Assembly (NCBI RefSeq): GCF_017565745.1
Contig: NZ_JAGDYM010000004.1
Coordinates: forward strand, 248,001 to 312,000
Reading direction: 5' to 3'
Length of the DNA: 64,000 nt
Origin: Leucobacter weissii
GTDB taxonomy: Bacteria; Actinomycetota; Actinomycetes; Actinomycetales; Microbacteriaceae
The translations under genes were made by a program, and so were the position numbers. How positions within the stretch are numbered: the first letter of the stretch is position 1; each line of letters starts with the position of its first letter. Shown piece after piece: positions 1 to 64,000 of this stretch. Under the pieces are notes generated by a model, which ran no database searches, was not told the origin of the DNA, and saw only the letters and a program-made list of their open reading frames with translations.

Positions 1-32
1 TCCCCGCAGCCCTCGACGTGGCGGGTGCGTAG
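1..32 (+). CDS. C-terminal tail of a gene upstream of sseB (possibly priA/hisA), truncated by the window
   Basis: The first bases read as an open frame ending PAALDVAGA and then TAG at positions 30-32. In related actinobacteria the gene directly before this SseB-type gene is usually the phosphoribosyl isomerase PriA/HisA, which ends in a short alanine-rich helix. Only about nine residues are visible, so the identity is inferred from gene order. Confidence 0.3.
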   Translation, partial: PAALDVAGA

Positions 33-42
33 CCGGGGTCCC

Positions 43-897
43 GTGGCTATCAAGCGCCTGCCCGCGACCGGAGACGCGCCCCGCGCGACCGGTGTGCCCG
101 AGAGCCTCGTTCCCGGAGGGGAAACCGACTCCGCCGGCTTCCCCTGGGCCGGACGCACCTTCGAGCATCACGGTGCGGCGTTCTCCGACGATGACGGCCG
201 TCCCTCGGAATCCTGGTGGACGGCCGTTCTCGACGTCCGCCGCGCGGCGGAGGACGGAGGCGTTGCGGGGCTCGCCGAGGCGCACGCATGCGCCATCGAA
301 ACGCTCGCGCGCGTCCGACTGCTGATCCCGCTGCTCGCCGAGGCGGGCGACTTCGAGACGGCACCCGATGGACGCACGGTCGAGAAGACGCAGGAGCTCT
401 CGATCGTCACGGTCTCCGCGCCGGACGGCCGACGGGTGATGCCGGTGTTCAGCTCGGTCGAGACGATGCGCGCCTGGAACCCCGAGGCCCGCCCCATTCC
501 GGTTCCGGCGCCGCAGGCCGCGGTCGCGGCGGCGCAGGAGGGAACCGACCTGATCATCGTCGATCCCGGTTCCCCGGATCACGAGTTCGGGGTGCGGCGC
601 ACTCAGCTCCGGGAGCTGGCGCTGGGCGGACGCCCCCTCCCGCCCTGGGCCGATCCGGAGGTGCGCGCGGCGTTCCGGTCAGCGCTGAGCGCCGAACCCG
701 CGGTCCTCGCGCTCGACCTCGCCCCGGGCGACCCTCAGGCGCGACTCCTCGCTCCCGAGACCGAGGTGATCCTCCGCCTGCGGCCGGGTCTCGAACGCGA
801 CGACCTCGCACGACTGCTCGAAGAGGCTCAGCGGCGATGGGCCGCCGCCGACGTCATCGCGGAGCGGGTCGACTCGCTGCGCGTGGTCGTCCGCTAG
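43..897 (+). CDS. SseB-family protein
   Basis: A 284-residue soluble protein with no signal peptide or membrane segment. After a variable N-terminus (DSAGFPWAGRTF near residue 30), the middle part (VRLLIPLLAEAG, later VMPVFSSVETMRAWNP) has the pattern of the SseB N-terminal domain, a family of uncharacterised cytoplasmic proteins found in this position between hisA/priA and infC in many actinobacteria. The GTG at 43 follows a GGGG stretch at 35-38 and is preferred. A GTG at 25 is in frame but would overlap the preceding stop and has no ribosome binding site. The molecular function is unknown. The family call is fairly secure; any role in histidine synthesis would rest on position alone. Confidence 0.75.
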   Translation: MAIKRLPATGDAPRATGVPESLVPGGETDSAGFPWAGRTFEHHGAAFSDDDGRPSESWWTAVLDVRRAAEDGGVAGLAEAHACAIETLARVRLLIPLLAEAGDFETAPDGRTVEKTQELSIVTVSAPDGRRVMPVFSSVETMRAWNPEARPIPVPAPQAAVAAAQEGTDLIIVDPGSPDHEFGVRRTQLRELALGGRPLPPWADPEVRAAFRSALSAEPAVLALDLAPGDPQARLLAPETEVILRLRPGLERDDLARLLEEAQRRWAAADVIAERVDSLRVVVR

Positions 898-934
898 GGC
901 GCGCCTCCGGTGCTGGGGCACGGATCCGAGAGCA

Positions 935-1261
935 TCAGAAGAGGTTGAGGAGCAGCACGTAGACGCCCGTGCCGGCGAAGATGCTCAGCAGTGCGCGGCG
1001 CCCCGCGAAGAGGTGCACCAGCACCGTGACGGCCGCCGCCGCAACGACGATCCAGGCCCGGCCCGGGCGGGCGGCGAACTCGCCGGAGAGCATCACCACC
1101 GCGAGGATCAGCAGCAGCCCGGCCGGCATCCAGCGGCCGAGCGCCTTCACGAAGCGCGAGGAGCGCAGCGGCTTCAGCAGCGCGAACGGCAGCGCGCGCA
1201 GCAGGATCGTGATGATCCCGGCGACGGCGACGGCCGCGATCATGTACCAGAGCTCAGGCAT
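935..1261 (-). CDS. azlD: AzlD-family branched-chain amino acid exporter subunit
   Basis: A 108-residue membrane protein with four hydrophobic segments and the family pattern IITILLRALPFALLKPLR near its start. AzlD is the small partner of AzlC; together they export branched-chain amino acids or analogues across the inner membrane. The ATG at 1261 lies inside the last codons of azlC (its TGA is at 1256-1254), so the two are translationally coupled. A longer frame starting at 1294 would overlap azlC much more and lacks support. Size is normal for the family (about 100-110 residues). Confidence 0.85.
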   Translation of the reverse strand: MPELWYMIAAVAVAGIITILLRALPFALLKPLRSSRFVKALGRWMPAGLLLILAVVMLSGEFAARPGRAWIVVAAAAVTVLVHLFAGRRALLSIFAGTGVYVLLLNLF

Positions 1262-1976
1262 GCCCGGGATCACCCCGTCGCATCCGGTCGCCATCCGGAG
1301 CGGCGTCCGGATCCCGCTTCCAGAGGTAGCGTCCGACGAGCAGCAGCGTGAAGACGAGCAGGGCGGCGAGCACCTCGGCGCCCGGGAACGCGATCATGGC
1401 GATGGCGACCGAGAGCCCGGCCAGGACGACCGAGGGGACCTCGCGCTTCGAGCGCGCCGCGTCGAGCGTCATCACGATGAAGAGCGCCACCAGGGCGAAC
1501 TCGAAGCCCTCGATCGGCTCGGGCAGGACGGAGGCGAGGATCACGCCGACGATCCCTCCCGCGACCCAGTAGGCCTGCATGAGGAACTGGCCGGTCAGCA
1601 TGCGCGCCGAGGAGAGCTTCTCCGGCGGCAGGAGCACGTAGGTGGCGTAGGCCTCGTCGATCATCGCGTAGACGGAGTAGGCGCGTCCGAGGCCGGGTCT
1701 CACGGCCTGGATGGGGAACGACAGCGGGTAGAAGACGTGGCGGAAATTGATCGCGAACACCGTCACCGCGATGGTGACGAGGGGGGTCGACGCCGCGATC
1801 ATGCTCACCAGCAGCAGTTCGACCGAGCCGGCGAACACGCCGATCGACAGGGCCGGCGCCAGCCACCAGGGCAGTCCCGCCTGGATCACGAGCACGCCGA
1901 GGGCGATCCCGAGCGGGAAGATGCCGAGGCCGACGCCCAGCGAGTCGGCGACGCCGGCACGGATGCTCCCGATCAC
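1254..1976 (-). CDS. azlC: AzlC-family branched-chain amino acid permease
   Basis: A roughly 240-residue integral membrane protein with about seven hydrophobic segments and the AzlC pattern (LGIFPLGIALGVLVIQAGLP near the N-terminus, INFRHVFYPLSF in the middle). It forms the large subunit of an AzlCD exporter with the overlapping azlD. Two starts are possible: GTG at 1976 and GTG at 1994. The first seven residues from 1994 fall in a duplicated copy of the DUF1844 tail (see repeat at 1978-2005), and the GTG at 1976 overlaps the stop of that relic frame as GTGA, the junction style used throughout this genome, so 1976 is preferred. No operator was recognised. Confidence 0.85.
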   Translation of the reverse strand: MIGSIRAGVADSLGVGLGIFPLGIALGVLVIQAGLPWWLAPALSIGVFAGSVELLLVSMIAASTPLVTIAVTVFAINFRHVFYPLSFPIQAVRPGLGRAYSVYAMIDEAYATYVLLPPEKLSSARMLTGQFLMQAYWVAGGIVGVILASVLPEPIEGFEFALVALFIVMTLDAARSKREVPSVVLAGLSVAIAMIAFPGAEVLAALLVFTLLLVGRYLWKRDPDAAPDGDRMRRGDPGHA

Positions 1977-1977
1977 A

Positions 1978-2005
1978 CCGCCGATCCGGTGCACTTCTCG
2001 CCCGC
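1978..2005. repeat. Relic copy of the DUF1844 gene tail (direct repeat, copy A)
   Basis: This stretch matches 2100-2127 at 25 of 28 positions. On the minus strand it reads GEKCTGSAV followed by TGA, against GEKYTGSVV and TGA at the true end of the DUF1844 gene. The two copies are 122 bases apart, as expected from a tandem duplication that separated azlC from an original overlap with its upstream neighbour. Confidence 0.7.
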
Positions 2006-2094
2006 ACCCAGGCGCTCAGGGCAACGCATCGCGTTGCGCGCCGTATGTGCCGCGGTCGGTCCCGGCCGCGGGTCGGTGCCGACCCCGCCGAGCA

Positions 2095-2460
2095 TCAGAC
2101 CACCGATCCGGTGTACTTCTCGCCCGGCCCCTTCCCCGGGGGGTCGGGGATCGCCGATGCCTCGCGGAACGCCAGCTGCACCGAGCGGAGGCCGTCGCGG
2201 AGCGGGCGGGCATGCGAGTCGCTGATCTCGGGCGCTCCGGCTGAGATCAGCCCGGCGAGGGCGTTGATCAGCTTGCGGGCCTCATCGAGATCGGTCTGCG
2301 TTTCGGGGTCGTCGGCGAGACCGCACTTCACGGCCGCCGCGCTGAGCAGGTTCACCGCTGCGGCGGTGATGACCTCCACCGCCGGGACCTCGGCGATGTC
2401 CCTGGCGGCCTGAGCGGCCGGCTCCTCGTTCTCGGCGATCGCCCGCGGATTCTCTTGCAC
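2095..2460 (-). CDS. DUF1844 domain-containing protein
   Basis: A 121-residue soluble acidic protein. Residues 27-75 ([39 protein letters not shown], here cited in part) carry the DUF1844 helical pattern, usually found next to infC in actinobacteria. Function is unknown. It starts with GTG at 2460 and has no ribosome binding site; a TAGACT box lies seven bases upstream, suggesting a leaderless transcript. It is divergent from infC. Its last codons are duplicated downstream in front of azlC, so an ancestral azlC probably overlapped this gene directly. Confidence 0.8.
2100..2127. repeat. DUF1844 gene tail (direct repeat, copy B)
   Basis: Functional copy of the repeat described at 1978-2005; it encodes the last residues (GEKYTGSVV) of the DUF1844 protein on the minus strand. 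Shared core: CCGATCCGGTG and ACTTCTCGCCCG, with one base different between them. Confidence 0.7.
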
Positions 2461-2467
2461 GTCGTTC

Positions 2468-2473
2468 AGTCTA
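2468..2473 (-). promoter_or_regulatory. -10 box of probable leaderless promoter for the DUF1844 gene
   Basis: On the minus strand TAGACT is followed by seven bases and then the GTG start at 2460. No Shine-Dalgarno sequence fits in the gap, so transcription probably starts at or next to the start codon. Confidence 0.5.
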
Positions 2474-2494
2474 CCCGACCCCGGAGACGGAGGC

Positions 2495-2523
2495 TTTACT
2501 CTTCGCCGCTGCTCTGCTAATCT
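2495..2523 (+). promoter_or_regulatory. Promoter of the infC-rpmI-rplT operon
   Basis: TTTACT (2495-2500), a 17-base spacer, and TAATCT (2518-2523) match a housekeeping sigma promoter (TTGACA-17-TATAAT) in an AT-richer pocket. Transcription from about 2530 would give a roughly 240-base leader before infC. Confidence 0.6.
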
Positions 2524-2529
2524 CTATGA

Positions 2530-2768
2530 GGTTCGCTGCATTCCGCCGCGAACCCGTAAGTGGAGATACTCCCACCCGTCGCCGATACACAGGCTACCGG
2601 GTTGTTGACACCCCGTCGGTCAGGGCAGGATCGGAGCTGAGGCTCCGGGCGAGCGTTGACCGGCAGCAGGAAAAGGGTGTGGGACCGTGCGTGCGCGTTC
2701 CTCCTATCTCCGCCCAGCGTGTGACCCGCAAGGGTCGAGCCGATGCAGCGAGATGTGAGGAGCAGGCG
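2530..2768 (+). promoter_or_regulatory. Structured 5' leader of infC
   Basis: About 240 untranslated bases separate the predicted promoter from the IF3 start. Small hairpins are visible: GGAGC-TGAG-GCTCC near 2634, and GACCC-GCAA-GGGTC near 2723, a perfect stem on a GNRA loop. TCCTCC near 2700 could pair with part of the GAGGAG ribosome binding site at 2757-2762. Leaders of this operon control IF3, L35 and L20 in other bacteria, but by unrelated structures, so regulation here is inference. The leader contains no stop in frame with infC and is often annotated as part of the protein. Confidence 0.4.
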
Positions 2769-3368
2769 ATCAGCGATCCCCGTACGAATGACAGAATCCG
2801 CGCCCCCAAGGTGCGACTTGTGGGCCCCGGCGGCGAACAGGTCGGGGTGGTGCCGATCGACAAGGCGTTGCGTCTCGCGGCCGATGCCGACCTCGATCTG
2901 GTCGAGGTCGCCCCGAACTCCGACCCGCCCGTCGCGAAGATCATGGATTTCGGCAAGTTCAAGTACGAGGCTGACCAGAAGGCAAAGGAAGCTCGCCGCA
3001 ATCAGGCGAACACCGTCCTCAAAGAGGTGCGGTTCCGCCTGAAGATCGACACGCACGACTACGAGACCAAGACCAAGCGCGCCATCGGGTTCCTCTCCCA
3101 GGGCGACAAGGTGAAGGCCATGATCCAGTTCCGGGGTCGCGAGCAGTCTCGTCCCGAACTGGGGGTGCGCCTGCTCCAGAAGTTCTCCGAGGACATCGTC
3201 GAGTTCGGCACTGTCGAGAGCAACCCGCGGATCGATGGGCGCAACATGGTGATGGTGGTCGCCCCGCTGAAGAACAAGAGCGAGGCGAAGGCGGAGCAGA
3301 ACGCTCGGCGCGCCGAGGAGAAGGCCAGCCGCAAGGCCGAGAAAGCCGACGCGGCCGACGAGCAGTAG
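2769..3368 (+). CDS. infC: Translation initiation factor IF-3
   Basis: IF-3 binds the 30S subunit, monitors the initiation codon and prevents premature 50S joining. The protein begins [20 protein letters not shown], the usual IF-3 N-terminus, followed by the N-domain ([23 protein letters not shown]), the linker, and the C-domain ([33 protein letters not shown]). It ends in a charged lysine/alanine tail typical of actinobacteria. The best start is ATC at 2769: GAGGAG sits at 2757-2762 with a six-base spacing, and 199 residues is the normal length. Rare AUU/AUC starts are a known feature of infC, because IF-3 discriminates against them and so represses its own synthesis. Upstream GTG codons at 2679 and 2721 are in frame but have no ribosome binding site. 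First gene of infC-rpmI-rplT. Confidence 0.93.
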
Positions 3369-3442
3369 GCCGACGGAGACCAGCGGCCGCACGGCCGTGA
3401 CACATGTGATCGCGCGGTGCGCCGCACAGCAAGGAGAGAATG

Positions 3443-3637
3443 ATGCCCAAGCAGAAGACCCATTCGGGCGCCAAGAAGCGCTTCAAGGTGACCGGAACCG
3501 GCAAGCTGGTGAAGCAGCAGGCCGGAATGCGCCACAACCTCGAGGTGAAGGCCTCCAAGCGGAAGCGCCGCCTGAACGCCGATCAGGTGCTCTCGGCGGC
3601 AGACACGAAGCAGGCCAAGCGGCTGCTCGTCCGTTAA
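3443..3637 (+). CDS. rpmI: 50S ribosomal protein L35
   Basis: A 64-residue very basic protein ([20 protein letters not shown] at the N-terminus), full length for L35. Two ATG codons are adjacent; the second, at 3443, is six bases after AAGGAG (3431-3436) and gives the conserved MPK start. It lies between infC and rplT, the standard operon order, and its product joins the large subunit. Confidence 0.97.
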
Positions 3638-3673
3638 GCGCAGAAGACGAAGACCCGGTAAGGAAGAACTGAA

Positions 3674-4060
3674 ATGGCTAGAGTCAAGCGGGCCGTCAAC
3701 GCCCACAAGAAGCGTCGCGTCGTCCTCGAGCGCGCCGAGGGATACCGCGGACAGCGTTCGCGTCTGTACCGCAAGGCGAAGGAGCAGGTCACCCACTCGC
3801 TCGTCTACTCGTTCAACGACCGCCGCAAGCGCAAGGGCGATTTCCGACGGCTGTGGATCCAGCGCATCAACGCCGGAGCCCGTGCCAACGGCCTCACCTA
3901 CAATCGCTTCATCCAGGGCCTCGGCCTGGCGGGCGTCGAGGTCGATCGACGGATCCTCTCGGAGCTGGCCACCAACGAGCCGGCCGCGTTCGCCGCCCTC
4001 GTCGAGGTCGCGAAGCAGGCGCTTCCCGAAGACGTCAACGCTGCGAAGGACGCCGCCTGA
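3674..4060 (+). CDS. rplT: 50S ribosomal protein L20
   Basis: A 128-residue protein with the long basic N-terminal extension of L20 ([20 protein letters not shown]) and the globular C-domain ([19 protein letters not shown]). L20 binds 23S rRNA early and is needed for 50S assembly. AAGGAAG precedes the ATG. Last gene of the infC operon, followed 22 bases later by a strong terminator. Confidence 0.97.
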
Positions 4061-4081
4061 TCGGCGCCCCGACCATCACCA

Positions 4082-4118
4082 CGAGCCCCCCGCCGCGCGT
4101 TCCGCGGCGGGGGGCTCG
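4082..4118 (+). terminator. Transcription terminator after rplT
   Basis: A perfect 16-base-pair GC-rich stem (4082-4097 with 4103-4118) around the loop CGTTC. The U-tract is absent, as is common in high-GC actinobacteria. Confidence 0.85.
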
Positions 4119-4161
4119 CGTCTGCGCCCGCGGGGCTCGCCTCGGCGCGGTCCGCGTGCCC

Positions 4162-4167
4162 TAGGCT
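4162..4167 (+). promoter_or_regulatory. -10 box of probable leaderless promoter for the rRNA methyltransferase gene
   Basis: TAGGCT followed by six bases (GAGACG) and the ATG at 4174. There is no ribosome binding site in the gap. Confidence 0.5.
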
Positions 4168-4173
4168 GAGACG

Positions 4174-4989
4174 ATGACCGGCGAGATCCTCGAGAATCCC
4201 AGGAGTCCTCGGGTGCGGCGCGTGGCCGCGCTCGCCCGGAAGAAGGAGCGGCAGCAGAGCGGTCGTTTCCTGGTGGAGGGGCCGCAGGCCGTGCGGGAGC
4301 TGCTGCAGCACCGGTCCGGTCGGGCGGAGACCGTCTACGCGACGATGGGCACCGAGGCCTGGCAGTACGAGCTGGATCGTCTGGCCTCCGAGGAGGGCGT
4401 GCCGATCGAGCGGGTGACCGATGCGGTGCTCGCCGCCATGGCGGAGACCGTCCAGCCTCAGGGCGTCCTGGCGGTGGCGCGGGTCGAGGACGAGCCGGTC
4501 GAGGATGCGGTCCGCGGCGTCGGTCTGGTCGCGATCCTCCACGAGGTGCGGGATCCGGGGAACGCCGGGGCGGTGCTGCGCGCGGCCGACGCCGCCGGGG
4601 CCGGGGCGGTGGTGTTCGCGGGTGACAGCGTCGACCCCTGGCACCCCAAGGTGGTGCGCGCGACGACCGGCTCGCTCTTCCATCTGCCCATCGCGGTGAC
4701 GCCGACGCTCGGCGAGGCGGTCGCGGCCGCACGGGCCGGCGGCCTCTCCGTGATCGCGGCCGACGTGCACGGGGAGGACCTCCACCCGAGGTCGGAGGCG
4801 CTCCGGGACCCGATCGCCTGGGTGTTCGGCAACGAGGCGCGGGGTCTGAGCGTCGCGGAGCGCGCGCTCGCCGACCGCTCGCTCCGGCTGCCCATCTACG
4901 GCGAGGCCGAATCGTTGAATCTCGCCGCGGCGGCCGCGGTGTGCCTCTACACGACCGCCTTCGCCCAGCGCCTCACGCGCCGGGAATGA
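4174..4989 (+). CDS. TrmH/SpoU-family RNA 2'-O-methyltransferase
   Basis: A 271-residue enzyme with an N-terminal substrate-binding domain (residues 1-105: SGRFLVEGPQAVRELL) and a C-terminal SPOUT knot. The three SpoU motifs are intact: motif 1 EVRDPGNAGAVLRAADAAGA near 127-146, motif 2 WVFGNEARGLS near 215-225, motif 3 LPIYGEAESLNLAAAAAV near 237-254. It transfers a methyl group from S-adenosylmethionine to a ribose 2'-OH in rRNA or tRNA; the exact site cannot be told from sequence. Position between rplT and pheS is common in actinobacteria. Probably transcribed alone as a leaderless mRNA. Confidence 0.9.
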   Translation: MTGEILENPRSPRVRRVAALARKKERQQSGRFLVEGPQAVRELLQHRSGRAETVYATMGTEAWQYELDRLASEEGVPIERVTDAVLAAMAETVQPQGVLAVARVEDEPVEDAVRGVGLVAILHEVRDPGNAGAVLRAADAAGAGAVVFAGDSVDPWHPKVVRATTGSLFHLPIAVTPTLGEAVAAARAGGLSVIAADVHGEDLHPRSEALRDPIAWVFGNEARGLSVAERALADRSLRLPIYGEAESLNLAAAAAVCLYTTAFAQRLTRRE

Positions 4990-4995
4990 CCCGTA

Positions 4996-5015
4996 TCCCG
5001 CGGAAACGCGCGGGA
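4996..5015 (+). terminator. Possible terminator after the methyltransferase gene
   Basis: A seven-base-pair stem TCCCGCG/CGCGGGA with a six-base loop, seven bases after the stop codon. ATGACC and GGTCAT outside it could lengthen the structure. No U-tract. Confidence 0.45.
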
Positions 5016-5133
5016 CGGGCCCGGTCATCGGAGGCGGTTCCGATCCAGCCGAGCTCTGCATCTGATACATACAGAGTATGGTGAAGATTTCGGAACATAT
5101 TGTTTCCGCAACATATCGCGTAGTGAACTCGGC

Positions 5134-5184
5134 TTGACTCGGCTCCGGAAGCGAGATTACTCTGCAATTGTCCGAATCGGACAA
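5134..5184 (+). promoter_or_regulatory. Promoter and palindromic operator of the M14 carboxypeptidase gene
   Basis: TTGACT (5134-5139), an 18-base spacer and TACTCT (5158-5163) form a plausible housekeeping promoter. The predicted transcription start falls in a palindrome, TTGTCCGAATCGGACAA at 5168-5184 (seven-base arms, three-base centre), the expected place for a repressor site. The preceding 100 bases are unusually AT-rich and contain a second, imperfect CGGAA...TTCCG repeat near 5089-5106. Confidence 0.5.
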
Positions 5185-5209
5185 CTCAGTGGAGAGTGAA
5201 GAGGAAAAT

Positions 5210-8200
5210 ATGAGTCGACGAAGACTATTCGCGGGGCTCAGCGGGGTGGCGATCGCCGCGCTGACTCTGACCGCGATCGGCCCGGCGGCCCTGGCCGACG
5301 AAGGTCGCGGACCGGGCACAGAGAATCGGCCGTCCGCGCCGTACACGGCCAAGATTCAGAGCGGGGGAGCGCCCTCGCTCGCGGCGGCCGAGGAGGGTGA
5401 GAGCGACAAGCTCAGCCTGCCGACGTCGTACCCGCATCAGCCTCGGCTGAACTTCTATCGGGACAATCCGACGGGCCCGAACGGCGAGGCGGACTTCAAC
5501 ACGAACGTCCCCGAGCTGGTCAGCCACCCCGATATCGCGCCGGCCCTGACCGATCTGATGGAGCGCAGCAACCGCGTGTCCACCCAGGTGATCGGGCAGT
5601 CGACGCAGGGGCGCGATCTCTACCTCGTCACGGTGACCGCCCCGGAGACGGAGACGTTCACGGCTCAGCAGACCGCCTGGCGCGACAAGATCCGGAACAA
5701 CCCGGTCGCGGCCAAGAGCGATGCGGCACTGCTCTCCGGCTACAAGACCCCGATCTGGATCAGCAACAACATCCACGGCAACGAGTGGGAGGGCACCGAC
5801 GCCGCGCTGCAGTACATCGAGTACCTCGCCACCGCGCCCATGAGCGAGGTCGGATCCATCCTGCGCAACAACCGGATCTACTTCTCGCCGTCGCTGAACC
5901 CGGACGGTCGCACCAACGCGACCCGGGCGACGGCGCTGGGGCTCGACCCGAACCGCGACATGATCACCCTGACGACACCGGAGACGGCGTCCTTCGTGCA
6001 GACCGCCGACGCCGTCCAGGCGATCTACAACGCCGACTTCCACGGGTATACGAGCGTGCTGCAGATGGAGCCGACGGGTCCGCCCCACGGTTCGAACTAC
6101 GAGTACGATTTGTACATTCCGCACAACTACGCCCTCGCCCTGGCGGTCGAGAAGCACGTCACGGGCAAGCAGATCCCGGGCAACACCTATCTGAGCGCTC
6201 CGAAGGCCACGGGAACCGGTTCGATCGTCAACACGCCGACGGACTACATCAAGATCCCGTACCGCGACACCCCATCCGGCTGGGACGACTTCCCGCCGAT
6301 CTTCACGGCGCAGTACGCGGCCTTCTACGGCGCGATCACCGCGACGGTGGAGATCCCGTGGAGCCGCAACCGCAACGCCGGCAACACCGGCAGCGGAGGC
6401 GTGCTGATCAGCGCCGATCGCGCCAAGATCAACACCGAGGTCTCCTACGAGACGATGGTCGCGATCGTGGACTACCTCAACAGGCCGGCAGTCGCCAAGG
6501 ACCTGCTGCTGAACCAGATCGAGACCTTCCGCCGCGGCGTGGAGGGCGAGCCGAAGGTCGCGCTGACCACCGGCAACATCGCAGATGTGCCGGGCCCGGA
6601 TCAGTGGAAGGCCGAGTGGGACAGCACCGACGACCAGGAGGCGATCACTCTTCCGCGCGCCTACGTCATTCCCGTGGGCGACGACCAGCGCTCGGCGAGC
6701 GATGCCAATCGACTCGTGCAGCGACTGATCGACGTCGGCCTCGAGGTCGGAACGCTCGACGCGGATACGACCGTGGGGGGCACGACCTATCCCAAGGGCT
6801 CCTATGTGGTCGACATGCACCAGCCGCTGCGCGGTCTCGCCAACGCCCTGCTCGATCTGGGCGAGGACATCTCGCAGAAGCTGCCGTCGATGTACGACAT
6901 CTCGGCGTGGAGCCTCGGCTACATCTGGGGCGCCGACGTCGACAAGGTCGGGCTGGTGACGGATCCCGCGATCGGCTCCGCCACCCGGATCGACGCGGTG
7001 AACCCGAACCACTCGGCACCGTCGACCGGCGGCTACTCGACCTTCGAGCTCGCCGGCGTCGCCGACTACCAGGCGGTGAACGAGCTGCTCGATCAGGGCG
7101 TCGCGGTCACGATGATCGAGGACGGATCCGTGGTGGTCGCCGACTCGGATGCCCAGGCGGTCGCCGCGGTGGCTGCCGAGTTCGACATCGCCGTGGAGCA
7201 GGCGGGATCCGAGGATCTCGCGGCGCTGAGCAAGCCGAGCGCCAAGGGCCTGTCGGATCTCAAGGTCGCCTACGTGGGCAACCAGGACGATCGGCTCTCG
7301 CTCACGGAACTCGGCTTCGACGATCTGGTGCAGATCACCGCCGCCGGCGTGAACAGCAACCCCGCGGTCCTCGACGACGTCGATGTGATCTGGGTGGGCG
7401 CCGCCTTCACCTTCTCGGGAGCGCAGGCGACCGGGCGGGCGGCGGTGCAGAGCTGGCTCGACGAGGGCGGCTCCATCGTCGGTCGCACGGCGTCGGCGTA
7501 CACCGCGGCCAACGCGTTCGGCCTGCTCTCTGCGACCGCCGTCGCCGGCAACGGCTCCGGCAACGGCATCGTCGCGGTCGACACGCCGGAGGGGTCGGTG
7601 CTCGAGCCCTACAAGCAGGACACGTCGTTCGTGTATCCCGCGGTCTCGTTCACCAATCTCGGCGAGGGAACCAAGGCGGAGCAGAGCTACGGCGCGGGGA
7701 ATCCGCTCCTCGCCGGTCACTGGCGCTCCACCAACGCGACCAACGGTCCCGAGGTCGCTGCGGGTAACGCCTCGGTGATCTCCGGCGAGGCGGCCTCGGG
7801 CGCCAAAGCGCTGGTCTTCGGCACGTCGGTGTTCTTCCGGACCCACCCGAAGGGCGGCCTGAGCCAGGCTGCGCGCGGCCTGTTCTGGGCCGCACCGGAG
7901 GGGGAGAAGGTCATCCCGCCGACGCGTATCGCGGTGACGCCGACGAAGTCCACGACGCGGTACGGCCAGCCGAACGCGGTCGCCGTCTCGGTCAGCAGCG
8001 CGGGTGAGCCCGTCGCGGGCCAGGTGGAGGTGCGGTTCGGCGGAAAGGTCGTCGGCACGCCGACGCTGTCGGAGGGCAAGGCCTCGGTCCCGCTCCCCGC
8101 CGCGCAGAAGCCGGGCACGTACGCCCTGACCGTGAAGTATCAGGGCTCCGACACCGTGAAGGCGGCTGAGGCCACCCGGTCGCTGAAGGTGCTGAAGGCC

Positions 8201-8497
8201 AAGCCGGCCGTGAGCATCAAGCTGGCGAAGTCGAAGATCTCGACGAAGCAGCGCGGCAAGGTCACCGTCACGGCGAAGCTGCCCGGTGCGTCGCAGGTCT
8301 CCGCCACCGGCAAGGTGCGGGTCAAGGTCAGCGGCAAGTCGGTCAGGACCGTGACGCTCTCCTCCGCGAAGAAGGGCAAGATCACGGTGACCCTGCCGAA
8401 GCTGAAGAAGGGCACGCGCACGGTTCAGGTCGAGCTCCTGAGCAACTCCCTCCAGGAGCGCGCGGTCTCGAAGGGGGTGAAGCTGCGGGTGGGCTGA
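5210..8497 (+). CDS. Secreted M14-family zinc carboxypeptidase with C-terminal Ig-like repeats
   Basis: A 1095-residue exported protein. Residues 1-29 form a Sec signal peptide (MSRRRLF, hydrophobic core, cleavage after ALA). The peptidase domain (about 100-450) has the M14 zinc site HGNEWEG (His189, Glu192), the substrate-binding NPDGR (230-234), a FHGY (His278) as probable third ligand, and a TATVEIPW glutamate near 380 as probable general base. A central region (about 470-880) holds Rossmann-like segments (IWVGAAFTFSGAQATGRAAV) without a clear family. Two Ig-like beta domains follow (about 903-985 and 1000-1095), lysine-rich, with no sortase or membrane anchor. The ATG at 5210 is chosen because it begins the signal peptide and follows GAGGAA; an upstream TTG at 5168 would lie inside the operator. 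It likely degrades extracellular peptides; the substrate is unknown. Confidence 0.88.
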   Translation: MSRRRLFAGLSGVAIAALTLTAIGPAALADEGRGPGTENRPSAPYTAKIQSGGAPSLAAAEEGESDKLSLPTSYPHQPRLNFYRDNPTGPNGEADFNTNVPELVSHPDIAPALTDLMERSNRVSTQVIGQSTQGRDLYLVTVTAPETETFTAQQTAWRDKIRNNPVAAKSDAALLSGYKTPIWISNNIHGNEWEGTDAALQYIEYLATAPMSEVGSILRNNRIYFSPSLNPDGRTNATRATALGLDPNRDMITLTTPETASFVQTADAVQAIYNADFHGYTSVLQMEPTGPPHGSNYEYDLYIPHNYALALAVEKHVTGKQIPGNTYLSAPKATGTGSIVNTPTDYIKIPYRDTPSGWDDFPPIFTAQYAAFYGAITATVEIPWSRNRNAGNTGSGGVLISADRAKINTEVSYETMVAIVDYLNRPAVAKDLLLNQIETFRRGVEGEPKVALTTGNIADVPGPDQWKAEWDSTDDQEAITLPRAYVIPVGDDQRSASDANRLVQRLIDVGLEVGTLDADTTVGGTTYPKGSYVVDMHQPLRGLANALLDLGEDISQKLPSMYDISAWSLGYIWGADVDKVGLVTDPAIGSATRIDAVNPNHSAPSTGGYSTFELAGVADYQAVNELLDQGVAVTMIEDGSVVVADSDAQAVAAVAAEFDIAVEQAGSEDLAALSKPSAKGLSDLKVAYVGNQDDRLSLTELGFDDLVQITAAGVNSNPAVLDDVDVIWVGAAFTFSGAQATGRAAVQSWLDEGGSIVGRTASAYTAANAFGLLSATAVAGNGSGNGIVAVDTPEGSVLEPYKQDTSFVYPAVSFTNLGEGTKAEQSYGAGNPLLAGHWRSTNATNGPEVAAGNASVISGEAASGAKALVFGTSVFFRTHPKGGLSQAARGLFWAAPEGEKVIPPTRIAVTPTKSTTRYGQPNAVAVSVSSAGEPVAGQVEVRFGGKVVGTPTLSEGKASVPLPAAQKPGTYALTVKYQGSDTVKAAEATRSLKVLKAKPAVSIKLAKSKISTKQRGKVTVTAKLPGASQVSATGKVRVKVSGKSVRTVTLSSAKKGKITVTLPKLKKGTRTVQVELLSNSLQERAVSKGVKLRVG

Positions 8498-8515
8498 TCA
8501 TCGCCCGGTAACCGG

Positions 8516-8563
8516 GGGGCAGTCGTGGTCGTTCTCATCGTGCAGAACGACCGCGACTGCCCC
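8516..8563. terminator. Bidirectional terminator between the carboxypeptidase and peroxidase genes
   Basis: A 20-base-pair stem (8516-8535 with 8544-8563) with one G-U pair and an eight-base loop, placed between two convergent genes and 18 bases after the first stop. Confidence 0.85.
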
Positions 8564-8573
8564 TCCCGCTTGC

Positions 8574-9845
8574 TCAGCGCGCGAACAGACTCGCGCCCAG
8601 GGTCTCGCCCTCGCGGAAGCCGGGGAGGATCGCGAAGACGGCGGAACCGGTGTGGGTGATCCACTCGTTCAGCAGATCCAGCTCGTCGAGGCGGCCCTGG
8701 ATCGGCACGAACTGGCTGAGCGGATCGCGCTGATAGCAGGCGAAGAGCAACCCCGACTCGCCGTCCTGCTCGTAGTTGACGGCCCGGCGGAAGATCCGCT
8801 CGCCCGGGTCCTCGGAGTGCGCCCGCCGGATGTGGGAGGCGCTCGGGATCAGCGGAAGCCCGTACTCGTTCGTCGCCTCGAAATCGCTGGGCGTGCGCTC
8901 GTCGGCGGAGGCGGCGGGGGCGCTGAGCGGGGACCCGTCGCTGAGCCGGCGTCCGATCGTCTGCTCCCTGCCGGGGCGATCCACCTGGTCCCAGGTATCG
9001 AGCTCCATGCGGATGCGGCGCAGCACGAGGGCGCTGCCGCCCGCGAGCCAGCCCTCGCCAGCGGCCGAGCCGTCCAGCCAGATCAGCGAAGCGAGGTCGT
9101 CGTCCTCCGGGGAGGGATTCTCCGTGCCGTCGACCTGCCCCATGAGATTGCGCATGGTCGTGCCGCTCGCCTCGGCGCCGCGCGCCTGCCGGAAGCCCTG
9201 CTGGCTCCAGAGCGGCTCGGCGAAACTGACGAGGTCCCGCTCCAGCATGCGCGCCGCGTGAGCGACCGGCAGCAGATCGTCCGCCTGAACCATGAGCAGC
9301 AGGTCGCCGTCGTCGTATCCGTTGCCCAGCCGGTCCCGAGTGAACGCGGGGAGCGGTCCGAGCCATTCCGGTCGTCGCGCGCTGCTGACCCGCTCGACGA
9401 GACCGGCGCCCACTCCCACGGTGATGGAGAGCCGGGCGGGCCGTGCGGCGAGTTCGGGCTCGGGATCCGCCAGCGGCCCCTCTCCCGCGGTGAGCGCCTC
9501 GATATCGCCGGTCAGGATGTTGAACATGCGCGCGAGCGCATCCGCGTCGGTGTCCTCCAGCAGGCGATATGCCAGGAAGCGAATGTGAGCGCCCGGGGCG
9601 GTGACGATGCCCGCCTGATGGGCGCCGTGGCAGCCCAGCTCCTCCCCGCCGAACCCCGCTTCGCCGCCGTCGGTCTCGGAGCCGCCGCCGGACTGCAGCG
9701 CCCTCCCGCCGAGGAGGGCTCCGCCGAGCCCCAGTGCGGCGCCGAGGCCGAGGCCCGCCGCGCCCCCCGTGAGGAGGGCGCGGCGCCCGAGTCCGCGATC
9801 GGGTGCGGAGCCGGGTTCGGGCGGAACCGACTCAGTGGTCGGCAT
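8574..9845 (-). CDS. Tat-exported DyP-type haem peroxidase (EfeB-like)
   Basis: A 423-residue peroxidase with a twin-arginine signal (LGRRALLTGGAAGLGLG, about residues 19-35) and a glycine/alanine hydrophobic stretch, so it is exported folded with haem. The DyP signature GQVDGTENP is at 236-244, with the catalytic aspartate at 239. SHIRRAH at about 337-343 supplies the proximal haem histidine. The C-terminus (LLFACYQRDPLSQFVPIQ) is typical of the EfeB/Tat-DyP branch. Unlike most EfeB genes it is not next to efeU or efeO: its ATG at 9845 overlaps the end of a PCuAC copper chaperone gene by 14 bases, and a copC gene lies further upstream. A longer frame to 9881 runs deeper into pcuAC and adds nothing conserved. 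Last gene of the copper locus. Confidence 0.88.
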   Translation of the reverse strand: MPTTESVPPEPGSAPDRGLGRRALLTGGAAGLGLGAALGLGGALLGGRALQSGGGSETDGGEAGFGGEELGCHGAHQAGIVTAPGAHIRFLAYRLLEDTDADALARMFNILTGDIEALTAGEGPLADPEPELAARPARLSITVGVGAGLVERVSSARRPEWLGPLPAFTRDRLGNGYDDGDLLLMVQADDLLPVAHAARMLERDLVSFAEPLWSQQGFRQARGAEASGTTMRNLMGQVDGTENPSPEDDDLASLIWLDGSAAGEGWLAGGSALVLRRIRMELDTWDQVDRPGREQTIGRRLSDGSPLSAPAASADERTPSDFEATNEYGLPLIPSASHIRRAHSEDPGERIFRRAVNYEQDGESGLLFACYQRDPLSQFVPIQGRLDELDLLNEWITHTGSAVFAILPGFREGETLGASLFAR

Positions 9846-10476
9846 GTCCGTCCTCGTGGTCGTGGTCCTCGCCGTCCGCATGCTCGTGCGAACCGTGATC
9901 CTCCTCCGAGCCCTCGTACTCCTCGTTCGCGCCGGCGGTGTCCTTCACCAGGGCCTCGAACCCGACGGTGCTCCCGTCCGCGAGCTGCAAGTCGATTCGG
10001 ACGGTGTCGCCGGTGAGGATCGGCTCGGCGATCTCCATCAGCATGATGTGCAGGCCGCCCGGCGCGAGTTCGAGGGTGCCGCCGGCGGGCACCACGAATC
10101 CGCCGTCGATCTCGCGCATCGTCCCGTCGACGACCTCGTGCAACTCGACGGTGCCCGCTGCCGTGCTGCTCGCTCCGGTGATCTCGACATCCTCCGAGCC
10201 CGTGTTCACCAGGGTGCCGAATGCGCCGCTCATGCCGGTGCCGGGTTCGAGATCCGCGGACGTCGCCTTGACCCACGCGCCCTCGATGCCGAGGGGATGG
10301 TCGGAGGCCGGCGCCGGGGAGGCCGGGGACTCGTTCGCGGCACCGCCCGACGGTGCCGCGGCGGGGGACGAGCACGCGGAGAGGAGCAGAGGAGCGCTCA
10401 GCGCGAGGACCGCGGCCGAGGCGAGGGCGAGCGTGCGCCGCCGGGTGTTCGGGCGCGAGTGGGCAGAGATGATCAT
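9832..10476 (-). CDS. PCuAC-family copper chaperone lipoprotein with histidine-rich tail
   Basis: A 214-residue lipoprotein: basic N-terminus, hydrophobic core and the lipobox LLSAC with lipidation at Cys35. Residues 62-185 form the PCuAC (DUF461) beta-barrel, which carries Cu(I) outside the membrane and delivers it to cuproenzymes such as cytochrome oxidase. Candidate ligands are His113 and Met120 plus the HIM pair His143/Met145. The last 25 residues are a metal-binding tail rich in His and Asp/Glu (HGSHEHADGEDHDHEDGHADH, cited in part). The stop codon lies inside the start of the downstream DyP peroxidase gene, so the two are translationally coupled. copC is 138 bases upstream on the same strand. 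Confidence 0.88.
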   Translation of the reverse strand: MIISAHSRPNTRRRTLALASAAVLALSAPLLLSACSSPAAAPSGGAANESPASPAPASDHPLGIEGAWVKATSADLEPGTGMSGAFGTLVNTGSEDVEITGASSTAAGTVELHEVVDGTMREIDGGFVVPAGGTLELAPGGLHIMLMEIAEPILTGDTVRIDLQLADGSTVGFEALVKDTAGANEEYEGSEEDHGSHEHADGEDHDHEDGHADH

Positions 10477-10514
10477 GATGGGGTTTCCTTCGAAGAGTCG
10501 TATGCGTGTCGGTG

Positions 10515-10542
10515 CGCGGCCGACGCGTTCGCGTCGGCCGCG
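10515..10542. terminator. Strong palindrome between copC and pcuAC
   Basis: A 13-base perfect inverted repeat (10515-10527 with 10530-10542) whose arms are separated by only two bases. It lies in the 138-base gap between copC and the chaperone gene on the minus strand. It could be a terminator or attenuator that sets relative expression, or an mRNA-stabilising hairpin. Confidence 0.45.
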
Positions 10543-10614
10543 TGCGGCAGAGCGGCGCTCTGCGCGCGGTGATTCGGTGGTGCGGGAGCGGGATCGCCCC
10601 GGGAGACCCGCCGC

Positions 10615-11253
10615 CTACTCGGAGTTCGCCGAACGGCGGCGCTTGCGCAGGAGGACCACGGCGACCGCTGCGACCGGGATCAGCAGGGCCGCCGCGACCG
10701 CGATCGACAGCCACACGGCCGTCTCGGCGGAGGCGTCGCCGACGGACTCGGGCTGCTGCTCCGCCGTCGCCCGCTCGTCCGGCGCATCCGGTTCCGAAGC
10801 CGAGAAGGGCAGAGCCTCCGGCGGTTCCGTGCTCCCAGGGTCGACGTCGAACGAGAAGGCGCCCTCGATGGGATGCCCGTCGCTCGACACGACCCTCCAG
10901 GCCACGCCGTAGCGTCCCGGCTCGAGATCCGGGGCGAGGCGCTGGACCACCTCGCGGCCCTCCGCCTCCGGCGCGCCGTCGCCGGCGTCTTCTCCGTCGG
11001 GAGCGGTCACGACGATCTCGCTGCCCGAGGGCAGCACCTCATTGTTGAACGTGAGTCGGATCGCCTCGACCGCGCCGGTGCTCGCGTTCGTCTCGAACTC
11101 GGTGTCGGTCAGTACATCGTGCGCGTGCGCGGCGGGCGCTGCGACGATGCCGAGCAGCGCGGCGCCGATGGCGAGGCCGAGCGCGGCGGTGGCGAGTCGG
11201 GCGCCGCGAAGCGCGCGACTCGATCCCTCGGCGGTGTGTGTGGAAGCGGACAT
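10615..11253 (-). CDS. CopC-domain copper-binding protein, membrane anchored
   Basis: A 212-residue protein with a signal peptide (about 1-44, cleavage before HDVL), a CopC beta-sandwich (45-137) and one C-terminal membrane helix (about 182-203) ending in a basic RKRRRS tail. After cleavage the mature protein starts with a histidine (His45), the classic amino-terminal Cu(II) ligand, and His127 in SDGHPIEGAFSFDV is the second typical ligand. The topology places the domain outside the cell. This is the YobA/YcnJ-like actinobacterial form in which CopC is anchored but CopD is not fused. AGGAG precedes the ATG by ten bases on the minus strand. Neighbours (PCuAC, DyP peroxidase, a histidine-bearing membrane protein) indicate an extracytoplasmic copper-handling locus. 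Confidence 0.88.
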   Translation of the reverse strand: MSASTHTAEGSSRALRGARLATAALGLAIGAALLGIVAAPAAHAHDVLTDTEFETNASTGAVEAIRLTFNNEVLPSGSEIVVTAPDGEDAGDGAPEAEGREVVQRLAPDLEPGRYGVAWRVVSSDGHPIEGAFSFDVDPGSTEPPEALPFSASEPDAPDERATAEQQPESVGDASAETAVWLSIAVAAALLIPVAAVAVVLLRKRRRSANSE

Positions 11254-11331
11254 GCGGGAAAACTCCTGACGGGTGGAACGGGTGTGCAGCGCGACCCGGG
11301 CGAATCGGTTCGCGCGGGCGGTGTCTCCGGG

Positions 11332-11357
11332 GGTCAGTGGCCTGGCGGCCTCTGACC
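11332..11357. terminator. Hairpin between the membrane protein gene and copC
   Basis: GGTCAG and CTGACC (11332-11337, 11352-11357) enclose GGCC-TGGC-GGCC with one mismatch, giving an 11-position stem with a four-base loop in the 147-base gap. It may terminate or attenuate transcription from the upstream membrane protein gene before copC. Confidence 0.4.
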
Positions 11358-11400
11358 GGGGGCAGCGCCTTTCGGGCTCGAAAGTCCGAGGACTCTCGTG

Positions 11401-12021
11401 TCAGGACAGGGGTGGACCGCGATGGGTGATCGCGGAGACCGAGCAGAGGTGCGATCGGAGCGGCGTCTGCCCGACGGCGGCGCGTGGAGCGGGCGCGGGG
11501 TCGACGGAGACCGCCAGCAGCAGCCGCGGCAGCGGGGCAGCGTCCCGGATCAGTCGCGCGAGGCCGACCGCTGCGCGCTCGCCGCGGTGCAGCAGCAGCG
11601 CGGTGAGCAGCGCGGCGAGGCCGTGGGCGGCCCACATCCATCCGTCCGAGGCGCCGGCCGCGGCGAGATCCGCGGCGAAGGGCGAGGCCGAGGCAAGGCC
11701 GACGGGGAGATGACCGGCGTGCGCGCCGCCCGAGACGCCCGGCCCGTTCCCCGAGGAGAGGCCGAGGCCGGCGAACGACCAGTGGTAGAGGAACTGGCTG
11801 GCGCCCACCGCCAGCGCGGTGCGCCACAGGGATCCGAGACGCCCCGCGAGCGCGACGCAGAGCGGCAGCGCGAGCGCGCCGGTGGCGAGGACCGCGAGCG
11901 GGGTGATCGACCCGCCGGCAGCGCCGTGCGAGACGGCCGCGATCAGCGTGGCGAAGAGTGCGCCCGCAGCGCCGCGCGCCGTGCGCGCGGCGCGCGGCAT
12001 GCGGTCGTCTTCCCGGGTCAC
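11401..12021 (-). CDS. Predicted membrane protein of the copper locus
   Basis: A membrane protein of about 206 residues with four or five hydrophobic segments (GALFATLIAAVSHGA, PLAVLATGALALPLCVALAG, TALAVGASQFLYHWSFAGLG, WMWAAHGLAALLTALLLHRG). Histidines recur at segment ends (SHGAAG, YHW, HAGH, AAHG, LHRG), which fits metal binding or transport, but the family was not recognised. The start is GTG at 12021 or ATG at 12000; neither has a clear ribosome binding site, and longer frames cross the divergent gene at 12081. It is first in the minus-strand series copC, pcuAC, DyP peroxidase, so a role in copper uptake or delivery is inferred from context only. Confidence 0.6.
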   Translation of the reverse strand: MTREDDRMPRAARTARGAAGALFATLIAAVSHGAAGGSITPLAVLATGALALPLCVALAGRLGSLWRTALAVGASQFLYHWSFAGLGLSSGNGPGVSGGAHAGHLPVGLASASPFAADLAAAGASDGWMWAAHGLAALLTALLLHRGERAAVGLARLIRDAAPLPRLLLAVSVDPAPAPRAAVGQTPLRSHLCSVSAITHRGPPLS

Positions 12022-12065
12022 GCCCCCAGTGTATCCGGTCGCCCGGCCGGCTTCGCAGTCCCGCG

Positions 12066-12071
12066 TACTAT
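12066..12071 (+). promoter_or_regulatory. -10 box of probable leaderless promoter for the tail-fibre-like gene
   Basis: TACTAT followed by nine bases and the GTG start at 12081, with no ribosome binding site. Confidence 0.5.
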
Positions 12072-12080
12072 GCTGGAACG

Positions 12081-14360
<2,280 letters not shown>

Positions 14361-14361
<1 letters not shown>

Positions 14362-16979
14362 TGCGCGTACCACTCAGTTGGCTCGGCGAGTTCGTGCCGC
14401 TCTCCGCGGACGCGACACCGGAACAGGTGCACGCCGATCTCGTGCGCGTCGGCTTCGAGGAGGAGTCGATCCGCCGCTTCGAGGCGAGCGGCCCGATCGT
14501 CGTCGGCGAGGTGCTGTCGCGCGAGCCCGAGCCGCAGTCGAACGGCAAGACCATCAACTGGTGCCGGGTCAGGGTGGCGCCCGACGGAGAGCGTGCCGCC
14601 GACGGCGGGGAGGCGGTGCGCGGGATCGTCTGCGGCGCCCACAACTTCGAGGCCGGCGACAAGGTGGTGGTGACGCTGCCGGGATCCGTGCTGCCGGGGG
14701 ACTTCCGGATCGCGGCCCGCAAGACCTACGGGCACGTCAGCGACGGGATGATCGCCTCGGCGAAGGAGCTCGCGCTCGGCGAGGATCACGACGGCATCAT
14801 CGTGCTCTCGAGGCTGGGTCTCGATCCCGAGATCGGGGCGGACGCCCTCGAACTGCTCGGGATGCGCGACAGCGCCGTCGAGATCAACGTCACGCCGGAC
14901 CGCGGCTACGCGTTCTCGATCCGGGGCGTGGCGAGGGAGTACGGCCACGCGACCGGGCTCGACTTCCGGGATCCCGCGGATCTGCCGGTGATCGGAGGAG
15001 CCTCCGGCTTCGCGGTCGCCCTCGACGACCGTGCGCCGATCCGCGGCCGCGAGGGCTGCACCGGCTTCATCGCGCGGGTGGTGCGCGGCATCGACCCCGC
15101 GAGACCCACTCCGGCCTGGATGGTCGCGCGCCTGCAGCTCGCCGGCATCCGCTCGCTCTCGCTCGAGGTCGATATCTCGAACTACGTCATGCTCGAACTC
15201 GGCAGCCCGCTGCACGCCTACGATCTGGCGAAGCTCAGCGGCGGGATCACCGTGCGCCGTGCGCAGCCGGGGGAGACGCTCACCACCCTCGACGGGCAGG
15301 AGCGCGAGCTGCATCCGGAGGATCTGCTGATCACCGACGAGTCGGGGCCGATCGGCCTCGCCGGCGTGATGGGCGGCGAGTCGACGAAGACCGATGAGAC
15401 GACCGTCGACGTGCTGATCGAGGCCGCGACCTTCGACCCGGTCTCGATCGCCCGCACCTCGCGTCGGCACAAGCTGCCGAGCGAGGCATCGAAGCGCTTC
15501 GAGCGCGGGGTCGATCCGCTCGTCGCGCGGGCCGCCGCGCAGCGGATGGTCGACCTGCTCGTGGAGCTCGGCGGCGGCTCGGCGGACCCCCTGGGCGCCG
15601 AGATCGTCGCCCCGTTCGCCCAGGAGCCCGTCCGGCTGCCGCTGGCCGGTGTGAACGGCCTGCTCGGCACCGACTTCTCGGACGCCGAGATCCGCGCCGC
15701 GATCCAGCTGATCGGCTGCGAGGTCTCCGACCCGGAAGTCCCGGGCTCTCGGGTCGAGGAGGCGGGCGTGCTGCTGGTCGCTCCGCCCAGCTGGCGCGGC
15801 GACCTCGGCCGTCCCGCCGACCTGATCGAGGAGGTCGCGCGGATCCTCGGCTACGATCGCATTCCCTCGGTGCTGCCGGTCGCACCGGCCGGTCGCGGTC
15901 TCACCCGTGCGCAGCGCCTGCGCCGCCGCGCGGCCGATGCCATCGCCGCGCACGGGCTCGACGAGGTGCAGAGCTATCCCTTCGTCTCGCGCGCGCAGCT
16001 CGACGCCTTCGGCGGCGAGGCGAACGGCGATGACGAGCCGGGCGACGGCGCGGAGGGCGGGATCCCGGCGATCCGGCTGGCCAACCCGCTCGACGGCGAA
16101 GCGCCCTTCCTGCGGCGCTCGCTGCTGCCCGGACTGGTCGGCGCGGCCCAGCGCAACGTCTCCCGCGGTCTCGCCGATCTCGCGCTCGCGGAGTTCGGCG
16201 CCGTGTTCGTGCCTTCGACGGGCTCAGGGCAAGCAGCAGGGCAGCTCACGGCCGACGCGCTCGGCACCGCCGAGGTTCCTCCGCTCGCGGAGCTGCCGAG
16301 CGCGGAGACGCTCGCGGCGCTCGACCGGTCGATCCCCGCCCAGCCCTTCCGTGCGGCGGGGCTGCTGCTCGGTGCGGCCGTGGCGAAGCAGCCGGGGGAG
16401 GATCCGCGATCCTACGACTGGGCCGACGCGCTCGATGCGGCGCGTGCGCTCGCCGCGTCCGTTGCGGCCGAGCTGGTGGTGCGCCAGGGCAGGCACCGGG
16501 CCTTCCATCCGGGCCGCACCGCCGAACTGCTCGTGGCGCACGCGGGCGAGCTCGTGACGCTCGGCGTCGCGGGCGAGCTGCTGCCCGAGTTGGTCGCCGC
16601 ATCGCATCTGCCCGGCCGCGCTGCGGCGTTCGAGCTCGATCTCGGCCGTCTGATCGAGCTGGCCCCGCGCCAGCCGCAGACCTCGCACCTGTCGAGCTAT
16701 CCCGCGGCCACGCAGGACCTGACGCTGCTGGTCGACGCGGGCGTGCCCGCGAACGCGGTGCTCGCCGCGGTCGTCGCGGGCGGGGGAGACCTGCTGGAGC
16801 ACGCGCAGCTCGTCGACGACTACCGCGGCTCGGGAGTGCCGGAGGGACAGCGCGCCCTCACCCTCGCGCTGCGCTTCCGGGCGGACGACCGGACGCTCAA
16901 GGCCGAGGAGGCCACGGAGGCGAAGCTCGCGGGCGTACGCGCCGCCGAGACCGCGTTCGGCGCGAAGCTCCGCGAGTAG
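14361..16979 (+). CDS. pheT: Phenylalanine--tRNA ligase beta subunit
   Basis: An 872-residue beta subunit starting MRVPLSWLGEFVPL. Domains in order: tRNA-binding OB fold (about 40-175), B3/B4 editing domain (about 220-400, GITVRRAQPGETLTTLDGQE), B5 (about 425-500), a degenerate synthetase-like domain (about 510-770), and the C-terminal anticodon-binding fold (about 780-872, SYPAATQDLTLLVDAGVPA). It supports the PheS active site and hydrolyses mischarged Tyr-tRNA. One oddity: near residues 618-630 the protein reads FVPSTGSGQAAGQ, which is the in-frame translation of a dispersed GC-rich repeat inserted at about 16211-16235, in a loop of the synthetase-like domain. The rest of the gene is intact. 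The 172 bases between pheT and the convergent gene hold no feature I could identify. Confidence 0.96.
16211..16235. repeat. Dispersed REP-like repeat inserted in frame in pheT
   Basis: GCCTTCGACGGGCTCAGGGC and five following bases form the core. The reverse strand reads CCTGAGCCCGTCGAAGG, the well-known family whose translations give PEPVEG on one strand and STGSGQA on the other; both readings are visible here. It is an imperfect palindrome. A weaker partial match (GCTCAGGGCAA) occurs near 2015-2025. Confidence 0.7.
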
Positions 16980-17151
16980 CGCTGCGTCGGGCCCGAGCCT
17001 CCCGCGCCCGCGCGGCCGAGGGGCATCGGCTCCGGTGCACGTGGATCTCCATCGCGGCCCGGATGAGCGCGTCGGCGAAGTCGGCACCGTGCTCGGGGAG
17101 CAGCGGCGGGATGCAGGGCGAGCGCGGTCGTGCGGTGAGTCCGGAGTCCGC

Positions 17152-19485
17152 CTACTCCGTCGGCTCGCTGCCGATGACGATGCCCGTGCGCAGCTCCGCG
17201 AGTCGTGCCAGCACGGCGCTCACGGCCTCGGGGTCGGCGATGCGCGCCCGCGCCGCGGTGTCGCCCGCGCCGACCTTGACGCCGAGGTCGTCGACCTCCA
17301 GCGTGCGGAACACGTCCTCGTCGGTGACATCGTCGCCGAGGAACAGCACCGGCGCGTCCGGCAGCCGCGAGCGGATATGGCCCAGCGCCGACCCCTTGTC
17401 GGAGAGGCGCGCGGAGAATTCGCGCACCCGCTTGCCGTTGCGCGCCTCGTAGCCGGCCTCCGCGCCGATGCGCGTGGCGGCGTCGAGGATGTCGTCGGAG
17501 CGTTCCTCGTCCCGTACCTGCCGCGTGTGCACGGCGATGCCGAAGGGCTTCGGCTCCAGACGCACCCCCGGCTCGCGCCCGAAGATGCGGGCGAGTCGGC
17601 GCCCCAGCGCCGAGATGCCGTCCGACTCCTCCGGCGAGAGCGGCGTGCCGAAGCGGGCGGCGGCGCCCCGCGGCCCCGCGGCCCCGGGATCTGCGGTCGC
17701 GAGAGGAGCGAGGCCGACGAGCTCGATGCCGTGCGAACCCGAGACGATCCAGCCGTCGGTGTCGATGCCGGTCGCCAGCAGGTCCTCGACCGAACGCCCG
17801 GAGATCAGCACCACGTGAACCCCCGGGGCCTGCTGCAGGATCGAGAGCGCCCGCTGCGAGCGCTCGATGATCCGCGCATCGCCCGGATGCGACACGATAG
17901 GCGCGAGCGTGCCGTCGAAATCGCAGGCCACGATCAGCTCGGGCGCGGTGGCGAACCTCCGCAGAGACCCCTCCATGCTGGCGCTGAGCAGGATGGGGCC
18001 CGTGGCGGGCGAGTCGGCGCCCGCGCCGGTTTCGGAGGTGTCCGCCGCGGCGCGCTGTTCCGCCATCGAGCTCGACGCGCGCAGGAAGTTCTCGGCCCAG
18101 TGGCGCACGTCGTTGCCCTGCACCACCGCGCGGAGGCCGCGCATACGCCGCTGCTGCTCCTTCTCGGGCATGTGGATCGCGCGCAGGAACGCGGCTTTCA
18201 TGCCCTCGATGTCGTGCGGGTTCACGAGCAGTGCGCGGCGCAGCTCGTCGGCGGCGCCGGTGAACTCGCTCAGCACGAGCACGCCCAGCTCGTCCGAGCG
18301 GCAGGCGACGTACTCCTTGGCGACCAGGTTCATCCCGTCGCGCAGCGCCGTCACGACGAGCACGTCGGCGGCGAGGTAGAGCGCAGCCATCTCCTCCCGC
18401 GAGAACCCCTGATGCAGGTACACCACCGGCGTGTGCGCGATGGAGCCGTGCTCGCCGTTGATCCGCCCGACCGTCCGCTCGACCTCCTCGCGCAGCCGAC
18501 GGTACGCCGCCACCCGTTCGCGGCTGGGGCTCGCCACCTGCACCAGCGCGGCCTCGCCGACGGTCACCTCGCCCTCGTCGAGCAGCTCGGCGAAGGCCTT
18601 CAGACGGTGGCGGATGCCCTTGGTGTAGTCGAGTCGATCCACGCCGAGCAGCACGGTCCGGGGATTGCCGAGCTCCTCCCGGATCTCCTCCGCGCGGCGC
18701 CGCACCTCCGGCCGCGTCGCGAGCGCGGCGAAGGCGTCCGCGTCGATCGAGATCGGGAACTCCTGGGCCAGGACCGAGCGCGAGGGATCGTCGTCCTCGG
18801 CCGAGAGCCGCAGCAGGTTGCCGTGCGCGAGCGCGTCGGCGTAGCGCTCGGCGGCGGCCCGGAAGCTGGCGGCGTCCTGTTCGCGCTGGAACCCGACGAC
18901 GTCCGCTCCGAGCAGGCCCTCGACGATCTCGCGCCGCCAGGGCAGCTGGGCGAAGAGCGGACGCGCCGGGAACGGGATGTGCAGGAAGAAGGCGATCGTG
19001 AGATCGGGACGGAGCGCGCGCAGCAGCGCGGGCACGAGCTGGAGCTGGTAGTCGTGCACCCAGACGATCGCGTCGCGGGGCGCCTCGTGCGCGACCACCT
19101 CGGCGAAGCGCCGGTTCACCCGCTCGTAGCTCTCCCACCACTCCCGGTGGAACCCGGGCTGGGCGATGACGTCGTGGTACAGCGGCCAGAGCGTGCCGTT
19201 GGCGAAGCCCTCGTAGTACCCCTCCAGATCGTCGCCGCTGAGCGGCACCGGGACCAGCCGCATGCCCTCCGCCTCGAAGGGGGGAAGATCCTCGTCGGCG
19301 CCGCCCGACCAGCCCACCCAGAGGCATCCGAGCTCGCGCACCACCGGCTCCATCGCGGTGACGAGACCGCCCGGGGACGTGCGCCAGGACGCGGTGCCGT
19401 CGGTTTCGACGACCCGATCCACCGGCAGCCGGTTCGCGACGACGACGATCTCTCGTCCGCCTACGATGTCGGTCAGTTCGGGCAT
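17152..19485 (-). CDS. Bifunctional trehalose-6-phosphate synthase/phosphatase (OtsA-OtsB fusion)
   Basis: A 777-residue fusion making trehalose from UDP-glucose and glucose 6-phosphate. Residues 1-475 are the GT20 synthase: VVVANRLPVDR near the N-terminus, WVHDYQLQLVP, LGVDRLDYTKGI, and the donor-site LRDGMNLVAKEYVACR. A 35-residue Ala/Glu/Thr linker follows. Residues 510-777 are the HAD-type phosphatase, with DFDGTLAPI near 521 (nucleophile aspartate), VLISGRS, and LGDDVTDEDVFRTL as the metal-binding motif. Bacterial OtsA and OtsB are usually separate; the fused form resembles plant and yeast TPS/TPP proteins but keeps both sites apparently active. The gene faces guaB1 across a 60-base divergent region and is monocistronic. 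Trehalose serves as osmoprotectant and, in actinobacteria, envelope precursor. Confidence 0.93.
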   Translation of the reverse strand: MPELTDIVGGREIVVVANRLPVDRVVETDGTASWRTSPGGLVTAMEPVVRELGCLWVGWSGGADEDLPPFEAEGMRLVPVPLSGDDLEGYYEGFANGTLWPLYHDVIAQPGFHREWWESYERVNRRFAEVVAHEAPRDAIVWVHDYQLQLVPALLRALRPDLTIAFFLHIPFPARPLFAQLPWRREIVEGLLGADVVGFQREQDAASFRAAAERYADALAHGNLLRLSAEDDDPSRSVLAQEFPISIDADAFAALATRPEVRRRAEEIREELGNPRTVLLGVDRLDYTKGIRHRLKAFAELLDEGEVTVGEAALVQVASPSRERVAAYRRLREEVERTVGRINGEHGSIAHTPVVYLHQGFSREEMAALYLAADVLVVTALRDGMNLVAKEYVACRSDELGVLVLSEFTGAADELRRALLVNPHDIEGMKAAFLRAIHMPEKEQQRRMRGLRAVVQGNDVRHWAENFLRASSSMAEQRAAADTSETGAGADSPATGPILLSASMEGSLRRFATAPELIVACDFDGTLAPIVSHPGDARIIERSQRALSILQQAPGVHVVLISGRSVEDLLATGIDTDGWIVSGSHGIELVGLAPLATADPGAAGPRGAAARFGTPLSPEESDGISALGRRLARIFGREPGVRLEPKPFGIAVHTRQVRDEERSDDILDAATRIGAEAGYEARNGKRVREFSARLSDKGSALGHIRSRLPDAPVLFLGDDVTDEDVFRTLEVDDLGVKVGAGDTAARARIADPEAVSAVLARLAELRTGIVIGSEPTE

Positions 19486-19533
19486 GCCTTCGGCTCCAGA
19501 CGGCTCGGTGCGGTGGATATCAGTCTATCCCGG

Positions 19534-19539
19534 TACCGT
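19534..19539 (+). promoter_or_regulatory. -10 box of probable leaderless promoter for guaB1
   Basis: TACCGT, six bases (GGACCC), then the ATG at 19546; no ribosome binding site. The 60-base divergent gap also must hold the promoter of the trehalose gene. Confidence 0.5.
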
Positions 19540-19545
19540 GGACCC

Positions 19546-21018
19546 ATGCAGTTCATCGGCGACCGGCCCACGGTCGATCTCACCTACTCCGACGTGTTCC
19601 TCGTGCCCGGTCGCTCGGCCGTCCGCAGCCGCCTGGAGGTCGATCTCTCCCCGGGCGACGGCACGCCCGCGACGATCCCGCTGGTCGCGGCGAATATGAA
19701 CGCCGTCAGCGGTCCCCGGCTGGCGGCCGCCCTCGCCCGCCGCGGCGGGCTCGCCGTGCTGCCGCAGGATCTCGCCATCGAGCGTATGATCGACGCGGTC
19801 GGCTGGGTCAAGCGGCAGCCGATCGTCTGCGACACTCCGCTGGTGCTCTCCCCGGACCAGACGGCCGCCGAGGCGCTGCGGCTCGTCCCGCCGACGGATG
19901 GGCACGGCGTGGTGGTCGGCGACGGCGCGCCGGACCGGCCGCTCACCCGCGGGCAGGTGCGCGGCGTGGTCGCGGCCGCGCGGCTCGCCGAGGTGCCCGA
20001 GGACGCCCGCCTCGGCGATCTCCTCCACGGCGAGCTGCAGACGGTGGCGGCCTCGGCGCTCGACGGCGGGCGGGCGGGCTTCGACGCGGTGCTGGCCGCC
20101 GAGGAGCGCGCCTCGGGGGAACCCCTCGCCGTGTTCGACGGGGATCTGCTGCGCGGCACGGTCACCTCGCGGAGCGCTCTCCGCAGCGCGCTCTACCGGC
20201 CCGCGGTGGACGATGCGGGCCGGCTCGGCATCGCCGCGGCGGTCGGGATCAACGGCGACGTAGCGGGAAAGGCGCGGGCGCTCGCCGATGCGGGCGCCGA
20301 CGTGCTCGTGCTCGACACCGCGCACGGCCACCAGGACGGCATGATCCGCGCGCTCGAGACCGTGGCCGGACTCGGGCTCGGCCTACCGCTGGTCGCGGGC
20401 AACGTCGTCACGGCGGCGGGCGTGCGCGACCTGGTCACGGCCGGGGCGACGATCATCAAGGTCGGAGTCGGCCCCGGCGCGATGTGCACGACCCGCATGA
20501 TGACGGCCGTGGGACGCCCCCAGTTCTCCGCGGTGCTGGAGACGGCCGAGGCGGCGCGCGCGCTCGGCGCGCACGTCTGGGCCGACGGCGGGGTGCGCTA
20601 CCCCCGCGACGTCGCGCTCGCGCTCGCCGCGGGAGCCGACTCGGTCATGATCGGATCCTGGTTCGCGGGCACGGTCGAGGCCCCCGGGCGCCTCAGCCTC
20701 GATGCGGACGGACGCCACTACAAGGAGTCCTGGGGGATGGCCTCCACCAAGGCGGTGCAGGCGCGGTTCGGCGGGCTCGATCCCTATGAGCGCGCCCGGA
20801 AGGAGCTCTTCGCCGAGGGCATCTCGTCGTCGCGGATCTACCTGGATCCGCAGCGTCCCGGGGTCGAGGATCTGATCGACATGATCACCTCCGGGGTCCG
20901 GTCGTCGTTCAGCTACGCGGGCGCGGTGACGCTCCCCGAGTTCCACGAGCGCGCGCGGGTCGGTCTGCAGTCCGCCGCGGGCTACGAGGAGGGCAAGGCG
21001 CTCCCGGTGTCGTGGTGA
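19546..21018 (+). CDS. guaB1: GuaB1-family IMP dehydrogenase-related protein (probable GMP reductase)
   Basis: A 490-residue IMPDH/GMPR-family barrel. The start YSDVFLVPGRSAVRSRLEVDL, the phosphate-binding region GATIIKVGVGPGAMCTTRMMTAVG with the catalytic cysteine, and HVWADGGVRYPRDVALALAAGA are diagnostic. Two CBS domains occupy about residues 90-215. Actinobacteria carry this GuaB1 paralogue besides the true IMP dehydrogenase; characterised mycobacterial and streptomycete members act as CBS-containing GMP reductases, converting GMP to IMP with NADPH. The assignment to this branch rests on its overall pattern (GMASTKAVQARFGGLDPYER near the C-terminus) and is likely rather than proven. Probably a leaderless single-gene transcript. 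Confidence 0.87.
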   Translation: MQFIGDRPTVDLTYSDVFLVPGRSAVRSRLEVDLSPGDGTPATIPLVAANMNAVSGPRLAAALARRGGLAVLPQDLAIERMIDAVGWVKRQPIVCDTPLVLSPDQTAAEALRLVPPTDGHGVVVGDGAPDRPLTRGQVRGVVAAARLAEVPEDARLGDLLHGELQTVAASALDGGRAGFDAVLAAEERASGEPLAVFDGDLLRGTVTSRSALRSALYRPAVDDAGRLGIAAAVGINGDVAGKARALADAGADVLVLDTAHGHQDGMIRALETVAGLGLGLPLVAGNVVTAAGVRDLVTAGATIIKVGVGPGAMCTTRMMTAVGRPQFSAVLETAEAARALGAHVWADGGVRYPRDVALALAAGADSVMIGSWFAGTVEAPGRLSLDADGRHYKESWGMASTKAVQARFGGLDPYERARKELFAEGISSSRIYLDPQRPGVEDLIDMITSGVRSSFSYAGAVTLPEFHERARVGLQSAAGYEEGKALPVSW

Positions 21019-21031
21019 GCCCGCGATACGG

Positions 21032-21052
21032 GCGAAAGCGGTCGGCTTTCGC
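21032..21052 (+). terminator. Terminator hairpin after guaB1
   Basis: Perfect eight-base-pair stem GCGAAAGC/GCTTTCGC with a five-base loop, 14 bases after the stop codon. Confidence 0.6.
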
Positions 21053-21159
21053 GGTACACGGCTCGGGGCAGCCGACGGCGACAGCCCGCGGAGTGTAGCG
21101 GGATGTGAGCGGGTGGGTGAGAGAATGGACCGAGACCGGGCTTCGGAAGGAACATATCT

Positions 21160-22590
21160 GTGAGATACATCTCCACCCGCGGCGGCATGGATCCCGCGCC
21201 GTTCAGCGACACCCTGCTCGAGGGGCTCGCGCCCGACGGCGGCCTGACGGTGCCGGAGGACCTGCCGCTCGTGGACGCCGAGCAGCTCGAGGCCTGGCGC
21301 GGGTTCGCCTACCCCGAGCTGGCGGCCCGGATCATCGGGCTCTTCGCGACGGACATCCCGGTCCAGGAGCTCGACCGCATGTGCCGGGACGCCTACGGTC
21401 CCGAGGCCTTCGCGCACCCCGAGGTGGTGCCGCTCACCCCGCTGCGCGGCGGGCTCGCGCTCGTCGGCCTGAGCGAGGGGCCGACCCTCGCGTTCAAGGA
21501 CATCGCGATGCAGTTCCTGGGTCAGGCGCTCGAGCACGCGCTCGCGCGGAAGGACCGCACTCTGAACATCCTCGGGGCGACGTCGGGCGACACGGGCTCC
21601 GCGGCCGAGTACGCGCTCCGCGGCAAGGACGGGATCGCCGTCTTCATGCTCTCCCCGCTGGGCCGCATGAGCGCGTTCCAGCGCGCGCAGATGTACTCGC
21701 TCACCGATGAGAACATCCACAACATCGTGATCGACGGAGTGTTCGACGACTGCCAGAATCTCGTCAAGGCGCTCTCGGCGGATCTGGCCTTCAAGCGCGC
21801 GCACCACCTCGGCACGGTGAACTCGATCAACCTGGGCCGGATCACCGCCCAGATCGTCTACTACTTCTGGGCCTGGCTGCGCGCCACCGACGATCTCCCC
21901 GCGGCGGAGCGGGCGGCGCAGCAGGTCTCGTTCACCGTGCCCTCCGGCAACTTCGGCAACATCCTCTCGGGCCATTTCGCCCGCAGCATGGGGGTGCCGA
22001 TCCGCCGCCTCGTCCTCGCCGCCAACGAGAACAACGTGCTGGACGAGTTCTTCCGCACCGGCGTCTACCGGCCCCGCGGCGCCGCTGACACGCACGCCAC
22101 ATCGAGCCCGTCGATGGACATCTCGAAGGCCTCCAACCTCGAGCGCTTCGTCTTCGACCTGGTGGGCCGGGACCCGGAGCGGCTGAACGAGCTCTGGCGT
22201 TCGCTCGACGCGGACGGCGTCTTCGACCTGGCCGACGCGCAGCCGCGCTTCCTCGAGGAGTTCGGCCTCGTCAGCGGCACGAGCACGCACGCGGATCGCG
22301 TGCTCGCGATCCGCTCGGTCTACGAGGAGAACGGCATCCTGATCGATCCGCACACGGCGGACGGGGTCACGGTCGCCCGCGATCACGTGGAGCCCGGCGT
22401 GCCGATGCTGGTGCTGGAGACGGCCAAGCCGGCGAAGTTCCCGGAGATCGTCGCCGAGGCGACCGGGACGACGGCGCAGCTGCCGCCGCACCTCGCGGGG
22501 CTGCTCGAGCTGCCCCAGCACGTGGCGGAGGTCGAGAGCGATGCGGACGCCCTGCGATCGTTCATCGCGGAACGAGCGCTTCACGGCTGA
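21160..22590 (+). CDS. thrC: Threonine synthase
   Basis: A 476-residue PLP enzyme that converts O-phosphohomoserine to threonine, the last step of threonine synthesis. It begins RYISTRGGMDPAPFSDTLLEGLAPDGGL, the standard N-terminus of the long (fungal/proteobacterial-type) threonine synthases. The PLP lysine is in LAFKDIAMQFLG (about residue 112), followed by ILGATSGDTGSAAEYALRG and VPSGNFGNILSGHFAR as phosphate- and substrate-binding loops. The GTG start at 21160 follows GGAAGGA at a suitable distance. The next gene starts 17 bases downstream, so an operon with the permease gene is likely. Confidence 0.95.
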   Translation: MRYISTRGGMDPAPFSDTLLEGLAPDGGLTVPEDLPLVDAEQLEAWRGFAYPELAARIIGLFATDIPVQELDRMCRDAYGPEAFAHPEVVPLTPLRGGLALVGLSEGPTLAFKDIAMQFLGQALEHALARKDRTLNILGATSGDTGSAAEYALRGKDGIAVFMLSPLGRMSAFQRAQMYSLTDENIHNIVIDGVFDDCQNLVKALSADLAFKRAHHLGTVNSINLGRITAQIVYYFWAWLRATDDLPAAERAAQQVSFTVPSGNFGNILSGHFARSMGVPIRRLVLAANENNVLDEFFRTGVYRPRGAADTHATSSPSMDISKASNLERFVFDLVGRDPERLNELWRSLDADGVFDLADAQPRFLEEFGLVSGTSTHADRVLAIRSVYEENGILIDPHTADGVTVARDHVEPGVPMLVLETAKPAKFPEIVAEATGTTAQLPPHLAGLLELPQHVAEVESDADALRSFIAERALHG

Positions 22591-22606
22591 GGGGATGGGG
22601 GACACG

Positions 22607-23764
22607 ATGCTATTCGGCAGGCGCGCACGCGCGGAGGAGGCCGCTGAGCGGGAACGACTCGAGCGACTGGAGCGCCCGCGGCGCACCGTCGCCCGCCTCT
22701 GGGGCGACGGCTTCGGCCAGCTCGCCACCCGCTCGCTGCAGATCATCATCGTCGTGGTGCTCGTCGGGGCGCTGATCTGGGGCTTGCAGACCCTCAGCAC
22801 CGTGATGATCCCGGTGGTGCTGGCACTGATCTTCGCGAGCACCTTCTGGCCGGTCACCCGCTGGCTGAAGGAGCGGCGCGTGCCGGGTGCCCTCTCCGCG
22901 GTGATCGTGCTGCTCGGCATCGTCCTGATCCTCGGTCTCGTCGGGTGGCTCGTCACCTGGGCGGTGCGCGACCAGTGGGATGAGCTCTCGGCTCAGGCGC
23001 AGGACGGCTTCAGCGAGCTGATCGCGTGGGTGAACACGCTGCCCTTCGCGCCCGACGCCGAGCAGCTCGCCGAGTGGCAGCAGAGCATCATCGACTTCGC
23101 GACCAGCGCCCAGTTCGGATCCGGTGCGATCGCCGGCGTCGGCGCGGTCGCGAGCTTCATCACCGGACTGGTGCTCATGATCGTGCTGCTCTTCTTCTTC
23201 CTGAAGGACGGCCCGGTCATCTGGCGATTCCTGCTGCGCCCCTTCGAGGGCGAGGCCCGTGCCCGGGCCGAGCGCATCGGCGACAAGACGGTGGAGACCC
23301 TCGGCTCCTACGTGCGCGGCACCGCGAGCGTCGCGCTCGTCGACGCGGTCGGCATCGGCATCGGCCTCGTGATCCTGCAGGTGCCGCTCGCGCTGCCCCT
23401 CGCGGTCGTCGTGTTCCTGCTCTCCTTCATCCCCCTGGTCGGCGCCACTCTGGCGGGCATCCTCGGGGCGCTGGTCGCGCTCGTCGCGAACGGACCGCTC
23501 AGCGCGGTGCTCGTGGTCGGTGTCGTCGTGCTGGTCAATCAGCTGGAGGGCAACTTCCTGCAGCCCGTGCTGATGGGCCGCGCGCTGAAGCTGCACGCCC
23601 TGGTGATCCTGCTCGCCCTGACCGTCGGCACCGTGCTGGCCGGCATCCTCGGCGCCGTGCTGGCCGTGCCCATCGCGGCGGTGGTGTGGGGTATCGTGCA
23701 GGTGTGGGCCGGGCCGGACCTGCCGGCCAGATGGGCGAGGGACGCTGAGAGGAACCCGTCGTGA
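22607..23764 (+). CDS. AI-2E-family transporter (TqsA/PerM-like permease)
   Basis: A 385-residue integral membrane protein with about eight hydrophobic segments, typical of the AI-2E (PF01594) family: early pair VVVLVGALIWG and VMIPVVLALIFASTFWPVTRWL, a soluble loop, then FLKDGPVIWRFLLRPF and the conserved C-terminal LLSFIPLVGATLAGILGALVAL and VNQLEGNFLQPVLMGRALKLHALVIL. Members export autoinducer-2, sodium/protons or unknown solutes; substrate cannot be told. ATG at 22607 has GGGGG five bases upstream; ATG at 22595 lacks spacing. The stop overlaps the next gene as GTGA. Confidence 0.85.
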   Translation: MLFGRRARAEEAAERERLERLERPRRTVARLWGDGFGQLATRSLQIIIVVVLVGALIWGLQTLSTVMIPVVLALIFASTFWPVTRWLKERRVPGALSAVIVLLGIVLILGLVGWLVTWAVRDQWDELSAQAQDGFSELIAWVNTLPFAPDAEQLAEWQQSIIDFATSAQFGSGAIAGVGAVASFITGLVLMIVLLFFFLKDGPVIWRFLLRPFEGEARARAERIGDKTVETLGSYVRGTASVALVDAVGIGIGLVILQVPLALPLAVVVFLLSFIPLVGATLAGILGALVALVANGPLSAVLVVGVVVLVNQLEGNFLQPVLMGRALKLHALVILLALTVGTVLAGILGAVLAVPIAAVVWGIVQVWAGPDLPARWARDAERNPS

Positions 23765-24168
23765 TCCGTTTTCTGCTGAGCCTCGCGGCGCACCTGGTGC
23801 TCTCCGCCCTGGCCCTCCTCCTCGCAGGGCTGCTGCTCTCCGAGTGGGTGACTCTGCACGTCAGCGGCTTTCTCGTCGCGGTCGTGATCTTCGCGCTCGC
23901 GCAGGCGGTGCTCTCTCCGTTCGTGTTCAATCTGGCCCGTCAGTACGCCTCTGCGCTGCTCGGCGGCATCGGCCTCGTCTCCACGCTGCTCGCGCTGTGG
24001 GTGGCCACGCTGTTCGGGGGGATCGAGATCTCGGGTCTGGGCTGGGTGCTCGCGCCGCTGCTGGTGTGGATCGTGACGGCGCTCGGGGGATGGATCCTCC
24101 TGGGCGTCGTGCTCAAACGACACTTCGAGAAGCGGGATCGCGAGAAGGCGGCGCGGGCCGTCGCGTAG
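23761..24168 (+). CDS. Small membrane protein, phage-holin-family/YvlD-like
   Basis: A 135-residue protein with four membrane segments (FLLSLAAHLVLSALALLLAGLLL, FLVAVVIFALAQAVL, ASALLGGIGLVSTLLALWVATLF, WVLAPLLVWIVTALGGWILLGVVL) and a charged C-terminus. The segment pattern resembles the PF04020 membrane family annotated as holin superfamily or YvlD; there is no lysin nearby, so phage lysis is unlikely. Its GTG start overlaps the stop of the AI-2E-type gene by four bases. Function unknown. Confidence 0.65.
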   Translation: MIRFLLSLAAHLVLSALALLLAGLLLSEWVTLHVSGFLVAVVIFALAQAVLSPFVFNLARQYASALLGGIGLVSTLLALWVATLFGGIEISGLGWVLAPLLVWIVTALGGWILLGVVLKRHFEKRDREKAARAVA

Positions 24169-24252
24169 CGCGGATACTCGGCCGACGGCGCCGGCTCACC
24201 GTTCGTCGCGCGTTTCGTCGCGCACGGCATCGGCATCGCTTGACGCGCCGTC

Positions 24253-24277
24253 ATGCGGCTAATACTATTAGCCGCAT
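24253..24277 (+). promoter_or_regulatory. Operator-promoter of the DUF4260-tetR operon
   Basis: A perfect palindrome with ten-base arms ATGCGGCTAA / TTAGCCGCAT and a five-base centre. It overlaps a TACTAT -10 box (24263-24268) that lies seven bases before the ATG at 24276, so it would cover the transcription start and the start codon. The tetR gene two positions downstream is the obvious candidate repressor. Confidence 0.7.
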
Positions 24278-24665
24278 GAACGCTGCGCGTCTGCTCTGGT
24301 TCCTCCTCGCCGCGGTGCTCATCGTCGCGATCGTCGCCGTGTGCATCGCCCGGGGCTGGGGCGCCGCGCTGCTCGCGACGGTCTTCGCCCTGCTGCCCGA
24401 CATCGCCCTGCTGGGAGCCTTCGCCGGCCGCGGGCGGCTCAAACCGTCTCGCGTCGGCTTCTACAATCTGCTGCACGCGCCGGCGCTCGCCATCGGCCTC
24501 GCGGTGCTCGGCGCGCCGATCCTGCTCGTGGCCGCGCAGTTCTGGGGCGTGCTGCTCGCCGGCCTCGCCTGGCTCGCGCACATCGCGGTGGATCGCGCCG
24601 CAGGTTTCGGTCTGCGGGCCGCGGACGGCAGCATCCTTCCCGTCGGGGGCGGGCGGTTGGCGTGA
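24276..24665 (+). CDS. DUF4260-family membrane protein
   Basis: A 129-residue membrane protein with four hydrophobic segments. The family pattern is seen in LLPDIALLGAFAGRGRLKPSRVGFYNLLHAP and in the conserved end AHIAVDRAAGFGLR. DUF4260 proteins are small four-helix membrane proteins of unknown function, commonly paired with a regulator. The transcript appears leaderless, with the ATG inside the palindromic operator. The stop overlaps the tetR GTG by four bases (GTGA). Confidence 0.8.
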   Translation: MNAARLLWFLLAAVLIVAIVAVCIARGWGAALLATVFALLPDIALLGAFAGRGRLKPSRVGFYNLLHAPALAIGLAVLGAPILLVAAQFWGVLLAGLAWLAHIAVDRAAGFGLRAADGSILPVGGGRLA

Positions 24666-25216
24666 GGCGTTCCGCGCGGCGCGAACAGCTGCTCGACCTC
24701 GCGGAGATCCTGCTCGAACGCGACGGTCTGGAGCGCTTCGGCGTCAACGCGCTCGCCCGGGAGGCGGACCTCAAGCCGCCCAGCCTGTACAAGCACTTCA
24801 CCGGGGCGGAGGATCTCGAGCACGCGCTGATCTCCCGCTGCTTCCTCCGCCTCGCGGAACGGTTCGACACGGCCGAGACCGCAACGGCATCCGCCGGGGC
24901 GAGCGCGCGAGAGCGCGTGAGCGCGTTCGCCGCCGCCTACCGTGACGAGGCGCGTCGGGCGCCGCAGCTCTACCGTCTCGCCACCGGGCGGCCGTTGGAC
25001 CGGAGCCGCATCGAGCCGGGAGCCGAGGAGGCGGCGATGGGGGCGCTGCTCCGGCTCCTCGGCGAGAGCGGCGCGCAGCGCGATCGCGCGCGCTTCGCCT
25101 GGGCCGCGGCCCACGGGCTGACGGCGCTGGAGCTCGCCGAGCGATTCCCGCCCGAGGCCGACCTCGACGCCGCCTGGGCGCTGTTCGTCGACACCGTCGC
25201 CTCGCTCTCTCCGTGA
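24662..25216 (+). CDS. TetR/AcrR-family transcriptional regulator
   Basis: A 184-residue regulator. The helix-turn-helix spans residues 5-50 (EQLLDLAEILLERDGLERFGVNALAREADLKPPSLYKHF, cited in part), followed by an all-helical ligand domain containing a TetR C-terminal (WHG-like) pattern with FAWAAAHGLTALELAERFP. The GTG at 24662 overlaps the DUF4260 stop. The perfect palindrome over the promoter of this two-gene operon (24253-24277) suggests autoregulation and control of the DUF4260 membrane protein. Ligand unknown. Confidence 0.88.
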   Translation: MRRSARREQLLDLAEILLERDGLERFGVNALAREADLKPPSLYKHFTGAEDLEHALISRCFLRLAERFDTAETATASAGASARERVSAFAAAYRDEARRAPQLYRLATGRPLDRSRIEPGAEEAAMGALLRLLGESGAQRDRARFAWAAAHGLTALELAERFPPEADLDAAWALFVDTVASLSP

Positions 25217-25248
25217 GGCGTCGAGCGGCACCGAGGACGTCGCGGCGG

Positions 25249-25500
25249 TCAGGACGGGTGCGGCAGGCTCCGCAGCGGGGCTCCCGCGCGGCGGCCGATG
25301 AACAGCCAGGCCAGGGGACCGAGCACGGGGATCACGAGCGCGAGCAGCACCCACAGGATCGCCTGCCAGGCGGTGAGGCGCTGAGCGTGCCGCGCGATCG
25401 ACACCAGCGCCACGACGAGCAGCACGGCGGCGATCGCCGCGAAGATCGTGAACGAGACGTCGTAGGCGGTCGGCGCGAGCGGGTCGATCGGGGCGTCCAT
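25249..25500 (-). CDS. PLDc_N-type small membrane protein
   Basis: An 83-residue protein with two membrane segments (FTIFAAIAAVLLVVALVSIARH and AILWVLLALVIPVLGPLAWLFIGRR). The second carries the P-x-LGPLAW-F-x-GRR signature of the PLDc_N family, small proteins related to the membrane anchor of cardiolipin synthases, here without a catalytic domain. The ATG at 25500 is preceded by CGGAGG one base away and by a TAAGCT box seven bases away, so it may be leaderless. It is convergent with tetR and divergent from smc. Confidence 0.8.
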   Translation of the reverse strand: MDAPIDPLAPTAYDVSFTIFAAIAAVLLVVALVSIARHAQRLTAWQAILWVLLALVIPVLGPLAWLFIGRRAGAPLRSLPHPS

Positions 25501-25507
25501 GCCTCCG

Positions 25508-25513
25508 AGCTTA
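25508..25513 (-). promoter_or_regulatory. Possible -10 box for the PLDc_N gene
   Basis: TAAGCT on the minus strand, seven bases before the ATG at 25500. Confidence 0.35.
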
Positions 25514-25585
25514 GCGGTCGCCGAGCCGGTAGGGTGGGACGGATACGCCGCCGGGAACGACTGCAAGCGTGGAGAGGAGTCGGCA

Positions 25586-28500
25586 GTGCACCTGAAGAGC
25601 CTCACGGTCAAGGGCTTCAAGTCCTTCGCGCAGTCGACGACCTTCCAGTTCGAGCCCGGCGTCACCGCCATCGTCGGCCCCAACGGCTCCGGCAAGTCGA
25701 ACGTGGTCGACGCGCTGGCGTGGGTGATGGGGGAGCAGGGCGCGAAGACCCTGCGCGGCGGCAAGATGGAGGACGTCATCTTCGCCGGCACCTCCACGCG
25801 CGGCCCGCTCGGCCGAGCCGAGGTGCGGCTGACCATCGACAACAGCGACGGCGCGCTGCCGATCGAGTACAGCGAGGTCACGATCGGGCGCACGCTGTTC
25901 CGCAACGGCGCGAGCGAGTACGCGATCAACGGCGACAGCTGCCGTCTGCTCGACGTGCAGGAGCTGCTCAGCGATTCCGGCCTGGGGCGGGAGATGCACG
26001 TCATCGTCGGGCAGGGGCAGCTCGACGCCGTGCTGCGCGCGACGCCCGAGGACAGGCGCGGTTTCATCGAGGAGGCGGCCGGGATCCTCAAGCACCGCCG
26101 CCGCAAGGACCGCACGCTGCGCAAGCTCGAGGCGATGGAGACGAACCTGACCCGCCTGAACGACCTCGCCGGCGAGATCCGGAGGCAGTTGAAGCCGCTC
26201 GGGCGGCAGGCCGAGGTGGCGCGCGCCGCCCAGCAGATCGCCGCCGAAGTGCGCGACGCGAAGGCGCGGCTGCTCGCCGACGACGTGGCGCGGCTGCGCG
26301 CCGAACTGGACGAGCTCGGCCGGGACGAGGCGGAGCGGCACGGCGAGCGCATCGTGCTGCAGGAGCAGGTCGAGCAGAAGCAGTTGCGGATCGGCAGGCT
26401 CGAGCAGGAGCAGCAGGGCGAGCGGCTCGACGCCGCGCGCCGGGTGACCATCGCGCTCGAGGCGTCGCAGTCCCGCCTGAGCGGCGTCCTCGCCCAGGCG
26501 CAGCAGCGGCTCACCTTCCTCGCCACCCAGGCGGAATCCCCGGAACAGGTCAATCTCCTCAGCCCCGGCGCCGTCGCCGAGGCCCGTGCCGAAGCAGACG
26601 GGCTCGCCGCGCTGATACCCGCGGCCGAGACCGCCTGGCAGGCGGCCGGCGATACGACCCGCCGGGCGCAGCAGGCGCTCGACGCGATCGACGAGCACCT
26701 CGCAGCCCAGAGCGCGCTCGTCTCCGAGCACGATCTGGAACTCTCGCAGCTGCGCGGCCGGCTCGAGGCAGCGGAGCAGCGGCACGGCGCGCTGGCGCAG
26801 GAGCTCGCCCGGCGCGAGCACGCCGTGCAGCAGGCGGAGGAGCGCGCCGCGGCGGCGAGAGACGAGCTCGACGCGTTCGAGGCGGCCGAAGAGGTCTCGG
26901 AGGCGCCCGAGAGCGGACTCGACGACGAGTACCGCGCGGCGCAGGACGCTCAGCTCGAAGCCGAGCGCCTGCGCGATGAGCTGCGCGACCGCCTGCACGC
27001 GCTGGAGCAGGAGCGCGCCGGGCTCGACGCGAGGATCGGCGTGCTGTCCCGCTCGCTCGATCAGCGGGACGCCTCGGCTGCCCTGATCGCCGAGTCGCCG
27101 GACGGCGTGGGCGAGCGGGTCGCGGATCGCATGCGCGTGGCCGAGGGATACGAGGCGGCCGTGGGGACGGCGCTCGGCGTCTTCGCCGACGCCCTGCTCG
27201 CCGCCGACGCGGGCGCGGCGGGGGACGCCGTGGAGACGGCGCATCGGCGGGATCTGGGTCGTCTGCGCGCCGTGATCGCGCGGACGTCGGACGCGATCCC
27301 GGATGCCGCCGTCCCCGAGGGGACCGAGCTGGTCCGGGCCATCGACGTCGTGCTCGACGCGCCCCCGGGCGTCTACGGCCTCCTCGCGCAGAGCTACATC
27401 GCCCCCGATCTCGAGCGCGCGCTCGCCGCAGCCGAGATCCTCCGCGCGACTCGCCCCGCGGAGCTCTTCGCCATCGTCACCGCCCGAGGGGACCTGCTCA
27501 CGCCGTACACGCTCAGCGGCGGGTCCGGCGCCGTCCCGAGCCGTGTCGAACTCGTCGCCGAGCTCGAGCAGGCCGAACGGCGCCGGGCGGAACTCGTCGC
27601 CGAACTCGAGACGGCGCAGGCGGAGCTCGCCGAGCTCCGGGAGGCCGCCTCCCGCGCCAAGGTCGACGCCGAGCGAGCCTTCGCGGAACTGCGCGCCGCG
27701 GATGCGAGGATCGCGAGTCTCGCCGAGCAGCGCAACCGCCTCTCGGTGCGCGCCGAAGCGGGGCAGGCGGAGGCCGAGCGCGCGCGGCAGGCTCTGGCGG
27801 GGATCGCGGGACGCGCCGAGGAATCGGAGCGGGCGGTGACCCGCGCCTCGGAGGTGCTGGCGGAGGCCGAGGCGAGACCGAGGCCGATCCTCGACGCCGG
27901 CGAGCGGGAGACGCTGTGGGCCGAGACCGAGCGGGCCCGCGCGGCCGAGATGGAGCGCAGGCTCGAACTCGAGACCGCGAGGGAGCGCGCACGGGCGGCG
28001 GACGCTCGACACCGCCTGCTCGCCGAGCAGTTCGAGACGGAGCGCCGCGCCGCGGCCGAGGCCGCCCGGCGGGCCGTGCTCCGCGCGCACCAGGTGGAGC
28101 GGGCCGAGCGCGTCGCGGGACTGCTGCCCGCGATCCAGGCCGCGTGCGATCGCGCCCTGGCGGAGGCGCGTCTCGCCCAGCGCGAGGTCGAGCAGGAGCG
28201 GGCGAAGCACAGCCAGGAGCTCACGCTGCTGCGCGCGGATGAGGCCGGGCTGCGCTCGCGGCTCCAGACGCTGACCGAGCAGGTGCACGGAGCCGAGCTG
28301 AAGAGCTACGAGCGCAAGCTGCAGCTCTCCACCCTGCTCGAGCGCGCAGGCAATGAACTGGGTCTCGTCGAGGACGTCCTGATCGCGGAGTACGGACCGC
28401 GCGCTCCGGAGCGGGCATCGCCTGACGCGCGCTCCGTCCCGAGCGCGCCGGCGCGCTCGGAGAACGGTGAGGTGGAGGATCCCGATCCCGCGACTCTCAC

Positions 28501-29155
28501 GAGGGCGGAACAGGAGAAGCGCCTCGCGCGCGCAGAGAAGCGCCTGGCCGAGCTGGGGCGCATCAACCCGCTCGCGCTCGAGGAGTTCGCGGCGCTCGAG
28601 CAGCGGCACGCGTTCCTCGCCGAGCAGCTGGCCGATCTCACGAAGACGCGGTCCGATCTGCTGTCCATCGTGGGCGAGCTCGACGCGAAGATGCAGGGGA
28701 TCTTCGCCGCGGCGTTCGCCGATACGCAGGCCGCCTTCTCCGAGGTGTTCCCGATCCTGTTCCCGGGCGGATCCGGCGAGGTCTCGCTGAGCGATCCCGA
28801 CGACCTGCTCGGCACGGGCATCGAGATGACCGTGCGCCCGGCGGGCAAGAAGGTCGAGCGGCTCTCGCTGCTCAGCGGCGGCGAGCGCTCGCTCGCCGCG
28901 GTCGCCTGGCTGATCGCGATCTTCCAGGCGCGGCCCAGCCCGTTCTACATCATGGACGAGGTCGAGGCGGCCCTCGACGACGCCAATCTCGGACGACTGC
29001 TGCAGGTGTTCGAGGGACTGCGCGAGCATTCCCAGCTGATCGTGATCACCCACCAGAAGCGCACCATGGAGATCGCGGACGCTCTGTACGGCGTCTCGAT
29101 GCGGCAGGACGGCATCTCGGCGGTCGTCGGCCAGCGGGTGGGTCCCGAGGAGTAG
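25586..29155 (+). CDS. smc: Chromosome segregation protein SMC
   Basis: A 1189-residue condensin ATPase that organises and segregates the chromosome with ScpA and ScpB. N-terminal head: VHLKSLTVKGFKSFAQST then Walker A GPNGSGKSN at about 32-40. Two long Ala/Arg/Glu coiled-coil arms (about 165-500 and 650-1000) surround a hinge (about 505-645, GVGERVADRMRVAEGYEAAVGTALG). C-terminal head: signature LSLLSGGERSLAAVAWLIAIF and Walker B FYIMDEVEAALDDAN. A short acidic insertion (ASPDARSVPSAPARSENGEVEDPD, cited here in full length under 25) lies before the C-terminal head. The GTG at 25586 follows GAGAGGAG and gives the conserved start; upstream codons would run into the divergent gene. Usually followed by ftsY in actinobacteria; here ftsY is 10 kb away. 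Confidence 0.97.
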   Translation: MHLKSLTVKGFKSFAQSTTFQFEPGVTAIVGPNGSGKSNVVDALAWVMGEQGAKTLRGGKMEDVIFAGTSTRGPLGRAEVRLTIDNSDGALPIEYSEVTIGRTLFRNGASEYAINGDSCRLLDVQELLSDSGLGREMHVIVGQGQLDAVLRATPEDRRGFIEEAAGILKHRRRKDRTLRKLEAMETNLTRLNDLAGEIRRQLKPLGRQAEVARAAQQIAAEVRDAKARLLADDVARLRAELDELGRDEAERHGERIVLQEQVEQKQLRIGRLEQEQQGERLDAARRVTIALEASQSRLSGVLAQAQQRLTFLATQAESPEQVNLLSPGAVAEARAEADGLAALIPAAETAWQAAGDTTRRAQQALDAIDEHLAAQSALVSEHDLELSQLRGRLEAAEQRHGALAQELARREHAVQQAEERAAAARDELDAFEAAEEVSEAPESGLDDEYRAAQDAQLEAERLRDELRDRLHALEQERAGLDARIGVLSRSLDQRDASAALIAESPDGVGERVADRMRVAEGYEAAVGTALGVFADALLAADAGAAGDAVETAHRRDLGRLRAVIARTSDAIPDAAVPEGTELVRAIDVVLDAPPGVYGLLAQSYIAPDLERALAAAEILRATRPAELFAIVTARGDLLTPYTLSGGSGAVPSRVELVAELEQAERRRAELVAELETAQAELAELREAASRAKVDAERAFAELRAADARIASLAEQRNRLSVRAEAGQAEAERARQALAGIAGRAEESERAVTRASEVLAEAEARPRPILDAGERETLWAETERARAAEMERRLELETARERARAADARHRLLAEQFETERRAAAEAARRAVLRAHQVERAERVAGLLPAIQAACDRALAEARLAQREVEQERAKHSQELTLLRADEAGLRSRLQTLTEQVHGAELKSYERKLQLSTLLERAGNELGLVEDVLIAEYGPRAPERASPDARSVPSAPARSENGEVEDPDPATLTRAEQEKRLARAEKRLAELGRINPLALEEFAALEQRHAFLAEQLADLTKTRSDLLSIVGELDAKMQGIFAAAFADTQAAFSEVFPILFPGGSGEVSLSDPDDLLGTGIEMTVRPAGKKVERLSLLSGGERSLAAVAWLIAIFQARPSPFYIMDEVEAALDDANLGRLLQVFEGLREHSQLIVITHQKRTMEIADALYGVSMRQDGISAVVGQRVGPEE

Positions 29156-29268
29156 CCGGATCATCCCCGGGGAGGATGCCGAACGGTACCGCAGACCGAT
29201 GCGCCCCGGCCGGGGTGACTCTACTCTGATTCCAGAGGGTGACACGCACCCCTGAAAGGCAGGGAACC

Positions 29269-30204
29269 ATGATCGAGGCACGCGGACTCACCAAGCGTTT
29301 CGGTGACAAGACCGCCGTACAAGACGTCAGCTTCTCGCTGCAGGCCGGGCAGGTCACCGGCTTCCTCGGACCGAACGGCGCGGGGAAGTCGACGACCATG
29401 CGGATGCTGATGGGGCTCGACCGGCCGAGCGAGGGCGGCATCACGGTCCTCGGCAAACCCTATGCGGAGCACCGGAACCCTCTCTGCATCGCGGGAGCGC
29501 TGCTCGACGCCAAGGGCGTGCATCCCGGGCGCAGCGCGCGCAGCCACCTGCAGGCGCTCGCCGTCACGCACGGGATCAGCAGGAGTCGTGTGGACCAGGT
29601 CCTCGAGCTGACCGGGCTCGAGTCGGTCGCTCAGAAACGGGTCGGCAAGTTCTCCCTCGGCATGGGGCAGCGTCTCGGCATCGCGGCGGCCCTGCTCGGG
29701 GATCCCGAGGTGCTGGTGCTCGACGAACCGGTGAACGGCCTGGATCCCGACGGCGTGCTCTGGGTGCGGCAGTTCGTGCGCGCCTTCGCCGCCGAGGGCC
29801 GGACCGTGCTGCTCTCGAGCCACCTCATGAGCGAGATGGCGCAGACCGCCGATCATCTCATCGTGCTGGGCCGCGGCCGTGTGATCGCCGACGCGCCGAT
29901 CGCCGAGCTGCTCGCCTCCGGGGAGCGGCGCACCGTGCGGGTCGTCTCGCCCGACGCGATCCGCCTCGGCGAACTCCTGCGCGCCGAGGGCGCGCGCAGC
30001 ACGCAGCGCGCCGACAACCGCGAGCTGGTGCTTGAGGGCATCGCGGCTGAGCGGGTCGGCGAGGTCGCCGCGGCTCACGGCATCGTCCTGCACGCACTCT
30101 CCACCGACGCCACCTCGCTCGAGGAGGCCTACCTCGCCCTGACCCGGAGCGAAGTCGAGTACTCCACCGATGAGCACCACGCAGACCAGCCCGCCGCGGC
30201 CTGA
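29269..30204 (+). CDS. ABC transporter ATP-binding protein (drug/peptide-export type)
   Basis: A 311-residue ABC ATPase of the CcmA/DrrA class. Walker A GPNGAGKS near 37-44, signature FSLGMGQRLGIAAALLGDP near 131-149 (LGMGQ instead of LSGGQ, common in this subgroup), Walker B VLVLDEPVNGLDP, and an H-loop LLSSHLMSEM. A C-terminal domain of about 90 residues follows. ATG at 29269 sits behind AAAGGCAGGGA. It pairs with the next permease gene to form an efflux pump, and the two-component genes that follow in the same operon probably sense its substrate or envelope stress. Confidence 0.9.
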   Translation: MIEARGLTKRFGDKTAVQDVSFSLQAGQVTGFLGPNGAGKSTTMRMLMGLDRPSEGGITVLGKPYAEHRNPLCIAGALLDAKGVHPGRSARSHLQALAVTHGISRSRVDQVLELTGLESVAQKRVGKFSLGMGQRLGIAAALLGDPEVLVLDEPVNGLDPDGVLWVRQFVRAFAAEGRTVLLSSHLMSEMAQTADHLIVLGRGRVIADAPIAELLASGERRTVRVVSPDAIRLGELLRAEGARSTQRADNRELVLEGIAAERVGEVAAAHGIVLHALSTDATSLEEAYLALTRSEVEYSTDEHHADQPAAA

Positions 30205-30223
30205 GACGATCGGAAGACGAACC

Positions 30224-31135
30224 ATGACCACCTCAACTGCAACAGCAACCCCGACCGCTCCCCGCGTCCGCGCCGCCGGCGCCGAGGGGCGCCTCACCTT
30301 CGACGGCGTGCTCCGGAGCGAGTGGATCAAGCTGCTCTCCCTCCGCTCGATCCGCTGGTCGATCGCCATCATCCTGGTCCTGAGCTGGGGCGCGGCCGCG
30401 CTGATGGGGCTCTCGCTCTCGATGCTGCGAGACGATCCCGACCTGGGGGCCGGCATGTTCACCCCGGAGAACATCCCAGCCCTGCTCGTCCAGGCGGCGA
30501 GCATCGGCAGCAGCTTCACCGTGCTGGTGATGGGCGTGCTCGGAGTGCTCGCCATCACGAGCGAGTATGCGAGCGGGCTGATCCTCTCGAGCCTGACCGC
30601 GGTGCCCTCCCGCACACCGCTTCTGGCGGCGAAGGCACTCGTCGTCGCCGCGATCTCCTTCGGGGTCGGGGCGCTGGGCACCTTCGGCGGCGGACTGATC
30701 GCTGCGATCTTCCTCGGCGGCGACGCCCTCGACGCCTACGTGAAGCCCGAGGTGCTCGCATCGATGGTGAGCACCTCGCTCTACCTGGCGCTGGTGGCGC
30801 TGCTCGCGCTGGGCATCGGCTTCCTGCTGCGCTCGAGCGCGGGGGCGATCGCGGCCGTCGTCGGGTTGGTGTTCGTCGCCCCCATCCTGTTCCAGGTGCT
30901 CACGCTGACGGGATGGGACTGGGTCGATCGCGTGGCGGACTGGCTGCCGAGCGACCTGGGCACGACGCTCGCGCTGGAACCGGTCTCGGCGAACGTGTCG
31001 AACCTCGCCTCGGAGGGGTTGGCGGTCGAACCCGAAGGCGTGGGATACTGGGCCGCACTCGGCGGACTCGTCGCCTGGGCCGCCGCCGCCCTGGTGCCCG
31101 CCGCGATCCTGTTCCGCAAGAGAGACGCCGTGTGA
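30224..31135 (+). CDS. ABC transporter permease (ABC-2 type)
   Basis: A 303-residue membrane protein with six hydrophobic segments in the ABC-2 arrangement (LRSIRWSIAIILVLSWGAAALMG, SFTVLVMGVLGVLAITSEYASGLIL, and three more, ending in LVPAAILFRKRD). ITSEYASGLILSSLTAVPSR is the family hallmark. The ATG at 30224 has GGAAG seven bases upstream; an ATG at 30170 would overlap the ATPase gene by 35 bases and has no ribosome binding site. The stop overlaps the histidine kinase GTG as GTGA. Confidence 0.88.
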   Translation: MTTSTATATPTAPRVRAAGAEGRLTFDGVLRSEWIKLLSLRSIRWSIAIILVLSWGAAALMGLSLSMLRDDPDLGAGMFTPENIPALLVQAASIGSSFTVLVMGVLGVLAITSEYASGLILSSLTAVPSRTPLLAAKALVVAAISFGVGALGTFGGGLIAAIFLGGDALDAYVKPEVLASMVSTSLYLALVALLALGIGFLLRSSAGAIAAVVGLVFVAPILFQVLTLTGWDWVDRVADWLPSDLGTTLALEPVSANVSNLASEGLAVEPEGVGYWAALGGLVAWAAAALVPAAILFRKRDAV

Positions 31136-32610
31136 TCCCACGTCCCATCGCTCCGGCCGGGGCCGAGTCGCGTTCGTCGCGCTCGTCCCGGTCTCCGAGC
31201 GCCGCGCAGCCGCAGCCTGCTGATGCAGAGCTGCGGCTGCCGCGCCCGCCCGGGGTCTTCCGGCGCTGGCTGTCCGATCATCCCCGCACGGTCGACTGGA
31301 CGATCGTCGCCGTCTACCTGCTCGGCTGCGCGCTCATGGTCGCTGCGGAGCTCGTCTCGTCCTACGCCGCAGACAACCTCAGCGACATCGAGGCCGATGT
31401 CGCGAACGAGATGCGCGCCCGGGGCGCCTACCTCCTCTGGCCGCACGTACTCATCCCCGTGGCGGTGACCGCGGCCGTCGCGGGGCTGCTGGCCGTCCGC
31501 CGCCGTCATCCGCTCCTCGGCGTGATCGTCGTCTCGCTGCTGCAGATCTTCGAGCTCGGGTTCCTGGCGCTGCCGAACGGGATCGCCCTCATCTTCCTGC
31601 TCTACGCGGTGCCGGTCTACCGCAGCATCGTCGCGGGCTGGATCGCCTACGGCGTCGCGCTCGGCACGAGCGTGCTGTTCATGGCGCTGGTCGCCGTCAT
31701 CCCGTGGGGCGGTCCGGTCGCCCTCGTCGCCTATTCCGGGGACCGCATGGCCGTGAGCGACGTGGTCATCCTGAGCGTGATGACCGCGCTCTGGCTGCTC
31801 GCCGCGCTGATGCTCGGGATCAACGCCGGCAGTCGCAAGCGCTACGTCGCGGCGCTCATCGACCGCGCCCATCAGCTCGCCAGGGAGCGAGAGCAGCGGG
31901 CCGAGCTGGCGGCGGCGGCGGAGCGGTCGCGCATCGCCAGGGAGATGCACGACATCGTCGCCCACTCGCTGTCGGTCGTGGTGACGCTCGCCGAGGGCGC
32001 CGCGGTGGCGCTGGACGCCGACCCGGCCGCCTCCAGGCAGGCGATGCAGCGGGCCTCGGAGACCGGGCGCAGCGCGCTCGTCGAGATGCGCCGGCTGCTC
32101 GGGGTGCTGCGCGATCCCGCCGCTCCCGGTGGGTCGACGACGCCGGAGCCGAGGGCTGCGGCGCCGCTCGCACCGCAGCCGGGCGTCGGGCAGGTGCGGG
32201 ATCTCGTGGCGGGCTTCGCGGAGGCGGGACTGAGCGTGGAACTCAGCGAGGAGGGAGTTCCCGCGGGAGATGCCGCGCAGCAGCTCGCCGTCTACCGGAT
32301 CGCCCAGGAGGGCCTGACCAATGCGCTCCGGTACGCGGGGCCGGGCGCCGAGGTCCGGGTGATCCTGGAGCACACGCCCGAGCGGACGAGTCTCGAGATC
32401 GGCGATTCCGGCCGCTCCGGAGCGCTCGCCGGTTCGGAGCGCGATCGGGCGGACGGGCCGATCCCGGGCAGCGGGCGGGGACTGGCCGGGGTCGAGCAGC
32501 GGGTGCGCATCTTCGGCGGGGTCTTCGAGGCGGGGCCGCATCGCGGCGGGTGGCGTCTGCGCGCAATCATCCCGACGCGGGGCGCGGGGCGCGAAGGGGG
32601 AGGATCGTGA
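31132..32610 (+). CDS. NarL-type sensor histidine kinase
   Basis: A 492-residue sensor kinase. After a Ser/Ala-rich N-terminal stretch, five or six membrane segments (about 55-240) form an intramembrane sensor without a sizeable extracellular domain. A helical linker (AHQLAREREQRAELAAAAE) leads to the HisKA_3 dimerisation domain with the phosphorylated histidine in ERSRIAREMHDIVAHSLSVVV (about 273). The ATPase domain has IAQEGLTNALRYAGPG (N box) and GSGRGLAGVEQRVRIFGG (G box). Overlaps both neighbours by four bases. With the next gene it forms a LiaRS-like system. Confidence 0.92.
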   Translation: MIPRPIAPAGAESRSSRSSRSPSAAQPQPADAELRLPRPPGVFRRWLSDHPRTVDWTIVAVYLLGCALMVAAELVSSYAADNLSDIEADVANEMRARGAYLLWPHVLIPVAVTAAVAGLLAVRRRHPLLGVIVVSLLQIFELGFLALPNGIALIFLLYAVPVYRSIVAGWIAYGVALGTSVLFMALVAVIPWGGPVALVAYSGDRMAVSDVVILSVMTALWLLAALMLGINAGSRKRYVAALIDRAHQLAREREQRAELAAAAERSRIAREMHDIVAHSLSVVVTLAEGAAVALDADPAASRQAMQRASETGRSALVEMRRLLGVLRDPAAPGGSTTPEPRAAAPLAPQPGVGQVRDLVAGFAEAGLSVELSEEGVPAGDAAQQLAVYRIAQEGLTNALRYAGPGAEVRVILEHTPERTSLEIGDSGRSGALAGSERDRADGPIPGSGRGLAGVEQRVRIFGGVFEAGPHRGGWRLRAIIPTRGAGREGGGS

Positions 32611-33293
32611 ACGTCGAGCCTATTCGGACGATGATCGTCGACGATCAGGAGCTGATCCGCACGGGGTTCGCGCTGATCCTGGGTGCGACCGACGGCATCG
32701 AGGTCGTCGGCGAGGCCGGCGACGGCGCCGAGGCGCTGCGGGTTCTCGGCGAGTTGTCGGACCGGCAACGGGATCCGGATGTGGTGCTCATGGACGTGCG
32801 TATGCCGGGGATGAACGGCATCGAGGCCACCGGGCGACTGGTGAGGCAGTTCCCGCGCACCCGGGTGATCGTCCTGACCACCTTCGACCTCGACGAGTAC
32901 GCGATGGACGCGGTGGAGGCGGGCGCGAGCGGGTTCCTGCTGAAGGACGCGCGCGCGGTCGAGCTGATCCGCGCGGTGCGGGCCGTCGCGGAGGGTGACG
33001 CGGTGATGGCCCCGAGTGTGACGATGCGGCTGATGCAGCGGCTGCGCGGGGACGGGGCGCCCGAGCAGCCGGCCGCCGCGCCGTCGGCGAGAACCGGGAT
33101 CCCGGAGCTGACCGAGCGCGAAGCCGAGGTGCTCGGTCTGATCGCGGAGGGGCTCTCCAACCTCGAGATCGGCGATCGCCTGTTCCTCTCGGAGTCCACC
33201 GTGAAGACCCACGTCGGCCGCATCCTCGCGAAACTGGGACTCCGCGACCGCGTGCAGGCGGTGATCCTCGCCTACGAGCGCGGTCTGCGCTGA
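32607..33293 (+). CDS. NarL/FixJ-type response regulator
   Basis: A 228-residue regulator. Receiver domain 1-125: acidic pocket DDQ near 11-12, phosphorylation site Asp in VLMDVRMPGMNG (about 62), and conserved threonine and lysine in VIVLTTFDLDEYA and GFLLKDA. A Pro/Ala linker leads to the LuxR-type helix-turn-helix (about 160-222, LTEREAEVLGLIAEGLSNLEIGDRL). GTG start overlaps the kinase stop by four bases. Last gene of the ABC/two-component operon; it likely activates that operon in response to the kinase's signal, by analogy with similar exporters. Confidence 0.93.
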   Translation: MNVEPIRTMIVDDQELIRTGFALILGATDGIEVVGEAGDGAEALRVLGELSDRQRDPDVVLMDVRMPGMNGIEATGRLVRQFPRTRVIVLTTFDLDEYAMDAVEAGASGFLLKDARAVELIRAVRAVAEGDAVMAPSVTMRLMQRLRGDGAPEQPAAAPSARTGIPELTEREAEVLGLIAEGLSNLEIGDRLFLSESTVKTHVGRILAKLGLRDRVQAVILAYERGLR

Positions 33294-33433
33294 GCGGCGC
33301 CCGGAGGGCCGCTCGGTCACAAGACGCTAACACTTCTGTTTCGGGCGGCTTACGCGGCGGCGCACCGCTGCGCTGTCTGACTATGCTCAGGGAGTGTGTC
33401 GCAGTGGAGCGACCGGAAAGAAAGGCATCATTC

Positions 33434-34717
33434 ATGAAGATGATTACCAAGCGCACAGCCGGTGCCGTGGCCTTGATCGCGAGCGCCGCTCTGGTGCTCT
33501 CGGCCTGCTCGTCGACGCCGGAGACGCCCGCCGATGAGAACGACGGCGGCAGCACCGAGGCGCTCAAGATCGCCACGCTGCTTCCCCAGACCGGTTCCCT
33601 CGGCTTCCTCATGCCGCCGGTGCAGGCCGGCATCGCGCAGGCCCAGGCCGACATCGAGGCGGCCGGCGGCGTGCTGGGACAGCCGATCGAGATCGTGGCC
33701 GAGGCGAATGAGGGCGATGCCACCGACCTGACGGTGGTGGAGAAGGGCGCCGACGACGTGATCGCCAGCGGCGCCTCCTTCGTGCTCGGCGCGATGGGAT
33801 CCGGTCGCAGCGCGCACGTCGTCGATAAGATCGCCGAGGCGGGCATTCTGCAGGGATCGCCGTCGAACACCGACGCCGGGCTGAGCGGCGTCAGCCCGAA
33901 CTACTTCCGCACCGCGCCGCCGGACACGGTGCAGGGTGACGCGCTCGGCAGCCAGATCCTCGACGACGGCAAGACCAGCGTCGCTTTCCTCACCTTCAAC
34001 GATCCCTACGGCCTGGGCCTTCGTGACGTGATCCAGCAGACCGTCGAAGCCGGCGGTGCCGAGGTGGTCTACGGCGGCAAGGGCGACGGCAACGAGTTCC
34101 CGACCGAGCAGACCTCCTTCTCCTCGGAGATCACCGCGGTGAAGGATTCCGGGGCCGAGGCGATCGTCGTGGTCACCTACGACCAGCTGAAGCAGATCGT
34201 GCCCGAGGCCGTGAACCAGGGCCTCGATCTCTCGACCTTCTACCTGGTCGACGGCAACGCGAACGGCTACGGCGAGGAGTTCCCCGAGGGCACGCTCGCC
34301 GGAGCTCAGGGATCGATCCCGGGCGCCCAGGCGAACGAGGAGTTCCAGGATCAGCTCGAAGAGATCTACGAAGCCGAGTTCGACGGCGAGCTCGAGAGCT
34401 TCACCTACGCCCCCGAGGCGTACGATCTCGTCACGATCGTGGCGCTTGCCGCGGAGAAGGCCGGCGCGACCGACGCCGATTCGATCCGGGAGCAGTTGCA
34501 CGCGGTCACCGGAGCGAACGGCGGCACCGAGGTGACGAGCTTCGAAGAGGGCAAGGCCGCGATCGAGGCGGGTGATGAGATCCACTACGTCGGCAAGGCC
34601 GGTACTGGTCCGCTGAACGACAACAACGATCCGTCTTCGGCGTTCATCGGCATCTACCAGTACGACGACGACAACAACCCCGTCTTCCAGCGGGCCATCG
34701 AGGGCGCGGTCGAATAG
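33434..34717 (+). CDS. livK: Branched-chain amino acid ABC transporter substrate-binding lipoprotein
   Basis: A 427-residue lipoprotein: signal peptide with lipobox LVLSAC (lipidated Cys25), a Ser/Thr/Glu-rich spacer, and a type I periplasmic binding fold (about 45-420) of the LivK family: IATLLPQTGSLGFLMPPVQAGIAQAQADIEAAGG and later PDTVQGDALGSQI. It captures Leu/Ile/Val or a related ligand outside the cell and hands it to the LivHMGF transporter, whose genes lie convergently downstream. The first of two close ATG codons (33434, 33440) is used; the ribosome binding site is a weak GAAAGAAAGG. A bidirectional terminator follows 20 bases after the stop. Confidence 0.92.
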   Translation: MKMITKRTAGAVALIASAALVLSACSSTPETPADENDGGSTEALKIATLLPQTGSLGFLMPPVQAGIAQAQADIEAAGGVLGQPIEIVAEANEGDATDLTVVEKGADDVIASGASFVLGAMGSGRSAHVVDKIAEAGILQGSPSNTDAGLSGVSPNYFRTAPPDTVQGDALGSQILDDGKTSVAFLTFNDPYGLGLRDVIQQTVEAGGAEVVYGGKGDGNEFPTEQTSFSSEITAVKDSGAEAIVVVTYDQLKQIVPEAVNQGLDLSTFYLVDGNANGYGEEFPEGTLAGAQGSIPGAQANEEFQDQLEEIYEAEFDGELESFTYAPEAYDLVTIVALAAEKAGATDADSIREQLHAVTGANGGTEVTSFEEGKAAIEAGDEIHYVGKAGTGPLNDNNDPSSAFIGIYQYDDDNNPVFQRAIEGAVE

Positions 34718-34736
34718 CGCCGCAGTTCCTGATGGA

Positions 34737-34773
34737 CAGTACGGCCCCGGTTCATCGAACCGGGGCCGTACTG
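34737..34773. terminator. Bidirectional terminator between livK and livF
   Basis: A perfect 17-base-pair stem (34737-34753 with 34757-34773) with a three-base loop between convergent genes. Confidence 0.9.
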
Positions 34774-34787
34774 CTGCAATCCGATCT

Positions 34788-35539
34788 CTACCCGGTCTTC
34801 GCCTTGCTCTCCACGTCGGCGGCGAGGGTGCCGAGGTAGAGCTCGATCACCTTCGGATCGTTCGCGAGCTCTCGCCCCGGACCCTCGTAGGCGTTCCTGC
34901 CCTGGTCGAGCACATAGGCGCGATCGCAGATCTGCAGGCAGCGGCGCGCGTTCTGCTCCACCATGATGATGGTCACACCCGTCCGGTTGATCTGACGGGT
35001 GCGGATGAACGTCTCATCCTGGCGGACGGGGGAGAGCCCGGCGCTCGGCTCGTCGAGGAGGAGCACCTTCGGATCCATCATCAGGGCTCGCGCCATGGCG
35101 ACCGACTGCCGCTCGCCGCCGGAGAGCGAGCCCGCCCGCTGCCGGCGCCGCTCCGCGAGCATGGGGAAGAGGTCCCACATCTCCTCGACCCTCGCGCTGA
35201 ACTCCTTGGGCTTCAGGAACAGGCCCATCTGCAGGTTCTCCTCGATGGTGAGCGAGGGGAACACGTTGTTGGTCTGCGGCACGAAGCCGACGCCCTTGCG
35301 CACCAGCTGGTTGGTCGCGGACCGCGTCACGTCCTCGCCATCCAGGACGACGCGGCCCTCTCGGATGTCCACGAGGCCGAAGAGAGCTTTGAGCAGGGTC
35401 GACTTGCCCGCACCGTTCGGCCCGATGATGCCGATCAGCTCGCCCTGGTAGGCCTCGAGCGTGCATCCGTTCAGAATATTGACCCCGGGCAGGTACCCGG
35501 CCGTGATATCGTCCGCCTGCACCACGAGCTTCGGATCGT

Positions 35540-35543
<4 letters not shown>
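34788..35543 (-). CDS. livF: Branched-chain amino acid ABC transporter ATP-binding protein LivF
   Basis: A 251-residue ABC ATPase: Walker A GPNGAGKS near 41-48, signature GSLSGGERQSVAMARALM, Walker B VLLLDEPSAGLSP, and the LivF-type MVEQNARRCLQICDRAYVLDQG. One of two ATPases energising uptake. Its ATG overlaps the livG stop by four bases. Order on the minus strand is livH-livM-livG-livF. Confidence 0.93.
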
Positions 35544-36482
<939 letters not shown>

Positions 36483-36490
<8 letters not shown>

Positions 36491-37469
36491 TGAACGACAG
36501 CTCCTTCTTATTGCCCAGCACGCCCTGGGGTCGGAATACCACCAGCAGGATCAACGAGATGCCGATCAGGATCCACGCCAGTTGCTCCGTCTGCTGTGCG
36601 CTCAACACCGAGGACGGGATGAACTCGCCGGCCAGGCTCGTCAGGACCAGTCGAACGGTGAAGAAGAGGATGCTGCCCAGCAGCGGGCCGAAGATGGTGG
36701 CCGCGCCGCCGAGCAGCATGATCATCCAGAGGTTGAAGGTCATGGGCCGGCCCATCGAGTCGGGTTGCATCGCGGCGGGCAGCGCCATCACGATCCCGCC
36801 GAAGGCGCCCATGACCCCGCCCAGGATCAGCGCTTGCATCTTGTAGGCGTAGGAGCTCTTGCCCAGACTCCGCACCGCGTCCTCGTCCTCGCGGATCCCT
36901 TTGAGCACCCGTCCCCACGGGCTGCGCATGAGCGCCCAGGTGATCAGCAGGAAGACGAGGACGAGCCCCCAGGCCACGATGCGGGTCCACCAATCGTCCA
37001 CGCCGGTGTTGGCATAGCTGAGACCGAAGATCGTGGTCCGCCCCTCCGGCAGTGGCGAGAGCTCGGTGAAGACGGGACGGTACCTCTGGCCGGGGATGCC
37101 GCTCGGCCCGCCGGTGATGTCCTGCAGTACCGCGAGCTTCACGACCATGCGGATCACCTCGGCCGCGGCGATCGTGACGATCGCGAGGTAGTCGCCGCGG
37201 AGCTTCAGGGTGGGGATGCCGAGAATGAGCGCGAAGATGATCGCCGCCGCGATTGCGATCCCGAGTGCGGCCCAGAAGCCCGCGCCCAGCACGACCGACA
37301 CCCCGAAGCCGTACGCCCCGACGAGCATGAAGCCAGCCTGCCCCATGTTCATCAGGCCGGTGAATCCGAAGTGTATGTTCAGTCCGATGGCCGCCAGCAC
37401 GAACGCGGCGGTAGTCGGGGCGATCGCGGTCTGCAGGATGCTCTGCAGGAGTCCGAACCAGAAATCCAT
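36483..37469 (-). CDS. livM: Branched-chain amino acid ABC transporter permease LivM
   Basis: A 328-residue permease with about eight to ten membrane segments. LivM hallmarks are FGFTGLMNMGQAGFMLVGAYGFG and, in the cytoplasmic coupling loop, SPWGRVLKGIREDEDAVRSLGKS. It forms the membrane channel with LivH. The ATG at 37469 is ten bases after the livH stop; its own stop overlaps livG. Confidence 0.93.
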
Positions 37470-37478
37470 GATGCGCTC

Positions 37479-38849
37479 CTAGCCGATCCGCTCTTTGCGG
37501 CCGAAGATGCCCTGCGGTCTGACCAGCAGGATGATGATGAGGAGGACCAGCGCCGTCGCGTACTTGAGGTCGCCGGGCAGCCAGATGTTGGTGAGCTCGA
37601 CCATCATGCCGATGATCATCGAGCCGACGAAGGCGCCGAAGGCGGTGCCGAGCCCGCCCAGCGTCACCGCGGCGAAGAACATCAGCAGCATCGTTCCGCC
37701 GGTGAACCAGTTGAGGCCGTTGAACACCAGGCCGAGGAACACGCCCGCGAGCCCGGCGAGCGCGGCGCCGACGACCCAGACGATGTTGACGACCCGGTCG
37801 ACGTCGATGCCGGATGCCCGGGCGAGTGCCGGATTGTCGCTGATGGCCCGAGTCGCCCGGCCGAAACGGGTGAACATCAGACCGAGCCCGACCGCGGTGA
37901 TGGCGAGCAGCGCGACGCCCATCGCTATGTAGGACTGGACCGTGAGGGTGACCCCCAGCACCGTCCAGGTGGCGGGAGTCTCCCGGTCGATCCGGATCAC
38001 GCCGGAGCCCCAGAAGAACTGGAAGACGTACTGCAGGGTGATCGACAGGCCGATCGACACGATCATCAGCTGCATGAGGCTGAGCCCTCTCCTGCGGAGG
38101 GGCTTCCACAGCACCTTGTCCTGCGCCCAGCCGAAGGCCGCCGCGACCACGACGGCCAGCAGGCCGGCCAGCCAGAGGTTGCCGACCCAGCCCATGAAGC
38201 TGGCGGCGAGCAGCCCGCCGAGTGTGACCATCTCCCCTTGGGAGAAATTGCTGAGGCCGGTGGTGCCGAACACCAGCGAGAGGCCGAGGGACGCGAGTGC
38301 GATCAGCAGACCCATCCGCAGCCCCGATGCGAACTGCTGCCAGAATCGCGGCCAACTGAAGCTGTTGCCGGCGGAGGCGGCCTGATCGTCGCCCTCATTG
38401 GCCGCGGGCGTCTCCGGGCCGCCGCCGGCCTCATCGGGATCGTCCGTCAGCGGGAAGAGCCCGCTCGCGACGTTGCCCAGCTCGACGGTCAGCTCCCGGC
38501 TGCCGACGCTCTTCAGATACTGGCCCTCGGGGAGCGTCGCCTCGTCCACCGCCACCGTATAGGCGCCCGCCTCGGTCACCGCGAAGGACCAGCGCCCGTC
38601 CGAGCCGGTCTCGGTGGTCTGCTGTTCGGCCCCGCCGGTCAGGGTCAGGCCGATGCCCGACGCGGGATCCCCGTCGCTCGTCTTGATGATGCCCTGCAGG
38701 CAGCCGGTGCTCGCGTCCGAACTGCATTCCGCCGCGTGGGCCGGCGAGACGGCGAACAGCCCGCTGCACACGGCGACGAGCAATGCGAAGAGCAAAGCGA
38801 GACCGATTGGACGCCTGGCGCTCACCGTTATCTCCGTTTTCCGGGTCAC
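37479..38849 (-). CDS. livH: LivH-type permease with an exported N-terminal Ig/CNA-B-like domain
   Basis: A 456-residue fusion. Residues 1-40 form a signal-peptide-like segment (RPIGLALLFALLVAVCSGLFA, cleavage near AHA). Residues about 42-130 resemble a CNA-B or carboxypeptidase-regulatory-like beta sandwich (GCLQGIIKTSDGDPASGIGLTLTGG, WSFAVTEAGAYTVAVDEATLP). An acidic, Pro/Ala-rich linker (about 131-165) leads to a complete LivH permease (about 168-456: LGLSLVFGTTGLSNFSQGEMVTLGG, NPALARASGIDVDRV, LLVRPQGIFG). LivH is normally about 290 residues without such a domain. GTG at 38849 is chosen because GGAGG lies four bases upstream. It is first in livHMGF. The extra domain would face outward and might dock the substrate-binding protein or the cell wall. 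Confidence 0.9.
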   Translation of the reverse strand: MTRKTEITVSARRPIGLALLFALLVAVCSGLFAVSPAHAAECSSDASTGCLQGIIKTSDGDPASGIGLTLTGGAEQQTTETGSDGRWSFAVTEAGAYTVAVDEATLPEGQYLKSVGSRELTVELGNVASGLFPLTDDPDEAGGGPETPAANEGDDQAASAGNSFSWPRFWQQFASGLRMGLLIALASLGLSLVFGTTGLSNFSQGEMVTLGGLLAASFMGWVGNLWLAGLLAVVVAAAFGWAQDKVLWKPLRRRGLSLMQLMIVSIGLSITLQYVFQFFWGSGVIRIDRETPATWTVLGVTLTVQSYIAMGVALLAITAVGLGLMFTRFGRATRAISDNPALARASGIDVDRVVNIVWVVGAALAGLAGVFLGLVFNGLNWFTGGTMLLMFFAAVTLGGLGTAFGAFVGSMIIGMMVELTNIWLPGDLKYATALVLLIIILLVRPQGIFGRKERIG

Positions 38850-39037
38850 GGTACCTCCGAGGTGGGTCGCGCGTCCGGCTACTCTGCGTGAACGCTGTGA
38901 ACGTTTGAATCGTAGCGGAGTCCGGGCGCGTCGAAGGCGGAAACTCACGATTTCGGTGGACGTTCGTAACCAAACGGGAACATTCGTGGTGGGATCTCCA
39001 CAGACCGGAAGCGAGGCTCGGGGCGGCCCTTCCGGGA

Positions 39038-39043
39038 TACGAT
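39038..39043 (+). promoter_or_regulatory. -10 box of probable leaderless promoter for ftsY
   Basis: TACGAT, six bases (TGAGGC), then the ATG at 39050; no ribosome binding site. The same divergent gap (38850-39049) must serve livH. Confidence 0.5.
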
Positions 39044-39049
39044 TGAGGC

Positions 39050-39940
39050 ATGGCAGAGCGATCCTGGTCCCTCGCGAACGTGTTCCGCGGCGTGTTCGGC
39101 AACGGCGGCGACCGGGAGGAAGCGCTCGTCGACGACGACACCTGGGATGAACTCGAGATCGCGCTGATCTCGGCCGACTTCGGCCCCGACATCGCCGAGT
39201 CGATCCTCGGCCGCCTGCGCGAGCAGGCGGATCGGCACCGGGTGACCCGCGTCTCGGAGCTGCGGCTGATGCTGCGCGAGGCGCTCGAGGAGCGGCTCGC
39301 CGCCTACGATCCGACGCTCCGGCTCTCCGAGAGCCCGGCGGTGATCCTGGTGGTGGGCGTGAACGGCGTGGGGAAGACCACGACGATCGGCAAGCTGGCG
39401 AACTACCTCGGCTCCCTCGGCAAGCGCGTGGTCCTGGGAGCCGCGGACACCTTCCGCGCCGCGGCGGTGGAGCAGCTGGCGACGTGGGCGGAGCGCGCGC
39501 GCGTCGACATCGTGCGCCCGGAGCAGCAGGGTCAGGATCCCGCCTCCGTCGCCTTCCAGACGGTGGCTCGGGCCTCGAACGAGGGCCACGATATCGCCAT
39601 CATCGATACGGCGGGGCGGCTGCAGACCAAGGGCGGGCTCATGGACGAGCTCTCGAAGGTGCGACGCGTCATCGAGAAGCAGGCGCCCGTCGCCGAGGTG
39701 CTGCTGGTGCTCGACGCCACGACCGGCCAGAACGGGCTGACGCAGGCGGAGGCGTTCATCGAGCACGCGGGGGTGACGGGGCTCGTGCTGACCAAGCTCG
39801 ACGGCTCGGCGAAGGGCGGCTTCGTGCTCGCCGTGCAGGAGAAGACCGGGCTGCCCGTGAAGCTCGTGGGCCAGGGGGAGGGGATCGGCGATCTCACCGG
39901 TTTCACGCCGCACGTCTTCGCCGCCCAGCTGATCGGCTAG
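39050..39940 (+). CDS. ftsY: Signal recognition particle receptor FtsY
   Basis: A 296-residue SRP GTPase: N domain (about 5-85), G domain with Walker A VGVNGVGKTTTIGKLA near 101-116, ALDATTGQNGLTQA, TKLDGSAKGG, and the SRP-GTPase insertion DTFRAAAVEQL. The acidic membrane-targeting A domain of E. coli is missing, leaving only about 25 residues, normal for short actinobacterial FtsY. It docks ribosome-SRP complexes (Ffh is 1.1 kb downstream) at the membrane. Probably leaderless. Its gene is usually next to smc; here it is not. Confidence 0.96.
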   Translation: MAERSWSLANVFRGVFGNGGDREEALVDDDTWDELEIALISADFGPDIAESILGRLREQADRHRVTRVSELRLMLREALEERLAAYDPTLRLSESPAVILVVGVNGVGKTTTIGKLANYLGSLGKRVVLGAADTFRAAAVEQLATWAERARVDIVRPEQQGQDPASVAFQTVARASNEGHDIAIIDTAGRLQTKGGLMDELSKVRRVIEKQAPVAEVLLVLDATTGQNGLTQAEAFIEHAGVTGLVLTKLDGSAKGGFVLAVQEKTGLPVKLVGQGEGIGDLTGFTPHVFAAQLIG

Positions 39941-40086
39941 AGGCCGATAGGCAGCCGCCCGGCGATCGGCCGAGTACCCGATCATCTGATCGCCTCACGC
40001 GAAATTCACGAACGAGAGCGCGAAAGAGGAGTAGACCAGAGGGTGAGGCCCGACGGCCGCCCGAGACGCGCGACCGCCAGAGCGTC

Positions 40087-40111
40087 AACCGCTCGCATCC
40101 GCCGAGCGGTT
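40087..40111 (+). promoter_or_regulatory. Hairpin in the 5' region of the 3-hydroxyacyl-CoA dehydrogenase gene
   Basis: Nine-base-pair stem AACCGCTCG/CGAGCGGTT with a seven-base loop, ending seven bases before the ribosome binding site. It could be an operator or an mRNA structure. Confidence 0.35.
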
Positions 40112-40129
40112 CTCGAGAAAGGCAGGACA

Positions 40130-40978
40130 ATGCAGCATCTCACCGTGCTCGGGACCGGCGTGCTCGGCTCCCAGATCATCTTTCAGTCGGCGTACTCCGG
40201 GAAGGACGTCGTAGCCTACGACCTCTCGGGCGACATCCTCGCGAAGCTCCCCGAGCGCTGGGAGTATCTGAAGGCGGCTTACCGTCGTGACGTGCCCGAT
40301 GCGTCCGAGGAGAAGCTCGACGCCGCCGTCTCCCGCATTCGCGCGACCGCCGACCTCGCCGATGCCGTCTCCGCGGCCGACATCATCATCGAGGCCGTTC
40401 CGGAGCGCCTCGACATCAAGCAGCAGACCTGGGAGAAGGTGGCCGCGGTCGCTCCCGAGCGGACGATCTTCTGCACCAACTCGTCGACGCTGCTGCCGAG
40501 CGATATCGCGCCCTTCACCGGCCGCCCGGCGAGATTCCTGGCGCTGCACTTCGCGAACGAGGTGTGGAAGTTCAACACTGGAGAGGTGATGGGGCACGCG
40601 GGCACCGACCCGGAGGTGTTCGAGGAGGTCGCGGTGTTCGCCGAGCAGATCGGCATGGTTCCCATCCGGGTGAACAAGGAGCAGCCGGGCTATGTACTGA
40701 ACTCGCTGCTCGTGCCGTTCCTCAACGCGGCGGCGGCGCTGTTCGTCAAGGGCGTCGCGTCTCCGGAGGACATCGACAAGACGTGGACCATCGCCACCGG
40801 AGCCCCGGTGGGTCCGTTCCGGATCTACGACGTGGTCGGGATGATGACCCCGTACAACCTGAGCAAGGACAGCGCGGATCCGACGATGCGCGAGTTCGCC
40901 GAGGTCCTCAAGCGGGACTACATCGACAAGGGCTATCTGGGGAAGGGCGCGGGTCGGGGCTTCTACAGCTACGAGTAG
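40130..40978 (+). CDS. 3-hydroxyacyl-CoA dehydrogenase family protein
   Basis: A 282-residue NAD-dependent dehydrogenase. Rossmann motif GTGVLGSQI near 9-17 with acidic YDLSGD after the second strand (NAD preference), NSSTLLPSDIAPFTGRPARFLALHFANEVW carrying the catalytic serine and histidine, and C-terminal VNKEQPGYVLNSLLVPFLNAA and PVGPFRIYDVVGM for substrate binding. It oxidises 3-hydroxyacyl-CoA (or a related hydroxy acid such as carnitine) to the 3-oxo form; the substrate is not clear. ATG at 40130 follows AAAGGCAGGA. It sits alone between ftsY and ffh, without other beta-oxidation genes, and has a 189-base upstream gap with a hairpin. Confidence 0.88.
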   Translation: MQHLTVLGTGVLGSQIIFQSAYSGKDVVAYDLSGDILAKLPERWEYLKAAYRRDVPDASEEKLDAAVSRIRATADLADAVSAADIIIEAVPERLDIKQQTWEKVAAVAPERTIFCTNSSTLLPSDIAPFTGRPARFLALHFANEVWKFNTGEVMGHAGTDPEVFEEVAVFAEQIGMVPIRVNKEQPGYVLNSLLVPFLNAAAALFVKGVASPEDIDKTWTIATGAPVGPFRIYDVVGMMTPYNLSKDSADPTMREFAEVLKRDYIDKGYLGKGAGRGFYSYE

Positions 40979-41021
40979 CGCGGTCCGCCCCGATTCGCAA
41001 CCGGTCCGGAGCGCGGCCGAG

Positions 41022-41027
41022 TAGAAT
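41022..41027 (+). promoter_or_regulatory. -10 box of probable near-leaderless promoter for ffh
   Basis: TAGAAT, nine bases, then the ATG at 41037; no ribosome binding site. Confidence 0.5.
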
Positions 41028-41036
41028 CGGCTCATC

Positions 41037-42626
41037 ATGGCTACTTTCGGAAACCTGTCCGCCAGGCTCACGGACACCTTCAAGAACCTCCGCGCGAAGG
41101 GCAAGCTCTCGGCGGCCGACGTCGACGGGACCGTGCGGGAGATCCGGCGCGCGCTCCTCGAAGCGGACGTCGCGCTCGAGGTCGTCAAGGAGTTCACGGC
41201 GAAGGTGCGCGAGCGCGCTCTCGGCGACGAGGTCAACCGGGCGCTGAACCCCGCTCAACAGGTCGTGCAGATCGTCAACGAGGAGTTGGTGGGGATCCTC
41301 GGCGGCGAACAGCGGCGTCTGCGCTTCGCCAAGAACCCGCCGACCGTGATCATGCTGGCGGGCCTCCAGGGCGCGGGCAAGACGACACTCGCGGGCAAGC
41401 TCGCCAAATGGCTGCGGGATCAGGGTCACACGCCGCTGCTGGTGGCCTGCGATCTGCAGCGCCCGAACGCGGTCACCCAGTTGAAGGTGGTGGGCGAGCA
41501 GGCGGGGGCCGCGGTCTTCGCCCCGCATCCCGGCAACACCGGCGCCGGGGAAGACGCGACCTCGGGCGATCCCGTGCGGGTGGCGAAGGACGGCATCGCC
41601 GAGGCCCGGGCCAAGCAGCACGACTTCGTGATCGTCGACACCGCGGGCCGGTTGGGCGTCGACGCCGAGCTGATGCGGCAGGCCGGCGACATCCGACGGG
41701 CGATCGATCCGGACGAGGTGCTCTTCGTCATCGACGCGATGATCGGTCAGGACGCGGTGGCGACCGCCCGGGCCTTCCAGGAGAGCGTCGACTTCACGGG
41801 CGTGGTGCTCACCAAGCTCGACGGCGACGCGCGCGGCGGCGCCGCGCTCTCGATCCGCAGCCTCACGGGGCGCCCGATCCTCTTCGCCTCCACCGGGGAG
41901 GGGCTCGGCGACTTCGAGCCCTTCCACCCGGATCGCATGGCGAGCCGGATCCTCGACCTCGGCGACATCCTCACCCTGATCGAGCAGGCCCAGCACGCCT
42001 TCGACGAGGAGGAGGCCCGCAAGGCCGCGGAGAAGCTGGCGAGCGATCAGTTCACGCTCGACGACTTCCTGAAGCAGATGCAGCAGCTGCGCGGCGCCGG
42101 TTCCATCAAGAAGATGATGGGCATGCTGCCGGGCATGGGCAAGATGAAGGATCAGCTCGAGAACTTCGACGAGCGCGAGATCGTGCACACCGAGGCGATC
42201 ATCCAGTCGATGACCCCGGCGGAGCGGGGCAACCCGAAGATCCTGAACGGCTCCCGCAGACTCCGCATCGCCAAGGGATCCGGCATGACGGTCACCGACG
42301 TGAACTCGCTCGTCAGCCGATTCGAACAGGCCGCGAAGATGATGAAGACGGTCGCCCGCGGCGGTGTGCCGCAGATCCCGGGCATGGGGCCGGTTCCCGG
42401 CATGGGCGGGGGAGGAGCCGGCCGCAAACGGCAGCAGCCGAAGGGCAAGGGCAAGGGGGCGAAGCGCTCGGGCAACCCGGCCAAGCGCGCCGCCGAGAGC
42501 TCGGGACGGGCGGCCGCCCCGGTCGCGGACGGTTCCGGCTTCGGCCTCGGCCGCGGCGAGGCGCCTCAGCCGAGCGAGACCGACCTCGCGCAGCTGCAGA
42601 ACATGCTCGGCAAGGGCCTGCGCTGA
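41037..42626 (+). CDS. ffh: Signal recognition particle protein Ffh
   Basis: A 529-residue SRP54 GTPase: N domain (1-90), G domain with Walker A LAGLQGAGKTTLAGKLAKWL, DTAGRLGVDAELM, TKLDGDARGGAALS and the insertion box, then the methionine-rich M domain (about 300-430, KKMMGMLPGMGKMKDQL) that binds signal sequences and 4.5S RNA. The C-terminal 95 residues are a Gly/Lys/Arg-rich extension (GGGGAGRKRQQPKGKGKGAKR) common in actinobacteria. It targets nascent membrane and secreted proteins to FtsY. The next gene starts 10 bases after the stop. Confidence 0.97.
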   Translation: MATFGNLSARLTDTFKNLRAKGKLSAADVDGTVREIRRALLEADVALEVVKEFTAKVRERALGDEVNRALNPAQQVVQIVNEELVGILGGEQRRLRFAKNPPTVIMLAGLQGAGKTTLAGKLAKWLRDQGHTPLLVACDLQRPNAVTQLKVVGEQAGAAVFAPHPGNTGAGEDATSGDPVRVAKDGIAEARAKQHDFVIVDTAGRLGVDAELMRQAGDIRRAIDPDEVLFVIDAMIGQDAVATARAFQESVDFTGVVLTKLDGDARGGAALSIRSLTGRPILFASTGEGLGDFEPFHPDRMASRILDLGDILTLIEQAQHAFDEEEARKAAEKLASDQFTLDDFLKQMQQLRGAGSIKKMMGMLPGMGKMKDQLENFDEREIVHTEAIIQSMTPAERGNPKILNGSRRLRIAKGSGMTVTDVNSLVSRFEQAAKMMKTVARGGVPQIPGMGPVPGMGGGGAGRKRQQPKGKGKGAKRSGNPAKRAAESSGRAAAPVADGSGFGLGRGEAPQPSETDLAQLQNMLGKGLR

Positions 42627-42635
42627 TGGGGAGCG

Positions 42636-43670
42636 GTGCCGGCGAGGAGCGGTGCTGACGGGGTCGGGCCGGCGGAGCTGAGCGCCGTGGGCGGGTTGCG
42701 GGAGCGGGCCGAGCGCCTGCAGGTGCCGCTGTACCTCCTGGCACTGGCGTTCGGCGCGCTGCTCGGACTCGTCCTGCCGGGCGTCGCCCGTGCCGCCGAG
42801 GCGGCGGTCACCCCGATCCTCGCGCTGCTGCTCTACGCGACCTTCCTCGGAGTGCCGTTCGCGAGGATCGGCCGGGCGTTCCGCGACGTGCGCTTCCTCG
42901 CCACGGTACTGGTCGTGAACTTCCTCGTGGTCCCGGCCGTCGTGTGGCTGCTGTCCCGACCGATCAGTCACGATCGAGCGCTGCTGATCGCCGTGCTCTT
43001 CGTCCTGCTCACACCCTGCATCGACTATGTCATCGCCTTCACGGGGCTGGCCGGCGGCGCCCGGGACCGGCTGCTCGCGGCGGCGCCGCTCCTCATGCTC
43101 GTGCAGGTGGCCGGCCTGCCGCTGTACCTCCGGCTGTTCGCAGGGGCCGAGTTCGCCGCGGCCGTCGACCTCGCGCCGTTCGCGGAGGCGTTCCTGCTGC
43201 TGATCCTCCTGCCGTTCGCCGCCGCATGGGCCACGCAGTTCGCGGCCGCGAGACGGCGCTCCGCCCGGGTGCTGAGCGAGATCGTCGCCGGCGCGATGGT
43301 GCCGCTCATGATGCTCACCCTGGCGGTGGTCGTCGCCTCGCAGGTCGGCGGGCTCTCCGGTGCGCTCGGGCACCTGCTCCCGCTGCTGCCGCTCTACGTC
43401 CTCTTCGCCGTCGTCATGGTGCCCATCGGCGCGTTCGCCGGCCGGCTCGCCGGCCTGGACGTGCCGGGCCGCCGAGCCGTCGTCTTCAGCGGGGCGACCC
43501 GCAACTCCCTGGTCGTGCTGCCGCTCGTGCTCGCGCTGCCTGACGGATTCGAGTCGGCGCCGCTCGCGGTGGTGCTGCAGACGTTCGTGGAACTCATCGC
43601 GATGGTGGTCTTCGTGCGCGTGATCCCGCGAGTGATCCCGGCTCCGCGGGCACCGTCCGTATCGCACTGA
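42636..43670 (+). CDS. Bile acid:sodium symporter/arsenite-efflux family membrane protein
   Basis: A membrane protein of about 344 residues with ten hydrophobic segments. The BASS superfamily pattern is seen in LLLYATFLGVPFARI, VLLTPCIDYVIAFTGLAGG (the cysteine that is the thiol ligand in Acr3-type arsenite carriers is at an equivalent place) and VVFSGATRNSLVVLPLVLALP. Members export arsenite or import organic anions with sodium; there is no ars operon nearby, so the substrate is open. The start may be GTG at 42636 (just after ffh) or GTG at 42687, which has GGAG upstream. Convergent with tetR by 10 bases. Confidence 0.82.
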   Translation: MPARSGADGVGPAELSAVGGLRERAERLQVPLYLLALAFGALLGLVLPGVARAAEAAVTPILALLLYATFLGVPFARIGRAFRDVRFLATVLVVNFLVVPAVVWLLSRPISHDRALLIAVLFVLLTPCIDYVIAFTGLAGGARDRLLAAAPLLMLVQVAGLPLYLRLFAGAEFAAAVDLAPFAEAFLLLILLPFAAAWATQFAAARRRSARVLSEIVAGAMVPLMMLTLAVVVASQVGGLSGALGHLLPLLPLYVLFAVVMVPIGAFAGRLAGLDVPGRRAVVFSGATRNSLVVLPLVLALPDGFESAPLAVVLQTFVELIAMVVFVRVIPRVIPAPRAPSVSH

Positions 43671-43680
43671 CGCTCGTGCT

Positions 43681-44247
43681 TCAGCGCCGCTCGATCGCGC
43701 GGTCGACGAGCGCGATGAGATCGTGCTGCAGTCGCTGCCGTACGCGCTCCGGATGCTCGGTCGCCCACAGCGGAGCGCCGCCGAAGCCGTCGGCTGCGGC
43801 GAGGACCAGCACGCGGACCGGCTCCGGCACGCCATCGCGTTCGAGATCCTCGGACCAGCGCAGATCGTCCTGGCGCGCCAGCTCGAGCACGGAGGGAACC
43901 GTGAGCAGCTGGGTGATGAGGGCGAACCGCTCGCGCAGCTCCTCCGCGTCCTGCGGCACCAGGCTGGCTCGGATGTATGCGCGGACGAGGCGGCCGGGGC
44001 CGGTGTCGTCGTGCGCGAGCTGCGCCTCGACCTCGGCGCGGAACGCGTCGAACTGCTCCTGGGCGAGTGCCGAGAGCAGCTGATCCTTCGAAGCGAAGTG
44101 GTAGACGACGCCGCCCTTCGAGAGGCCGGCCTCGTCGGCGATCAGATCCAGCGGTGCGGCGGCTCCGTGCTGTCGGATCACCCGGGCTGCGGCGGAGAGC
44201 GCCAGGCGGCGCGTCTCGTCGGCGGTCCTGCCGCTGGTGCGTCCCAT
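43681..44247 (-). CDS. TetR-family transcriptional regulator of the adjacent MFS gene
   Basis: A 188-residue regulator with helix-turn-helix at residues 10-57 (LALSAAARVIRQHGAAAPLDLIADEAGLSKGGVVYHFASKDQLL, cited in part) and an all-alpha effector domain. The ATG at 44247 is preceded by GGGAGG on the minus strand; an ATG at 44286 is in frame but lacks one. It is divergent from the MFS exporter gene. The palindrome ACTGAACGTCCAGT between them (44330-44343) is the probable operator. Confidence 0.88.
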   Translation of the reverse strand: MGRTSGRTADETRRLALSAAARVIRQHGAAAPLDLIADEAGLSKGGVVYHFASKDQLLSALAQEQFDAFRAEVEAQLAHDDTGPGRLVRAYIRASLVPQDAEELRERFALITQLLTVPSVLELARQDDLRWSEDLERDGVPEPVRVLVLAAADGFGGAPLWATEHPERVRQRLQHDLIALVDRAIERR

Positions 44248-44329
44248 GCGAACCTCCCGGTCGGGGTCATCCTGCGACCCCATCATGCCAAAGCCATCGG
44301 CTGAATCCGCCGATTCCCAGAGAAACTGA

Positions 44330-44348
44330 ACTGAACGTCCAGTATAGT
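44330..44348 (+). promoter_or_regulatory. Operator and -10 box in the tetR/MFS divergent region
   Basis: ACTGAACGTCCAGT (44330-44343) is a near-perfect 14-base palindrome (two mismatched centre positions). TATAGT (44343-44348) overlaps its end and lies immediately before the ATG at 44349 and six bases before a GTG at 44355, so MFS mRNA is probably leaderless and repressed by TetR. Confidence 0.55.
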
Positions 44349-45884
44349 ATGACCGTGACTTCGCCCTCTGCTCCCGTTCCCACCGCCTCCACGCTGTCCC
44401 CGCTGCGGCGCTGGGCGGCGCTCGGCGTGCTCTCCCTCGCCGTGCTGCTGCTCGCGATCGACGGCACCGTCCTCGCGCTCGCGGTCCCCTCCCTCACCCA
44501 GGCGCTCGGGGCGACCGCGAACCAGATCCTCTGGATCGGCGACATCTACTCGCTCGCGATCGCGGGCCTGCTGATCCCGATGGGCGCGCTCGCCGACCGT
44601 GTCGGGCGCAAGAAGCTGCTGCTCATCGGTTCGTTCCTCTTCGGCGCGGCCTCGCTGCTGGCGGCGTTCTCGCCGAGCGCCGAGATGCTGATCCTCGCCA
44701 GGCTGCTGCTCGGCGTCGCGGGCGCCACGCTGATGCCGTCGACGCTGTCGCTGATCCGAAACATCTTCACCGATCCTCGCGAGCGCACGCGGGCCATCGC
44801 CGTCTGGTCGGCCGCGGCGAGCGGCGGGGCCGCGCTCGGCCCGCTCGTGGGCGGGGCGCTGCTCGAGCATTTCTTCTGGGGATCGGTGTTCCTCATCAAC
44901 GTGCCCGTCATGGTCGTGCTCATCGTCGCGGGCATCTTCCTGCTGCCCGAGTCCCGGGATCCGCACCCCGGGCCGATCGACCTGCTCTCGGCACTCCTCG
45001 CGGTTGCCGCGATCACGCCCTTCGTCTACGCGATCAAGCACTCGGTCCAGTCGGGCATCGACCTGATCGGCGTGGTGAGCCTCGCGGCCGGCCTCGTCAT
45101 CGGCTACGTCTTCGTGCGGCGTCAGCGCAGGCTCGCCGTGCCGCTCCTCGACGTCGAGCTGTTCCGGGTGCCGGCGTTCAGCGGCGCCGTCTTCGCGGCG
45201 TTCCTCGCGGTGTTCTCGCTCAGCGGGCTGCTGTACTTCTTCTCGCTCTACCTGCAGCTCGCGCGCGGTTTCGCTCCGCTCCAGGCGGGCCTGGCCGAAC
45301 TGCCCGCCACGCTCGCGTCGATCGCGGTGATCGTCGTGGTCGGCTGGGTCGTCGCGCGGATCGGCCGCGGGCGCGGTATCGCCGCGGGCCTCATCCTCAT
45401 CGCGCTCGGCATGATCGGGATCGCGATGGCCGAGGGCGTGGAGCACTACTTCTGGCTCGCTCTCGCGCTCATCCCCGTGGGTTTCGGCGTCGGCCTGTCG
45501 CAGACGCTCACGACCGATGCGGTCGTCTCCGCGGTGCCTCCCCGCAAGGCCGGCGCCGCCTCGGCGATCTCGGAGACGGCCTACGAGCTCGGCGTGGCCT
45601 TCGGCATCGCGATCCTCGGGTCGGTGCTCAATCTCGCCTACCGCGGCATGCTGCAACTGCCCGCGGGACTGGGCGACGCCCAGCGCGTCGCGGCCGAGGA
45701 CTCCCTCGCCGCGGCCTCAGCCGTCCTCGACCCGGCTTCGCCCGCGCTGCTCGCGGCGCAGGCGGCGTTCACCTCGGCCATGCAGTTCACCGCGCTCGCG
45801 GCGGCGGCCGTGAGCGTGGTCGGGGCGGTCATCGCCTGGCGTACGATCCCGTCGAAACGAGAAGGAGCCGGTCACGGGGAGTGA
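44349..45884 (+). CDS. MFS transporter, DHA2 (14-helix) drug-exporter family
   Basis: A 511-residue exporter with 14 predicted membrane helices. Diagnostic motifs: LLLAIDGTVLALAVPSLTQAL (motif D1), GALADRVGRKKLLLIGSFLF (motif A), and LLGVAGATLMPSTLSLIRNIF with ERTRAIAVWSAAASGGAALGPLVGGALLEHF (motifs B and C, antiporter type). It probably extrudes cationic or hydrophobic drugs using the proton gradient. Start: ATG at 44349 directly follows TATAGT; the in-frame GTG at 44355 is six bases after it and fits a leaderless start better. Controlled by the divergent TetR. Confidence 0.93.
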   Translation: MTVTSPSAPVPTASTLSPLRRWAALGVLSLAVLLLAIDGTVLALAVPSLTQALGATANQILWIGDIYSLAIAGLLIPMGALADRVGRKKLLLIGSFLFGAASLLAAFSPSAEMLILARLLLGVAGATLMPSTLSLIRNIFTDPRERTRAIAVWSAAASGGAALGPLVGGALLEHFFWGSVFLINVPVMVVLIVAGIFLLPESRDPHPGPIDLLSALLAVAAITPFVYAIKHSVQSGIDLIGVVSLAAGLVIGYVFVRRQRRLAVPLLDVELFRVPAFSGAVFAAFLAVFSLSGLLYFFSLYLQLARGFAPLQAGLAELPATLASIAVIVVVGWVVARIGRGRGIAAGLILIALGMIGIAMAEGVEHYFWLALALIPVGFGVGLSQTLTTDAVVSAVPPRKAGAASAISETAYELGVAFGIAILGSVLNLAYRGMLQLPAGLGDAQRVAAEDSLAAASAVLDPASPALLAAQAAFTSAMQFTALAAAAVSVVGAVIAWRTIPSKREGAGHGE

Positions 45885-45909
45885 TCCTGCCCCCGGTCTC
45901 AAACGATGT

Positions 45910-45954
45910 CGCACCATTGGTCGCCGAACGCGAAGAACAGCGGCCAATGGTGCG
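45910..45954. terminator. Bidirectional terminator between the MFS and YbaK genes
   Basis: Perfect 11-base arms (45910-45920 with 45944-45954) around 23 bases, between two convergent genes. Confidence 0.65.
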
Positions 45955-45999
45955 GGATCGTCCGCGGGATCGTCGTTCGCTCCTCTGGGAGTGCGAGCC

Positions 46000-46497
46000 T
46001 CAGCCGGTCGTCTCGTCGTCCCGCCAGCCGGTGGTGAGGTCCACCCAGCCGCGGGCGCCGCTGAGCCGCTCGAGATCGGGGACCGGGATCTCCACCGCCG
46101 AGGTGCTCGTGCCCGCGGCGGGGAAGACGGTGTCGAAGCGGCGCAGGGACTCGTCGAGGTAGACGTCGGCGCCCGCGGGGTTGGCGAAGGGGCAGACCCC
46201 GCCGACGGGATGCCCGGTCCGCGCCGGGACGTCGTCGCCCCGCAGCATCCGCGGCTTCCCTCCGAAGCGCCGTTTGAAGTTCCCGCTGTTCACCTTCGCG
46301 TCGCCGGCCGCGACGACGAGCAGGGCTCCCTCCGGCCTCTCGGGATCGTAGAATCCCAGCGTCTTGGCGATCCTGGCCGGTGCCGTACCGACCTTCTGCG
46401 CGGCGAGCTCGACCGTCGCGCTCGACTCCGCGAACTCGAGAATGTCGCCGGACCAGCCCCTGCCGAGCAGATGCTCCCGAACCGCTGCAGTGCCCAA
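46000..46497 (-). CDS. YbaK/EbsC-family aminoacyl-tRNA deacylase
   Basis: A 165-residue YbaK-type editing protein, which frees wrong amino acids (typically Cys or Ala) from tRNA-Pro. The family pattern is intact: QKVGTAPARIAKTLGFYD with the catalytic lysine region, VVAAGDAKVNSGNFKRRFG, and TGHPVGGVCPFANP with the GGVCPFA loop. TTG at 46497 is preferred because AAGGA lies nine bases upstream and it opens the conserved region; a frame to 46587 would add an unnatural RDRDRDR stretch encoded by a six-base repeat. Convergent with the MFS gene, divergent from ssrA. Confidence 0.85.
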   Translation of the reverse strand: MGTAAVREHLLGRGWSGDILEFAESSATVELAAQKVGTAPARIAKTLGFYDPERPEGALLVVAAGDAKVNSGNFKRRFGGKPRMLRGDDVPARTGHPVGGVCPFANPAGADVYLDESLRRFDTVFPAAGTSTSAVEIPVPDLERLSGARGWVDLTTGWRDDETTG

Positions 46498-46517
46498 AAC
46501 GCTCGTCCTTCCCCGTC

Positions 46518-46540
46518 GATCCCGATCCCGATCCCGATCC
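46518..46540. repeat. GATCCC tandem repeat
   Basis: Nearly four copies of the hexamer GATCCC upstream of the deacylase gene; length is small and possibly variable. Confidence 0.7.
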
Positions 46541-46607
46541 ACCCTATCCCCGTGCGCCGTGCGGGAGGACGGCTTGCGACGCAGCACCCCTGCTTCGCCG
46601 ACGACGA

Positions 46608-46636
46608 TTGCTCGGAATGGAGCCGCATGGTATTCT
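46608..46636 (+). promoter_or_regulatory. Promoter of ssrA (tmRNA)
   Basis: TTGCTC (46608-46613), exact 17-base spacer, TATTCT (46631-46636). Transcription from about 46643 would produce an 86-base 5' extension before mature tmRNA, removed by RNase P. A perfect hairpin GCCCGGT-TCG-ACCGGGC (46642-46658) begins right at the predicted transcript end. Confidence 0.6.
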
Positions 46637-46664
46637 GTAAGGCCCGGTTCGACCGGGCTGATAA

Positions 46665-46691
46665 CTCCACAGCGTGTGATGTGAATGCCCG
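46665..46691 (+). repeat. Left complementary arm flanking tmRNA
   Basis: CTCCACAGCGTGTGATG followed by ten more bases. It is complementary to 47181-47208 over its full length, with one position that pairs as U-G in RNA and one bulged base on the right arm. It lies within the tmRNA precursor leader, 37 bases before the mature 5' end. Confidence 0.85.
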
Positions 46692-46728
46692 CAAGGGGCG
46701 GTCGAGCGTGATCGCCGTCTTGCGCTCA

Positions 46729-47096
46729 GGGGCCGATCGGTTTCGACACGTCGATTTGAAACCGTGAGAAGCGGGTCGAGGACGCGACGTTATCTCGTTA
46801 ACGCCCGTCGCAACCCATAGGTGCCAACGCTAAGCGCACCGACTTCGCTCTCGCTGCCTAAGCACGAGACCGAGTCCGTCAGGCCGGGTCCGCCTTCGCC
46901 CCGGTTCCTGGCGTCATCCAGAGGGCTTGCTCGCGCGTCGCGTCTCAGGGCGTGCGGGGACTTCAACTGAGACTGGGCCTGTCGCTCTAGGTGTTCGTGA
47001 CAAAGAGCGGGGCCGAGTAGAACGCCTCCACGGACTACACCCGTAGAAGGCACGGAATCATCGAAGTGGACAGGGGTTCAATTCCCCTCGGCTCCA
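46729..47096 (+). ncRNA. ssrA: Transfer-messenger RNA (tmRNA)
   Basis: tmRNA rescues stalled ribosomes with SmpB. The tRNA-like part is clear: 5' GGGGCCGATCGG pairs with 3' CGGCTCC, the T arm reads GACAGGGGTTCAATTCCCC, and the discriminator A is at 47096. The CCA end is not encoded (the next bases are CGA). The tag frame starts with a GCC resume codon at 46823 and ends with TAA at 46859-46861, encoding ANAKRTDFALAA, whose ALAA end is the degradation signal. Pseudoknot sequences follow the tag. About 368 bases, normal size. smpB is not in the window. Confidence 0.96.
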
Positions 47097-47115
47097 CGAG
47101 TGATTGAGGCGAGAG

Positions 47116-47137
47116 AAGAGCGAGCTTGCTTGCTCTT
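47116..47137 (+). terminator. Hairpin after tmRNA
   Basis: AAGAGCGAGC/GCTTGCTCTT (one G-U pair) 19 bases after the mature tmRNA end. It lacks a U-tract. Two other weak structures follow: GGCGC-GAA-GCGCC at 47161-47173 and the palindrome ACCTGATCAGGT before TTTTT at 47231-47248. Any of the three could end the precursor. Confidence 0.45.
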
Positions 47138-47180
47138 CCGAGCCGATTGAAACTCGTTTCGGCGCGAAGCGCCATGAACA

Positions 47181-47208
47181 CGGGCTATTCGCATCACACG
47201 CTGTGGAG
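47181..47208 (+). repeat. Right complementary arm flanking tmRNA
   Basis: Partner of the arm at 46665-46691; 28 bases, 85 bases after the mature tmRNA 3' end. Confidence 0.85.
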
Positions 47209-47598
47209 GAATCGAGGTCTCATTCATGTAACCTGATCAGGTGTTTTTCCTATCTTCGGGCGCTTGGCGATGAGACTTCGGGACGGCGCTTCGCTTTCTT
47301 GGTCAGGACGTGAGCGGTTCCCGCTTGAGGCATCGTCTGATCAGGCCTTTTCCTGAAATTGCTGGTTCTCGTTTTCGCAAGGTGACTTAGTGCATCGGAG
47401 ACGAGAGGCTCGCAGGCATCGTTGCCGATCGAGTGCACGCCGAGTCGGGCGCTCGACGGCGGGGCTCCATAGCTGGTCTCGACCTGGCCGCTGCGGCACT
47501 GCTTCTCGCTGGAGGCGTCGTCACGGACTCACTGCTGCGGCTCGGGCTCGTCGCGTGGATCCTGGGGATACCATGTTTCCGACTGGGTGAAAGGGATC
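47209..47598. other. Gene-poor region downstream of tmRNA
   Basis: About 390 bases of lower and uneven GC content without a convincing gene. A palindrome ACCTGATCAGGT is followed by TTTTT (47231-47248), and a related CTGATCAGG plus T-rich stretch recurs near 47337-47353. A hydrophobic frame from a GTG at 47433 (GLDLAAAALLLAGGVVTDSLL) has no ribosome binding site and runs into the next gene in another frame, so it is not called. The 3' side of tmRNA is a frequent insertion site, and this may be a decayed remnant. Confidence 0.5.
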
Positions 47599-48618
47599 AT
47601 GACCGAACTGAATGGGCAGCGCGGCCGACAGCGGCCGAGTATCTACGATGTCGCACGGGTCGCCGGTGTTTCCCACATGACGGTGTCGCGAGTCCTCAAC
47701 GAACACCCCAACATCAAGCCGGCCACCCGCGAGCGAGTGATGCGGGCGATCGTCGATACCGGGTACACGCCCAGCTCGATCGCACGCGCTCTCGCCACGA
47801 AGAAAGCGATGCGGATCGGAGTGATCGTCGACTCGCCCGTGCAATTCGGCCCGAACAGCACGCTTCGGGCGCTCGAGCGCGCGGCGCGAGAGGCCGGCTA
47901 TGCGGTCAGCGCCTATTCCATCACCGACGGCGAGGGGAGGGGAATCGACACGGGAGCAATCGAACTCGTCACCGAGGGCGTGGACGCGCTCTGCGTCATC
48001 GCCCCCCGCGTATCGTCGCTCGACCTGCTGAGTGAGTTGAAGCTCAACCTGCCGCGAATACTCATCAAATCCGAACCCCATCCGGGAATGCACACCGCGG
48101 GAGTCGATCAGCATGCCGGCGCGGTGCTCGCGGTCGACCATCTCGTCAGCCTCGGTCACCGATCGATCGTGCATGTGGCGGGTCCGAGAGACTGGTACGA
48201 CGCCCGGGTGCGCGAACGGGGTTGGCGCGATGCGCTGACGGCTGCTGGCATCTCCGAGGCCCGCCACGTCGTGGGGGACTGGACTTCCGATTTCGGGTAC
48301 GAGTTCGCGCGGGAGTTCGAGGTTGGCGAGGCCACCGCGGTGTTTGCCGCCAACGATCAGATGGCGCTCGGGATCATTCACGGGTTCTCCGAGCGGGGGC
48401 TGCGCGTGCCCGAAGACATCAGTGTGGTCGGATTCGACGATCTGCCGGATGCGCGCCATTTCCTTCCTCCGCTGACCACGGTGCGCCAGGATTTCGCCGC
48501 GCTCGGAGCGCTGGCGATGCGCTCCATCGCCACCGCCATCAGCGGCACCGACACGGCGATGCACGAGAAGATCGATCCGCGGCTCAAGGTACGAGCCTCG
48601 ACTACCGCGCGTCGATGA
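47599..48618 (+). CDS. LacI-family repressor of the arabinose locus
   Basis: A 339-residue LacI/GalR regulator. Helix-turn-helix at about 14-35 (SIYDVARVAGVSHMTVSRVLNEHPNI), hinge helix YTPSSIARALATKKA, and a periplasmic-binding-like effector core (about 60-335: GVDALCVIAPRVSS, AVFAANDQMALGIIHGFSERGLRVPEDISVVGFDD). ATG at 47599 follows GAAAGGGA; a GTG at 47587 is possible. The perfect palindrome TGTTAGCGCTAACA in the promoter of the next gene is a typical LacI-family site, so this protein probably represses the arabinose transport and catabolism operon until sugar binds. Confidence 0.92.
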   Translation: MTELNGQRGRQRPSIYDVARVAGVSHMTVSRVLNEHPNIKPATRERVMRAIVDTGYTPSSIARALATKKAMRIGVIVDSPVQFGPNSTLRALERAAREAGYAVSAYSITDGEGRGIDTGAIELVTEGVDALCVIAPRVSSLDLLSELKLNLPRILIKSEPHPGMHTAGVDQHAGAVLAVDHLVSLGHRSIVHVAGPRDWYDARVRERGWRDALTAAGISEARHVVGDWTSDFGYEFAREFEVGEATAVFAANDQMALGIIHGFSERGLRVPEDISVVGFDDLPDARHFLPPLTTVRQDFAALGALAMRSIATAISGTDTAMHEKIDPRLKVRASTTARR

Positions 48619-48674
48619 AGGCGAGGCGGTCCGGTCACGGATCCGTAACGAACTCGAAATAATCGCGGGAAGGC

Positions 48675-48703
48675 TTGCGTTCACCAATGTTAGCGCTAAC
48701 AAT
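48675..48703 (+). promoter_or_regulatory. Promoter and operator of the arabinose operon
   Basis: TTGCGT (48675-48680) and AACAAT (48698-48703) with 17 bases between form a weak promoter. TGTTAGCGCTAACA (48688-48701), a perfect 14-base palindrome, fills the spacer and -10 region, so bound repressor would exclude polymerase. Confidence 0.65.
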
Positions 48704-48784
48704 GGCTGGTAAGTCTCACCCCCATCGAGTATCGGGGCGTGACTGCTCCACGACAGATCATGGAGTCTCAAGGAGGAGACGACG

Positions 48785-49789
48785 ATGGAATTCACCAAGC
48801 ACGCGCGAGGGCTTCTCGGCCTCGCAGCAGTAGGCGCTCTCTCGATCAGCATGGTCGCCTGCTCGAACAACTCGGACACCTCGGATACGGGCTCCGGCGA
48901 CGGTGATGTGGTCACCGTCGGGTATGTCGCCGTCGGCCCGGAGGGAGGCTGGCGCGACGCTCACGAGAAGGCCATCCGCGACGCATTCGATGCGGATGCG
49001 AGCTTCGACCTGAAGTACGCTCCAGCATCGAGTCCGACCGATCAGAACTCGCAGATCAATGCGTTCGCCACGTTCGTCAACGACGAGGTCGACGCGATCC
49101 TGCTGACGGCCACCGAGGCCTCCGGCTGGGAGTCTTCGCTCGAACTCGCGCAGGAGGCGGAGATCCCCGTCATTCTGCTCGACCGTGGGGTCGACGCCAG
49201 CGAGGATCTCTTCGAGACGCGCATCGCTCCGGACAACGTGGCCGTGGCCGCTCAAGTAGGCGAATGGGCGCTCACGGCCTTCCCCGACGGCGCGAACTAC
49301 TACGTGCTCGAAGGCGTGCCCGGCCTCTCCGTGGTCAATGAGCGCAACGAGGGCTTCGAGGAAGCGATCGCCGGCGCCTCGGGTTGGAAAGAGGTCGGTG
49401 CGCAGACCGCGAACTGGAGCGCCGACGAGGGCAAGTCGGTCACCGAGACCGTGCTAAGAGCCAACGACAACGACATACAGTTTATCTTCGCCCAGAACGA
49501 CGAGATGGGCATCGGCGCTGCGCAGGCCGTGAAGGACGCCGGGCTCACGCCCGGCACCGACGTGAAGATCGCCACGATCGACGGTACGACCGGCGCACTC
49601 GAAGCCCTCGCCGAGGGGGACCTGAGCTTCGTCGCCCAGTACAACCCGTTCTTCGGCGACATCGCGATCGATGCGGTCAACAAGGCGCTCGCGGGTGAGG
49701 CTCTCGAGAAGACGATCATCGTTCCCGGAGAGTCGTTCGACTCTCCCGAAGCCGGTCAGCAGGCATTGGACGACGGCCTCGGTTTCTAG
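48785..49789 (+). CDS. Sugar ABC transporter substrate-binding lipoprotein (YtfQ-like)
   Basis: A 334-residue lipoprotein: signal peptide with lipobox SMVAC (lipidated Cys26), Ser/Thr/Gly-rich spacer, and a type I sugar-binding fold. The pattern (VGYVAVGPEGGWRDAHEKAIRDAF, VDAILLTATEASGWESSLELAQEAEIPVILLDRGV, IFAQNDEMGIGAAQAVKDAG) matches the YtfQ galactofuranose-binding group. Context with araBDA suggests L-arabinose, perhaps as furanose. It is first in the operon, followed by a strong hairpin that probably raises its level above the transporter subunits. Confidence 0.92.
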   Translation: MEFTKHARGLLGLAAVGALSISMVACSNNSDTSDTGSGDGDVVTVGYVAVGPEGGWRDAHEKAIRDAFDADASFDLKYAPASSPTDQNSQINAFATFVNDEVDAILLTATEASGWESSLELAQEAEIPVILLDRGVDASEDLFETRIAPDNVAVAAQVGEWALTAFPDGANYYVLEGVPGLSVVNERNEGFEEAIAGASGWKEVGAQTANWSADEGKSVTETVLRANDNDIQFIFAQNDEMGIGAAQAVKDAGLTPGTDVKIATIDGTTGALEALAEGDLSFVAQYNPFFGDIAIDAVNKALAGEALEKTIIVPGESFDSPEAGQQALDDGLGF

Positions 49790-49815
49790 CCGAGACGTCT
49801 TCGATCGATTCCTGC

Positions 49816-49850
49816 GGTGCGGGGCCGCTGAATCCCAGCGGCCCCGCACC
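49816..49850 (+). terminator. Intra-operon hairpin after the sugar-binding protein gene
   Basis: A perfect 15-base-pair stem (49816-49830 with 49836-49850) with a five-base loop, in the 85-base gap before the ATPase gene. Likely partial terminator or 3' end protector. Confidence 0.75.
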
Positions 49851-49874
49851 CTCCCCACGAGAGGTGCATCAACG

Positions 49875-51509
49875 ATGGCCGAGCCCAGTCCCGCCGTCGA
49901 GGTCAGAGACGCCTCGATCGCCTTCCCCGGGGTGAAGGCGCTCGACGAGGTGAGCTTCCGGCTGCTGCCCGGCGAGGTTCACTCCCTGATGGGAGAGAAC
50001 GGGGCCGGCAAGTCGACGCTCATCAAGGCGCTCACGGGCGTCTACCAGATCGATTCGGGATCGATCCTAGTCGCAGGCGTCGAAAGCCGTTTCAACGGAA
50101 CAGCGGCCGCTCAGGCCGCTGGAATCTCCACCGTGTATCAAGAGGTCAACCTCTGCGGCAATCTGAGCATCGGCGAGAATGTGATGCTCGGCCGCGAAAC
50201 GCGCGGATGGGCGGGGATCAACTGGCGCCGCACGCACGCCGAGGCGCAGCGGGCGCTCGCACGGCTGGGGCTCGGCGACCTCGATCCTCGCGCTTCGCTC
50301 TCCTCGATTTCGATCGCGATGCAGCAACTCGTCGCGATCTCCCGGGCGATGGTCACCGATTCCAAGGTGCTGATCCTGGACGAGCCGACCTCGAGCCTCG
50401 ACGCCAACGAGGTCGAGGTGCTGTTCTCAGTGATCCGTCGCCTCCGCGATCAGGGCGTGGCGATCCTCTTCGTCTCGCACTTCCTCGACCAGGTCTACGA
50501 GATCAGCGATCGGATCACCGTTCTGAGAAATGGCGGCTTGGTGGGGGAATACCCGGCCAGCGAGCTGAATCGCACCGATCTGATTTCGAAGATGATCGGC
50601 AAGGACTTCGCCTCGCTCAAGGCGCTCGGCTCCAACCGGCAGACCGCGGTTCGGGACCGGAGCGGAACCCCGTTGCTGGCGGCCACCGATCTCGGTCGGA
50701 AAGGAGCGATCAACCCGACCGATCTCGAGATCCATGCCGGCGAGGTCGTCGGCTTCGCGGGTCTGCTCGGTGCGGGGCGCACGGAGCTGGCGCGACTCAT
50801 CGCGGGTGCCGACAAATCAGACACCGGCACGATCCGACTGAAGGGCAGCCGAGCGGTGATCGGTTCGCCGGTCGCCGGCCTTGCGCACGGCATCGCCTAT
50901 TCCACGGAGAACCGTCGTGAGGACGGGATCATCGGCGATCTCAGCGTTCGCGAGAACATCATGCTCGCGGTGCAGGCGCGGCGCGGCTGGATGCGGCGGG
51001 TCACGGCGAAAGAGGTCGATCAGCTCGTCACCACCTATATGGAACGATTCGGCGTGCGTCCCAACGACCCCGACCGCCCCATTCGGCTGCTTTCCGGCGG
51101 AAACCAGCAAAAGGTGCTGCTCGGCCGTTGGCTCGCCACCAACCCCGATCTGCTGCTGCTGGACGAACCGACGCGAGGCATAGATGTCGGTGCCAAGGCG
51201 GACATCCAGGAGACGGTCGCGGAACTCGCGGAGGGCGGCATGAGCGTCGTCTTCATCTCTTCCGAGGTCGAGGAGGTCGTGCGGCTCTCCGAGCGCGTCG
51301 TCATCCTCAAGGACCACGAGAAAGTGGGAGAAGTCATCAACGGTCCCGAGGTGACGGCCGAGAGCATCGTCACGATCATCGCCGCCGAGTCCGAAGAAGT
51401 CGCCGAGGATCAGGCGAATGCGCTCGCTGAGGAGGCCTCCGCGAGCATCGACACCGATGAGGCCACCCCGGATGCGGATGCTGCGGAGCGGGAGGGGGAC
51501 CAGTCGTGA
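49875..51509 (+). CDS. Sugar ABC transporter ATP-binding protein (two ABC domains, YtfR/AraG type)
   Basis: A 544-residue protein with two ABC cassettes. First: Walker [20 protein letters not shown] near 40, TVYQEVNLCGNLSIGENVMLG Q-loop, Walker B VLILDEPTSSLDANE. Second (about 265-495): degenerate P-loop FAGLLGAGRTELARLI, then LLSGGNQQKVLLGRWLATNPDLLLLDEPTRGIDVGAK. The C-terminal 40 residues are acidic and Ala/Glu-rich, unusual but without a known domain. ATG at 49875 follows a weak GAGGTG. Energises sugar uptake with the two following permeases. Confidence 0.92.
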   Translation: MAEPSPAVEVRDASIAFPGVKALDEVSFRLLPGEVHSLMGENGAGKSTLIKALTGVYQIDSGSILVAGVESRFNGTAAAQAAGISTVYQEVNLCGNLSIGENVMLGRETRGWAGINWRRTHAEAQRALARLGLGDLDPRASLSSISIAMQQLVAISRAMVTDSKVLILDEPTSSLDANEVEVLFSVIRRLRDQGVAILFVSHFLDQVYEISDRITVLRNGGLVGEYPASELNRTDLISKMIGKDFASLKALGSNRQTAVRDRSGTPLLAATDLGRKGAINPTDLEIHAGEVVGFAGLLGAGRTELARLIAGADKSDTGTIRLKGSRAVIGSPVAGLAHGIAYSTENRREDGIIGDLSVRENIMLAVQARRGWMRRVTAKEVDQLVTTYMERFGVRPNDPDRPIRLLSGGNQQKVLLGRWLATNPDLLLLDEPTRGIDVGAKADIQETVAELAEGGMSVVFISSEVEEVVRLSERVVILKDHEKVGEVINGPEVTAESIVTIIAAESEEVAEDQANALAEEASASIDTDEATPDADAAEREGDQS

Positions 51510-52582
51510 ACCGACTCACAGCCGTGCTCCGCGCTCCCTGGTTCTGGGCGATCGCCGGGATCATCGTGCTGCTTGCGATCAACACCATCAAGGATCCGGG
51601 CTACCTGTCGATCGGGTTGAACCCCACCACGGGGATGATGACCGGCAACCTGCTCGATATCCTGCGCGTATCGGCCCCCATCATCCTGATCGCCCTCGGC
51701 ATGACGTTCGTGATCGCCACCGAGGGGATCGACCTGTCGGTCGGTTCGATGATGGCGGTCGGCGGAGCCGTGGCGATGCAGACGCTCAGCACCACCGATG
51801 ACCCGGGCTCGGTCGGGGCCATGCTTCAGGCGATCGGGCTGGCCGTGCTACTCGCACTGGTGCTCGGCCTCGTCAACGGCTTTCTCGTGTCGGTGGTCGG
51901 CCTGCAGCCCTTCATCACGACACTGGTGATGATGATGGCGGCCCGCGGCATCGCCCGGGTGGTCACGGGCGGGCAGAACACGAACGCGCAGAACGAGCCG
52001 TTCCGGCAGCTCGCGAACGGTCAGATTCTCGGCGTGCCCACCGGTTTCGTCATCGCGCTGGGCATCGTCGTGCTTGTCGCGCTGCTCATGCGGCGGACGG
52101 CTCTGGGGCTGATGATCGAGGCGATCGGGGTCAACCCCCACGCAAGCCGTCTCGCCGGCATCCGCCCGAAGCCCACCCTCATCACGGTCTATGCGCTCGC
52201 CGCAGTGCTCGCCTCGCTCGCGGGCGTGCTCAACGTCGCCGAAGTGATGACCGTCAACCCATCGAGCACCGGCAATCTCATGGAGATGGACGCGATTCTC
52301 GCCGTGGTGATCGGCGGCACCTCGCTGGCGGGAGGCAAATTCTCGATCATCGGCTCCACGATGGGGGCGCTGCTGATCGCCACGCTGAACAAGACGGTCG
52401 TGTTCCTCGGCGTGCCGTCGGCCGCGACGCCGGCTTTCAAGGCCATCGTCATCATCGGCCTGGTGCTGCTGCAGTCGGACCGCATTCGCACCCTCGTCTT
52501 CCGGCGCAAGGGCGCACTCGGCGCGCCGCTCGTTCCCCGAAGAGCGAAGACCGAGCACGCTTCGAAGGAGGCCTCCGCATGA
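51506..52582 (+). CDS. Sugar ABC transporter permease (YtfT type)
   Basis: A 358-residue permease with about ten membrane segments. RbsC/YtfT pattern: APIILIALGMTFVIATEGIDLSVGSMMAVGG, GLVNGFLVSVVGLQPFITTLVMMMAARG, and the coupling loop AIGVNPHASRLAGI. GTG at 51506 overlaps the ATPase stop by four bases; the stop overlaps the second permease as ATGA. Confidence 0.92.
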   Translation: MNRLTAVLRAPWFWAIAGIIVLLAINTIKDPGYLSIGLNPTTGMMTGNLLDILRVSAPIILIALGMTFVIATEGIDLSVGSMMAVGGAVAMQTLSTTDDPGSVGAMLQAIGLAVLLALVLGLVNGFLVSVVGLQPFITTLVMMMAARGIARVVTGGQNTNAQNEPFRQLANGQILGVPTGFVIALGIVVLVALLMRRTALGLMIEAIGVNPHASRLAGIRPKPTLITVYALAAVLASLAGVLNVAEVMTVNPSSTGNLMEMDAILAVVIGGTSLAGGKFSIIGSTMGALLIATLNKTVVFLGVPSAATPAFKAIVIIGLVLLQSDRIRTLVFRRKGALGAPLVPRRAKTEHASKEASA

Positions 52583-53652
52583 CCGCCCCGAACACGCTGA
52601 CCGACGGAGCGGGCGATGCGGCGAACCTCGCCCCTGTCTCAGAGTCCAGGACCGTGGGGGCACGCCGCCTGTGGCAGCGCGCCAGGGGCCTGCTCCCGAC
52701 ATTCATCGCTCTCGCGCTTCTGCTCGGGATGCTGATCTACGCCGAAGCCGCATACGGTCGCGTCTTCCACGCCGGCACCATCTCGGACCTGCTGATCGGC
52801 GCGGCGCCGATGCTCATCCTGGCGGTCGGTATGACGATCGTGATCGTATCGGCCGGGATCGATCTCTCCGTCGGCGCCGTCGTGGCCTTCAGCTCGGTGT
52901 CCGGCGTCATGATCATGAACACCGGCGTCAACGGATGGCTCGGGGTGCTGGCGATGGTGGCCTTCGGCGCGCTGTTCGGCCTCGTTGCGGGGGTCATGGT
53001 GCAGGTCTTCAATGTGCAGCCGTTCATCGCGACACTGGCGATGATGTTTCTCGCGCGCGGACTCGCGTCGATGCTGACCACTGATGTCGTGCGTGCTCCC
53101 GAGGGCTCCCCGTTCGAATGGCTGGCCTCCAAGTGGAAGCTCTACGACGGCCCGAAGGTCAACGACTTCATCGTGACACCGGGGCTCGTCATCGCGGTGG
53201 TCGTGGTGATCCTGGCGGTGTGGTTCATGCATCGCACACGTATGGGACGCACGGTGTACGGCATCGGGGGTTCGGACGGTTCGGCGCAGCTCATGGGCCT
53301 GCCGGTGGCGCGGACACGCGTGTGGATCTATGTGCTCTCCGGCGCCTGCGCCGGACTCGCGGCGGTCGTCTACACCGCGAGCGTGCAGGGAGCCGCGCGC
53401 AATGTCACCGGCCTCGGGTGGGAGCTCGATGCGATCGCGGCGGTCGTCATCGGCGGTACCTTGCTGACGGGCGGCGCCGGCTATGTGCTCGGCTCCGTCA
53501 TCGGGGTGCTCGTGCTTCAGACCTTGCGTCTGATCATCACGAAGGACGGCACGATCGACCCGCAGTATCTGACGATCATCACCGGAGCGGTGCTGCTGGC
53601 CTTCGTGCTGCTGCAGCGTGTGCTGGCCAGCAGAACGGGGAGGCAGCAATGA
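52579..53652 (+). CDS. Sugar ABC transporter permease (YjfF type)
   Basis: A 357-residue second permease of the same family: ILAVGMTIVIVSAGIDLSVGAVVAFSS, FNVQPFIATLAMMFLARGLASM, GIGGSDGSAQLMGLPVARTRV. Two non-identical permeases plus a double ATPase is the YtfQRT-YjfF layout rather than RbsABC (one permease) or AraFGH. It overlaps its neighbours by four bases each side (ATGA). Confidence 0.92.
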   Translation: MTAPNTLTDGAGDAANLAPVSESRTVGARRLWQRARGLLPTFIALALLLGMLIYAEAAYGRVFHAGTISDLLIGAAPMLILAVGMTIVIVSAGIDLSVGAVVAFSSVSGVMIMNTGVNGWLGVLAMVAFGALFGLVAGVMVQVFNVQPFIATLAMMFLARGLASMLTTDVVRAPEGSPFEWLASKWKLYDGPKVNDFIVTPGLVIAVVVVILAVWFMHRTRMGRTVYGIGGSDGSAQLMGLPVARTRVWIYVLSGACAGLAAVVYTASVQGAARNVTGLGWELDAIAAVVIGGTLLTGGAGYVLGSVIGVLVLQTLRLIITKDGTIDPQYLTIITGAVLLAFVLLQRVLASRTGRQQ

Positions 53653-54350
53653 ATGCCGACGAGCTTCAGGCATCGATCGACACGGTTCGCACCGAGGTCG
53701 CGGCGCTGCACGCCGAACTCGTGCGCTACGGTCTGGTCGTCTGGACGGGTGGAAACGTGTCTGGGCGTGTTCCCGGCGCGGATCTCTTCGTGATCAAGCC
53801 ATCGGGGGTGTCCTACGACGATCTGGAGCCGGGGAACATGATCCTCTGCGATCTCGACGGCACCGTCGTTCCCGGAAGCCCCGGCAGCGAGCGCGCCCCG
53901 TCCAGCGACACCGCAGCGCATGCCTACGTCTACCGCCACATGCCCGCCGTGGGCGGCGTCGTGCACACCCACTCCAGCTACGCCGTGGCCTGGGCCGCGC
54001 GAGGCGAACCGATCCCGTGCGTCATCACCGCCATGGCCGACGAGTTCGGCGGCCCGATCCCGGTGGGGCCGTTCGCGATCATCGGAGACGACTCGATCGG
54101 CAGGGGAATCGTCGAGACCCTTACCGGCCATCGCTCGCGTGCCGTGCTGATGCAGAACCATGGTCCGTTCACCATCGGCGTGAACGCGAAGGACGCGGTC
54201 AAGGCAGCGGTCATGGTCGAGGATGTCGCGCGGACCGTGCACCACGCGCGGCAGGCGGGGGAGCTGATTCCGATTCCCCAGGAGGCGATCGATCGGCTCT
54301 ACGACCGTTACCAGCAGGTGTACGGCCAGCGCACGGATGCGCGCAGATGA
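53649..54350 (+). CDS. araD: L-ribulose-5-phosphate 4-epimerase
   Basis: A 233-residue class II aldolase-fold enzyme that converts L-ribulose 5-phosphate to D-xylulose 5-phosphate. Zinc ligands are visible in HTHSSYAVAW (two histidines, about 97-99) and QNHGPFTIG (about 172). The phosphate-binding GNVSGRVPGADLFVIKPSGVSYDDL is AraD-like rather than fuculose aldolase. Overlaps the permease and araB by four bases each. Confidence 0.93.
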   Translation: MNADELQASIDTVRTEVAALHAELVRYGLVVWTGGNVSGRVPGADLFVIKPSGVSYDDLEPGNMILCDLDGTVVPGSPGSERAPSSDTAAHAYVYRHMPAVGGVVHTHSSYAVAWAARGEPIPCVITAMADEFGGPIPVGPFAIIGDDSIGRGIVETLTGHRSRAVLMQNHGPFTIGVNAKDAVKAAVMVEDVARTVHHARQAGELIPIPQEAIDRLYDRYQQVYGQRTDARR

Positions 54351-55948
54351 CCGCGCACGACGACATCCTGGAGGGCCGAACCAGTCTGGGGATCGAGTTG
54401 GGATCAACCCGGATCAAGGCGTGCCTGATTGGAACCGATGCCGCGACCGTCCTCGGTGCGGGATCGCACGGGTGGGAGAATCGCTGGGAGGGGGGCCACT
54501 GGACGTATTCGCTCGACGAGGTCGAGCGGGGCGTGCAGGCGGCCTATGCCGATCTCGTCGCGCAGCTGAAATGCCGATACGGGGTGCAACCGACGACGTT
54601 TGGCGCGATCGGCGTCTCGGCCATGATGCACGGATACCTCGCCTTCGATGCGACGGGGGAGCTTCTGGTGCCGTTCCGCACCTGGCGGGACACCACGACC
54701 GCCGCCGCCACCGCCGAGCTCACCGAACTCTTCGGGGTGAACATTCCACTGCGCTGGTCGATCGCGCACCTGCATCAGGCCGTCATCGATGCGGAGCCGC
54801 ATGTCGGCCGGATCGCGACGGTGACAACCCTCGCCGGGTATGTGCATCGTCGGCTGACCGGCCGCGTCGTGCTCGGGGTCGGCGACGCGTCGGGCATGTT
54901 CCCGATCGACAGCGCGCGGTGCGACTACGACGAGGGTATGGTCTCCGCATATGAGGGGCTGACCGCCGGCAGAATCCCCGCACCGCTGCGCGAGCTGCTG
55001 CCGGACGTGCTGACCGCGGGTTCGCCCGCGGGATCGTTGACCGCCGCGGGTGCAGCCTACCTCGATCCCTCCGGCACGCTTCGACCGGGCGTGCCGCTGT
55101 GCCCGCCGGAGGGAGATGCGGGCACCGGCATGGTCGCGACGAACTCGGTCTCGCCCCGGACCGGAAACGTTTCAGTGGGAACGAGTATCTTCGCGATGGT
55201 GGCGCTCGAGCGCCGGCTCGTCGGTGTTCACCGAGAGATCGACCTCGTGACGACACCGACCGGGGATCCGGTCGCGATGGTGCACTGCAACAACGGCGCA
55301 AGCGAGCTCGGTGCGTGGGTCGCCCTGTTCATCCGGTTCGCCGCCATCGCGAACCGGCCCATCGAGGAGGACGCCGCATACGAGGCGCTGTTCCGCGAGG
55401 CGCTGGAGGGAGCGGCCGACGCGGGAGGTCTGATCTCGTTCAACCACCTCTCCGGGGAGCCGATCGCGGACCTCGTCGAGGGCAGGCCCCTTGTCGTGCG
55501 CGGGCCCGAGAGCGCGCTCACCCTGGGGAACTTCATGCGCTCCCAACTCTACGGAGTGTTCGGCACGCTCGCTCTGGGCATGCAGTCGCTCTCGGACGAG
55601 GGCGTCGAGGTCGATCGCATGTTCGCGCACGGCGGGGTGTTCCGCACCGAGGGCGTCGCGCAGCGTTTTCTCGCGAGCGTGCTTCGAGCCCCCGTCGCCG
55701 TCGGCGACGCCGCGGCCGAGGGAGGCGCCTGGGGCATGGCCGTGCTCGCCTCATATCTCCGGGCCGCCGCGACCCGCAGCCTCGGCGACTACCTGAACGA
55801 ACAGGTGTTCGCCGATGCGGGCTTTTCCGTCTCCGAACCCCAGGGGGCGGACGTCGTCGGCTTCTCCGCCTATCTCGAACGCTATCGCGATGCGCTCGCC
55901 ATCGAGCACACCGCAGTCGCCGCTCTCAACGGAAGGACATCCTCATGA
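54347..55948 (+). CDS. araB: Ribulokinase (FGGY family)
   Basis: A 533-residue FGGY kinase that phosphorylates L-ribulose. The N-terminal phosphate motif is [27 protein letters not shown] and the adenosine region [19 protein letters not shown] are intact. Its sequence differs from the E. coli AraB type and matches the alternative actinobacterial branch, so the substrate is taken from its position between araD and araA. ATG overlaps araD (ATGA) and the stop overlaps araA by four bases. Confidence 0.9.
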
Positions 55949-57456
55949 CGCGCACCCCTCTGTCGACCTCGTTCGAAGGGCACACCGTCTGGTTCGTGAC
56001 CGGAAGCCAGTCCTTGTACGGCGAGGAGGCGCTGAGGCAGGTCTCCGAGCAGTCGCGGGCCGTGGCCGAGCGGCTCGCCGGGCTGCCGGTCCGGGTGGAG
56101 TGGAAGCCCGTGCTGACCGATCCCGAGGGCATTCGCCGGCTGGCTCTCGAGGCGAACGCCGATGATTCCGTCGTCGGCGTGATCGCCTGGATGCACACCT
56201 TCAGCCCCGCGAAGATGTGGATCGCCGGTCTCGACGCGCTGCGCAAGCCGCTGCTGCACCTGCACACGCAGGCGAACCTCGAACTCCCGTGGAGCACGAT
56301 CGACTTCGACTTCATGAACCTCAACCAGGCTGCGCACGGCGACCGCGAATTCGCGTATCTGCAGACGAGGCTCGGCATCGCGCGCAAGACGGTGGTCGGT
56401 CACGTGACGGACCCGGTCGTGCGCCAGCAGGTGGACGACTGGCAGCGCGCAGCCGCCGGCTGGCGGGCGGTGCGCACACTCAAGCTGGCTCGGTTCGGCG
56501 ACAACATGCGCTACGTCGCCGTCACCGAAGGAGACAAGGTCGAGGCCGAGCTCCGGTTTGGGGTGCAGGTGAACACCTGGGGGGTGAATGAGCTCGCCGC
56601 TGCGGTGGAGCTGGTCGAGCCGGCAGAGGTGGACGCCCTCATCGAAGAGTATGCCGACAGCTACCGCGTCGCAGCAGAGCTGCTGCCCGGCGGGGAGCGC
56701 CACCAGTCCCTGCGCGACGGAGCCGCGATCGAAGTCGGTCTGCGGACCTTCTTGGAAGAGGGCGGTTTCGGGGCGTTCACGACCTCGTTCGAGGATCTCG
56801 GCGCGCTCACGCAGTTGCCGGGGCTCGCGGTGCAGCGGCTCGTCGCCGAAGGCTACGGCTTCGGGGCGGAGGGCGACTGGAAGACCGCGATCCTGATCCG
56901 AGCCGCCAACGTGATGGGTGCCGGATTGCCCGGTGGCGCGAGTCTCATGGAGGACTACACCTACGATCTGACCTCCGGCGACGAGAAGATCCTCGGAGCG
57001 CACATGCTCGAAGTCTCGCCCTCGCTGACGACGGAGACCCCGCGGCTCGAGGTCCACCCGCTCGGCATCGGCGGCAAGGACGACCCTGTTCGGCTCGTGT
57101 TCACCGCGGACCCCGGGCCGGCCCTGGTCGTTGCGCTCAGCGACATGCGGGACCGCTTCAGGCTGACGGCGAACGTGGTGCAGAACATCTCGGCTCCGGA
57201 TCTGCCGAAGCTGCCGGTCGGGCGCGCGGTGTGGAAGCCGGCCCCCGACTTCGCGACGAGTGCCGCATGCTGGCTCGCCGCGGGAGCCCCGCACCACTCG
57301 GTGATGACGACCGCGGTGGGCCTCGAAGTCTTCCGCGACTTCGCCGAGATCGCGGAGACCGAACTCGCCGTGATCGACGAGCAGACGACGGTGAGGGACT
57401 TCCAGGCCGAGCTGCGCTGGAACCAGGCCTATTACCGCCTCGCCCAGGGTCTCTGA
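55945..57456 (+). CDS. araA: L-arabinose isomerase
   Basis: A 503-residue isomerase converting L-arabinose to L-ribulose, first step of the pathway. Metal and catalytic residues are at the expected places: [31 protein letters not shown] and [12 protein letters not shown] hold the two glutamates and two histidines that bind Mn. Length is normal. ATG at 55945 lies within the araB end and follows GGAAGGA. The stop overlaps the epimerase start (TGATG). Confidence 0.96.
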
Positions 57457-58490
57457 TGTCGGCGCTCCCGACATCGGGCTCGCAGCATTCCCTCCGGCAC
57501 GGGGACTACTCCGCGAGTGTGGCGAGCGTCGGTGCATCGCTGCGCTCGCTCGTCCATGCGGGGCGTGATCTGGTGGTGCCGTTCGACGCCGATGAGGTGC
57601 GCCCGGCCTATCGGGGGGCGACGCTCGTTCCCTGGCCCAACCGCGTGGTCGACGGGACGTACTCGTTCGACGGTGCGGATCACCGGCTGCCGCTGACCGA
57701 GCCGCAGAGAGCGCATGCGCTGCACGGCCTCGGATCGTGGCTCGCCTTCGACGCGGTGGACGAGGGCGCCGACTTCGTCACACTCGAGGCCGTCATCCAA
57801 CCGCAGGCGGGCTACCCCTGGCGCATCGGCGTCTCGACGACCTACTCGCTCGGCCCGGAGGGGCTGACACAGCTCGTCCGCGCACGGAACGAGAGCTCGT
57901 CTGCCGCGCCGTTCGGTACCGCACCGCATCCGTATCTGGTTGCGGGGAGCGGACCGGTCGACGAATGGACGCTGGAGCTGCCCGCCGAGCGCATGCTGAC
58001 GGTCACCGCAGAGCGGCTGATCCCGGACCGGCTCGTTCCGGTCCCCGAGGCGCTGGACTTCCGCGCACCCCGAACCATCGGCGCCACGGAGATCGATCAC
58101 GCCTACACCGATCTGGCACGCGACGACCGGGGGACCGTCGCGGTGCGGGTGCGCGATGCCGCGGGAGGGGGAGTTGAGGTGACGTGGGATGCGGCCTGCG
58201 CCTGGGTGCAGATCCATACCGCCGATCTCTCGGAGGGGCCCTCCCATCCGGGCCATCGTTCAGGCCTGGCCGTGGAGCCCATGACCTGCGCCCCGGATGC
58301 GTTCAACGCCGCGCGCTACCCCTTCGATACGGGCCTCATCGTGATCGAGCCCGGCGAGACCGCAGTCGCCTCATGGCGAATCTCCGAGCTCGCACCGGAT
58401 GAGACGGCAACCATCGGCGTGGAGGCGCAGGAGGGTCACTCGCAGGCGAGACCGTCTCCGTCTCCGTCGCCCCCGTTGCCGGTACCGTAG
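57456..58490 (+). CDS. Aldose 1-epimerase (mutarotase)
   Basis: A 344-residue galactose-mutarotase-like protein. Markers: LVPWPNRVVDGTYSFDG, HALHGL (catalytic histidine about 88), GTAPHPYL (second histidine about 155), IDHAYTDL, LAVEPMTCAPDAFN (catalytic glutamate). It interconverts sugar anomers for AraA. The final 18 residues (SQARPSPSPSPPLPVP, in part) are read antisense through the end of the nuclease gene and are probably an acquired extension after loss of an earlier stop. Last gene of the arabinose operon; start overlaps araA. Confidence 0.9.
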   Translation: MSALPTSGSQHSLRHGDYSASVASVGASLRSLVHAGRDLVVPFDADEVRPAYRGATLVPWPNRVVDGTYSFDGADHRLPLTEPQRAHALHGLGSWLAFDAVDEGADFVTLEAVIQPQAGYPWRIGVSTTYSLGPEGLTQLVRARNESSSAAPFGTAPHPYLVAGSGPVDEWTLELPAERMLTVTAERLIPDRLVPVPEALDFRAPRTIGATEIDHAYTDLARDDRGTVAVRVRDAAGGGVEVTWDAACAWVQIHTADLSEGPSHPGHRSGLAVEPMTCAPDAFNAARYPFDTGLIVIEPGETAVASWRISELAPDETATIGVEAQEGHSQARPSPSPSPPLPVP

Positions 58491-59197
58491 GCGAACCACG
58501 CATAGATCTCCGCCTCAGCGGGATCGCCCTGGCGGAACGGGCCGGTCGGATGCCCCGCCTCGTTCTTCTTGAGCCGCGCGCAGGACGGATACCGCTCCCA
58601 CCAGCGGTCGCCGGCGGGCGGCACGACCTCCGGCGACGTCCCGTCCTGGCAGGCGGTCGTGACGACCGTGCCGTCGGGCCCGGAGGAGGCGCGCTGCGCT
58701 GCGCGGTAGCCGTCCTCGAACGGATGCGCCGGATACCCGTCGCGGGAGTCGTACCGCGCCAGCGCGTTGCCCGTCTCCAGCTGCATCAGTCCGATGTCGA
58801 CGCCGTCCTCGGTGACGACGTAGCGCAGGAGCCGTCCGTGACGATCCCGATCGTTCTGTCCCGCCGGAAGATCGAGCGTCACGGGATCGCCCGCCGAGAG
58901 CAGCCCCTCGATCGCGGCGGACGCCTCGTCGTGCCCGCACTCGCCCCGCTCCGGGGTGTCGATCCCGATGATCCGGATGGTGCCGGCGCTCGTCTCGACC
59001 GTGTCGCCGTCGACGACGGACACGAAGTCGGCCGCCTCCGAGCTCCCGGCGGTCGTCGGACCCTCGGCGGTGGCCGGGCCGGCCGGCGATCCCGGGACCG
59101 AGCATCCGAGCAGCCCGATCGTCAGCGCCGTCGCGGCGCCGGTCGCTCGCAGAGCCCGCGCGGATCTCACTCGTCGTCCGTCCCTCTCGTCGTCCAT
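58436..59197 (-). CDS. Thermonuclease-family lipoprotein with Excalibur domain
   Basis: A 253-residue secreted nuclease: signal with lipobox GLLGC (Cys32), staphylococcal-nuclease fold (about 57-175: VVDGDTVETSAGTIRIIGIDTPERGE, DRHGRLLRYVV with catalytic Arg/Glu/Arg equivalents), and a C-terminal Excalibur calcium-binding motif (YPSCARLKKN, ending GDGDGDGLACE). It degrades extracellular DNA/RNA. ATG at 59197 or 59212; the shorter is used. Its 3' end overlaps the convergent epimerase gene by 55 bases. Confidence 0.9.
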   Translation of the reverse strand: MDDERDGRRVRSARALRATGAATALTIGLLGCSVPGSPAGPATAEGPTTAGSSEAADFVSVVDGDTVETSAGTIRIIGIDTPERGECGHDEASAAIEGLLSAGDPVTLDLPAGQNDRDRHGRLLRYVVTEDGVDIGLMQLETGNALARYDSRDGYPAHPFEDGYRAAQRASSGPDGTVVTTACQDGTSPEVVPPAGDRWWERYPSCARLKKNEAGHPTGPFRQGDPAEAEIYAWFAYGTGNGGDGDGDGLACE

Positions 59198-59464
59198 CCC
59201 GCACATCATCACAGCGCGGATCCGAAGATGCGCGGACCGGCGGCGGGTGTTCCGAGGCTCCAGTGTAGGTCAGGCGGGGCGCCGACGCGCGCAGCGCGCG
59301 CACGGTCGGCGCGGTGTCGTTCCTCCGGGCTGCGGTGTTCGCGGATGCCGTCGCCCACGTGGCGGCTCTCAGCCTCTACGGCGAGTGGGACGGGTTTGCG
59401 CGAGTGCGCCCGAGTTCCACGGCGCAAAGGGGGTACTCTCGCGAAAGCCGGTCACTCTCGCGGG

Positions 59465-59470
59465 TAGGGT
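59465..59470 (+). promoter_or_regulatory. -10 box of probable leaderless promoter for the GlxA-type regulator
   Basis: TAGGGT, six bases (GGCAGT), then the GTG at 59477; no ribosome binding site. Confidence 0.5.
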
Positions 59471-59476
59471 GGCAGT

Positions 59477-60418
59477 GTGAGGCGTGTGGCGGTCGTGGTG
59501 CTCGAGGGGGCGAAGCCGCTCGACGTGGGCATCCCCGCCCAGGTGTTCACCACGCGGCCGAGCATGCCGTATCACGTGCGCCTGTGCGGAGCGCGGCCCG
59601 GCCGCGTCGCGGGCGCGGACGGTCTCGTCTACCAGCTCGATGCGGGGCTGGAGGCGCTCGACGACGCGGATCTCGTCTTCGTGCCCGGGTATCTGCATCC
59701 CGACACCGAAGCGCCCCCGCCCGAACTGGTCGAGGCGCTGCTCCGGGCGCACGGCCGCGGAGCCCGGCTCGCCTCGTTGTCCACGGGCGCCTTCGCCCTG
59801 GCCGAGACCGGCCTGCTCGACGGACGGCGTGCGACGACCCACTGGCACTACACCCGGGCCTTCACCGAGCGCTTCCCCCAGGTGGAGGTCAACGCCGGCG
59901 TGCTGTTCGTGGACGAGGGCTCGGTGCTCACCTCCGCCGGCGCGGCCTCGGGGATCGACCTCTGCCTGCACATCCTGCGCGCCGATCTGGGTCTCGCCGC
60001 CGCGAACTACGCCGCCGAGCGCCTGGTCGCGGCGCCGTATCGCAGCGGCGGACAGCCCCAGTTCATCAGGCGGCGCGTGCCCTCCACGAGCGGGGAGCGG
60101 TTCTCGGCGACGCGCGAGTGGGCGCTGCGCCGCCTGCACGAGCCGTTGACGATCGCGAGGCTGGCCGCCCACGCACGGGTATCGCAGCGCACGTTCTCGC
60201 GCGTCTTCCGGGATGAGACCGGGTACACGCCGATGCACTGGGTGATGCGGGCGCGCGTGGATCTCGCCCGCGAGATGCTCGAGAGCACGCGACTCGGGGT
60301 GGACGAGATCGCGGCGGCGGCTGGGCTCGGCAGCGGCGCCAACCTGCGGGTGCACTTCCGCCGTGTGCTCGGCACGACGCCGACCGAGTATCGGCGCGCC
60401 TACGCCCACGGAGAGTAG
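59477..60418 (+). CDS. GlxA-type transcriptional regulator (DJ-1/PfpI domain plus AraC helix-turn-helix)
   Basis: A 313-residue regulator. Residues 1-170 form the DJ-1/PfpI amidotransferase-like domain (VVVLEGAKPLDVGIPAQVF, TGAFALAETGLLDGRRATTHWHY). At the usual nucleophile cysteine the sequence is SLSTGAF (about residue 97), so serine replaces cysteine and any enzyme activity is unlikely. Residues 210-310 are the AraC double helix-turn-helix (LTIARLAAHARVSQRTFSRVFRDETGYTPMHWV). Targets unknown; gap is next on the same strand. Probably leaderless from GTG at 59477. Confidence 0.9.
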   Translation: MRRVAVVVLEGAKPLDVGIPAQVFTTRPSMPYHVRLCGARPGRVAGADGLVYQLDAGLEALDDADLVFVPGYLHPDTEAPPPELVEALLRAHGRGARLASLSTGAFALAETGLLDGRRATTHWHYTRAFTERFPQVEVNAGVLFVDEGSVLTSAGAASGIDLCLHILRADLGLAAANYAAERLVAAPYRSGGQPQFIRRRVPSTSGERFSATREWALRRLHEPLTIARLAAHARVSQRTFSRVFRDETGYTPMHWVMRARVDLAREMLESTRLGVDEIAAAAGLGSGANLRVHFRRVLGTTPTEYRRAYAHGE

Positions 60419-60591
60419 GCGCGCGGCGGATCCGGAGTCGCCCCGCACCCGAGCGAATTCCGGTGCCGTCCAGGTCCGCCGCAAGATTGGCGTGATCCTT
60501 TCGGCTCTCGTCAGAATTGCCACTGGATTCCGGGCTCGGGAGCCGCCAGTCTTGATGCGGCGGATCCGCCTGACAGCAGAGTAAGGAAGAC

Positions 60592-61602
60592 ATGACCACT
60601 CGCATCGCAATCAACGGTTTTGGGCGTATCGGGCGCGGAGCGCTTCGGGCGATCCTCGAGCAGGACGCACCGGTCGAGGTCGTCGCGGTGAACGACCTCG
60701 CCGACGGTTCCGGCCTCGCCAAGCTGTTCAACTTCGACTCGGTCTACGGCCGCGCCGTGGAGCGCGCGCAGGTGGAGTCCGGCGAGGACGGCGAGGTGCT
60801 CGTGATCGGCGAGCGGCGCATCAGACTGCTCAGCGAGAGTGATCCGAGCCGGCTGCCGTGGGGCGAGCTCGGAGTCGACACGGTGCTCGAGGTCACCGGC
60901 CGATTTGCAGCTGCGGAGCAGGCCCGCGCCCACCTCGATGCCGGTGCGGGTCGCGTGCTGGTCGGCGCTCCGTCCTCAGGTGCGGATGCGACCCTCGTGC
61001 GCGGCGTGAACTGGCCGGTGTACGATCCGGCGGCTCACCGCATCGTCTCGAACGGATCCTGCACCACCAACGCGCTGGCGCCCCTGGCCAAGGTGCTGCA
61101 CGAGGTCGCCGGTATCGAGCAGGCCTTCATGACCACGGTGCACGCCTACACGCAGGATCAGAACCTGGTCGACGGACCCCACCGGGATCCGCGCCGCGCG
61201 AGGTCCGCCGCGCTGAACATCGTCCCCACGTCCACGGGGGCCGCGAAGGCCATCGGGCTGGTGCTGCCGGAGCTCGAAGGCAAGCTCAGCGGCGATGCCC
61301 TCCGGGTGCCCGTGCCGGTCGGGTCGATCGTCGAGATCAATGCCACCGTGGCGCGTGAGGTGAGCGTCGACGAGCTGCTCTCCGCCTATCGTGCGGCCGC
61401 CGACGGTGAGCTCGCCGGTGTGCTCAGGTATTCGGACGACCCGCTCGTCTCCTCGGATATCGTGGGCGACCCGGCGTCATCGATCTTCGACTCCGGGCTC
61501 GTGCGGGTCGCCGGCCGCCACGTGAAGGTCTCCGCCTGGTACGACAACGAGTGGGGCTTCTCGAACCGCGTCGCCGAGACGCTCGTCTTCCTCGCCGAGT
61601 AA
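60592..61602 (+). CDS. gap: Glyceraldehyde-3-phosphate dehydrogenase
   Basis: A 336-residue GAPDH: NAD-binding INGFGRIGRGALRAI and VNDLAD, catalytic SNGSCTTNALAP with the active-site cysteine near 154 (usually SNASCTTN), HAYTQDQNLVDGPHRDPRRARSAALNIVPTSTGA, and SAWYDNEWGFSNR. AAGGAAG precedes the ATG. Gly for Ala in the active-site motif also occurs in other family members. It is probably the glycolytic enzyme, unless a second copy clusters with pgk-tpi elsewhere. It stands alone, convergent with lacI. Confidence 0.94.
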   Translation: MTTRIAINGFGRIGRGALRAILEQDAPVEVVAVNDLADGSGLAKLFNFDSVYGRAVERAQVESGEDGEVLVIGERRIRLLSESDPSRLPWGELGVDTVLEVTGRFAAAEQARAHLDAGAGRVLVGAPSSGADATLVRGVNWPVYDPAAHRIVSNGSCTTNALAPLAKVLHEVAGIEQAFMTTVHAYTQDQNLVDGPHRDPRRARSAALNIVPTSTGAAKAIGLVLPELEGKLSGDALRVPVPVGSIVEINATVAREVSVDELLSAYRAAADGELAGVLRYSDDPLVSSDIVGDPASSIFDSGLVRVAGRHVKVSAWYDNEWGFSNRVAETLVFLAE

Positions 61603-61676
61603 TCCCGAGAGTCCTCGGCGCCGGGCGCGGGGCGGCGGATCGGGGCCCGTGGCGGTCCGACGTTCCGCGGTGGTCG

Positions 61677-62684
61677 CTATTCGTGGCCGAGCGTCGAGGC
61701 CCGGGTGATCAGCTGCGGCTGGAAGACGACCTGCTCGTGCTCGGTGCGTCCATCCGCCTCGCGCATGAGCAGTTCGACCGCGGTTGCACCGATCTCGGTC
61801 GAGGGCTGGCGCACCGAGGTGATCGGCACCACCGCTGCCCTGGCGAAATCGATGTCGTCGTAGCCGACCAGCGCGACGTCTTCGGGGACGCGCAGCGAAC
61901 TGGTCATCACGAGCGCCTGGATGACGCCCATTGCGAGCAGATCGTTCGCCGCGAAGACGGCGTTCGGGCGCTCGGCGGCGGGCATGGCCGCGATCGCCTC
62001 ACCGACCCGCCGTCCCTCGAGCACGCTCAGCGCCTGGGTCGGGTGGACGCTCAGCGCGACTCCGGCGCGTTGGGCGACCACCGACTGGGCGCCCTCCAGT
62101 CGCTGCGCGACCTGCTCGATGTTGAGCGGGCCGCCGATGAAGGCGATGCGATCGCGCCCGATGTCGACGAGGTGCTGCGCGGCCAGCCGACCGCCCTCCA
62201 CGTCGTCGACCGAGACGGAGGAGAACGAGCGATCGGAGCTGCCGCGGTCGACCAGCACGACGGGGGTGCCCGTGTCGCGCAGACGCCAGAGCCGACTGAG
62301 GTCGGTGTGCACCGGAGAGATGAGCAGGCCGGCCACGCGCTGCTCCTCGAAGAGGTCCAGGAGGGTCGCCTCCTGCCCGCTCGACTCGTCGCTCCCGCCG
62401 AGCAGCACCGAGTAGCCCTCCTGGAGAGCGCGGTTCTGGGCGCCGTGCGCGAGGTCGGTGAAGAACGGGTTGCGGGTGTCGAGCACGACCAGGCCGATGG
62501 TGCGGCTGCGCCCGACGCGCAGTTGCCTGGCGGCGTCGTTGCGCACGAAGCCGAGCCGGTCGATGGCCGAGGTGACGCGGGCGACCGTGGCGGGGGAGAC
62601 CTTGTCGGGACGGTTGAGCACGTTCGAGACGGTGCCCACGGAGACGCCGGCCTCGCGGGCCACATCGCGCACACTCGCGGCCAT
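61677..62684 (-). CDS. LacI-family repressor of the second sugar transporter
   Basis: A 335-residue LacI regulator: helix-turn-helix SVRDVAREAGVSVGTVSNVLN (about 4-24), hinge RNDAARQLRVGRSRTIGLVV, and effector core VDDVEGGRLAAQHLVDIGRDRIAFIGG. ATG at 62684 follows GAAGGAG. Two LacI-type operators of matching sequence lie between it and the divergent ABC gene (62765-62778 and 62855-62868), indicating autoregulation plus repression of the transporter. Confidence 0.93.
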   Translation of the reverse strand: MAASVRDVAREAGVSVGTVSNVLNRPDKVSPATVARVTSAIDRLGFVRNDAARQLRVGRSRTIGLVVLDTRNPFFTDLAHGAQNRALQEGYSVLLGGSDESSGQEATLLDLFEEQRVAGLLISPVHTDLSRLWRLRDTGTPVVLVDRGSSDRSFSSVSVDDVEGGRLAAQHLVDIGRDRIAFIGGPLNIEQVAQRLEGAQSVVAQRAGVALSVHPTQALSVLEGRRVGEAIAAMPAAERPNAVFAANDLLAMGVIQALVMTSSLRVPEDVALVGYDDIDFARAAVVPITSVRQPSTEIGATAVELLMREADGRTEHEQVVFQPQLITRASTLGHE

Positions 62685-62764
62685 GTTTCACGACTCCTTC
62701 GCCTTCGGCAAGGTCCCCGTCGGATGGACGACAGCGCCTCGCGGCTGAAAGTCTACTCCGAGTT

Positions 62765-62778
62765 TTGAAACGCTTCAA
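62765..62778. promoter_or_regulatory. LacI operator O1
   Basis: TTGAAACGCTTCAA, an almost perfect palindrome of the TGAAACGNTTCA class, 81 bases upstream of lacI on its promoter side. Confidence 0.7.
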
Positions 62779-62809
62779 TAACGACTCGGCGCGATCTTCG
62801 GCCTTGGAC

Positions 62810-62839
62810 TTGACCCCGCCCGCTCGGTATGCATACACT
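62810..62839 (+). promoter_or_regulatory. Promoter of the second sugar ABC operon
   Basis: TTGACC (62810-62815), 18 bases, TACACT (62834-62839). The predicted start (about 62846) is nine bases before operator O2. A second TTGACA at 62872-62877 has no convincing partner. Confidence 0.45.
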
Positions 62840-62854
62840 CACTATGCTCGTTGA

Positions 62855-62868
62855 TTGAAACGATTCAG
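62855..62868. promoter_or_regulatory. LacI operator O2
   Basis: TTGAAACGATTCAG, same class as O1 and 90 bases away; placed just downstream of the transporter promoter, suited to block transcription, and possibly to loop with O1. Confidence 0.7.
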
Positions 62869-62946
62869 TTTTTGACACACGATCGAAACACATCGCTTGA
62901 CACCCCCAGACACCGCCGTCCCGACGGCAGAAGGCCCGTGAGTTCA

Positions 62947-64000
62947 ATGAAGAGATCACCAGCTTCGGAAGCCGCGCTCGAGTTGCGCGGTGTGGCGAAG
63001 TCCTTCGGACAGGTGGTGGCGCTGCGCGACGGCAACCTCGTGCTCCGCCCCGGCTCGATCCACGCGCTCGTCGGCGAGAACGGTGCGGGCAAGTCCACCG
63101 TGGTGAAGATCATCGCCGGTCTGTACCGCCGGGATGCGGGGGAGATCCTGCTCTCCGGCGAACCGGTCGACTTCGCGGGCACCGCCGAGGCGAAGGCGGC
63201 CGGCATCGCGGTGATCTATCAGGAGCCCACGCTCTTCCCGGACCTCTCGGTGACCGAGAACATCTTCATGGGGCGCCAGCCCCGAGGCCGCTTCGGGCGG
63301 ATCGACCGGGGCCGGATGCGCACCGAGGTCGAGGGCCTGTTCGCGCAGCTCGGCGTGACGATGGATCCGGACCGGACCGCCGACGGCCTCTCGATCGCTG
63401 ACCAGCAGATGATCGAGATCGCGAAGGCCGTGTCCCTCGACGCCAAGGTGCTCATCATGGACGAGCCGACCGCGGCGCTCTCCGGGGTCGAGGTCGAGCG
63501 GCTCTTCCAGGTCGCGCGCTCGCTGCGCGACGAGGGCCGGGCGCTCGTGTTCATCTCTCACCGATTCGACGAGGTGTTCGCGCTCTGCGACACCATCACG
63601 GTGATGCGCGACGGCAGCTACGTCTCCACCACCGCCACGGACGACACCGATTCCGATCGGATCGTCGCGGAGATGGTCGGCCGCGAGATCACCGAGCTCT
63701 TCCCCAAGCTCGACGCCGAGATCGGCGAGCCGCTGCTCGAGGTCACCGGCCTCACCAGCCCCGGGATCTTCCACGACATCGACCTCACCGTGCGCTCCGG
63801 CGAGATCGTCGGCCTCGCCGGGCTGGTGGGAGCCGGACGCAGCGAGGTGGCCCGCGCGATCTTCGGGGTCGACGGCTATCGATCCGGCCGGGTGACCGTC
63901 GCGGGCAGGAGCGTGCCCAAGGGCAGGCCGACCGCCGCCATGCGCGCCGGCCTCGCCCTCGTCCCCGAGGATCGTCGCAAGCAGGGCCTCGTGCTCGAGG
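62947..64000 (+). CDS. Sugar ABC transporter ATP-binding protein, probably rhamnose type (incomplete)
   Basis: The first 351 residues of a two-cassette sugar ATPase, cut by the window end. First cassette: [18 protein letters not shown] (Walker A), [39 protein letters not shown] (Walker B), [22 protein letters not shown]. The second cassette begins with [50 protein letters not shown] and the LacI context resemble rhamnose (RhaT) importers of actinobacteria; that substrate is inference. ATG at 62947 with no strong ribosome binding site; permeases and binding protein should follow outside the window. Confidence 0.88.

Follow-up and report, generated by a model that had tools for sequence, protein, structure and literature searches.

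The closest described counterpart of the structure reported here is the processing stalk of pre-16S rRNA, in which a long helix closes a stable RNA and takes up a leader box in its 5′ strand. In Escherichia coli, the passages of PMC10250234 that deal with the rRNA leader–trailer helix place boxC in its 5′ strand. NusA has been reported to bind boxC of Mycobacterium tuberculosis, and a proposal has been made that NusA presents the boxC strand for cutting by RNase III (PMC6614801). Historically, the antitermination apparatus of rRNA was regarded as reserved for rRNA, suhB and some other genes being added later, and a broad survey of BoxA, in its account of scope, states that non-coding RNAs were not considered (PMC5725501). 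The BoxA of enterobacterial suhB, as described there, is an rRNA-type Nus signal on another transcript, as is proposed here, but suhB is an mRNA and is repressed, whereas the transcript considered here is tmRNA (PMC5725501). Maturation of tmRNA is attributed to RNase P, RNase E and exonucleases, and in the accessible passages of these descriptions there is no mention of a helix that closes the molecule or of a box of the rRNA type. RNA-mapping studies of Streptomyces coelicolor and Propionibacterium acnes include tmRNA in their lists. Within the open-access literature, to which the search was confined (subscription papers fell outside it), the texts available reported no closing helix of tmRNA and no rRNA-type box on it.

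The tmRNA gene (ssrA) analysed here is that of Leucobacter weissii, a member of the Microbacteriaceae, and lies in a stretch of 64,000 nucleotides that is referred to, at its full length, as the window. ARAGORN calls the tmRNA at 46729–47097 and the Rfam covariance model RF00023 matches 46729–47099 with 163.2 bits, against a gathering score of 47. The mature ends and the tRNA-like domain of this tmRNA are ordinary, and in this respect the locus agrees with known tmRNA maturation. On the 5′ side of ssrA, an open reading frame on the minus strand (46000–46587) was judged by eye and is presumably a YbaK-like deacylase; on the 3′ side, at 47587–51509 on the plus strand, are frames that we take, again by eye, to encode a LacI-type regulator, a sugar-binding protein and an ABC ATPase. 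The features of the locus are collected in Table 1.

Table 1. Features of the ssrA locus, in coordinates of the window.
Feature	Position	Strand	Evidence
Probable ssrA −10 box, TATTCT	46631..46636	+	Direct reading; conserved context
GC hairpin CCCGGTTCGACCGGG, directly 5′ of the box, boxB-like in position	46643..46657	+	Shuffle test; folds
rRNA-leader-type box CTGATAACTCCACAGCG, boxA/boxC-like	46658..46674	+	Pattern searches in the same genome and in relatives
5′ strand of the leader–trailer helix (left arm)	46665..46691	+	Pairing, fold, conservation, covariation
Leader remainder, helix to mature 5′ end	46692..46728	+	Sequence; fold
tmRNA (ssrA)	46729..47099	+	ARAGORN; RF00023; tag ANAKRTDFALAA
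Low-copy trailer repeat, between tmRNA 3′ end and right arm	47102..47150	+	BLAST; related stretches
3′ strand of the leader–trailer helix (right arm)	47181..47208	+	Pairing, fold, conservation, covariation
Weak terminator-like palindrome ACCTGATCAGGT with T run	47231..47248	+	Direct reading; absent from terminator-scan output

Pairing between the tmRNA flanks was scored with a strict local pairing score, taking 130 nt on the 5′ side against 200 nt on the 3′ side. This score was used instead of RNAduplex, which chained whole flanks into meaningless duplexes. All script shuffles, here and below, preserve base composition only and not dinucleotides. The two arms, 27 and 28 nt long, form 26 Watson–Crick pairs and one G–U pair with one bulge, so that the full-length pairing with one U–G and one bulge claimed in the initial annotation was borne out at the same coordinates. 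When the inverted repeat is sought without gaps, the same arms are placed at 46660–46686 and 47187–47213. None of 100 flank shuffles reached the window helix (z = 14.0), which has both the top score and the top z among the 93 loci of the order that were scanned. The helix is also present in the minimum-energy folds of 46637–47260 (z = −10.1, 20 shuffles) and of 46640–47215 (z = −7.0, 100 shuffles), and the GC hairpin before the box appears in both of these folds of the presumed precursor.

The right arm begins about 5 nt past CTCCAC (right after CCA) in many relatives and at +84 in the window. When 46600–47260 was searched by BLAST against its own genome, the self match was returned together with two partial places, which belong to the trailer repeat and not to the arms. 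In the same genome, stretches related to this repeat (GATTGAGnCGAG...CGATTGA) immediately follow the 3′ end of a tRNA-Leu gene (two of them) and of a tRNA-Arg gene (L002 1542–1590 and 1481–1504; L003 1521–1577), the pieces being 78–88% identical; a search with the repeat alone refound the tRNA-Arg copy only. The repeat goes far to explain why the right arm lies at a greater distance from tmRNA here.

Conservation was assessed in two sets of loci. For the order, 98 matching genomes gave 93 loci after removal of G053, G072 and G091 (contig edge or weak match), of L097, which had no ARAGORN call, and of L095, which was miscalled. For the class, 148 genomes gave 109 new loci, 6 genomes being already in the order set and 33 being left out; 107 of the 109 loci start with GGGG, and 105 had flanks long enough. 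Two tmRNAs in these sets were unusual in other ways: L062 (G060), from a member of the Microbacteriaceae, has an exceptionally long tag (ANQNSTVPANKAAFALAA), and G093 has a second tmRNA match (C3:130901–131262, 118 bits) beside its main ssrA, possibly a mobile or decayed copy.

In the resulting 198 usable loci the helix was anchored on the leader box, and the bases following the box were paired with the trailer and with 100 trailer shuffles. Every shuffle was beaten at 41 of 51 loci of the genus Leucobacter and at 10 of 12 loci from nine other genera of the Microbacteriaceae; pairing that at most 2 of 100 shuffles reached was found at 45/51 and 11/12 loci, respectively. The stems of the other six genus loci are weak (reached by 3–11 of 100 shuffles), and one family member with a 1.4-Mb genome (L069) has the box without the stalk (41/100). 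Outside the Microbacteriaceae, 7 of 135 loci passed at the level of at most 2 of 100 shuffles, where about 4 would be expected by chance. Because three of these seven are all of the loci of family f18 (L071, L086 and L183), each with box and stalk and each with 0/100 shuffles, the sequences indicate that the stalk is probably present in this second family as well. The f18 stalks could have a second origin, or the stalk could be of wider ancestry. In other families of the order, short box-anchored stems were seen by eye or were borderline, at L079 (1/100), L044 (5/100), L027 (6/100) and L080 (7/100). As a control, RNase P RNA genes from the same groups were scored at 30 of 40 loci, and a stalk was found at none of the 30 (none beat 30 shuffles).

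Covariation was first counted on the 60 loci with the best stems, whose whole precursors were aligned by sequence alone and for which 20 pairs were named; three borderline loci from outside the family (L220, L152 and L176) were excluded. This alignment misplaces right arms, wholly in L023 and L061 and partly in some others, which counts against the helix. Over 1103 cells, 81.2% were paired, compared with 72.3% after shuffling and 21–50% when the arms were slid against each other, and 131 cells showed double changes, compared with 39.8. The covariation score was 0.316, against 0.178 shuffled and 0.04–0.12 slid, and was reached by 0 of 500 shuffles. Less decisive were the number of pairs changed on both sides (15 against 11.6 shuffled, 4/500 as high) and the number of pair types (37 against 32.2, 9/500 as high). 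Alignment columns 16–585, for example, carry CG 25 times, UA 18, UG 5 and AU 2, and columns 18–583 carry CG 29 times, UA 21 and UG 5.

Since these 60 loci had been chosen for pairing, the count was repeated on all 63 family loci, unselected and freshly aligned. Here 80.8% of cells were paired (70.1% shuffled, 20–48% slid), and double changes rose to 169, compared with a shuffled mean of 47.1, a highest value of 80 among 500 shuffles, and 33–52 in the slid controls. Kinship among the loci inflates the shuffle tests, but the slid controls retain this kinship and still fall far below the observed values. The initial annotation had taken the arms for a stalk closing the tmRNA precursor, like the stalks of rRNA, and had looked to an alignment of relatives for compensatory changes. 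By the family counts the arms are retained with such changes, and the sequence tests, which find them conserved, covarying and, by BLAST, single-copy, support that interpretation.

The left arm begins inside the leader box, and this box resembles one that stands before the rRNA genes. The initial annotation mentions neither the box nor the GC hairpin, both situated between promoter and arm. A search of the window's own genome with the pattern GANAAYTCMAYAGYG gave four exact matches, namely ssrA and three rRNA-leader copies. In one of the three, 16S rRNA follows 186 nt downstream. The other two have the same flanks and break off at contig ends, as collapsed rRNA operons do. The rRNA leader of this genome carries TTTGAGAACTCAATAGTGTG, from which the box of the window's ssrA departs. 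With one mismatch allowed, three more sites appeared, and the reversed control gave one. Two of the three (C20 and C29), situated in regions of long open frames, were counted as chance. The third, C10:3603, is in the 16S–23S spacer, 314 nt past the end of 16S rRNA; this site (G000:C10:3603–3617; L129) reads as a second rRNA-type box, GAGAACTACACAGTG, and the ssrA box GATAACTCCACAGCG shares CACAG with it.

The likeness extends to relatives. In 11 family genomes, five of which were picked for having the most rRNA-like ssrA leaders, the rRNA 19-mer matched 31 sites with at most 2 mismatches: 25 rRNA leaders (20 with 16S rRNA 192–234 nt downstream and 5 at contig ends) and 6 ssrA leaders, the sixth of which (G020) was assigned from its position beside the tmRNA. 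The reversed 19-mer had no match in the same 11 genomes. The ssrA box is therefore within 2 mismatches of the rRNA 19-mer in 6 of 11 genomes, but 5 of the six that were not picked in this way exceed that distance. In one Leucobacter (G036) the ssrA leader and the rRNA box are identical at 19 of 19 letters. The window box itself fits 14 of 15 positions of a wider pattern only, TTGANAAYTCMAYAG, which was widened after the family leaders had been seen and is controlled by 3′ flanks and shuffles. Compared with boxA of E. coli, it is missing the 5′ half.

Across the actinomycetes, the first, rRNA-derived 15-letter box TTGANAACTCAAYAG was found with at most 4 mismatches at 80/93 loci of the order and 34/107 of the class, compared with 2.2–2.3% after shuffling. 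A loose core, ANAAYTNMABA, was written after both family and class leaders had been seen, with 3′ flanks and shuffles as controls; it occurs in the 130 nt 5′ of tmRNA at 70/93 order and 58/105 class loci, or 128 of 198 in all, where shuffles predict 0.1 and 0.5, and in the tmRNA 3′ flanks at 0 of 198. The box was likewise absent 5′ of RNase P RNA (0/30 loci). No box was visible by eye at the f22 loci, whose tags we take to be mycobacterial. A hairpin of at least 5 bp ends 0–5 nt 5′ of the box at 69 of the 99 loci in which the box has at most 3 mismatches, compared with 10.2 after shuffling.

The placing of the box differs between groups. All 63 family loci have it with at most 3 mismatches of TTGANAAYTCMAYAG, at 5–71 nt from the mature 5′ end. 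Outside the family and f18 it is present at this level in 33 of 132 loci, and in 24 of these 33 it ends within 1 nt of the mature 5′ end. In the family, the helix strand and the leader remainder lie between the box and the mature end, an arrangement that suggests, from these sequences, that the box is older and that the stalk was added later.

The rRNA precursor of the same genome provides a direct comparison. Its leader stretch GTCTGGTCTTTGAGAACTCAATAGTGTGCACTTGA pairs with the 16S–23S spacer, as does its counterpart in the five relatives examined; in all six genomes (6/6) none of 20 spacer shuffles reached this pairing. Because the rRNA box pairs with the spacer and the ssrA box overlaps the arm, both boxes lie in the 5′ strand of a closing helix. 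The ssrA leader also follows the actinobacterial rrn antitermination signal (boxB–boxA–boxC, nut-like) in having a GC hairpin and then a box of the form UUGANAAYUCMAYAG, with the complete identity to an rrn copy in G036; it differs in standing before a non-ribosomal RNA gene and in having diverged in many species, that of the window included. Compared with the pre-16S stalk, the enclosed RNA here is tmRNA, the helix sequence past the box is unlike that of rRNA, and cutting by RNase III is a predicted step. As judged from these comparisons, the likeness of the putative tmRNA precursor to rRNA is a literal one that extends past the stalk.

A promoter had been claimed for this gene at 46608–46636. 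The TATTCT at its 3′ end sits within TANNCTG(T/A)AAGGCC, a context common to 9 of the 11 genus leaders listed (the window's included), which makes a −10 box here plausible, whereas a strict scan of 46500–47400 for promoters and terminators found neither. Downstream, many relatives have stronger hairpins than the window's palindrome in the same place. A GC hairpin of at least 7 bp occurs within 60 nt 3′ of the right arm at 37 of 60 stalk loci, compared with 7.2 after shuffling, a pattern that would follow from transcription running through the right arm to a terminator. A single transcript would span both arms.

We propose that the ssrA transcript is a precursor organised like pre-16S rRNA, with a leader box, a closing helix, Nus factors and RNase III, and give this reading a probability of about 0.62. 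The helix, its covariation, the box, the similarity of this box to that of rRNA and the shared placing of the two boxes are direct observations on the DNA; the mechanism that would connect them is as follows. The boxA/boxC-like leader box is presumed to be a binding signal for NusA and NusB/S10. Nus factors on the elongating polymerase would hold the ssrA leader, possibly with antitermination, while the tmRNA loops out during its synthesis. Once the trailer emerged, the held 5′ strand would meet it, and the resulting helix of ~27 bp would close the tmRNA and isolate and align its ends. RNase III would cut this helix, after which RNase P would make the mature 5′ end, removing the leader remainder, and exonucleases would trim the 3′ end to CCA. 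Genes for RNase III and NusB are present in the window's genome. tmRNA and rRNA may, on this proposal, be copied and trimmed by shared machinery.

Four other accounts were considered. High GC makes long imperfect stems common, so chance complementarity in GC-rich flanks has to be considered, and a lax scoring in which 25 of the 93 order loci lay above all of 40 shuffles was uninformative. Under strict scoring, however, 37 of the 93 beat all of 100 shuffles, and the box-anchored scoring, the covariation and the RNase P RNA control point the same way; chance pairing was rejected as exceedingly improbable. The alternative offered by the initial annotation, that a small mobile cassette captured ssrA and that the arms are its terminal inverted repeats, fared no better. 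Inverted arms do flank a gene, mobile elements are known to integrate at ssrA, and the trailer repeat has related copies behind tRNA genes. But this repeat lies inside the arms and not at them, and the search for arm copies elsewhere that the annotation had suggested left the arms single-copy at the sensitivity of BLAST. With no second copy in the BLAST search, and with a fixed place beside ssrA in nine family genera that has been kept through compensatory changes, a cassette has next to no probability and was rejected.

The box might chiefly serve RNase P or initiation in tmRNA leaders and resemble the rRNA box by convergence. The position of the box at the RNase P site, within 1 nt of the mature 5′ end, in most box-bearing loci outside the family and f18 would fit this, as would some leaders that look only ~12–17 nt long. 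Such a feature is hard to reconcile with a family box that is still conserved although it stands 5–71 nt from the mature end, with the conservation of the hairpin before it, and with an rRNA identity of up to 19/19, and we consider it improbable. The main rival is a helix that serves folding and protection only: it would clamp the ends of a long pseudoknotted RNA together during folding and shield that RNA from exonucleases, RNase III would be dispensable, and the box would be an unrelated conserved leader sequence. In its favour, pairing is retained through many sequence changes, and the E. coli rRNA leader–trailer helix, according to the relevant passages of PMC10250234, matters largely without RNase III. 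An unrelated box, on the other hand, explains neither the 19-mer identity in G036 nor the fact that all 31 matches in the 11 genomes are rRNA leaders or ssrA. We regard this account as unlikely, if worth keeping in mind.

Returning to a precursor organised like pre-16S rRNA, a wider evolutionary form of the proposal can be stated: tmRNA would be transcribed in the rRNA programme, with a Nus signal ancestral to much of the Actinomycetes, and the Microbacteriaceae, apparently together with a second family, would have gained a helix processed by RNase III. To this wider form we give even odds. The f35 loci, which from their tag sequences we take to be Streptomyces, have no convincing stalk by box-anchored pairing. 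For this reason the rnc study of Streptomyces venezuelae, where ssrA rises without RNase III but was not among the direct targets identified (PMC12096830), argues neither way here.

If the proposal is correct, tmRNA would be, as far as is known, the first other stable RNA to carry the rRNA signal and the helix in the same placing. At ~550 nt it would also be a small model for asking whether Nus factors deliver one strand of a helix to the other, which is hard to do on rRNA, and with dozens of natural variants to draw on, compensatory mutants can readily be designed. For these bacteria, the supply of the ribosome-rescue RNA would be linked to ribosome production, and the rescue RNA and the ribosome would be made and matured by one shared apparatus.
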